A stretch of DNA of 33,705 nt from Lachnospiraceae bacterium (GTDB lineage Bacteria > Bacillota > Clostridia > Lachnospirales > Lachnospiraceae). Shown one piece after another: positions 1 to 33,705 of this stretch. Location of the stretch: positions 1 through 33,705 of the forward strand of contig JAGACB010000114.1 of assembly GCA_017614345.1 (NCBI GenBank), written 5' to 3'. The notes beneath the pieces were generated by a model. That model searched no databases and was not told where the DNA came from. It saw nothing but the letters and a program-made list of their open reading frames with translations. A program made the translations under genes and the position numbers. Positions within the stretch are counted from its first letter, which is position 1. Each line of letters opens with the position of its first letter.

Positions 1-5
1 CCCAT

Positions 6-314
6 AAGAAGCTTTTCTTAGCTTTCCGGCGCCGGGAACGGCCGCTTCTCAGAAGCCGCAGCTAAGAGAATGACCCTCAAGAAACTTTTCTTAGCCTTCA
101 GGCGCCAATAACGGCCACTTCTTAGAGGCCGCGGCTAAGAGAATGGACCTCAAGAAGCTTTTCTTAGCCTTCCGGCGCCAGGAACGGCCGCTTCTTAGAA
201 GCCGCGGCTAAGAGAATGACCCATTAAGAAGCTTTTCTTAGCCTTCCGGCGCCAGGAACGACCGCTTCTCAGAAGCAGCAGCTAAGAGAATGCCCCTCAA
301 GAAGCTTTTCTTAG
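6..314. repeat. 73-bp tandem repeat array, four units plus a partial fifth
   Basis: Units begin at 6, 79, 152, 226 and 299, each opening with AAGAARCTTTTCTTAG, so the period is 73, 73, 74 and 73 bp. Each unit contains an inverted pair, TTCTTAGCC near the start and GGCTAAGAGAA near the end, enclosing GC-rich sequence with a smaller CTTCTYAGAAG palindrome. Each unit could therefore fold into a branched hairpin. The array lies downstream of the ftsH stop and no gene was seen in it. Its role is unknown. Confidence 0.85.
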
Positions 315-327
315 CTTTCCACATAGA

Positions 328-359
328 AGAGCTGCCGCACAAGCCTGTGCAGCAGCTCT
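328..359 (-). terminator. Hairpin downstream of ftsH, probable terminator
   Basis: The arms at 328-341 and 346-359 pair over 14 positions on the transcribed minus strand with a single G-U wobble and a 4-nt loop. It starts 26 bp after the ftsH stop. The following minus-strand sequence (TCTATG) is a poor U-tract, so termination is likely but not certain. Confidence 0.55.
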
Positions 360-385
360 GACATAAGAATCTTCAATTACTTGGC

Positions 386-2521
386 TTAGAGCAGTCCGTC
401 CTTCGGATCATCTTCACTGCCGATGGCATAAGAATCATCAGAAACGCCGGTATCTGTGTCTGTAGCAGGGGTTTCAGCCGGTACTTCCTCAGTGCCTGAA
501 GCAGTCTCAGTTTCAGCCTCAGCCGTTGCTGTATCCTGTACTTCAGTCTCAACCTGCGAAACAGCCGCCTCAGCCTGATCCTTGGCTTCCTCCGCCTTCT
601 TCTTGTAATCGGCGGGCGGTTCGATGCCCTTCTCGGCTCTCAGGCGATGGAAGATCTCCATGAATTCCTGGCCGGTGATGGTCTCACGCTCGATCAGGAA
701 GGCAGCAAGTTCGTCCAGGATCTCGCGGTTCTGGATCAGCAGTTCCTTGGAACGCTCATAAGCAACCTTCAGCATCTGCATGACTTCGCGGTCGATCTCC
801 GCAGCAGTCTCGTCTGAGCAGTTCAGGCTCTTGCGGCCGGTGAGGTACTGATCCTCCACGGTCTCAAGACCCATCAGGCCGAACTTCTCGCTCATGCCGT
901 ACATGGTGATCATGGAGCGGGCAATGTTGGTGGCCTGTTCAATATCGTTGGAAGCTCCGGTGGTGATACTTCCGAAGACAACCTCCTCGGCAGCACGTCC
1001 GCCAAGCAGGCTGATAAGACGCTCCTCCAGCTCTTCCTTGGTGTTCAGGTAACGTTCCTCTTCCGGTGTGTGCATAACGAAGCCCAGAGCGCCCATGGTT
1101 CTCGGGACAATGGTGATCTTCTGCACCGGTTCGGAATTCTTTAAGAGGGCACTGGTCAGTGCATGTCCGATCTCGTGGTAGGAAACGATCCGGCGTTCCT
1201 GTTCGTTCAGAACCCGGTCCTTCTTCTCCTTACCTACAAGGACCACCTCCACCGCATAGAGCAGATCCTTCTGGGATACTGCCTTACGGCCTTCCTTGAC
1301 TGCATTAATGGCAGCCTCATTGATCATATTTGCCAGGTCGGAACCAACGGCTCCGGAGGTAGCAAGGCCGATGGCCTCAAAATCAACGGTTTCATCAAGC
1401 TTCACCTTCTCGGCATGAACCTTGAGGATGTTGACACGACCCTTCAGATCCGGCTTCTCCACAATGATCCGGCGGTCAAAACGACCGGGACGCAGAAGAG
1501 CCTTATCCAGGATCTCCGGACGGTTGGTGGCACCAAGGACAATGAGACCCTTGGAAGAATCAAAACCATCCATCTCGGAAAGCAGCTGATTCAAGGTCTG
1601 CTCGCGCTCATCATTTCCCCCGAGATGGGAGTCACGGCTCTTACCGATGGCATCGATCTCATCGATGAAAATGATGCAGGGCGCATTCTGCTGAGCCTGC
1701 TTGAACAGGTCACGGACACGGGAAGCACCCACGCCCACAAACATCTCCACAAAGTCCGAACCGGACAGGGAGAAGAAAGGAACCTCAGCCTCACCGGCAA
1801 CCGCCTTTGCAAGCAGGGTCTTACCGGTTCCGGGAGGCCCTACCAAAAGCGCTCCCTTGGGAAGTCTAGCACCGATCTCGGCGTATTTCTGAGGGTCATG
1901 AAGGAAATCAACGATCTCCTTCAGAGACTCCTTCGCCTCATCTTCACCGGCCACATCCTTAAAGGTAATGCCGGTTTCCTTCTGCACGTAAACCTTGGCC
2001 GTACTCTTGCCAACGCCCATGATCCCGCTGCCGCTTCCGATCTTCTTGAACAGGAAGCTCATAAACAGAAGGAACAGCACGATCGGGAGAATGTAGACCA
2101 GAATAAACTCAATGATACCGTTGCTGGGATCCTCGGTACTTCTGAGGACCTTGACGTTATGATCGAGCATGGTCTGCAGGATGGACTCATCATTCATCAG
2201 ACCGGTGTAATAACTGGTCTTGGAATAGCCCACGTCATCGTCCCTCTGGACGCCATCCTTCAGCTTGATGTAATAACGGTTATTCTTCACCGTTACGGAC
2301 TCAACCTCGTCCTTTTCAAGCATGCTCAGGAACTCGTTGTAGGTCACCTCACTCTTGGATCCGTTCAGGAACAGATCCGAGAAAAATGACAGGAGCAGTA
2401 CCAACAGACACACAAGCAGGATCAGCAGCATCCAGGACTGCGGAGACCGCTTTTTCTTTTTCTCCTGATCATTGTTGTTCTGATCGGAGTTATCATTCAT
2501 ATCATCTTGATATCCGGGCAA
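386..2521 (-). CDS. ftsH: ATP-dependent zinc metalloprotease FtsH
   Basis: Membrane-anchored AAA+ protease that extracts and degrades misfolded membrane proteins and short-lived regulators. Residue numbers here count from the upstream ATG at 2554: first membrane helix about 41-60, short outer domain, second helix about 148-169, Walker A GPPGTGKT at 239-246, Walker [10 protein letters not shown] near 294-302, zinc motif HEIGH at 460-464 (family HExxH) and the probable third ligand D537 in ASNDIEQ. The last 60 or so residues are an acidic Glu/Thr/Ala tail. The start chosen is TTG at 2521 because GGAGGTG at 2534-2528 sits 6 nt before it; this gives 711 residues. ATGs at 2554, 2536 and 2500 are alternatives with weaker ribosome sites. 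It is monocistronic with its own promoter. The family assignment is certain; only the start is open. Confidence 0.97.
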
Positions 2522-2621
2522 ATATTTCACCTCCATTCGGGCCTGCAGAAACATTTTTCACTCTCTGCATCAGCCGTTTTTCACCACACATATATATGGA
2601 TCCGCATTTTTCAATGATTGT

Positions 2622-2650
2622 ATTATAGGGACAAATAGCCGAGAAATCAA
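2622..2650 (-). promoter_or_regulatory. Promoter of ftsH
   Basis: On the minus strand TTGATT (2650-2645) and TATAAT (2627-2622) are separated by exactly 17 bp, a good sigma-A type promoter. It reads into ftsH about 100 bp downstream. Confidence 0.8.
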
Positions 2651-2804
2651 GTGCGACATAGCCCGCAATTTCGAATTTTCAGTGAACAAGACCTTTCGAA
2701 ATCCTTTCCATCTGCGAAAATAAAGGATCCTCCTCTGCCCCTTTTTAACCCGGCAGGTCCCGGAGGGGTCCAAAATTCCACTGGATTTTTGTCGATTTTC
2801 ATAG

Positions 2805-2810
2805 TATAAT
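2805..2810 (+). promoter_or_regulatory. Probable -10 box for the Pro/Ala-rich membrane protein gene
   Basis: A perfect TATAAT lies about 100 bp before the start at 2907. The best -35 at 17 bp spacing is TGGATT (2782-2787), a weak match. The rest of the 2651-2906 spacer shows no gene. Confidence 0.5.
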
Positions 2811-2906
2811 TAAGCATTACAGAGCGCAGATCGGCTTTTTTCGCCGTTTGCCCGACTCTGACAGTCCGTTTTCCGGACTCACGTATAAAGAATGAGGGAA
2901 ATATCC

Positions 2907-3782
2907 ATGAACGATCCTTTTGAGAATCAGAACAATATGAACCAGGGCAGCCCGGCTCCCGCAGCAGGATCAGCTCCTGCCCCCGAAGCCGCTCCGGCTC
3001 AGCAGCCGTTTTCGGTTTCAAACCCTGCACCGGTTCAGCAGGCAGCTCCGGCACCGGATCCGGCACCGGCTCCTGCAAGACCGTCCTTCTATGATCAGAA
3101 TCCCGAGCTGGTGAGACAGGCAGCGAATGCACCCATGCCCGAGCCTTCGGCATCTCCGACATTCCAGTCGGAATCCACTGCCATAATTCCTCCGGCGCCT
3201 TCAGTAAACTCAGCATCTTCGCCGGAAGCTTCTTCTTTCGGATCTGCTCCTACCGAAGCACCGAATCAGGCTCCGTCTCCCGACGCTCCGCCTTCCTTCA
3301 GACCTGCTCCTACCGCAGCACCGAGCCAGGCTCCGTCTCCCGATGCCCCGCCTTCCTTCGGACCCGCTCCTACCGCAGCTCCGAATCAGGCACCCGCACA
3401 GCAGTCGTTCTACGATCAGAATCCTGAGATCGCAAATCAGGCAGCTGCAGCCGATCAGGGAAAGGGCAAAGGAAAGAAAGGCAAGGCCAAGAAGCAGAAA
3501 CAGCAGACCGTGTATATCAAGGGTAAGGTAAAGGATACCAGCGGAGCTTTCTGTCTGGCATTCGCGATCCTGGCCTTCTTAAGTCTCGGTATCAACGTAT
3601 TTGCAACCATTACAGCCCTGATCCTTGCAGGCGTTTCCAAAAAGCACCACGGCTACAAAACACTTTTTGCCCGCATCGGTAAGGGTCTGGCCATTGTAAG
3701 TCTGATCCTGTTCTTCATAATCTCCGCACTCTGCATTGCAGGTTATGTATGGCTGTTCATGTATCACGGACACATGCTCTGA
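2907..3782 (+). CDS. Pro/Ala-rich protein with two C-terminal membrane helices (DUF4190-like)
   Basis: Function unknown. The first two-thirds is low-complexity Pro/Ala/Gln/Ser sequence with internal repeats: SFYDQNPE occurs twice, and blocks of the type APSPDAPPSF with APTAAP or APTEAP recur. A basic Lys/Gln segment (GKGKGKKGKAKKQKQQ) leads into two hydrophobic helices separated by a basic loop, ending in a short tail. That layout resembles DUF4190-type small membrane proteins with a long cytoplasmic Pro-rich tail. The start chosen is ATG 2907 because GAGGG lies 8 nt upstream; ATG 2892, in the same frame, has no ribosome site. It is monocistronic and divergent from ftsH. The DUF4190 link rests on the hydrophobic pattern only. 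Confidence 0.8.
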   Translation: MNDPFENQNNMNQGSPAPAAGSAPAPEAAPAQQPFSVSNPAPVQQAAPAPDPAPAPARPSFYDQNPELVRQAANAPMPEPSASPTFQSESTAIIPPAPSVNSASSPEASSFGSAPTEAPNQAPSPDAPPSFRPAPTAAPSQAPSPDAPPSFGPAPTAAPNQAPAQQSFYDQNPEIANQAAAADQGKGKGKKGKAKKQKQQTVYIKGKVKDTSGAFCLAFAILAFLSLGINVFATITALILAGVSKKHHGYKTLFARIGKGLAIVSLILFFIISALCIAGYVWLFMYHGHML

Positions 3783-3849
3783 TCAGACAGAGAAGAAAAG
3801 CAATTAATCTCATTGAAACATTCGGCAACAAAAAATATTAAACACAAAC

Positions 3850-3885
3850 AATCCCCGGCGATATCTCATCGATATCCCGGGGATT
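3850..3885. terminator. Bidirectional terminator hairpin
   Basis: AATCCCCGG-C-GATATC (3850-3865) pairs with GATATCCCGGGGATT (3871-3885), a 15-bp stem with one bulge and a 5-nt loop. It lies between two convergent genes. On the minus strand it is followed by a T-rich stretch reaching TATTTTTTG, so it best serves the gene ending at 3961, and it may also stop the plus-strand gene ending at 3782. Confidence 0.7.
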
Positions 3886-3960
3886 ACTTATTACTCTGAA
3901 AGATTTTCGATCACGACATTTTTCTGCGATATCCGATCTACCAGCAGACTTGTCATATTC

Positions 3961-4731
3961 TCAACGATAATACTCCGCTTCATCCTTCCGGACCGTGGTG
4001 ATGCCGATCTGGTCGTAGGTGCTCTCCACGTAAGGAGTTACTTCCTCCAGACGGTCGTCGGGAATGCGGTAGAGGCAGATCAGATCCCAGTCACCGAGCT
4101 GGAAGTATCTGCCCACGCAGGTGGAAGGAACTTCGTTCAGGTCAATGATGTGGAAGGAGAAGTCCCAGACAACGGCGTTATGCTTTTCGGACATTTCGCG
4201 GTCGATCTTCAGATCCATCTCTGTGATCTCGGTGTTGACGTACATGAAGTAGTCCATGTCATTTTCCAGGATCTCGATCACGGATCCGGCGTCAAAAGGG
4301 GCGCCCTCCACTCTGGTCACATGAAGAGCCATGTAGAAGGTGTACTGATAATAGTGGTTCTCGTAATCCTCCTGGAACTCGTCGTTGTAGTAGTCACCCT
4401 TGTCGAACTGGGTGGGCAGAGGATAGGTCAGGCTCGGGATCAGATCATGGTCCCATTCGGGGATCTCAAAATCCACTACAGGCCACGTCGTCTCTTCCTG
4501 AGTGGAAACAGGCTCTGTCTCACTGCTCTCCGGTTCTGTGATGCTTTCCGTACTGCTTTCCGGCTCCTTGGTTGCTTCAGTGGTTGCTTCAGGGGTCGTT
4601 TCCACAGCTTCGGTTGTCTCTGCCGGACGCTCAGGTGCATCAAACACGTGAAAATGGTTCAGCACGCCAACCGTTACGGCGGCAATAAAAAAAAGGGCGG
4701 CAACGCAGTAAAAAATTGTCTGTTTCTTCAT
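3961..4731 (-). CDS. Membrane-anchored exported protein with Thr/Glu-rich linker, function unknown
   Basis: A 256-residue protein with a short basic N-terminus, one hydrophobic segment at about 6-27 (no lipobox cysteine), a Thr/Glu/Pro/Ser-rich linker at about 35-85 with many TTE and EPES repeats, and an acidic, aromatic-rich outer domain from about 88 onward. The architecture is an N-terminal signal anchor holding a globular domain outside the membrane. No catalytic motif or family was recognised. AAGGAG lies 14 nt before the ATG, longer than ideal, so translation may be weak or the start slightly wrong. It sits downstream of the large surface protein gene on the same strand, with a strong hairpin between them. 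Confidence 0.8.
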   Translation of the reverse strand: MKKQTIFYCVAALFFIAAVTVGVLNHFHVFDAPERPAETTEAVETTPEATTEATKEPESSTESITEPESSETEPVSTQEETTWPVVDFEIPEWDHDLIPSLTYPLPTQFDKGDYYNDEFQEDYENHYYQYTFYMALHVTRVEGAPFDAGSVIEILENDMDYFMYVNTEITEMDLKIDREMSEKHNAVVWDFSFHIIDLNEVPSTCVGRYFQLGDWDLICLYRIPDDRLEEVTPYVESTYDQIGITTVRKDEAEYYR

Positions 4732-4761
4732 GATCTGTCTATATACTCCTTAGACCCGAAA

Positions 4762-4787
4762 GAGCGAACCCTCGAAAGGGTTCGCTC
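4762..4787 (-). terminator. UUCG-loop hairpin between two surface-protein genes
   Basis: GAGCGAACCCT and AGGGTTCGCTC form a perfect 11-bp stem; on the minus strand the loop is TTCG, a very stable tetraloop. Only TTTCGGG follows, so it may be an intrinsic terminator of the surface protein gene or a stabilising or processing hairpin ahead of the next gene. Confidence 0.55.
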
Positions 4788-4800
4788 AACGATACTTTAG

Positions 4801-4861
4801 TTATGTTCCGTCGGGACCTTTGAGAAGTCCTTCCGGGATACGGTACTTACGTCCGTATTGA
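4801..4861 (-). other. Coding-like +1-frame extension beyond the surface-protein stop
   Basis: Skipping one base at the TGA (4864-4862) gives an open frame of 20 further codons ending at TAA 4803-4801, reading DQYGRKYRIPEGLLKGPDGT. The peptide is basic and polar, as expected for a cytoplasmic tail after the C-terminal membrane helix, and its codons look normal for the neighbourhood. It may be the ancestral end of the protein, a product of frameshifting, or chance. Confidence 0.4.
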
Positions 4862-6943
4862 TCATCTCTTGCGATAGATGTCAAATGCAAGGTAACCTGT
4901 GCAAGCCAGGGACAGTCCGCCGAGGATAAACAGGATCATTGCAAATACAGTGTTCTTGTTCTCGATACCGAGTACAACGGTCTGAGAAGAACCGTTAACA
5001 ACGGGGATGGAGATGGAAGAACCAAGGGTGCTGGAAGCCTGAACTACGTTATCGTTCATAACCTTAACAGCGGTAACGGGCTGAGCGGGAACATACTCTT
5101 CAGGCTGCTCAATAACAACAACCTTGTATTCGCCGTCAGGAAGTTCTGTAGAGGAAGCCTTACCTTCTTCATCGGTCTTGATGATCTCTACAACTTTGCC
5201 CTTGTTATCGATGATCTCAACTGCAACGTCTGCAACGCCTTCATTGTTCTCATCAACAACGTCGATCACTACAACGGAAGCAACACCTGCCTCAGCTTCG
5301 GTGGTTTCTTCCGGAACTGCTTCTGTTTCTGCTTCGGGAGCAACTTCTGCTTCGGTCTCAGCCTCGGTAACAACTTCAGCCTCGGTCTCAGCTTCGGTTT
5401 CTTCTTCGGTCTCTTCGATGGGAGCTACGATAATGAACTCGGTAGTCTCTTCTGTAGGAGCCTCAGTGGGAGCTACGGTAGGCGCTTCTGTAGGAGCCTC
5501 GGTAGGAGCCTCGGTAGGAGCCTCGGTAGGAGCTTCTGTAGGTGCCTCAGTAGGAGCCTCGGTAGGAGCTTCTGTAGGTGCCTCGGTAGGAGCTTCTGTA
5601 GGTGCCTCGGTGGGAGCCTCGGTAGGAGCTTCTGTAGGTGCCTCTGTGGGAGCCTCGGTAGGAGCTTCTGTAGGTGCCTCGGTAGGTGCCTCTGTGGGAG
5701 CCTCGGTGGGAGCTTCTGTAGGTGCCTCGGTAGGAGCCTCAGTCTCTTCCTCAGTCTCTTCCTCTGTAGGAGCTACATAAATGAACTCGGTAGTTTCTTC
5801 AGTGGTTTCGATCTCGGTAGGTGCTTCGGTAGGAGCCTCGGTTGTCTCAACCTCAGTGGGCTTTTCAACGGGCTTCAGTGCAACTACGTCCATTCTGTGG
5901 GACTCTCCGCCGCTGTGAACAATGCTGCTTCCTACAACGGTACCGTTAAGGGATGCAACATTTACCTGAGCACCGGGAGCAAGGATGGAACCGAATCCGG
6001 AAGTAGAGAAGGAAACTGTTCCTGTATAAACCTTGTCAGCTGCAGAGCTGTCGTAGATGTTGTAGATCAGACGGAGGGAGCCGTAAGCTTCGGAACCCAT
6101 CTCGTTCTTTACATAGCTCTGACCGTTGCGGTCAAATGCTTCCTGATCGGAAGGAGCCAGTTCGATGCTTTCCTGACCTGCTGCATCAATGTTGATGACA
6201 ACAACGCCGGAGTTTGCGGTATTGGAATCAAGACCCTTCAGAACCAGTCTGGAAGAATACTTGGACCAGTCAGCATAGCTGATGTTTACGTAAGAATTCT
6301 CATTTACTGCTGCACCGGAGAAATCGATGTAGCGGTTGTTCTGATCCTCAACCAGGCTGTAAGTGATGGTCTCGGAATCCTTCTGTACAGAATATGTAGC
6401 AGAAAGCTTCTCCAGCTTGCCGAACTCTGCGGAAAGATCAATGTAAGGAGCACCGACCTTCTCGAAAAGAACGGTCTTTACATGGTCAAGATAGAACTGA
6501 TTGCCGTTTGCATCAGCCAGAACCTTCTGTCCTGCCTCACCGTTCTTGCCGGAGATGAGCTTGTAGCTGCTGTCTACAACCAGTGTGTCTGAGTTGGAAG
6601 AGGTTGCGATGCTGTAGATCGCACTTCCTACATAAGTTGTTTCCTGAAGATTGAATCTTTCTCTGGAGCCGAACTCTGCTACTCCGTAGAAAGTCTCAGC
6701 TGCGATGTTTCCGTGAGTGTGAACGTTAGACGTTACATTGTTCTTGGCGAACAGATGGAAATGAGTTGCTGCACCTAAGGGATCGCTTACGTTGTATACG
6801 TAGGGATCTGCGGTGAACGCGTCATCTGCCTTCGCACCCTGAAGGGTGACACCTGATACGATCAGACCTGCTGAAAGTGCCAGGGAAGAAAACATTGCTA
6901 CTTTCTTTCTTACCTTAAAGTTGGTATTCATTCTTGATGCCAT
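4862..6943 (-). CDS. Large surface protein: choice-of-anchor-A domain, TEAP repeat stalk, Cna_B/SpaA-like domain, C-terminal membrane anchor
   Basis: The 693-residue product has a basic N-terminus with a signal peptide (residues about 15-40 from this start). An N-terminal domain with DPLGAATHFHLF and NVHTHGNIAAE matches the choice-of-anchor-A pattern. A Thr/Glu-rich stretch follows, then about 24 tandem TEAP units and a prealbumin-like Cna_B/SpaA domain (DVVDENNEGVADVAVEI to LPDGEYKVVVI). It ends in a hydrophobic helix (MILFILGGLSLACTGYLAF) and RKR. No canonical LPxTG sortase motif precedes the helix, so retention is probably by the helix itself. ATG 6943 is chosen because GGAGGAGG lies 6 nt upstream; an upstream in-frame ATG at 6979 has no such site. 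Likely role: adhesion or cell-surface display (inference). Confidence 0.85.
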   Translation of the reverse strand: MASRMNTNFKVRKKVAMFSSLALSAGLIVSGVTLQGAKADDAFTADPYVYNVSDPLGAATHFHLFAKNNVTSNVHTHGNIAAETFYGVAEFGSRERFNLQETTYVGSAIYSIATSSNSDTLVVDSSYKLISGKNGEAGQKVLADANGNQFYLDHVKTVLFEKVGAPYIDLSAEFGKLEKLSATYSVQKDSETITYSLVEDQNNRYIDFSGAAVNENSYVNISYADWSKYSSRLVLKGLDSNTANSGVVVINIDAAGQESIELAPSDQEAFDRNGQSYVKNEMGSEAYGSLRLIYNIYDSSAADKVYTGTVSFSTSGFGSILAPGAQVNVASLNGTVVGSSIVHSGGESHRMDVVALKPVEKPTEVETTEAPTEAPTEIETTEETTEFIYVAPTEEETEEETEAPTEAPTEAPTEAPTEAPTEAPTEAPTEAPTEAPTEAPTEAPTEAPTEAPTEAPTEAPTEAPTEAPTEAPTEAPTEAPTEAPTEAPTVAPTEAPTEETTEFIIVAPIEETEEETEAETEAEVVTEAETEAEVAPEAETEAVPEETTEAEAGVASVVVIDVVDENNEGVADVAVEIIDNKGKVVEIIKTDEEGKASSTELPDGEYKVVVIEQPEEYVPAQPVTAVKVMNDNVVQASSTLGSSISIPVVNGSSQTVVLGIENKNTVFAMILFILGGLSLACTGYLAFDIYRKR
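5452..5741 (-). repeat. 12-bp in-frame tandem repeat encoding TEAP
   Basis: About 24 consecutive 12-bp units encode Thr-Glu-Ala-Pro. Synonymous variants cycle in a higher-order pattern (GCCTCGGTAGGA, GCTTCTGTAGGT and similar on the plus strand), pointing to amplification in 24- and 36-bp blocks. Length changes of whole units keep the frame, so the stalk length could vary between strains. One unit near the C-terminal end reads TVAP. Confidence 0.9.
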
Positions 6944-7036
6944 GATAATCCTCCTCCGAATAAGTTTTACATCATCCATAATACCCTAATGGCATTTGCT
7001 TACCTGTTTCATACCAAAAACAGGCAGTTACATAAG

Positions 7037-7057
7037 GTGTGGTTTACACACTTTTTT
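7037..7057. promoter_or_regulatory. Small hairpin in the surface-protein leader
   Basis: GTGTG-GTTTA-CACAC followed by six T on the plus strand lies inside the roughly 150-nt untranslated leader of the surface protein gene. On the plus strand it has the form of a weak terminator, but no plus-strand gene leads into it. Confidence 0.3.
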
Positions 7058-7101
7058 CATGAGGACATACCTTTCCTCGCAAAAATCCACACTTAAGGTT
7101 A

Positions 7102-7130
7102 TTTATAATCGATAGCCTCTGAAAAGTCAA
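7102..7130 (-). promoter_or_regulatory. Promoter of the large surface-protein gene
   Basis: TTGACT (7130-7125) and TATAAA (7107-7102) are spaced 17 bp apart on the minus strand, close to consensus. It implies a leader of about 150 nt. The rest of the 6980-7308 spacer is AT-rich and holds no gene. Confidence 0.8.
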
Positions 7131-7277
7131 TGAAAAAATTTCACATTTTTACCGCATTCCGCTTGCGTTTTTGAAAGTTTTATAATTCGCATACTTTCTT
7201 AATGGTACATATGCACTAAAACCGCAATTAAAACGCCTCTTTTAAGTATGTTTTTCGTGCATTTTTCGAAAACGATA

Positions 7278-7303
7278 GCGGGAACCTCTTTCAAAGCTCC
7301 CGC
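7278..7303 (-). terminator. Terminator of the peptide-transporter operon
   Basis: GCGGGA (7278-7283) pairs with TCCCGC (7298-7303) just downstream of the ATPase stop; on the minus strand it is followed by TATCGTTTTCG, a modest U-tract. Confidence 0.55.
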
Positions 7304-7308
7304 CATAG

Positions 7309-8928
7309 TCATTTTTCTTGGTCTATTTCATTCGTAATTGACAGATCTCCGAGGCCTGCCGCATTCAGCAGATCTTTGGTATATTGCTGTTTGGGAGTAA
7401 AGTAGATCTTGTCCCTTCTGGCCTGCTCCACGATCTCACCCTTCTTCATGATCATCACGTAATCGCACATGTTGTAGACCACTCTCAGATCATGGGAAAT
7501 GAACAGGATGGACAGATCCATCTCCTTCTTCAGATCCTTCAACAGCTTCAGGATCTGAGCCTGGACCGTTACGTCCAGAGCGGAGACCGGTTCATCTGCG
7601 ATCAGGACGGTGGCCTCCTGCATCAGGGCAATGCCGATGCAGACTCTCTGCCGCTGCCCTCCGGAAAGCTCGTTGGGATACCGGTCCATGTATTCGGCGG
7701 AGAGGCCGACTTTTTCCAGCATCCGAATGGCACGCTGTTGCATCTCCTTTTTATCTCGGATACCCCGGATCCGAAGAGGCTCCATGAGTAGCCAGCCCAC
7801 CTTCTTTGCGGGATTCAAGCTCCCCGCAGGATCCTGGAAGATCATGGCAAAACCATTTTCCGGTCTGACGATCTCCCCTTTCGTATCCTTTACAATACCG
7901 GTCAATGCCTTGGCCAGGGTACTCTTTCCGCTTCCGCTCTCGCCCACCAGGCCGAAGACCTGACCCGGGCGGATCTCAAAGGAAACATCCTTCAGCACTC
8001 CCACCTTCCGGACCTTGCCCTTGCCGTACTGGCGGTAGTAGGAATACAGGTGATCGGTTTTCACCAGAGGCTGTCTGGGATCCGTTTTGGATGTACCGGA
8101 GGCAAGGGATCTGAGGAGCCGCTCTCTCCTCTCCTCCGTCAGCACCACCTTGGGGATGGAGCCGGTCAGGACCTTGGTGTAATCCTCCCTGGGTTCTGCG
8201 AAGATCTCTTCGGCAGAGCCCTGCTCCACCATGACTCCGTGCTGCATGACGATCACATTTTCACAGAGCCTGCGTACCAGACTTAAGTCATGGGAAATGA
8301 ACAGGATGGAGGTGTGTTTTTTGCGGTTCAGTTTTAATAAGAGGTGAATGATCTGTTCCTGGATGGTCACGTCAAGAGCCGTGGTAGGCTCATCCGCGAT
8401 CAGGATCTCGGGATCACAGATCATGGCGGAGGCGATCATGACACGCTGACGCATTCCTCCGGAAAGCTCGTGAGGATACATATCGTAAACCTCAGGCTTT
8501 AATTCGCACCCCTCCAAGATGTCCAGGGCCTTCTTCCGGCATTCCTCCTTGGACAGCTCCTTGTGGTGGATCCGAAGACTTTCCTCCACCTGCCAGCCGA
8601 TCTTCTTGACCGGGTTTAAGGAAGTCATGGGTTCCTGGAAGATCATACTGATCTCATCTCCCTGGAAGGACCGGAGCATGTTTCTGTCACACTGCAGCAG
8701 GTTCTGTCCCCGGAACAGGATCTCGCCCCGCTTCTCCATATCCTTTCGGCTCAGAAGCCCGGCAATGGCCAGAGCCGTCATGGACTTTCCGGAACCGGAC
8801 TCTCCCACGATCCCCAGGATCTCGCCCTTGTGCAGCGTAAACGAAAGGTCTGAGACCACCGTTTCCGGCAATTCATGATCGTGGAATTCGATATTTAATT
8901 CTTTTACTTCAAGAATCGCCTCTTCCAT
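7309..8928 (-). CDS. Fused double ATPase of an oligopeptide/dipeptide ABC importer (DppDF/OppDF-like)
   Basis: Cytoplasmic ATPase that powers peptide (or related solute) import. Two complete ABC modules are joined in 539 residues. The first has Walker A GESGSGKS near residue 41, Q-loop IFQEPMTSLNP, signature LSGGMRQR and Walker B LIADEPTTALD. The second has GESGSGKST, IFQDPAGSLNP, LSGGQRQR and LIADEPVSALD. Both end in the switch motif ISHDL. Most family members encode D and F separately, so the single fused chain is like YejF/GsiA-type proteins. AAGGAGAGGCC precedes the ATG. It is the last gene of a four-gene operon, 33 nt after the second permease. Substrate cannot be read from the ATPase. 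Confidence 0.95.
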   Translation of the reverse strand: MEEAILEVKELNIEFHDHELPETVVSDLSFTLHKGEILGIVGESGSGKSMTALAIAGLLSRKDMEKRGEILFRGQNLLQCDRNMLRSFQGDEISMIFQEPMTSLNPVKKIGWQVEESLRIHHKELSKEECRKKALDILEGCELKPEVYDMYPHELSGGMRQRVMIASAMICDPEILIADEPTTALDVTIQEQIIHLLLKLNRKKHTSILFISHDLSLVRRLCENVIVMQHGVMVEQGSAEEIFAEPREDYTKVLTGSIPKVVLTEERRERLLRSLASGTSKTDPRQPLVKTDHLYSYYRQYGKGKVRKVGVLKDVSFEIRPGQVFGLVGESGSGKSTLAKALTGIVKDTKGEIVRPENGFAMIFQDPAGSLNPAKKVGWLLMEPLRIRGIRDKKEMQQRAIRMLEKVGLSAEYMDRYPNELSGGQRQRVCIGIALMQEATVLIADEPVSALDVTVQAQILKLLKDLKKEMDLSILFISHDLRVVYNMCDYVMIMKKGEIVEQARRDKIYFTPKQQYTKDLLNAAGLGDLSITNEIDQEK

Positions 8929-8961
8929 GGCCTCTCCTTTCTATATAAAATATAGTAACTT

Positions 8962-9765
8962 TTACTTTTTCTTCTCAGTCAGTCCCTCTGCGAGTAGTGC
9001 AAAGCCCAGGATCATGAGTGCCATGACCACACCGGGGAAAATGCACAGCATGGGATCTTTATATAAGAAACTCTGGGAATCCGAGAGCATGGCACCGAGA
9101 CTTGCTTCCGGAGGCTGAACGCCTATGCCGAGGTAGGACAGGCCCGCCTCTGCGATCACGGCGTTGTTGAAGCCGATGATCACGGAAGAAAGGATCACGG
9201 GTAAGGCATTCGGGAGAATGTGTACGAACATGGTTCTTAAGGAGCTTGCTCCCATTAACTGTGCCGACAGACAATAGTCCCGGTTTCTCTGCTTCATGAA
9301 TTCCGAGCGGACCATTCTCGCAAAGCTGGGGATGAATGCGATACCTAAGGCCACGATCACCTGATATTTTCCCGGACCTATAAGACTGATGACCACGAGG
9401 GCCAGGAACACACTGGGGAAGGCAAAGAGCACATCGTTGCAGCGCATCAGTGCTTCATCCAGCCATCCGCCGTAGTAGCCGCAGAGCCCGCCGATGAGGA
9501 TGCCGAAAACAACGCCGATGGCCACGGTACCCACGGATACGATAAAGGTATTGCCCACGCCCTGCAGGATCCGGCTGAAAACGTCCCTGCCGAAATTATC
9601 GCAGCCCATCAGGTGACTGAGGGAAGGGCCGGCAAATTTCAGATCCGCATCCATGGCATTGGGATCATAGGGAGTGGCGATCCAGCCCCAAAGGACCATC
9701 AGAAGCATCAGTCCCACCAGGATACAGCCGGCTAAGAGGCTCGCATTTGGCTTAAACTTCTTCAT
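8962..9765 (-). CDS. Peptide ABC transporter permease, DppC/OppC-like
   Basis: The inner permease subunit that pairs with the DppB-like protein to form the channel. It has an N-terminal helix, the typical HLMGCDNFGRDVFSRIL segment after it, then several hydrophobic helices and the cytoplasmic coupling region LMGASSLRTMFVHILPNALPVIL, which contacts the ATPase. It ends in EKKK. At 267 residues the length is usual. The start chosen is ATG 9765, with AAGGAGG ending 7 nt upstream; a GTG at 9771 lies only 1 nt from that site. The ribosome site overlaps the stop codon of the upstream permease (gap 12 nt), suggesting coupled translation. Confidence 0.94.
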   Translation of the reverse strand: MKKFKPNASLLAGCILVGLMLLMVLWGWIATPYDPNAMDADLKFAGPSLSHLMGCDNFGRDVFSRILQGVGNTFIVSVGTVAIGVVFGILIGGLCGYYGGWLDEALMRCNDVLFAFPSVFLALVVISLIGPGKYQVIVALGIAFIPSFARMVRSEFMKQRNRDYCLSAQLMGASSLRTMFVHILPNALPVILSSVIIGFNNAVIAEAGLSYLGIGVQPPEASLGAMLSDSQSFLYKDPMLCIFPGVVMALMILGFALLAEGLTEKKK

Positions 9766-9777
9766 GCACACGCCTCC

Positions 9778-10722
9778 TTATGAACTCTGACGCATTCTGG
9801 GATCCAGAATACGGTAAATGATATCGACCATAAAGTTAACAAAGACCACAAGGAAGGCGATCAGCATTACCACTGCTTCCACTGTGGGATAATCCCGGTA
9901 CTCGATGCATTTGATCAGGATCTGGCCGATGCCCGGGATGTTGAAGACCTTTTCAATGATGATGCTTCCCGCAACCATGTCCGCCAGGGTCATTCCAAGG
10001 AAAGTGACAACGGGGATCATGGCATTTCTCAGAACGTGACGGTAAAGCACCTGCATGGTACGGTTTCCGCGGCTGTAGGCAGTCCGGACATAATCCATGG
10101 GCCACTGTTCGAGAATGGAAGATCGAAGGAGCTTCACACACATGGCGATCTTCGGGATGGCAACGGCCAGAGCCGGGAAGATCATGTAGAATAAGAAGCC
10201 GCCGAAATTCTGTGTATAGGAAACAAAACTTCCGGGCTTAAAAAAACTCAGCCCTACTCCGAAGAGGAAGGTAATGAGGATGCCGCTGAAAAACGGCGGA
10301 ATGGCCATCAGGAGCTGATTGCTCACCATGATGGACTTATCAAGGGCGCCGCCCTGATGACGGGCAGCGAAGATCCCCATGGGAATGGAGACGGAAACGA
10401 TCATCACAAATGCCATGATGACCAGGGTTACTGTAATGAGTATTTTCCCGGAAAGGAGCTCCGTTACTGCGCGGTCGAAATGGTAGGAATAACCCATATC
10501 CCCCCTTACAAAGGAAAATAACCAGTCAAAATACCGGATGAGGAACGGCCGGTCAAGGCCCCACTCAGCTCGAAGGGATGCAACCTGCTCCGGGGTTGCC
10601 TGGGTCCCGAGTTTTGCAATGGCCGGATCACCGGGGATCAGGTCAAAGGCCAAAAAAACAAGGAAAGAGACAATCAGTAGTGTCAGGATCATTGATGCCA
10701 GTTTCCGGATCACATCTCTCAT
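9778..10722 (-). CDS. Peptide ABC transporter permease, DppB/OppB-like
   Basis: First permease of the importer, 314 residues, starting MRDVIRKLASMILTLLIVSF, which is the usual N-terminal helix of DppB/OppB proteins. The periplasm-type loop has FDLIPGDPAIAKLG and ATPEQVASLRAEWGLDRP, conserved in the family. The C-terminal part has the coupling region TAYSRGNRTMQVLYRHVLRNAMIPVVTFLG and the final VFNIPGIGQIL motif. GGAGG lies 8 nt before the ATG. It sits 23 nt downstream of the binding protein gene and 12 nt upstream of its partner permease. Confidence 0.95.
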   Translation of the reverse strand: MRDVIRKLASMILTLLIVSFLVFLAFDLIPGDPAIAKLGTQATPEQVASLRAEWGLDRPFLIRYFDWLFSFVRGDMGYSYHFDRAVTELLSGKILITVTLVIMAFVMIVSVSIPMGIFAARHQGGALDKSIMVSNQLLMAIPPFFSGILITFLFGVGLSFFKPGSFVSYTQNFGGFLFYMIFPALAVAIPKIAMCVKLLRSSILEQWPMDYVRTAYSRGNRTMQVLYRHVLRNAMIPVVTFLGMTLADMVAGSIIIEKVFNIPGIGQILIKCIEYRDYPTVEAVVMLIAFLVVFVNFMVDIIYRILDPRMRQSS

Positions 10723-10745
10723 GTCTCTTTCCTCCGTTTATTTTG

Positions 10746-12263
10746 TTATTTAGCGTCTGCGGGTTTGATCTTTGCAAGATCCTGAACGTACAGCGGATAG
10801 AAGGTGTAGCCTGTGTACTTCTTGTTCAGGGCTACAAACTCTGCCATATCCTGAATGTAAACGTTGGCTGCCGTATCGGCAAGGATCTTCTCACATTCCT
10901 TGTATGCTGCGGTCTTCTCGGCATCATCTGTGGTTTTGATGGCACGGGCATAAGCCGCATCATAGTCTGCATTGTTGTAATTGATGAAGTTGTTTCCTGC
11001 ATCGGATACAAATCTGGAAAGCAGAGCCGGTGCAGTTAAGGTGGAAGCGTCCACACCGATCACGGTAGAGGTGAACTGGCGACCGGTGTAAACATCGCTG
11101 AGCCAGGTTGCCCATTCTACCTTCTGGATCTCGGCAGTAACACCGATCTCCTTGTACTGCTCCTTCAGAACCAGAGCGGTATCAATGTGGGGCTGATAGT
11201 TGGAAGGAACGGTAATGGTGAAGGTAAATCCGTCCTCATAGCCTGCTTCCTTCAAAAGAGCCTTAGCCTTTTCGATATCCTTGGGATAGGTGTTGCTCAG
11301 GTCGGTGTAGTACTTACCGAAAGCCGGGAACATACTGGAACCGATGGGAGTTCCCTTTCCGTCAGAGGTCATATCCAGGATAGCCTTCACATCCGTTGCA
11401 TAGCAGAGTGCCTGACGCACGCGGACATCATCGAAGGGCTTCTCTGCGTTGTTCAGGTACAGAGCCTGAACCAGGTTCATGGTTCCTTCATAGACCGTGA
11501 AGTCACCGGAAAGCTGGCTTACCTGGTCTGCGGAAAGTCTTGCGAAGAAATCGATGGAACCGCCGTTTAATGCGGTTACAATGGAGTCGCCGTCGGCAAT
11601 GATCTTGATGGTCACATCCGTGATATAAGCCTTTTCGCCCCAGTAGTCTTCATTTTTCTTAAGGACAACCTGCTCTAAGGGAGTCCAGGATACGTACTTG
11701 TAAGGGCCTGTACCGATGGCATTCTTCTCCGGCTCCTTATTGGATGCCGGGATAATGGCGGTGGTCAGGTTCGCCAGGAACTCCGTATCCGGGTTCTCAA
11801 GGTTAACGGTGACTGTCTTAGCATCTTTTACATCGACACTCTTAATATTGGAAAACGCCGGTACCAATGGAGCAGAATCACCATCGGACGCGGCGCAACG
11901 ATCGAGAGAATATTTCACATCCTCTGCCGTTACCGCACTTCCGTCATGGAACTTCACACCGTCACGAAGAGTAAAGGTGTAGCTGGAGCCATCCTCACTG
12001 GGGGATACTTCCGAGGCAACTGCAGGGACCAGATTTCCGTCGCTATCCACTTTCACCAGGCCTTCATAGATGTTGAAGAGAATCTCCTTTGTTCCTGCCG
12101 CTACTGCCTTATGAGGGTCAAGACTGTCGAGATCCTGGGGGATACCGATCGTAATCGAGGAAGAAGCTTTTCCGTCCTTGTCGCCTGAGGTACAACCGGT
12201 GGTAAGACCGCTCAGTGCAATAGTAAGAGTCATCAACACACAAGCGAAACGCTTTAATTTCAT
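10746..12263 (-). CDS. Solute-binding lipoprotein of a peptide-type ABC importer (SBP_bac_5)
   Basis: Extracytoplasmic binding protein that captures the substrate and delivers it to the two permeases. Residues 1-24 form a lipoprotein signal with lipobox LTTGC, so the mature protein is lipid-anchored at Cys24. The mature part carries the family hallmarks: IGIPQDLDSLDPHKA at the start, VPAVASEVSPSEDGSSYTFTLRDGVKFHDG with AVTAEDVKYSLDR, and FDDVRVRQALCYATD. The 505-residue length is typical of family 5 binding proteins (oligopeptides, dipeptides, nickel or heme-type ligands); which one cannot be decided here. AAAGGAAG lies 8 nt before the ATG. It is the first gene of the operon, with a clear promoter 75 bp upstream. 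Confidence 0.95.
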   Translation of the reverse strand: MKLKRFACVLMTLTIALSGLTTGCTSGDKDGKASSSITIGIPQDLDSLDPHKAVAAGTKEILFNIYEGLVKVDSDGNLVPAVASEVSPSEDGSSYTFTLRDGVKFHDGSAVTAEDVKYSLDRCAASDGDSAPLVPAFSNIKSVDVKDAKTVTVNLENPDTEFLANLTTAIIPASNKEPEKNAIGTGPYKYVSWTPLEQVVLKKNEDYWGEKAYITDVTIKIIADGDSIVTALNGGSIDFFARLSADQVSQLSGDFTVYEGTMNLVQALYLNNAEKPFDDVRVRQALCYATDVKAILDMTSDGKGTPIGSSMFPAFGKYYTDLSNTYPKDIEKAKALLKEAGYEDGFTFTITVPSNYQPHIDTALVLKEQYKEIGVTAEIQKVEWATWLSDVYTGRQFTSTVIGVDASTLTAPALLSRFVSDAGNNFINYNNADYDAAYARAIKTTDDAEKTAAYKECEKILADTAANVYIQDMAEFVALNKKYTGYTFYPLYVQDLAKIKPADAK

Positions 12264-12304
12264 TGTGTTTACTTCCTTTCTTTACTGTGAATATGAAATT
12301 GTCG

Positions 12305-12328
12305 CCTGCGTGCTGGCATTCGCGCAGG
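12305..12328 (-). promoter_or_regulatory. Leader hairpin of the transporter operon
   Basis: CCTGCG (12305-12310) pairs with CGCAGG (12323-12328) between the promoter and the binding-protein start. It would form early in the transcript. A regulatory role is possible but unproven. Confidence 0.3.
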
Positions 12329-12337
12329 TTCGCCCCC

Positions 12338-12366
12338 ATTATATATGAGGGTTTTCGGGATTGCAA
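12338..12366 (-). promoter_or_regulatory. Promoter of the peptide-transporter operon
   Basis: TTGCAA (12366-12361) and TATAAT (12343-12338) are 17 bp apart on the minus strand. The predicted leader is about 70 nt. Confidence 0.75.
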
Positions 12367-12397
12367 TAATATTTGGTATTTTTTTGAGAACATTTTA

Positions 12398-12483
12398 GTT
12401 GCAGATGCTTCGCATCTGCAACAATCGCTGATAATGTGCAACATTATCAGCGCAATTCGTTTGACACGCATAGCGTGGCAAAC
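12398..12483 (-). repeat. Triple-hairpin element, copy 1
   Basis: Three successive stem-loops: GTTGCAGATGC/GCATCTGCAAC (12398-12422), CGCTGATAATGT/ACATTATCAGCG (12426-12452) and GTTTGACACGC/GCGTGGCAAAC (12459-12483), each with a 3-nt loop. The outer parts of the stems match the element at 30358-30452 but in reversed order, so the two copies are in opposite orientation. It sits between the divergent transporter operon and the VTC-domain gene, upstream of both promoters. Confidence 0.85.
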
Positions 12484-12573
12484 TATTCCTTTGTATCACA
12501 TTTTATACAACATTTTAACAATACTTTCATGAATTCGAGCAATAATTCAAGTGCATTTCGCAAAAAATTGTTA

Positions 12574-12579
12574 TATAAT
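12574..12579 (+). promoter_or_regulatory. Probable -10 box of the VTC-DUF4956 operon
   Basis: A perfect TATAAT lies 33 bp before the VTC start. No good -35 is seen at 16-18 bp, so the promoter may need an activator or be weak. Confidence 0.45.
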
Positions 12580-12612
12580 TGATTTCGTGTGACCGGAAAG
12601 GAGGCTTTCGAT

Positions 12613-13335
12613 ATGGCAGATCAGAATATTCTGACGTTCAAACGGATCGAGAAGAAATACATGATCCGGCCGGAGATCTATGAAGAGCTCCGAAGGAGAA
12701 TGGAGCCTTATATGCAGGTGGATGAATACGGACTCTCCACCATTGCCAATATCTATTATGATACCGACAACTTCGATCTGATCCGGACCTCCCTGGAGAA
12801 GCCCGTTTATAAAGAGAAGCTTCGCTTAAGGAGTTACGGAACTCCCAAGGACAAGACCAAGGTCTTTGTGGAGATCAAGAAGAAATATGACGGTGTGGTT
12901 TACAAGAGAAGAGTGAAAATGCCTCTGCAGACCGCCGTACATTTTCTCGAAGAAGGGATCTATCCCTCCGAGGAGGATTGTCAGATCCTTCATGAGATCG
13001 ATTATTTCTTAAAATACTATCACCCGAAGCCCAAGCTGATGCTGGCCTATGACCGCATAGCCATGTTCGGGAAGCAGGACCCGTCCTTCCGACTGACCTT
13101 CGATGAGAAGATCCGTTCGAGATGGCACGACTTAGACCTGCGCCACGGGACCGACGGAGTGGAGCTTCTACCTCCCGGAACCCATCTGATGGAAGTCAAG
13201 ATCAACGGCGCCATGCCCCTCTGGCTCTCTTCCATCCTGACAGACCTTGAAATCTATCCCGTATCATTTTCCAAATACGGGGAGATCTATAAATTAAAAT
13301 GTTCTAATAATAACCAGGGAGGTGCTAAGTCATGA
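12613..13335 (+). CDS. VTC-domain (polyphosphate polymerase-like) protein
   Basis: Member of the triphosphate tunnel metalloenzyme fold related to the catalytic domain of the yeast vacuolar transporter chaperone. The tunnel residues are visible: RIEKKYMI near the start, YYDTDN, KLRLRSYG, VEIKKKYDGVVYKRR, YDRIAM, FDEKIRSR and LMEVKI. In the yeast enzyme such basic and acidic residues bind ATP, polyphosphate and metal. In bacteria the activity is mostly unproven. Length is 240 residues with no membrane helix. ATG 12613 is chosen because AAAGGAGG lies 8 nt upstream; a GTG at 12589 is the only earlier option. It overlaps the next gene by 4 nt (ATGA), so the two proteins are probably made together. 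Confidence 0.9.
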   Translation: MADQNILTFKRIEKKYMIRPEIYEELRRRMEPYMQVDEYGLSTIANIYYDTDNFDLIRTSLEKPVYKEKLRLRSYGTPKDKTKVFVEIKKKYDGVVYKRRVKMPLQTAVHFLEEGIYPSEEDCQILHEIDYFLKYYHPKPKLMLAYDRIAMFGKQDPSFRLTFDEKIRSRWHDLDLRHGTDGVELLPPGTHLMEVKINGAMPLWLSSILTDLEIYPVSFSKYGEIYKLKCSNNNQGGAKS

Positions 13336-14024
13336 TCGACAGCATTTTTACAGACCTTTATTCCAGTTCATCCACCGTTTCCGTTACTCAGGAGCTCATC
13401 GCAGTTTCCATTGCTCTTCTGTGCGGACTCATCATTTCATTTTCCTACATGGTAAAATCCAAGTACAGCAAGAACTTCGTGATCACACTGGTTCTTCTGC
13501 CTCCGACCATCCAGATCGTTATCATGCTGATCAACGGTAACCTGGGAACCGCAGTAGCCATTGCCGGTGCATTCAGTCTGGTCCGCTTCCGTTCCGCAAC
13601 AGGTACCGCAAAGGAGATCACAAGCATTTTCCTTGCTATGGCAGTCGGTCTTGCAACCGGTATCGGCTATGTATGGCTTGCACTGATCTTCACCGTTGCA
13701 TTCTGCATTATCCTGATCGCCCTGAACATGCTTCCCTTCGGTGAGAAAAAGGTTTCCGCAAATACCCGTAACATCAAAGTTACCATCCCTGAGTCTCTGG
13801 ACTACAGCAGCATTTACGACGACCTGTTCACCGCTCATCTTGAGAGCTGGCACCTCGACAGAGTAAAGACCACCAACATGGGCAGCATGTTTGAGCTGAC
13901 CTATGTGGCAGTCTTCAAGGATCCCGCTTCCCAGAAGAAGCTGATCGATGATATGCGTACCAGAAACGGTAACCTGCCCATCATCATCTCCGTTCCCGCA
14001 ACACCGGTGAAGGAAGAACTGTAA
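13332..14024 (+). CDS. DUF4956 membrane protein
   Basis: Family of unknown function, recognised from the central membrane region with LPPTIQIVIMLINGNLGTAVA, AGAFSLVRFRSATGTAKEI and FLAMAVGLATGIGY, which is the conserved core. It has about four hydrophobic helices in residues 20-135 and a soluble C-terminal domain (about 150-230). GGGAGG lies before the start, which overlaps the VTC stop. DUF4956 genes frequently follow VTC-domain genes in Firmicutes and actinobacteria (from memory), so it may be the membrane partner of the VTC protein. A terminator follows. Confidence 0.9.
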   Translation: MIDSIFTDLYSSSSTVSVTQELIAVSIALLCGLIISFSYMVKSKYSKNFVITLVLLPPTIQIVIMLINGNLGTAVAIAGAFSLVRFRSATGTAKEITSIFLAMAVGLATGIGYVWLALIFTVAFCIILIALNMLPFGEKKVSANTRNIKVTIPESLDYSSIYDDLFTAHLESWHLDRVKTTNMGSMFELTYVAVFKDPASQKKLIDDMRTRNGNLPIIISVPATPVKEEL

Positions 14025-14087
14025 TACCGGAACAAAAGTTTTCTTACAGGAAAATGATCTTTCGGATCTGAAAAATGAATGTAAAGC

Positions 14088-14124
14088 AAAACACCTGCAG
14101 CCGCTTTGGTTGCAGGTGTTTTTT
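14088..14124. terminator. Bidirectional terminator between convergent operons
   Basis: ACACCTGCAGCC (from 14091) pairs with GGTTGCAGGTGT (ending 14119), a 12-bp stem with one G-U pair and a 5-nt loop. Six T follow on the plus strand, and TTTTGC follows on the minus strand. It can serve both the DUF4956 gene and the DUF4097 gene. Confidence 0.85.
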
Positions 14125-14129
14125 ATTTC

Positions 14130-15062
14130 TCAATACTTCTGAATTTTGATGGAACCGGTGTCGGTATCGAACTCAGCCTTGCCTGCACCTTCCACGGACT
14201 CCGGTACGCGAACGGATCCGGTGTCGCTGGTTGCATGGTAGCTGTAATCGCCTACCAGTGTTCCCTGAATGCTTCCGGTATTGTTCTTGCCCTTGATGTT
14301 CTCTGCTTCCACCTGATCCAGGTGGATGCTTCCGGTGGAGCATCTCATTTCAATATCCTTTGCCTTAACCTCAGTCAGAGTCAGGCTTCCGGTGTTGTCC
14401 TTCAGAGTAATGTCATCAGCTTCTGCCTTCTCCAACTTGATGGAGCCGGTGGTTGCAGATAAATTGATGGAATCTGCGGCATAATCTGTTACGGTGATGG
14501 AGCCGGTATTATTGGAAACTTCCAGCTTTTCTGCCTTCTTGTCAGTTCCCTGACCGGCCATTTTAAAAGACCCTGTATCCATATTTCCGTTTAATGTTGC
14601 AAAAGAAACCTCAGCCGGGATCTTCAGACTTCCGGTGTTCAACTTGAAGGTTCCGTCCTTCAATGCGGAAGAACCTTCTGGAAGGTAAATGTCCATTTTC
14701 CGGTCGGGATCGTTTAAGAAGAACAGATCCATAGTAAACTTCTTCGCAACGGTCTGACGAACGGTCAGGACGCCGTCCTCACAGGAAATCTTATGTTCAA
14801 CCTGATTGGAATCATAATAATCCACACGGATCTCGTCTCCGTCATAGGAATGAAGAGTTACATCCCCGACGCTCATATCAAGATCGATGGAATCCACGGT
14901 CTCGGAAAATGAAACCGACTTTTCGGTGATCGACTGGCCGTCCTTCGTGGAAATGGTGAATGCGCTTACTCCTCCAATTCCGAAGGCGATCCCCGACAGG
15001 ATCAGTCCGATCAATAAAAATACTGCTCCGAGAATCACTACAACTTTGATAAATCCCTTCAT
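14130..15062 (-). CDS. DUF4097 family envelope protein with repeated TGS motifs
   Basis: A 310-residue protein with one N-terminal membrane helix (about residues 5-30) and an extracytoplasmic domain of the DUF4097/LiaG-like beta-helix type. The motif NTGS, DTGS or TTGS followed by a hydrophobic strand recurs about nine times at near 20-residue spacing, ending in DTDTGSIKIQKY; each repeat is probably one coil of the helix. Function is unknown, though the family is linked to envelope stress regulators. ATG 15062 is chosen because AAAGGAG lies 8 nt upstream; a GTG at 15080 is in frame but lacks a site. It is the third gene of the PadR operon, 14 nt after DUF1700. Confidence 0.88.
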   Translation of the reverse strand: MKGFIKVVVILGAVFLLIGLILSGIAFGIGGVSAFTISTKDGQSITEKSVSFSETVDSIDLDMSVGDVTLHSYDGDEIRVDYYDSNQVEHKISCEDGVLTVRQTVAKKFTMDLFFLNDPDRKMDIYLPEGSSALKDGTFKLNTGSLKIPAEVSFATLNGNMDTGSFKMAGQGTDKKAEKLEVSNNTGSITVTDYAADSINLSATTGSIKLEKAEADDITLKDNTGSLTLTEVKAKDIEMRCSTGSIHLDQVEAENIKGKNNTGSIQGTLVGDYSYHATSDTGSVRVPESVEGAGKAEFDTDTGSIKIQKY

Positions 15063-15076
15063 AATAACTACTCCTT

Positions 15077-15667
15077 TCACTTTCTTACAAACATACGCTT
15101 AATGCCCCGGATGATCACACCTCCGAGCTTCACCATTCCCCAGAAGGCAAGTGCCGTAGGGATCAGAAGCAGTGTTCCCACCGCAAGTACGATGAATCCC
15201 TCACCGAGCATAGCAACAAACGAAGGTCCCGTCACCTCGGGGATCAGGAAGAAGGATGCCACCAGCATCGCCAGAGAACAAAGGATCACCACAACTGCCC
15301 CGGCACCCAGTGCAAGGACCACTGACCAGAGGCTTAAGTAAACTGAGAACACCACAATGACGAGGGTCAGAAGGATGGGGCCCCAAAGGGGGAAGCCGAT
15401 CACCAGGAGTGCGATCTCCCAGCCCTTTAAGGAACGGGCCGTGCTGGCCTTGGCACTGATCAGCTTGGTAAGCGGCATCTCCGCAGCGATCTCTGCAGCG
15501 ATCTCATCCGGAGTTCCGATGTCACTGATGGCCTCTTCCTCAGACATTCCTTCCTCGATACGATCATCCAGTGCTTCTTTGTAAAATGATAACGCCTTCT
15601 TCAGGTCCTCTTCCGAAAGACCGTTCAGTTTGGCGGAAATTGCATCCAAAAATTCAGTTCTGTTCAT
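15077..15667 (-). CDS. DUF1700 (HAAS domain) membrane protein
   Basis: 196 residues. The N-terminal helical HAAS domain is clear: MNRTEFLDAISAKLNGL, then LKKALSFYKEALDDRIEEG and SEEEAISDIGTPDEIAAEI. Four hydrophobic segments follow, ending in a basic RGIKRMFVRK. Such proteins are usually encoded next to a PadR regulator and are thought to take part in envelope signalling; biochemical function is unknown. ATG 15667 is chosen because GGGAGGAG lies 6 nt upstream; it overlaps the end of the padR-type gene by 14 nt, which suggests coupled translation. Confidence 0.92.
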   Translation of the reverse strand: MNRTEFLDAISAKLNGLSEEDLKKALSFYKEALDDRIEEGMSEEEAISDIGTPDEIAAEIAAEMPLTKLISAKASTARSLKGWEIALLVIGFPLWGPILLTLVIVVFSVYLSLWSVVLALGAGAVVVILCSLAMLVASFFLIPEVTGPSFVAMLGEGFIVLAVGTLLLIPTALAFWGMVKLGGVIIRGIKRMFVRK

Positions 15668-15977
15668 GACTCTCCTCCCTGGTAACAAATTCGTACACAG
15701 ACATTACTTCTTTCCACTCCTGTGCAAACGCATCCAGCCGCTTTCGGCCCAGATCCGTGATGCGGTAATACTTTCTGAGTCTTCCGTTATATTCCTCCGA
15801 CCTGACGGTCAGCATCTTACCTTCCTCCAGTCTTTTGAGGATCGGGTATAAGGTGGATTCCGATATCTTCAGGTACGGCTGCATGTCCTTGATGATCCTG
15901 TAGCCGTAGGATTCACTGTACTTGATGGCCGACAGAACACAGATCTCAAGCAGACCTCTTTTTAATTGAACATCCAT
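15654..15977 (-). CDS. PadR family transcriptional regulator
   Basis: Small winged-helix DNA-binding protein of 107 residues. The family core is visible: KRGLLEICVLSAI, SYGYRIIKDMQPYLKISESTLYPILKRLEEGKML (recognition helix around SESTLYPILKRL) and the wing NGRLRKYYRITDLGRKRL. A short C-terminal helix serves dimerisation. PadR proteins typically repress their own operon and are relieved by a small molecule or membrane stress. Here it is the first gene of a three-gene operon with DUF1700 and DUF4097. GGAGG lies 8 nt before the ATG. The promoter carries repeated GAGGTATT boxes that are good operator candidates. Confidence 0.95.
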   Translation of the reverse strand: MDVQLKRGLLEICVLSAIKYSESYGYRIIKDMQPYLKISESTLYPILKRLEEGKMLTVRSEEYNGRLRKYYRITDLGRKRLDAFAQEWKEVMSVYEFVTREESHEQN

Positions 15978-15981
15978 GCTT

Positions 15982-16038
15982 AATACCTCCTTTCACAGGA
16001 TACTATACAACACGAGGTATTCTGTGTCAAGAGGTATT
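15982..16038 (-). promoter_or_regulatory. Promoter and candidate operator of the PadR operon
   Basis: TTGACA (16030-16025) and TATAGT (16007-16002) are 17 bp apart on the minus strand, near consensus. The box AATACCTC (minus strand) occurs at 16038-16031 and 16021-16014, on both sides of the -35, and in the opposite orientation at 15982-15989 over the ribosome site. An ATAC-N8-GTAT dyad overlaps the spacer. These are likely PadR sites (inference). Confidence 0.75.
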
Positions 16039-16064
16039 TCTGAAAATTTTCTTACAACAACAAA

Positions 16065-16090
16065 CCCCGGGAAGGAGAACCTTCCCGGGG
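16065..16090 (-). terminator. Terminator of the CotH-like gene
   Basis: A perfect 11-bp GC-rich stem, CCCCGGGAAGG and CCTTCCCGGGG, with an AGAA loop. On the minus strand TTTGTTGTTGT follows. On the plus strand CAAATGTTTTTG follows, so it may act in both directions. Confidence 0.8.
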
Positions 16091-16151
16091 CAAATGTTTT
16101 TGATTCAAATGTTTGTTGTCACGAACTCTTTTTCAAATTATTGATCTTCCG

Positions 16152-18569
16152 TCATGACTTCATTTTCCTGGTAACGCTGACAGCTGCAACGCCGACTGCC
16201 ACCACAAGTACGATGAGAAGCAGGCTCACCAGGAGGATCCGGTAAACCTTCTTATCGGTATTGTCCTCATCATCCTTCTCGTCATGTCCGCTGGACTCAT
16301 TTTCCTGAGTCTCTTCCTCGGTGGGCTGAACCTCGGTTTCAGTCTCGGCAGGACCCTCCTCAAATACAGGAGTCAGCTTGACATTCTCCGCATCGCCTCT
16401 GGAGGAGTCGATGATGTAGGTTGCATCCGTAACCTCCGGGAATTCTTCCCAGTGTGAGAAATGATATCCTTCCGCTGCCACTGCAGTGACCTTCACGGGG
16501 ATGTTGGCACAGTAGTAGCCGGCCCAGCGGTCCTCATCTGCTGTGGGAGCATCAGCGGTAAGTCCTTCAATGGTGTTGATATTGTAGGAGCCGAAGCCCT
16601 CGGTATTGGTGTAAAGCTCCAGGCGGTACTTGGGACCTGCAGAAAGATGCTTGCTGATCTCACCGAAGGCATAGCTGTTACGGGAGCTTAAGAACTTCTT
16701 GGCACTGTCCACACCATTTCCCAGGGAGTTCTTGGTACCGGACTCCTTGAAGGCGGACTCGATCACCTTGAACATCTCGTTGAACTGCTTCACCGTTACT
16801 CTGGAGGAGAAATTGGTGTTCAAAAGGTCCATATAACGGGTTGCAAACTGCTCACGGAAACCGTCATTTTCCAGGAGCTTACGGAGCAGCAGGGTGGAAC
16901 CGTGCTGGTTGGGCCACTCCTTGCTGTTCTTTGCAGTTGCTGCTGCAAGGGAGTCGAAGGAAGGCTGAGTCTCCTGCTGGTTGTACAGGTTCAAGCTGTA
17001 CTCGGTATCGAACAGGCAGAAACGGATCTTTCCGTCAAGTCCGTAGGCATCCATGGGCTCTCCGGTGTAGCGCCAAGCACGGCAGTTGTTGCCGGGCCAG
17101 TCATGGTTATTGCAGAAAAGCTGCACGGAAAGATAGTCGATGTAGTTCTCGATGTCCAGACGCTCGGCTACCCACTGATAGTTCTCTTCCTGAGACAGAT
17201 CGTGGTCCTCCACGTACTGATAGAAGTCCTCAAGATACTTCTTGTCCTCATCGGTACCGTCATCCACTTCAATGTTCCGGTCACCGTTCTTCTCATCATA
17301 CCAGAAGTTATAAACAGCGATGTTTTCCTTCTTGGTATTGTAATGGGTTGCAAAATAGTGGGAATCGAAACGCTCACGAACGTTCATCATGCCGTAGTAG
17401 TCGCCGTTTAAGTAAACAACCACGGGCTGATATGCCTGAAGATCCAGCTTGGTATTGGTCATCAGAGACTGGACAAATGCATCTCGCATCATGGTGGAGT
17501 CACCGGTCTGTGCCTCGTTTCCGCCGGCACGAAGGATCAGGTGCTTGAACTTCTCGATGGAGTCCCCGGAGGAATTGGATTCATTTGCCGGGATCACACT
17601 GTTCTCGAAGAAGTTATATTTGAACCACTTCTCGGTATCATACTCTTCTCTTGCATAGAGACGGAAGCTCTTGAAATCATTCCGGCGGCTGTAGGCACCG
17701 TGAAGACGGATACCGATGTTCATGTCCAGCTCTTCCTGACCGTCCACGTAATACTGGAACACACCGGGGCGCTCCCATTCACGGCCGGACTCGTCATAGT
17801 TGGTGAACAGGCCGGTTTTGGGATCATGAAGGGAATCGGGATCGGTCACCAGAGATACCACGGGAAGGGTATATTTGGTAGGCGCATTCGAACCCACAAA
17901 ATAGGATACCGTTTCAATATCGGAGGACTTTCCGTTCTTGTCAACCACAATGGCACGGACCACGGTTCCTGCCAGGTAGGTGCCGCTCTTGGGCTTGGTC
18001 TCTACCGCAAAGCCGTTCTCGTCATCATAGACAAATGTTCCCGTAGGGATCTTCGGATTGACGCCCCGCTTGTCGTTGGAACCGCCTCCCCAGTCACCCC
18101 AGTTGCCCCAGGGATTGGCGGGCTTGGGAGTAGGTGTGGGAGAAGGTGTAGGCGTGATCTCCGAACGGCTGATGGCACTGCCGGGATCCGGCTCCGAGCC
18201 GTCCAGGGTGTAATAGATCTTTGCGCCGGTTCCCTTCAGAGAATCCGGAAGGGTCAGGGTTACATTGAATCCTGCGGTATAAAAGCCTCCCTCTGCGGAA
18301 AAGACAGGGCCTTCCACATCCGAAGGAACAAATTTTTCCTCTTTATCATCCTTGTCCTTTGCAGCTGCCTGTGCGATCACATTGCCTGCGGCATCCGCCT
18401 TGGGCGCCTCAGGTGCAGGAGCAGGGGCGATCTCTGCGGTCAGCTCTGCCGCCTGTGCATTACCGTTCTTTTCCGCTGCCGGAAGGAACCCTCCCGCAAG
18501 GGAAAGTGTCATGATGGCGGTAAGTGCTGCTGCCGCTCCTTTGACAAGATACTTCTTCGTGTCTCTCAT
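16152..18569 (-). CDS. CotH-kinase-like surface protein with chitobiase-type C-terminal-fold domain and membrane anchor
   Basis: 805 residues. A signal peptide (about 1-40) is followed by an Ala/Pro linker, a CHB_HEX_C-like domain with IYYTLDGSEPDP near residue 121 and a second such segment (GTYLAGTVVRAIVVDKNGKSS), split by a Pro/Thr and Trp/Gly-rich insert. Residues about 235-640 form the CotH-like region, with IGIRLHGAYSR, FKHLILRAGGNEA, MMRDAFVQSL, VVVYLNGDYYGMMNVRERF, NNHDWPGNNCRAWR and CLFDTEYSLNLYN. A short beta domain (GYHFSHWEEFPE), a Glu/Thr linker, one membrane helix and a basic tail close the protein. CotH relatives are atypical protein kinases of spore coats; here the architecture says cell surface. 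TTGGAG lies 10 nt before the ATG. Confidence 0.9.
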   Translation of the reverse strand: MRDTKKYLVKGAAAALTAIMTLSLAGGFLPAAEKNGNAQAAELTAEIAPAPAPEAPKADAAGNVIAQAAAKDKDDKEEKFVPSDVEGPVFSAEGGFYTAGFNVTLTLPDSLKGTGAKIYYTLDGSEPDPGSAISRSEITPTPSPTPTPKPANPWGNWGDWGGGSNDKRGVNPKIPTGTFVYDDENGFAVETKPKSGTYLAGTVVRAIVVDKNGKSSDIETVSYFVGSNAPTKYTLPVVSLVTDPDSLHDPKTGLFTNYDESGREWERPGVFQYYVDGQEELDMNIGIRLHGAYSRRNDFKSFRLYAREEYDTEKWFKYNFFENSVIPANESNSSGDSIEKFKHLILRAGGNEAQTGDSTMMRDAFVQSLMTNTKLDLQAYQPVVVYLNGDYYGMMNVRERFDSHYFATHYNTKKENIAVYNFWYDEKNGDRNIEVDDGTDEDKKYLEDFYQYVEDHDLSQEENYQWVAERLDIENYIDYLSVQLFCNNHDWPGNNCRAWRYTGEPMDAYGLDGKIRFCLFDTEYSLNLYNQQETQPSFDSLAAATAKNSKEWPNQHGSTLLLRKLLENDGFREQFATRYMDLLNTNFSSRVTVKQFNEMFKVIESAFKESGTKNSLGNGVDSAKKFLSSRNSYAFGEISKHLSAGPKYRLELYTNTEGFGSYNINTIEGLTADAPTADEDRWAGYYCANIPVKVTAVAAEGYHFSHWEEFPEVTDATYIIDSSRGDAENVKLTPVFEEGPAETETEVQPTEEETQENESSGHDEKDDEDNTDKKVYRILLVSLLLIVLVVAVGVAAVSVTRKMKS

Positions 18570-18626
18570 TTTACATTTACTCCAATATAAGATTTTACGA
18601 TTATTCCACCCTCAAATATCATATCC

Positions 18627-18641
18627 CGAATATCATTCGGC
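18627..18641 (-). other. Small hairpin between the YhfC-like and CotH-like genes
   Basis: CCGAAT-ATC-ATTCGG is a 6-bp stem-loop just after the stop of the YhfC-like gene. There is no U-tract, so it is at best a weak terminator. Confidence 0.25.
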
Positions 18642-18644
18642 ATG

Positions 18645-19592
18645 TCAGTCATTGTCCTTCGTGTCAATGTCCGCGGTCTTCTTTGCAGCCATCTCCGAAA
18701 TGGAGGCATGGACCACGCCGTTTTTGGCTTCCTTTGCTTCCCTGGCAGCCTCTTTGATCCCTGCCTTAATGCCCTCACCGGGATGCTGTTTCCAGGAAAC
18801 ATAAAGGAAATAGCCCGCACCGGCTGTCACCAGGATCATGTAAAGGATCACAAGGATCATGGGCACCTTCAGGATCCGGGTCAGAAGTATGGGAAGTCCG
18901 TCGGTGAAAATGTGTGATGCCGCTGCAACCCAGACGCAGAGGATCGGCATGGACTTAAAGTAAGTATCCTTTCTGACCGCTCCCAGCACCAGAACGGAAA
19001 CCGCAACGGAAACCGTTATGATCATCAGAAGCTGGAACATGAACACAAAGCCGTCAATGAACTTCATGGCCATCACCTGTTCCAGCAGGCTCTGAGCCGC
19101 TTCATGCTCCACACCGGCTTCTTCCAGGATCCTGTAATACTCCTCAACTCCGCCTTCGCTCGAGACCATGACGTAATTCACCATCATGACGGTGCTCATG
19201 GAATCCGTTGCCAGGCCGAAGGTAGCTGCAAGTCCGTAGCCGAGGCCGAGGCCCATGGCATCTCTCCACTTGTGGGATTCTCCCAGACCGAATCTGAGAC
19301 CCAGGTACCGTCCGAATTCGCAGAGGGTTCCGCCCACCAACACCAGCAGCAGGGCATAACTGACAGGCTGATCCAGAAGATCCTTCAGAAAACCGATCCG
19401 GCCGCCGATCACGTTACAGAACAGTACCAGATAGACCAGGACAAAGAAATTGATGTAGACACAGATCCCGATCAGGGCATTTGCGATCTGCCGTACCTTT
19501 CTGAGCCTCAGGATCAGAAGCAGGATAATGGGTCCCGCATAACAAAGTACCGTGAACAGATAGCCTACCAGCGTTAAAACATTGACTTTCAT
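18645..19592 (-). CDS. YhfC-like polytopic membrane protein, probable degenerate intramembrane protease
   Basis: 315 residues with about eight hydrophobic helices and a charged cytoplasmic C-terminal tail rich in Ala/Lys/Glu. The segment CEFGRYLGLRFGLGESHKW followed by AMGLGLGYGLAATFG resembles the core of the YhfC family, where a Glu/Arg helix is followed by a Gly-rich helix usually carrying His and Glu. Here the latter reads GLGYGLAAT, so the expected His and Glu are not seen; if the family call is right, it is probably not a working protease. AAAGGAG overlaps the stop codon of the metallophosphoesterase gene (gap 10 nt), indicating coupled expression. The family call is tentative. Confidence 0.6.
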   Translation of the reverse strand: MKVNVLTLVGYLFTVLCYAGPIILLLILRLRKVRQIANALIGICVYINFFVLVYLVLFCNVIGGRIGFLKDLLDQPVSYALLLVLVGGTLCEFGRYLGLRFGLGESHKWRDAMGLGLGYGLAATFGLATDSMSTVMMVNYVMVSSEGGVEEYYRILEEAGVEHEAAQSLLEQVMAMKFIDGFVFMFQLLMIITVSVAVSVLVLGAVRKDTYFKSMPILCVWVAAASHIFTDGLPILLTRILKVPMILVILYMILVTAGAGYFLYVSWKQHPGEGIKAGIKEAAREAKEAKNGVVHASISEMAAKKTADIDTKDND

Positions 19593-19602
19593 GAAGTCTC
19601 CT

Positions 19603-20241
19603 TTATTGTTCGTTCATCTTCTCTCTCCGGGCCCTGTCCACCTCGATCCATTCCTCAAGGGTCAGGGGGCGGTAATCAGAGAACATGCAGAAGCAGTTGA
19701 TCATATTGCAGAGGATCTTTTCCTCCTCCGTGCCGTCCATGGGCATATACGAGGTCTCCCGGGTCTCCGAGATAAACCGGTTCACCAGTCTCTCATCCCT
19801 GGTGTTGTGCACATGTCCGTAAAGCATATACGCATAGGGGCCGTCCTTTAAGCTCTTCCGGTACTGGCCCGGATAGCAGAACACGGGATAATGGCACAGG
19901 ATCACCTTCCTGCGGTTATCATGGATCTCACGGTAACGCTCCGTCCACACAAACAGATCCTGTGGAAAATGTTTATCACTCAGGTAATAATCATGATTTC
20001 CGATGATCAGATGCTTGGTGCCGTTTAAGCGGGAAAGGATCTCAGCAGTCTCATTTGCCTTGGCAAAGGAAAAATCCCCGAGGATAAAGACCTCATCTCC
20101 CCGCCGGACCGTTTCGTTCCAGCGCAGGATCATATGTTCATTCATTTCTTCCACTGTCTCAAAGGGCCTGTGATCCATGGAGGTCAGCAGGGCCTGATGA
20201 GAAAAATGGCAGTCGGCGATGTATCGCTTCATAAACTCCAT
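19603..20241 (-). CDS. Calcineurin-like metallophosphoesterase
   Basis: 212 residues with the complete metal-binding motif series of the superfamily: DCHFSH near residue 10, GDFSF near 55, GNHD near 80, CHYP near 115 and GHVHN near 140. This arrangement predicts a soluble two-metal phosphatase or phosphodiesterase; the substrate is unknown. Small stand-alone members like this are common in Firmicutes and phages. The start at 20241 has a short AGGGG site 4 nt upstream; a second ATG at 20232 follows GGAG with only 3 nt spacing, so the start is uncertain. It has its own promoter lying inside the dnaJ terminator region and is followed closely by the YhfC-like gene. Confidence 0.9.
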   Translation of the reverse strand: MEFMKRYIADCHFSHQALLTSMDHRPFETVEEMNEHMILRWNETVRRGDEVFILGDFSFAKANETAEILSRLNGTKHLIIGNHDYYLSDKHFPQDLFVWTERYREIHDNRRKVILCHYPVFCYPGQYRKSLKDGPYAYMLYGHVHNTRDERLVNRFISETRETSYMPMDGTEEEKILCNMINCFCMFSDYRPLTLEEWIEVDRARREKMNEQ

Positions 20242-20271
20242 ACTACCCCTAATTTAAGTCATACGGCAACC

Positions 20272-20300
20272 ATTATAACAAAAAACTTCCCGCAAGGCAA
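20272..20300 (-). promoter_or_regulatory. Promoter of the metallophosphoesterase gene, overlapping the dnaJ terminator
   Basis: TTGCCT (20300-20295) and TATAAT (20277-20272) are 17 bp apart on the minus strand, with an extended TG one base before the -10. The -35 lies inside the terminator stem. Confidence 0.65.
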
Positions 20301-20317
20301 TGCCGTGCAGGAAGTTT
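20283..20317 (-). terminator. Terminator of the hrcA-grpE-dnaK-dnaJ operon
   Basis: AAACTTCC (20283-20290) pairs with GGAAGTTT (20310-20317); inner GCA/TGC and GGC/GCC pairs continue the stem. On the minus strand the stem runs straight into TTTTTT. It lies 25 bp after the dnaJ stop. Confidence 0.9.
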
Positions 20318-20341
20318 CATATTTGTTTCACATTTACTTTA

Positions 20342-21478
20342 TTACTTGAACAGACCCTTCTTCTTTTTGCGTGCAGCACCGGCTCCGCCCATGGTCTCAT
20401 CGAACTTGGTGAGGGCTTCACGCTGTTCTTTGGAAAGGGAGGTGGGAACCACCACATTCAGGGTCACATAGTAATCACCGCGGCTGTCCTTGTTGCGCAC
20501 ATCCGGAACACCCTTTCCGCGGAAACGGACTCTGGTACCGGGCTGTGTGCCGGCCTTGATGTCGTAGGACATATCACCGTCCACTGTGGGGATCTCCACG
20601 GTAGCGCCGAGGGCCGCATCACAGAAGCTGATGTCCTGGGTGGCATAAAGATCCTTGCCCTGACGGCGATAGAAGTTGCTGGCGGAAACCACTGCCTCCA
20701 CCAGAAGGTCTCCTCTGGGACCTCCGCCCGTTCCGGGCTCTCCGAGGCCTGCCACACGAATGGACTGGCCGTTGTCGATACCTGCCGGGAAGGATACCTG
20801 GATCCTCTTTCTGATGGTCTTGTAGCCTGTTCCGGAGCAATCCGGGCAGCGCTCCTTGATGATCTTACCGGTTCCCTTACAATCCGGACAGGACTGTACG
20901 GAACGCATCATGCCGAGGATGGTCTGCTGGGTTACCGTAACCTGACCTTTGCCGCCGCACTTGGGACAGGTGACGGGGGAGGTTCCGGCCTTTGCACCGC
21001 TTCCGTGACAGGAAGCACATTCCTCTTTATAGTTGATCTCGATCTCCTTCTGAACGCCGAAGATCGCCTCTTCAAATTTCAGCCGGGCAGCGGAAGCCAC
21101 GTTGGCTCCCTTCATAGGGCCGGATCTGGCGCTTCTCTGTCTGGAGCCGCCGCCGAAGAAATCTCCGAACAGGTCTCCGAAGATATCGCTCATGTCCCCT
21201 GTGAATTCAAATCCGCCCGGGCCGTAGCCGCCGGCACCGCCGGCACCCTGGGTAAATGCATCATGACCGAACTGGTCATACTGCCGTCTCTTATCCGGAT
21301 CACTTAAGACACTGTAGGCTTCCGAAGCTTCCTTGAACTTTTCGGCAGCAGTTGCATCACCCGGATTTGCATCCGGATGATACTTCTTAGCCAGTGCCCT
21401 GTATGCTTTTTTCAGTTCCGCATCGTCGGCATTTTTACTTACGCCAAGGACCTCGTAGTAGTCTCTCTTGTCAGCCAT
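20342..21478 (-). CDS. dnaJ: Chaperone DnaJ (Hsp40, type I)
   Basis: Co-chaperone that binds unfolded clients and stimulates DnaK ATPase. 378 residues. The J domain (1-70) has [29 protein letters not shown] with the essential HPD. A Gly/Phe-rich linker follows (about 75-115). The zinc region has four CxxCxGxG repeats: [24 protein letters not shown] and CPDCSGTG. Two beta-sandwich client domains and a short basic tail complete it. GGGGAAG lies ahead of the ATG, 12 nt after the dnaK stop. It is the last gene of the heat-shock operon. Confidence 0.98.
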
Positions 21479-21490
21479 CTTACTTCCCCA

Positions 21491-23467
<1,977 letters not shown>

Positions 23468-23488
23468 TTACAAACTTTGGTGCGGTTC

Positions 23489-24217
23489 CTATACCGTTAC
23501 CTTCACCATGGAATAGCGAACCACGTATTCCTTGTAGATATAACCCTTCTGGAACTCTTCGACTACGATGTTCTCTTCCTGACCTTCCTCTGCAGGCACC
23601 TGCATTACTGCATTGTGCAGATTGGGATCAAAGGGCTTTCCTACGCAGTCGATGGGAGTGACTCCCATGTCCTCCAACAGCTTTGTGAACTGCTTGTAGA
23701 TCTTATCAAGACCTTCCGCAAAAGCACTTTCCCGTTCCTCTTCGGGGATCATGGCCAGTGCCCGTTCAAAGTTATCGATCACCGGAAGGATCTTCTCGAT
23801 CACGTTTTTGGAGCCTAAGTCAAACTTGGCATCCATGTCCTTTTCGGTACGCTTCCGGTAATTGTCGAAGTCTGCCTGAGACCGAAGGAGCTGAGCCTTC
23901 AGTGTCTCGATCTGTTCATCTCTCGGATCCTTCTTTTCTTTCTTCTTGAATCCGAAGAAGCCTTTCTTTCCGCCGGCGTTTCCGTCGGTTCCGGCTTCTG
24001 CTTCTGCCTCGGGATCCTCCCCTTCCTCTGCTCCGTCAGTTTCCTGATCGGCTTCGGAAGCTTCGGCCTCCTCAGAAGAGCCTGCCTCTTCCGTCACTTC
24101 GGAATCCGCTGCGGTTTCGGGATCATTTCCCATGACCTCTTCGGCTTCGCCGGAAAATGTTTCCGCATTCTCAGCCTCATTCAGCATATCCTCAGCAGAT
24201 TTGTTCTGTTCCTCCAT
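23489..24217 (-). CDS. grpE: Nucleotide exchange factor GrpE
   Basis: Releases ADP from DnaK. 242 residues. The first 95 or so residues are very acidic low-complexity Glu/Ala/Ser sequence ending in a basic GFKKKEKKD patch. A coiled-coil helix follows (QIETLKAQLLRSQADFDNYRKRTEKD), then the four-helix dimer region with PVIDNFERAL and the C-terminal beta-wing ending QKGYIYKEYVVRYSMVKV, a clear GrpE signature. AAAGGAC lies about 10 nt before the ATG. The gap from hrcA is 144 nt and contains a tandem repeat array. Confidence 0.97.
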   Translation of the reverse strand: MEEQNKSAEDMLNEAENAETFSGEAEEVMGNDPETAADSEVTEEAGSSEEAEASEADQETDGAEEGEDPEAEAEAGTDGNAGGKKGFFGFKKKEKKDPRDEQIETLKAQLLRSQADFDNYRKRTEKDMDAKFDLGSKNVIEKILPVIDNFERALAMIPEEERESAFAEGLDKIYKQFTKLLEDMGVTPIDCVGKPFDPNLHNAVMQVPAEEGQEENIVVEEFQKGYIYKEYVVRYSMVKVTV

Positions 24218-24278
24218 GCTTTATCAGTCCTTTCTTCGCCGCAGATCAGATCAACGGCTTCATTTTTCTTCACATTTC

Positions 24279-24378
24279 AAGATGTAAGTGATACATCTTT
24301 TTCAGGATGCAATTGATACAGCCTTTTTAAAGATGCTAGTGATACATCCTTTTTAAAGATGCTAGTGATACATCTTGT
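24279..24378. repeat. 26-bp tandem repeat array derived from the hrcA 3' end
   Basis: Four units start at about 24279, 24304, 24330 and 24356, period 25-26 bp. The unit on the minus strand is AAGATGTATCACTAGCATCT with TTAAA following; in unit 4 it encodes the last HrcA residues KMYH and the TAG stop. Units 1, 3 and 4 keep GTGATACA exactly (24288-24295, 24339-24346, 24365-24372); unit 2 has TTGATACA. Each unit can form a short GATG/CATC hairpin. Confidence 0.85.
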
Positions 24379-25390
24379 TGAGCTGCTCGATCAGCCCCAT
24401 CAGTGTGGCAACGACCTTTTCATAATCCATCCGTTTCGGTCCTATGACACCGATCGTGCCGATCATGCCTTCGCCGAAATCGTAGTTGGCGGTTACCAGA
24501 CTGCAGTCTTTCATGCTTTCGATCCGGTTTTCCGAACCGATGTAAACGGAGATTCCGTTGGCCTTTTCAGTGTTCACGGCGGTGGAAAGTGCGGTAACTA
24601 ACTGTTCCTGTTCTTCTAAGGCAGTCAGGATGCCGCTTGCCTTCTCTCCGTCAGAGAGCTCGGGATACTTGAAAATGTTTGTGGCGCCGCTGGTAAATAC
24701 CGGCTGCTCGCCTTCCTCGCTCCGAATGGCTTCACCGATGACCGAAAGAACATCTTCCATGACGTCACGATATTTTCCTGCCTGATTCTTCAGCTCATTG
24801 ATCACACCTAAGTTGATCTCCGAAATGGAAAGACCGTTCAAGGTGGAGTTGATCATGATGTTCAGGCCCAGAAGCTCTTCCGGTGTCAGGTCCTCGCTCT
24901 CCGGCAACATGAAGTTGCGGATCAGGTTGCCTTCCACCACAACCACCACCATCAGCTTTCCGGGTTCCGCCTGGGACAGCTGAACGTATTTCAGCTTCTT
25001 TCCGAGGTGAGGTCCGGCGATCATGGCTGTGTACTGGGTGTTCTGTGCCAGCAGCTTTGCTAACTGCTGCATCAGCACTTCCATCCGGTCTACCTTCTGG
25101 ATCAGGAGCTCATGTTCCCGGCTCTCCTGCTCGCGTTCCATGATCAGGTGATCTACGTAATAGCGATAGCCCAGGTCCGTCGGGATCCGTCCTGCAGAGG
25201 TATGGGGCTGAGTTAAAAGTCCCATTTCCTCCAAGTCCACCATCTCATTTCGAATGGTGGCGGAACTGACATGAAGATCGGAGAACTTACTGATGGTTCT
25301 GGAACCAACCGGTTCGCCGGTTTTCAGATAGGTATCTATGACAGCCTTCAGAATACTGCCTTTTCGCTCATCGAGCTGTATCTCGTCCAT
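24362..25390 (-). CDS. hrcA: Heat-inducible transcription repressor HrcA
   Basis: Repressor of class I heat-shock genes; binds CIRCE and is kept active by GroEL. 342 residues. The N-terminal winged helix has LDERKGSILKAVIDTYLKTGEPVGSRTIS, VSSATIRNEMVDLEEMGLL and QPHTSAGRIPTDLGYRYYV, all typical. The C-terminal half includes SVYIGSENRIESMKDCSLV and GMIGTIGVIGPKRMDYEKVV. The start chosen is ATG 25390, with AAGGAG 9 nt upstream; the GTG at 25396 lies too close to that site. It is the first gene of the operon, right behind the CIRCE-controlled promoter. Confidence 0.98.
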   Translation of the reverse strand: MDEIQLDERKGSILKAVIDTYLKTGEPVGSRTISKFSDLHVSSATIRNEMVDLEEMGLLTQPHTSAGRIPTDLGYRYYVDHLIMEREQESREHELLIQKVDRMEVLMQQLAKLLAQNTQYTAMIAGPHLGKKLKYVQLSQAEPGKLMVVVVVEGNLIRNFMLPESEDLTPEELLGLNIMINSTLNGLSISEINLGVINELKNQAGKYRDVMEDVLSVIGEAIRSEEGEQPVFTSGATNIFKYPELSDGEKASGILTALEEQEQLVTALSTAVNTEKANGISVYIGSENRIESMKDCSLVTANYDFGEGMIGTIGVIGPKRMDYEKVVATLMGLIEQLNKMYH

Positions 25391-25479
25391 CAGCACTCAC
25401 TCCTTCCTTCGGTTCAATGCCGGCCGGAGTTTCCTCGGAACACTCAGTTTCCCCGGTTCCGGCGGGCTTTTGCGGTTTG

Positions 25480-25506
25480 TTAGCACTCATTCAAATAGAG
25501 TGCTAA
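25480..25506. promoter_or_regulatory. CIRCE operator
   Basis: TTAGCACTC-N9-GAGTGCTAA, a perfect match to the HrcA operator, with a 9-bp spacer. It lies just downstream of the predicted transcription start of hrcA, so bound HrcA would block its own operon. Confidence 0.98.
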
Positions 25507-25512
25507 CATCTT

Positions 25513-25529
25513 GTGATACAATGTATCAC
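25513..25529. promoter_or_regulatory. 17-bp palindrome over the hrcA -10 box
   Basis: GTGATACA-A-TGTATCAC is a perfect palindrome that covers the -10 hexamer, separate from CIRCE. It has the form of a dimeric repressor site. The same half-site recurs in the array after hrcA. Confidence 0.65.
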
Positions 25530-25548
25530 TACCGAAACCATTTGTCAA
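25520..25548 (-). promoter_or_regulatory. Promoter of the hrcA-grpE-dnaK-dnaJ operon
   Basis: TTGACA (25548-25543) and TACATT (25525-25520) are 17 bp apart on the minus strand. CIRCE follows about 14 bp after the -10. Confidence 0.8.
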
Positions 25549-25644
25549 TAGGGTGGGAAAGAAATATTTTTTCACAGGAAATCAGATGTGAGGAATCCGT
25601 TTTTTCTTTATCAATAAAGGGAAGAAATATTTTTTCAAAACAAA

Positions 25645-25673
25645 TTGTGTTTTCGGGGAGATGATGCTATAAT
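25645..25673 (+). promoter_or_regulatory. Promoter of the small membrane protein gene
   Basis: TTGTGT (25645-25650), 17-bp spacer, TATAAT (25668-25673) with the extended TG at 25665-25666. The start codon is 70 bp downstream. In the same spacer AGAAATATTTTTTCA occurs twice (near 25560 and 25623). Confidence 0.7.
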
Positions 25674-25742
25674 GACTTCCGTGTTTTTTCTTTTCAATAA
25701 TGAAAGAAGAATCTCAGATCTTATATAACAGGAGTAACAACC

Positions 25743-26345
25743 ATGACCGGCACTTTAATCGCTCTCAGTATCATAGCGCTGACCATTAAGCCTTATCAGA
25801 TCGTACTGATCGTTCTGACACTTTTGACCATCGCCGCTTTCATTTTCCTGACCATCTGGGGAAAGAAGCTGGAGAAAAAGCAGAACCTGGCAAAAGCGCA
25901 GATGGACGCCATGGCCCAGACCGCTCAGGTCTTCGTCATCAAAAAGGAAAAAAAGAAATTCAAGGAAGCCAAGCTTCCGGCTCAGGTTCTTGAGCAGGTT
26001 CCGAAATACATGAAGAACCGTAAGGTTTCCACCGCCACCGTGAAGGTAGGACCCAAGATCGTCACCATGATGGTAGACGACAAGGTCTTCGAGATCCTTC
26101 CCGAAAAGGCCAACTGCACCATAGTTGTCAGCGGTATCTACATCACCGAGCTGAAGGCCATCCGCGGACAGAAGACCCTGCCGAAGCCTCCGGAACCCAA
26201 AGGCGCCTTCAACAAAATGAGAGCCAAGCTCTCCGGCTTTGTTCAGTCCACCAACGAGGAAAATGAAAAAGCAAAGGCCGAAGCTTCCAAACAGCACAAG
26301 GCAACTCCTACGGTACACACCAAGGGAAGCAAGAAAAAGAAATAA
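25743..26345 (+). CDS. Small membrane-anchored protein with basic tail, function unknown
   Basis: 200 residues. One or two hydrophobic helices lie at about 3-38, then a Lys-rich amphipathic stretch (WGKKLEKKQNLAKAQMDAM). A compact domain follows at about 60-140 (KEAKLPAQVLEQVPKYM, KVSTATVKVGPKIVTMMVDDKVFEILPEKANCTIVVSGIYITEL), and the tail ends GSKKKK. The domain is predicted to be cytoplasmic; the pattern suggests a conserved Clostridia protein but no family was recognised. AGGAG lies 8 nt before the ATG. It is monocistronic with its own promoter and terminator, divergent from the heat-shock operon. Confidence 0.8.
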   Translation: MTGTLIALSIIALTIKPYQIVLIVLTLLTIAAFIFLTIWGKKLEKKQNLAKAQMDAMAQTAQVFVIKKEKKKFKEAKLPAQVLEQVPKYMKNRKVSTATVKVGPKIVTMMVDDKVFEILPEKANCTIVVSGIYITELKAIRGQKTLPKPPEPKGAFNKMRAKLSGFVQSTNEENEKAKAEASKQHKATPTVHTKGSKKKK

Positions 26346-26360
26346 TAGGAAGAAACTTAA

Positions 26361-26390
26361 AACGGACAGTCTCGCAGGAGGCTGTCCGTT
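26361..26390 (+). terminator. Terminator of the small membrane protein gene
   Basis: AACGGACAG (26361-26369) pairs with CTGTCCGTT (26382-26390), with further CTC/GAG pairing inside. GTTTCATT follows. Confidence 0.75.
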
Positions 26391-26466
26391 GTTTCATTAA
26401 TGACTTGTATTATCAGTCTTTTTGATATTGCAGATCTGTTTTCGTATGGATCAAGTTACTGTTTCA

Positions 26467-27123
26467 TCAGTCCTTCAGACTTTCGATCAACTCTTCCAGC
26501 GCTTCCTGGCCGTCATCCGATCCGAGCAGGGAGTAGGAATCGCAGTAATCATCGTCCGTGGCTTTGATCTCGAAGAATGGTTCTGCAGTCATGCCCTTGA
26601 TCACAAGGTGATAAATGTCTCTCAGATCCGTGGTGAAATTATACTTGGCGATCAGCTTGTCGAAGGCCTTGTCCGTCCTTGCTTTGTCCGTCAGCACTTC
26701 GAAACGCTCCTCGTCTTCGTAGGCCTCAAGGAAGTCCTCGAAGCTTTCCAGAATGTCTGCATCCCAGAAATCAAAGAGGTAGCTTCTCCAGACTGCAACC
26801 ATATTCACAAACTCATGGAAGTTCCGGGCCACCAGGCCGCATTCCCCTTCGGTGCCGATATAGCCCACAGCCGCTCCGTCCAGGACCACCCAGACAGCAC
26901 CGGAGCCGTCCCGTGCAAAGGGCCGGATCTCTTCATAGGTAGCTTCGCCGGGACCCATCAGATCCTCCAGCCATTCATCGTCCTCTTCCATCTCCAGGAT
27001 CTCATCCTGATCAAAGATCTCAATGTCACATTCACAAAACGAATCATTTAAAGGCTCACTCTTGGTGATCTCCTCCAGAAGCTCCTTCGCCTCATCCGGG
27101 AGTTTGGTACGGTTGTATTTCAT
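26467..27123 (-). CDS. SUKH (SMI1/KNR4)-like acidic protein
   Basis: 218 residues, strongly acidic and soluble. The middle part, EEIRPFARDGSGAVWVVLDG then AAVGYIGTEGECGLVARNFHEFV and VWRSYLFDFW, follows the pattern of the SMI1/KNR4 (SUKH) superfamily (FA-DG-G near the middle, then a Y-GSEGE-G strand). SUKH proteins are often immunity proteins against secreted toxins, but also occur as stand-alone genes; no toxin is visible here. The start chosen is ATG 27123, with GAAAGGA 7 nt upstream. The reading frame is open for 192 nt further upstream through a repeat array, but that part is not credible as coding. Function is inferred only from fold resemblance. Confidence 0.75.
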   Translation of the reverse strand: MKYNRTKLPDEAKELLEEITKSEPLNDSFCECDIEIFDQDEILEMEEDDEWLEDLMGPGEATYEEIRPFARDGSGAVWVVLDGAAVGYIGTEGECGLVARNFHEFVNMVAVWRSYLFDFWDADILESFEDFLEAYEDEERFEVLTDKARTDKAFDKLIAKYNFTTDLRDIYHLVIKGMTAEPFFEIKATDDDYCDSYSLLGSDDGQEALEELIESLKD

Positions 27124-27145
27124 ATCTGTTTCCTTTCTGCGTAAA

Positions 27146-27320
27146 TGTGTATTTGGGGACGGTTCCGAAAAACACAAAAATGTGTATTTGGGGACGGTTC
27201 TGAAAAACACAAAAATGTGTATTTGGGGACGGTTCTGAAAAACACAAAAATGTGTATTTGGGGACGGTTCTGAAAAACACAAAAATGTGTTTTTTGGAAC
27301 CGTCCCTGAAAACACGCTGA
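27146..27320. repeat. Tandem 35-bp GGGGACGGTTC repeat with inverted end
   Basis: Four units start at 27146, 27181, 27216 and 27251, each TGTGTATTTGGGGACGGTTC then TGAAAAACACAAAAA (one CGAAAAACAC). They are followed from 27286 by TGTGTTTTTTGGAACCGTCC, the inverse of the unit core, so the last unit and this end form a long hairpin with GGGACGGTTC/GAACCGTCCC and AAAAACACA/TGTGTTTTT stems. It fills the gap between the SUKH-like and DUF4003 genes. Confidence 0.9.
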
Positions 27321-27329
27321 AAACACGTT

Positions 27330-28358
27330 TTACTTTCCCGAAGTATTCGACGAAACAACCTCAGTAACTGCAGGTGCAACATTCAGTGCGATCTGAACCG
27401 CTACGGAGATAGCCTGGATCACCTTCCGGGTAGTGAGGATCGAAATGGTATTGCTGATGACGGGGTTACTGATCACATCTGTATCCTTGCCACAGGCATC
27501 TGCCACCAGGAAGATCGAATACATCAGTCTCTGTTTGTTGGAGATATCCTTATCGGTAAATACTTTCTTCTCCTTCAGATAGTCGGCAACTTCGATGATC
27601 TCGGTAACGATCTCTTCGGGGCTCAGATCGATATCTACTAAAGCACCGAGTGCGGAAAATGCCTGATCTTCATTATAGGAAGACTTGCGTTTCTTAAACT
27701 CTGCCGAGATCCGGGCTGCACGGTCGCACTTGGACTTCATATCTCCGTAAGTGACTGCAAGCACCTCACAGAGACCCTGGATCGCATTCGAATCAACACC
27801 CATTTTGTAGGTGGACTTCAGATACTCATAGCCCTCTTCCAGATCCTTAAGGATCGTATCAACATCTTTATAAGAAAGAGCAAGGAGCATTACATAGGAT
27901 GTATCTCCGGAGGATGTCAGGATCGGGTGTTCCTGCTCCATACGGTCCATGATCTCCTTTGCCTTGGCAATAATCACATCCGCATCGCCCTGCATCCCGA
28001 GGTCGCAGATCAGAAGACCGGACAGGATCAGATAGGAATTATTCTTGAACTTTGCTTCCTGTGCCTTCTCGCAGATTGTCTGAAGATCATGAAAATACTG
28101 CTCGGGATCCTCAGAGAGCGACATTTTACTGGTGATCACAAGCTCTGTTTCAGCCCTCATATTTGAGAAAAAGCCGGTCTGACTTTTCAGGATCTTCCGG
28201 CACTCAGCCATCTTCTCCGTATCCACTTCCTTTCCGGCTGCGGTGAACAGAAGTCCCTCCACCACCAGCATCAGGTCGTTCTCAAGGGGATGTTCCTTGC
28301 TGAGCTTCGCACGGTTTTTTTCGAGTAGTCCGCATTTTTCTTTTACAAGATCATTCAT
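27330..28358 (-). CDS. DUF4003 family protein
   Basis: 342 residues, soluble and mainly helical. The pattern LMLVVEGLLFTAAGKEVDTEKMAECRKILKSQTGFFSNMRAETELVIT, then LQTICEKAQEAKFKNNSYLILSGLLI, VIIAKAKEIMDRMEQEHPILTSSGDTSYVMLLAL and ALGALVDIDLSPEEIVTEI, matches the DUF4003 layout (paired helices with a recurrent hydrophobic register). The family has no established function; it is common in Firmicutes near stress or envelope genes. ATG 28358 is chosen because GAAAGGAC lies 9 nt upstream; the longer frame to 28427 runs into the upstream repeat and lacks a site. The gaps on both sides hold GGGGACGGTTC repeats. Confidence 0.8.
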   Translation of the reverse strand: MNDLVKEKCGLLEKNRAKLSKEHPLENDLMLVVEGLLFTAAGKEVDTEKMAECRKILKSQTGFFSNMRAETELVITSKMSLSEDPEQYFHDLQTICEKAQEAKFKNNSYLILSGLLICDLGMQGDADVIIAKAKEIMDRMEQEHPILTSSGDTSYVMLLALSYKDVDTILKDLEEGYEYLKSTYKMGVDSNAIQGLCEVLAVTYGDMKSKCDRAARISAEFKKRKSSYNEDQAFSALGALVDIDLSPEEIVTEIIEVADYLKEKKVFTDKDISNKQRLMYSIFLVADACGKDTDVISNPVISNTISILTTRKVIQAISVAVQIALNVAPAVTEVVSSNTSGK

Positions 28359-28385
28359 GTTTTTTTGTCCTTTCAAAGTGTTTTG

Positions 28386-28453
28386 GATGACATGGGGACA
28401 GATGACAAAAGAACCGTCCCCTGTCATCTCGTTGCAGGTCTTTGTCCTGCAAC
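28386..28453. repeat. GGGGACGGTTC-type hairpin pair
   Basis: First hairpin: GATGACA-T-GGGGAC (28386-28399) pairs with GTCCCCTGTCATC (28416-28428), with TGACAAAAGAACC in the loop. Second hairpin: GTTGCAGG (28431-28438) and CCTGCAAC (28446-28453). The core shares GGGGACGGTTC (minus strand) with the 27146 array, and the second hairpin resembles the GTTGCAGAT stem of the triple-hairpin elements. Confidence 0.8.
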
Positions 28454-28472
28454 ATTGTCATCTATGTTATTA

Positions 28473-29348
28473 TTATTCAGTAAAAAGTTCCAGTTTGGCG
28501 ATGAAGTCCTCCAGGATGTACCTGGAGTCAACATCGAAGTATATTCGGATGGTGCGGTTGTCGGGGCATTCCTTTGAGGCGGTGTCATCCTCCACAAAGG
28601 GTGCCGGGGCATCCTCATACCGGCCGCAGCCGGGATTAATGGCAATGGCTATGGCAGGGGAGTCCCCCAGAGACCAGCTCTCGCCCTTGGTCCAGCCCGC
28701 TCCTTCGGAGCAGTTGTAGGCCATCAGGTTCTCGTAGAGGTGAGCACCGATCTTTCCGCAGGGTGCAATCCTTCTTTTGATCTCCGCAATACCGATGTTG
28801 ACTGTGGAGTATACATAGGAAGGAACCAGCCACAGGGGTGCTTCGGATTCCAGCACCAGATTGGCGGCCTTGATGTCATTTCCCGCGTTGAATTCACGGA
28901 AGGGCGCAGGGCCAAAGGAACTGCCGTGGGTTCCGATCCAGATCACGGTGATGCGGGAAGCGATCTCCGGCCGGAGCTTTAAGGCCATGGCAACATTTGT
29001 GATGGCACCCTGGCAAAGGATGAACAATGGCTTGTCGTCCTTCATAAGTGCCTCGCGGATCAGAAACATCACCGCCTCGGAGATCTCCTTATCCTCGGAA
29101 AGCGGGCCCGTCTGCCCCTTGAACACGGGAACCTCCATGCCCATGGCATCTAAAATGGTCTGGATCTCCTCGTAGCTGCGCTCCATGGAATCCTCCTGTG
29201 CAAAATGCTCGGCAATGATCCCCTTCACGATCAGCTTCGGGGAAAGCAGCGCATGCACAATGGCAAAGGGATCGTCCGCCTCACAGGCAGCATCCGTATC
29301 AATGATCACTCTTATTTTCTTGTGATCGGGAATCTCAAACAATGACAT
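28473..29348 (-). CDS. Nucleoside hydrolase (IU_nuc_hydro family)
   Basis: Calcium-dependent N-glycosidase that splits nucleosides into base and ribose, used in salvage. 291 residues. The metal site IIDTDAACEADDPFAIVHAL (near residues 14-33) has the DTD...DD pattern; the FILCQGAITNVAMAL strand, REFNAGNDIKAANLVL and the LGDSPAIA Asp near the end are the other expected elements. AAAGGAG precedes the ATG in a 16-nt gap from the DUF4272 gene, so the two are probably co-transcribed. The CEA insert between DTD and DD is a minor variant. Substrate preference cannot be told from sequence. Confidence 0.9.
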   Translation of the reverse strand: MSLFEIPDHKKIRVIIDTDAACEADDPFAIVHALLSPKLIVKGIIAEHFAQEDSMERSYEEIQTILDAMGMEVPVFKGQTGPLSEDKEISEAVMFLIREALMKDDKPLFILCQGAITNVAMALKLRPEIASRITVIWIGTHGSSFGPAPFREFNAGNDIKAANLVLESEAPLWLVPSYVYSTVNIGIAEIKRRIAPCGKIGAHLYENLMAYNCSEGAGWTKGESWSLGDSPAIAIAINPGCGRYEDAPAPFVEDDTASKECPDNRTIRIYFDVDSRYILEDFIAKLELFTE

Positions 29349-29364
29349 GATCGCTCCTTTCGCA

Positions 29365-30327
29365 TCAAGCCTGCAGGGCCAGATCGTACCAGTCTTCTAC
29401 CTGTGAAACAACCCACTCAAGAGCACGACGACGCTCGATGACGCAGGAAGGATTCAGATTGCCGATCTCGGCATCCTGATTTGCTCTTGCCTCATAGATG
29501 GCCCAGGTATAACGGAAGTAAAGATCAAGCATGTCAAGGATCTCAGCCTTGTCACGAAGGGCGCCTTTTTCTGCCAGTTCGCCGTCACGGGCGATCTCGA
29601 TGGCACGTTCACAGTCGCAGGTATCGCCGGCATCCTTGATGTCATCCACAAGACCCAGGCACCAGCAAAGAGCCCAGTAGCTTTCATAAGCCCAGTCCAT
29701 ATCGATGGCATCCTGCATGGTATAGGAACCGTCTACGATCCGGCGCTCCTTGGAATTCAGATACTCCATGGCACCCATTTCCCCCAGCATAGGACCGAAA
29801 AACTCCATACTCTCCTTGTAATTGTCCTGGGCGATATCGCATGCAATCTGGATCACGGGGAACATCACCATAGCTCTCTTACGGATAATGCCCTCGTCAA
29901 GCAGTTCATCGTTCTCGTCATCCCAGCGTGTCATGAGATGCTCCGCTGTGGTGATACCGTTTTCCGTAAGGTAACGATTATTCTTCTCGCGGCGTTCCTT
30001 CTGAGCGGGCGTCTCCGGAAGCTCATCACTCTGAAGGCAGGGATGCTGTTCCTCCATGTACTGCATTACCCCGAAGTAGCGCTCATCATCCAGATCCAGG
30101 AACTGAAGTTTATCATCCTGCACTGCAAAATAGAACACCTTCTCGGGAACCTCCACCCGAAGAAGCGCCTCGATCTTCCCGTCATCCCGGGAAAATACAT
30201 ACGCAAAATGAACCTCCAGACCGGAAAGCTCATCCTCCGTCAGCAGCTGATTGTCCAGCAGTCCCCCCACCGATGCATTCACGATGGCATTTTTGATCTG
30301 ATTGTTGTACTTCTGATTCTGTTCCAT
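29365..30327 (-). CDS. DUF4272 family protein
   Basis: 320 residues, soluble. The C-terminal two-thirds carries the DUF4272 features: RKRAMVMFPVIQIAC, the Trp-rich YESYWALCWCLGLV, CDCERAIEIA, LRDKAEILDMLDLYFRYTWAIYEARANQ and the final PSCVIERRRALEWV. The N-terminal 100 residues look like a separate beta-rich module. The family has no proven function; it occurs next to SUKH and other accessory genes in some Firmicutes, which agrees with the cluster here. AAAGGAG lies 7 nt before the ATG. A triple-hairpin repeat ends 30 bp upstream of the start, so any promoter lies beyond or within that repeat. Confidence 0.88.
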   Translation of the reverse strand: MEQNQKYNNQIKNAIVNASVGGLLDNQLLTEDELSGLEVHFAYVFSRDDGKIEALLRVEVPEKVFYFAVQDDKLQFLDLDDERYFGVMQYMEEQHPCLQSDELPETPAQKERREKNNRYLTENGITTAEHLMTRWDDENDELLDEGIIRKRAMVMFPVIQIACDIAQDNYKESMEFFGPMLGEMGAMEYLNSKERRIVDGSYTMQDAIDMDWAYESYWALCWCLGLVDDIKDAGDTCDCERAIEIARDGELAEKGALRDKAEILDMLDLYFRYTWAIYEARANQDAEIGNLNPSCVIERRRALEWVVSQVEDWYDLALQA

Positions 30328-30357
30328 GTTCCTTCTCCTTTTTTTATTGTGGTAATT

Positions 30358-30452
30358 GTTTGACTGCTATGCAGTCAAACCGATGATAATGCATGCATTA
30401 TCATCGATTGTTGCAGATTTAAGATCTGCGTTGCAGACCTTAAATCTGCAAC
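30358..30452 (+). repeat. Triple-hairpin element, copy 2
   Basis: Hairpin A: GTTTGACTGC/GCAGTCAAAC with loop TAT (30358-30380). Hairpin B: a perfect 26-bp palindrome CGATGATAATGCA/TGCATTATCATCG (30381-30406). Hairpin C: GTTGCAGATTTAAG/CTTAAATCTGCAAC (30410-30452) enclosing an inner TCTGC/GCAGA stem. Order, loops and outer stems match copy 1 read on its minus strand; inner stems differ but stay paired. Confidence 0.9.
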
Positions 30453-30502
30453 TAAATTGTAATCCCCTCCGGGAAAATCAATTCGTGTTTAAGCCGGTAC
30501 GA

Positions 30503-31513
30503 TCACCGCAGTTCCAAGGTACTTGATGCATAATACCGGAAGCCGTGGGCCTCGGTATATTCGCGAATGGCGTCGATCAGCTCCGGATCCGTGGTATATT
30601 CCAAAAGGAAAATGTCCCCGCCGGATGCGGATACCTTCTCGATGTATTCCTGAAAGTACTCCCTCTCACCGGCGTCATTTTTCGAAAAGCGGTTTCCGTC
30701 CCACTCGATCTTGCTGAAGACAGTCTCCTGATTCACGGCATCCGCGATCTCTCGAAACTCACCGCCCCGGTCCAGATACTCGTACACATAGGAGTCTCCG
30801 CCGTTGATCGAAACGTAGGTATCCAGGCTCTTGAAGCCGTGAAGAATGTCTGTGAGGCCGTTATAGATCTCCTCGGTATGGCGAATGTAATAGACGTCCG
30901 TATTGTCCACGAACAGGCCGTCCACGCCCTTCCCCAGGATCTCCGGCGCCAGCCTGTTCAAAAGAAAGTCCTGCCATTCCCTGCTTGAAACATCGATCCA
31001 CCGTTCCTCGTCCCAGTGCTCGTACTTGGCAATGGTCAGATCCACGTAATCATCGTAGTACGGGCGGAAATTCTCGATGGAGCCGACATTGATGTAGCTG
31101 TAGACCGTCTTTCCCTCCGCATGAAGCTTTGCGATCTGTTCCTCAGAATAGTATTGGGCATCGATCACAAGAATATCGTAGCCCTGTTTCTTCATCACAT
31201 CATCCGGTTCTGCGCCGAGGAAGACTCCATAGGATGTGCCTGAAGGAGAGAGCGTTTTTGTTTCCTGCGCTTCCTCGGGTTCTTTGGTTTCTTCGATTAT
31301 TTCTGTTTTTTCGGTTTTTTCTGTTACTTCTGTTTCTTGTTTTTCTCCGGATTCTTCGGATTGTGATTCAGATCTTTCTATTTCATTATTCGACAATCCG
31401 CCGGTGTCAGTATTTCCCTGAAATTTCTGAAAAAGATAAACGGACGTCGCAATCCCAAAACAGAGAGCAACTGCCAAAACCGCCATCAGAATGATCATTC
31501 TTTGATTCTTCAT
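30503..31513 (-). CDS. Glycoside hydrolase family 114-like exported protein
   Basis: 336 residues with an N-terminal signal anchor (about 6-28), a Ser/Glu/Thr-rich linker to about residue 85 (many TEKTE and EETKEPEE units), and a TIM-barrel domain. The barrel has YGVFLGAEPD, YDILVIDAQYYSEEQIAKL, KTVYSYINVGSIENFRPYY, WIDVSSREWQDFLLNRLAP and VDGLFVDNTDVYY, the pattern of the GH114/endo-alpha-1,4-polygalactosaminidase superfamily. The likely acid residues are in VIDAQ and FVDNTD. Target: galactosaminogalactan-like or other surface glycans (inference from family). ATG 31513 is preceded by GAGGA that overlaps the kinase stop (8-nt gap), so it is read with the two-component genes. Confidence 0.85.
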   Translation of the reverse strand: MKNQRMIILMAVLAVALCFGIATSVYLFQKFQGNTDTGGLSNNEIERSESQSEESGEKQETEVTEKTEKTEIIEETKEPEEAQETKTLSPSGTSYGVFLGAEPDDVMKKQGYDILVIDAQYYSEEQIAKLHAEGKTVYSYINVGSIENFRPYYDDYVDLTIAKYEHWDEERWIDVSSREWQDFLLNRLAPEILGKGVDGLFVDNTDVYYIRHTEEIYNGLTDILHGFKSLDTYVSINGGDSYVYEYLDRGGEFREIADAVNQETVFSKIEWDGNRFSKNDAGEREYFQEYIEKVSASGGDIFLLEYTTDPELIDAIREYTEAHGFRYYASSTLELR

Positions 31514-31521
31514 ATGTTTCC

Positions 31522-32469
31522 TCAGTACAGCTTGATCTCGAAGCACGTACCCTTCCCCACCTCGCTGGTGGCTTCAATGGTGCCGCCGTGGCTGTTGATG
31601 ATCCGTTTGGCCATGGCCAGGCCAATGCCCACGCTGCCGGTGGATTCGTTGCCGGCCTTGTAGAAACGCTCAAAGATATGGGGCAAATGTTCCCGGCTGA
31701 TGCCCTTTCCATTGTCCTCGATGAGGATCCTGGTGAAGAGATTGTTGCTCGCGGCCGTAACGGAAACGAAGCCGCCGGCAGGGGTGTGCTCGATACCGTT
31801 TTTCACGATGTTGGTGACGGCCTCCCGAAGCCACTGGGGATCCCCGGTCACCGTAATGGCCTCCGGCACGTGGATCTGCAGGTCCACCTCGGCCACTTCC
31901 GCCAGAATGCTGAGGCTGTCCGAGATCTCTTCCATCATGTCAGAAAGCCGAATGGCCTCCGACTTCATCTCAAGAACTCCTGCCTCCATCTGAGAAAGAG
32001 TCAGGAGATTTCTGATGAGCCAGGTCATCCGGTTTCTCTGCGAATCAATCTTCGCTGCATATTCCAGCCGCTGCTCCTCCGTGACATCCGGCGCCATAAG
32101 AAGCTCCGTCATCAGGGATATAGCCGTCAGCGGCGTTTTAAACTGATGGGACAGGTCCGACATCATGTCCGACAGATACCGTTTCTGCCGAAACTGCTCG
32201 GAATACTCTTCCCGCAATATGGTCACGACCTTGTAGATCTCGCTCTGAAGGATCCCGAATTCTCCCTCTGCGATCTTGTTCATCCCCGGAAGCTCCGACA
32301 GATCCTGGACCCGGGTCACATAGTCCGTAAGCTCCCGGACCAGCTTCCGCATCCTCCATTCACGGATCAGGAAAAATGCCGCAACCGCAATGAGAAGAAC
32401 TGCAAGAACTATACAGAGAATAATAAGAACATTCACAAACGTGTCAGTGACTGCAATTATTAAAATCAT
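31522..32469 (-). CDS. Sensor histidine kinase
   Basis: 315 residues. One N-terminal membrane helix (about 8-36) with almost no outer sensing loop, then a short linker and dimerisation helix with the phospho-acceptor SDLSHQFKTPLTAI. ATPase motifs follow: N-box IVKNGIEHTP, G1 DNGKGI, F-box FERFYK and G2 GSVGIGLAMAK. A kinase without an outer domain often senses through a partner transporter. The start used is ATG 32469, which overlaps the regulator stop in TGATG; GTG 32472 is also in frame. No separate ribosome site is seen, so coupling is likely. The neighbouring FtsX-type permease fits the transport-linked kinase model. Confidence 0.95.
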   Translation of the reverse strand: MILIIAVTDTFVNVLIILCIVLAVLLIAVAAFFLIREWRMRKLVRELTDYVTRVQDLSELPGMNKIAEGEFGILQSEIYKVVTILREEYSEQFRQKRYLSDMMSDLSHQFKTPLTAISLMTELLMAPDVTEEQRLEYAAKIDSQRNRMTWLIRNLLTLSQMEAGVLEMKSEAIRLSDMMEEISDSLSILAEVAEVDLQIHVPEAITVTGDPQWLREAVTNIVKNGIEHTPAGGFVSVTAASNNLFTRILIEDNGKGISREHLPHIFERFYKAGNESTGSVGIGLAMAKRIINSHGGTIEATSEVGKGTCFEIKLY

Positions 32470-33176
32470 CACATCATGCGATAACCGATCCCCCGCACGG
32501 TCTGGATCAGCGGTTCCTCGCCCTCCTCCTCCAGTTTCTTCCGAAGACGCTTCACGTAAACCGTGAGCGTATTGTCATTGACATAGTCGCCGGCACTGTC
32601 CCACATATCGTTCAGGATCTGCTGGCGGGTCAGGAGCTGTCCTTTGCTCCGGACAAATGTCAGCAGCAGGCGGTACTCCACTGCGGATAAGAAGATCTCC
32701 TCTCCGCCCCGGAACACCTTGCCGGTCATGATGTTGACCTCATTTCTCCCCACGGTAATGATGTCGGGACTCTTTTCCGGTTCGGCACTTCCGTTCTGCG
32801 ATGCATCCCCGGAAGCCTTGCTGCGCCTTAAAATGGCGTTCATTCTAGCCATCAGCTCCCGGATCCGGAAGGGCTTGTTGACGTAATCGTCCGCCCCCTG
32901 CTCAAGCGCCAGCACCGTGTGGACTTCATCGTCACAGGCCGTCAGGAACAGGATCGGCACCGATGACTTTTCCCGGATGGCCTTGCAGACCTGATAGCCG
33001 TCGCCGTCCGGAAGCATCACGTCCAGAAGGCAGATGTCATAGGGCACACCCTCGGAAATGGTTTTAAGCGCCTGTGCCATGCACGAAGCGCTCTTAACCG
33101 TACTGCCCTCCTGCTGAAGGGCTATTGTTAGACCCTCAATGATGATAGGGTCATCTTCCACTACAAAAACATTCAA
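32469..33176 (-). CDS. OmpR/PhoB-type response regulator
   Basis: 235 residues. Receiver domain: MNVFVVEDDPIIIEG with the acidic pair, phospho-acceptor Asp in CLLDVMLPDGDG near residue 54, FLTACDD and the Lys in YVNKPF near 102. A linker (about 118-140) then a winged-helix DNA-binding domain with GEEIFLSAVEYRLLLTFVRSKGQLLTRQQILNDMWD and DNTLTVYVKRLRKKLE, ending VRGIGYRMM. GAGGT lies 10 nt before the ATG. Its partner kinase follows at once. The FtsX-type permease lies upstream on the same strand, about 110 bp away. Confidence 0.97.
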   Translation of the reverse strand: MNVFVVEDDPIIIEGLTIALQQEGSTVKSASCMAQALKTISEGVPYDICLLDVMLPDGDGYQVCKAIREKSSVPILFLTACDDEVHTVLALEQGADDYVNKPFRIRELMARMNAILRRSKASGDASQNGSAEPEKSPDIITVGRNEVNIMTGKVFRGGEEIFLSAVEYRLLLTFVRSKGQLLTRQQILNDMWDSAGDYVNDNTLTVYVKRLRKKLEEEGEEPLIQTVRGIGYRMM

Positions 33177-33189
33177 ACTGATACCTCAT

Positions 33190-33247
33190 TCATGTCCGGA
33201 TCACAGACATGATCCCTCAAAATATGCATCATTCCGTTCGGACATGA
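33190..33247. repeat. Inverted repeat upstream of the response regulator
   Basis: TCATGTCCG (33190-33198) and CGGACATGA (33239-33247) are perfect 9-bp inverted arms 40 bp apart, and GACATGATCC occurs at 33206-33215 and again at 33241-33250. This may be an operator or an mRNA structure in front of the regulator gene. Confidence 0.4.
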
Positions 33248-33257
33248 TCCAAACTTT

Positions 33258-33277
33258 CGGCACATTCAGCTGTGCCG
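33258..33277. terminator. Hairpin after the FtsX-type permease gene
   Basis: CGGCACA/TGTGCCG with a 6-nt loop lies 8 bp after the permease stop. On the plus strand TTTTATG follows; on the minus strand AAAGTTTGG follows, so termination of the permease transcript may be incomplete, letting the regulator be co-transcribed. Confidence 0.4.
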
Positions 33278-33285
33278 TTTTATGA

Positions 33286-33705
33286 TCACGCATTCTCATT
33301 CCGAAGCTCCTCAGAGATCGAAGCCTCCGGACTTTTATGATAACATATTATTGAAAACAGCACAAGGCTAACCACACATACGGAGAGGGTAAGAAGGATC
33401 ACACCTACGGGCAGATGGAAGATCAGTTTTCCGACCCATGCGGACAGGAGTCTGTGAAGGACTATCGTGAAAGCGGCGCTGATCACGGAGGAACAAAGGA
33501 TAGCCGTAAAGAGCATCCGGGCATTTTCCAGGATCAGGATCTTGATCTCCTGGAGCTTTGTCATACCCATGGAGCGAAGGACTGCCTGTTCCTTCAGAAT
33601 GGCCAGGTGCCTGCCGCCCACCGAATTGTAAAGATTCAAGAGGCAAATCACTGCCACCAGAGCGGTGAAGCAGACAGCCACGATATTTGCGATCTTGATG
33701 AGGGC
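33286..33705 (-). CDS. FtsX-type ABC transporter permease, C-terminal end (partial)
   Basis: The gene continues beyond the window; 139 residues of its C-terminus are seen with an open frame to the edge. Three hydrophobic helices and the segment NLYNSVGGRHLAILKEQAVLRSMGMTKLQEIKILILENARML match the final FtsX domain of MacB/BceB/YknZ-type permeases, where the coupling helix has a similar LR--G motif. Such proteins take part in export or in antibiotic sensing and resistance. A two-component system directly downstream suits a Bce-type module (inference). It ends SEELRNENA. Confidence 0.85.
   Translation of the reverse strand, partial: ALIKIANIVAVCFTALVAVICLLNLYNSVGGRHLAILKEQAVLRSMGMTKLQEIKILILENARMLFTAILCSSVISAAFTIVLHRLLSAWVGKLIFHLPVGVILLTLSVCVVSLVLFSIICYHKSPEASISEELRNENA

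Follow-up and report, generated by a model that had tools for sequence, protein, structure and literature searches.

A composite REP-like DNA hairpin element dispersed between the genes of a Clostridia-type bacterium

Introduction

The described repeats closest to the element reported here include the mitochondrial double-hairpin elements, which are mobile tandem hairpins of organelles; the BOX elements of Streptococcus pneumoniae, short modular intergenic repeats of a Gram-positive bacterium that have no transposase of their own; and the REPINs, each composed of two inverted copies of the same REP. For the REPs themselves, TnpA_REP of Escherichia coli cuts at a CT beside the hairpin, whose upper stem serves it as structure without sequence specificity (PMC8266576), and GTAG REPs lie near the 3' ends of ORFs, for which they often supply TAG stop codons (PMC3733652).

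Here, we describe an element of 91 bases that forms three hairpins and is dispersed in about 80 copies between the genes of one Clostridia-type bacterium. Two of these copies lie in the window, by which we mean the whole stretch of DNA analyzed, 33 705 nt. The family, which has no match in the collections searched, is a real, composite, REP-like DNA hairpin element with unusually fast concerted turnover of its arms and precise placement at gene borders. On balance, we lean toward reading it as a non-autonomous mobile repeat of the single-strand-hairpin kind, moved in trans, probably by a Y1 (HUH) enzyme, with arms that are matched by concerted change through template switching.

The window copies and their family

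Copy 1 belongs to subtype A, in which a linker is present, and occupies 12397..12489 on the minus strand, as judged from the covariance model (97 bits, E 1.2e-16), folding and alignment. It lies in the spacer of two divergent genes, encoding an SBP_bac_5 protein (10746-12263, minus) and a VTC-domain protein (12613-13335, plus). Read on the minus strand, it begins with the 5' box GGAATA (12484..12489), which becomes GGAATAG with the first stem base and is near-invariant across subtype A. There follow hairpin 1 (12459..12483; GTTTGCCACGC TAT GCGTGTCAAAC), with a conserved base GTTTG/CAAAC and a variable apical part, the 6-nt linker GAATTG (12453..12458; consensus GGNTTG), hairpin 2 (12426..12452; CGCTGATAATGT TGC ACATTATCAGCG), the trinucleotide ATT, hairpin 3 (12398..12422; GTTGCAGATGC GAA GCATCTGCAAC) and a terminal T that completes the CT end.

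Copy 2, at 30352..30453 on the plus strand (67.1 bits, E 1.9e-10), represents subtype B, with the 5' box GTAATTG and no linker. It is antisense to both neighbors: a DUF4272 gene (29365-30327, minus) has its start 24 bp away, and a GH114-domain gene (30503-31513, minus) its stop 49 bp away. Apart from the missing linker its parts follow the order of copy 1, likewise on the plus strand: hairpin 1 (30358..30380; GTTTGACTGC TAT GCAGTCAAAC), hairpin 2 (30381..30406; CGATGATAATGCATGCATTATCATCG) and, in place of a single hairpin 3, a nested or fused double hairpin (30410..30452; GTTGCAGATTTAAG..ATCTGC GTT GCAGA..CTTAAATCTGCAAC).

Both copies fold as three hairpins each, with z = -7.8 for copy 1 and -10.2 for copy 2 relative to dinucleotide shuffles, none of which folded as well. 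The initial annotation had placed a triple hairpin at these two sites in opposite orientations, with the loop TAT in hairpin 1, common stem bases and inner halves that differ yet stay paired, and in all of this it was correct; the exact borders are those given above. It needs correction in that the copies are of different subtypes: copy 2 lacks the linker of copy 1, and its hairpin 3 is double. Elsewhere in the window, 4862-6943 (minus) encodes what is probably a surface protein, with a long tract of TEAP repeats and a C-terminal end resembling a membrane anchor.

A similarity search with copy 1 as query found 43 matches in its own genome, and a covariance model built from 39 copies found 88, which come to 84 non-redundant copies once palindromes found on both strands are merged. 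The initial annotation had proposed such a model and search, and had held that a lack of further copies would count against it; further copies proved plentiful. All three hairpins are at least 70% Watson–Crick paired in 71 of the 83 copies of the model alignment. Most copies are of subtype A, with GGAATAG and the 6-nt linker; subtype B has a GAAATTG-like box, and the linker is empty in 13 copies. Both orientations occur, as do several head-to-tail tandems (e.g. C105:1/97, C129:17344/17441 and C91:9977/10068). A short conserved box, ATAG or ATTG, precedes each hairpin (GGAATAG, containing ATAG, ahead of hairpin 1 and CGATTG ahead of hairpin 3), the order is fixed, and the end is CT. Over these diverged copies the boxes and stem bases are constant, the apical arms are free, and the loops are unconserved. 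Chimeric or shortened copies were seen at C98:1055-1216 (L020) and C129:167-238 (L117), where the next element replaces hairpin 3 or hairpin 2 is fused into hairpin 3.

The genome is a draft of 260 contigs with 2% estimated contamination. The contig end C21:1-104 (L017) and the start of C129 (L117) share element sequence, inverted and 98–100% identical, which suggests that the repeats break the assembly.

Outside its own genome the element had no match in 60 genomes of relatives from other genera, nor in 397 genomes of the family and 392 of the order (the last two ∼790 together; the sets overlap, and each includes the own genome). The family and order searches scored 10–11 candidates per genome, every one of which, in the own genome, was a true copy. 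Searches of plasmids, phages and viral contigs likewise gave no match. One weak match (L080; E 0.002, with a poor hairpin 1), among 11 loci from a GTDB pattern scan, was judged to be chance because the locus had been picked by the pattern itself.

Covariation and turnover of the arms

The main test of covariation used an alignment made without reference to structure (A1; MAFFT, 39 copies); in a second, larger one (A2) the structure had guided the fit. In A1, 94.6% of the cells are paired and 23 of the 33 pairs have two-sided changes. Cells with double changes number 198, compared to 57 in shuffles and 12–28 when the partner is slid by 1–3 columns; none of 500 shuffles reached the observed level.

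Had the pairing been kept in a structured RNA, G-U would be expected to exceed A-C on the transcribed strand. Leaving out two columns with inherited subfamily mismatches, we counted 16 G-T against 18 A-C mismatches in sense copies and 24 against 32 in antisense copies. G-T is thus no commoner than A-C in either orientation, there is no RNA wobble signature, and we conclude that pairing is maintained at the DNA rather than the RNA level. Covariation here is therefore no proof of selection on RNA. Rfam gave no gathering-level match in the window, and permissive thresholds brought up only chance matches far below threshold. With neither an Rfam match nor favored G-U wobble on the transcribed strand, identity with an RNA family was rejected.

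The arms are nearly unique to each copy: 83 copies hold 78, 76 and 76 distinct sequences of hairpins 1, 2 and 3, respectively. Distances in the three hairpins are uncorrelated (Mantel r 0.02, 0.08 and 0.08; not significant), indicating independent variation. Shuffling of whole hairpins between copies was rejected as the main process: few hairpins are identical (6, 8 and 9 pairs), and copies that share one remain closer than background in their other parts.

In the closest copy pairs ∼65% of the changed base pairs are already two-sided, a share that grows little with distance, and in the counted columns of the C129 tandem two pairs have changed two-sidedly and none one-sidedly, plus one loop base. 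Two overlapping contig ends, with copies at C163:88 and C207:27553, match at 100% identity across 85 bp to one side and at 92% across 101 bp to the other; these copies have the boxes and the linker GGGTTA in common, and 10 pairs differ two-sidedly and one one-sidedly. Over C163:1-280 and C207:27465-27744 (L091 and L098), the flanks are near-identical and the arms differ in all three hairpins. The two may be strain variants of one locus, that is, a strain polymorphism, or else a duplicated locus. Arm change here is faster than flank change, a contrast that partly reflects constraint since the flanks are largely coding.

Template switching, a one-step process known both to generate hairpins and to preserve them (PMC8794818), fits the two-sided arm changes; very strong selection for pairing is the alternative. 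The initial annotation had taken the covarying stems as the mark of selection on structure. That view is upheld only in part: recent duplicates too (C129 and C163/C207) differ on both arms at once, so the matching of the arms may owe as much to template-switch mutation as to selection.

Taken to its limit, this argument would make the covariation wholly mutational, with template switching homogenizing palindromes that have neither function nor current mobility. The two-sided share in even the closest copies, hardly rising with distance, and the pace of arm relative to flank change in C163/C207 both speak for such a process, yet mutation alone does not explain boxes and stem bases that stay constant while the copies diverge, and dispersal to unrelated sites needs a mover; we regard this explanation as improbable. 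We give similarly little credence to an enzyme-linked process, in which hairpin-templated repair after single-strand cleavage would rewrite both arms with the boxes fixed, and the same machinery would insert precisely into stop codons. If true, the element would generate ever-new palindromes, different at each locus.

Placement relative to genes

Genes were called with a simple codon-usage caller written for this analysis, which within the window agrees with the long open reading frames; by this caller, no copy lies inside a gene. Where both neighbors are known (n = 72), they are co-directional for 62 copies, divergent for 8 and convergent for 2. The next gene is antisense in 46 copies and sense in 31.

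In 20 of the 46 copies with an antisense neighbor, where the gene lies at the hairpin-3 end, the element overlaps the stop codon by 2 nt (11 copies) or 1 nt (9 copies), so that its terminal AG completes TAG, TAA or TGA (T|AG in 11 copies, TA|A in 8 and TG|A in 1). Among the 41 copies with a measurable spacer, 18 overlap a stop, compared to 2.35 expected under a simple null model of uniform insertion in the spacer, or 4.4 with the ribosome-binding site protected. The proteins encoded at stop-codon copies are not visibly truncated: at overlapping copies, the alignments of IMPDH and an ABC permease with solved structures stop no more than a few residues short of the protein ends, and both proteins keep native C-termini; for an orotidine decarboxylase, with 3 nt between its stop and the element, the alignment extends to residue 230 of 232. 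In this way selfish DNA might enter dense operons without harming genes.

Sense copies also have a preferred position, just upstream of the ribosome-binding site: 18 of 31 lie 10–28 nt ahead of the next start codon, where 8.3 would be expected. This spacing, and the preponderance of co-directional neighbors (62 of 72), would suit a structured RNA, either a cis-regulatory leader or an element for intercistronic processing or stability, above all where copies are sense. The lack of any G-U excess in either orientation tells against it, however, as do the excess of antisense over sense copies, the unconserved loops and the lack of an Rfam match; moreover, a promoter-like sequence, noted by eye, lies between copy 1 and its downstream gene, and the downstream genes have no common function (RecO, RNase J, homoserine dehydrogenase, threonine synthase, a Clp-type ATPase and a PEP synthase-like protein). 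We therefore find an RNA role rather unlikely. The initial annotation had likewise preferred a mobile or structural element to a leader switch, and this preference is upheld by dozens of dispersed copies in both orientations, in spacers beside unrelated housekeeping genes.

Copies have no flanking homology with each other except in tandem duplicates and overlapping contig ends, and each therefore looks like an independent insertion; such dispersal to unrelated sites would imply mobility, as far as sequence comparison can tell. The 5' flank is A-rich, with A at -1 in 54 of 71 copies. No target duplication was found, as no k-mer duplication stood clearly above shuffled flanks.

Two further explanations bear on this distribution. 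A DNA-level structural or protein-binding site (for a nucleoid protein, gyrase or a cruciform binder), selected at gene borders and spread by ordinary duplication, would be in keeping with the strand symmetry of the palindromes, the positions in operon spacers and at gene borders, and the constant boxes. Ordinary duplication sits poorly with the independent-looking flanks, and absence from the ∼790 other genomes of the family and order would be odd for a housekeeping site; we hold this to be unlikely, though not negligibly so. The second, a MITE of a DDE-type insertion sequence, would agree with an element that is short, dispersed, non-coding and intergenic, but the ends GGAATAG and CTGCAACT are not terminal inverted repeats, target duplication is lacking, and the families listed for 112 neighboring proteins include no transposase. 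The MITE class, lacking both of its hallmarks here, was rejected, and we consider an origin of this kind very improbable.

Candidate enzymes and a second repeat family

The initial annotation had suggested looking for a linked transposase. None adjoins the copies among the Pfam families listed (25 of 193) from a scan of the 112 neighbor proteins, the listed families being housekeeping ones. Two Y1 transposases are encoded in the genome. One is an IS605-like TnpA, at a locus that by eye also appears to include a divergent tnpB-like frame; the other, a RAYT-like protein, scores above the family cut-off for Y1_Tnp and, at 46 bits, below it for REP_Tyr_transpos. Derivation of the element from IS200/IS605 by internal deletion was rejected, as the resident IS605-like locus (L044) gave no model match.

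The RAYT-like gene (C64:16900), the sole one in the genome, has a palindromic repeat of another family on its flanks, with loop GAACCGTCCCC, and was thus rejected as the obvious partner; the element is absent from its 3.3-kb locus, where in a 260-contig draft a copy could be missing. Relatives without the element also carry RAYT-like genes, a further point against the REP-like mobile reading. These genes have flanking palindromic repeats of their own, with the core GGGGACGG in two of three examined (L147 and L150, from G004 and G010) and GGGACATGTCC in the third (L149, from G015).

The family that flanks the RAYT-like gene on C64 also forms arrays, at 27130-27330 and 28398-28430 of the window and at L045/L154, with a period of 35, a stem of TGTGTTTTT/AAAAACACA or GTGAC/GTCAC and the loop CAGAACCGTCCCC. 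Hairpin 3 occurs alone as well: GTTGCAG..CTGCAAC has 81 occurrences in the genome and a reversed-pattern control has none. Of 25 solo units inspected, ∼15 lie inside or against the second repeat, typically as TGTGTCAAT-[hairpin 3]-TGATCCGTCCCC, and the window has one beside this family (GTTGCAGGTCTTTGTCCTGCAAC; 28431..28453, plus). Solo units occupy a similar place in the second-repeat loop, and others are nested in the hairpin-1 loop of three-hairpin copies (sites of the two kinds are C145:7047, C18:12189, C30:4175, C124:8370 and C130:10749, or L143, L128, L130, L141 and L142, together with C29:945, C258:26934 and C1:4477). Since hairpin 3 within the second repeat mixes parts of two families, shared machinery for the two is plausible, judging from these sequences.

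A mobile REP-like repeat could work as follows. An HUH/Y1 enzyme, either the resident RAYT-like protein or one that has been lost or is unassembled, would act in trans, recognizing box and lower stem as a single-strand hairpin, cutting at the terminal CT and then inserting the single strand. The upper stem would be recognized by shape only, which would leave its sequence free to change. Template switching during replication would copy one arm onto the other and so keep the arms matched, with selection against non-folding copies as a further safeguard.

Comparison with known repeats

The element family offers about 80 parallel natural experiments in the evolution of DNA palindromes, with constant boxes, free arms and both sides changing together, and makes the choice between selection and template switching directly testable. 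It also cautions that strong covariation need not imply a functional RNA and, as a composite form in Clostridia, widens the range of REP-like repeats.

REPs tagged by GTAG or CGTC, which are thought to be mobilized by TnpA_REP/RAYT, are likewise DNA hairpins that occur in high copy between genes and have a short, unpaired 5' box (PMC3733652, PMC8266576). Our element resembles them in its number of mainly intergenic palindromic copies (84, non-redundant), its position near ORF 3' ends that its own ends supply with stops (20 of 46 antisense-neighbor copies), the CT at its 3' edge, and a conserved lower stem below an upper stem that is structural only. It differs in combining three different hairpins of like orientation into a fixed unit of 91 bp, in arms almost unique to each copy, and in having been found in one Clostridia-type species only. 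Two differences count against the REP-like mobile reading itself: the tag has other letters at a similar position, ATAG or ATTG (ATAG; CGATTG) rather than an unpaired GTAG or CGTC tetranucleotide, and no cognate RAYT gene is flanked by the element, the sole RAYT-like gene having the GAACCGTCCCC repeats. On these two grounds we rate the element a REP-like variant and not a REP.

Like REPINs and BIMEs, the element is a composite unit of several palindromes, but its three hairpins are unrelated and stand in direct order. The mitochondrial double-hairpin elements differ in being organellar, in having two hairpins and in showing no stop-codon placement. BOX elements, likened here by description, have different modules but are similarly short, modular and intergenic, in a Gram-positive host and with no transposase of their own.
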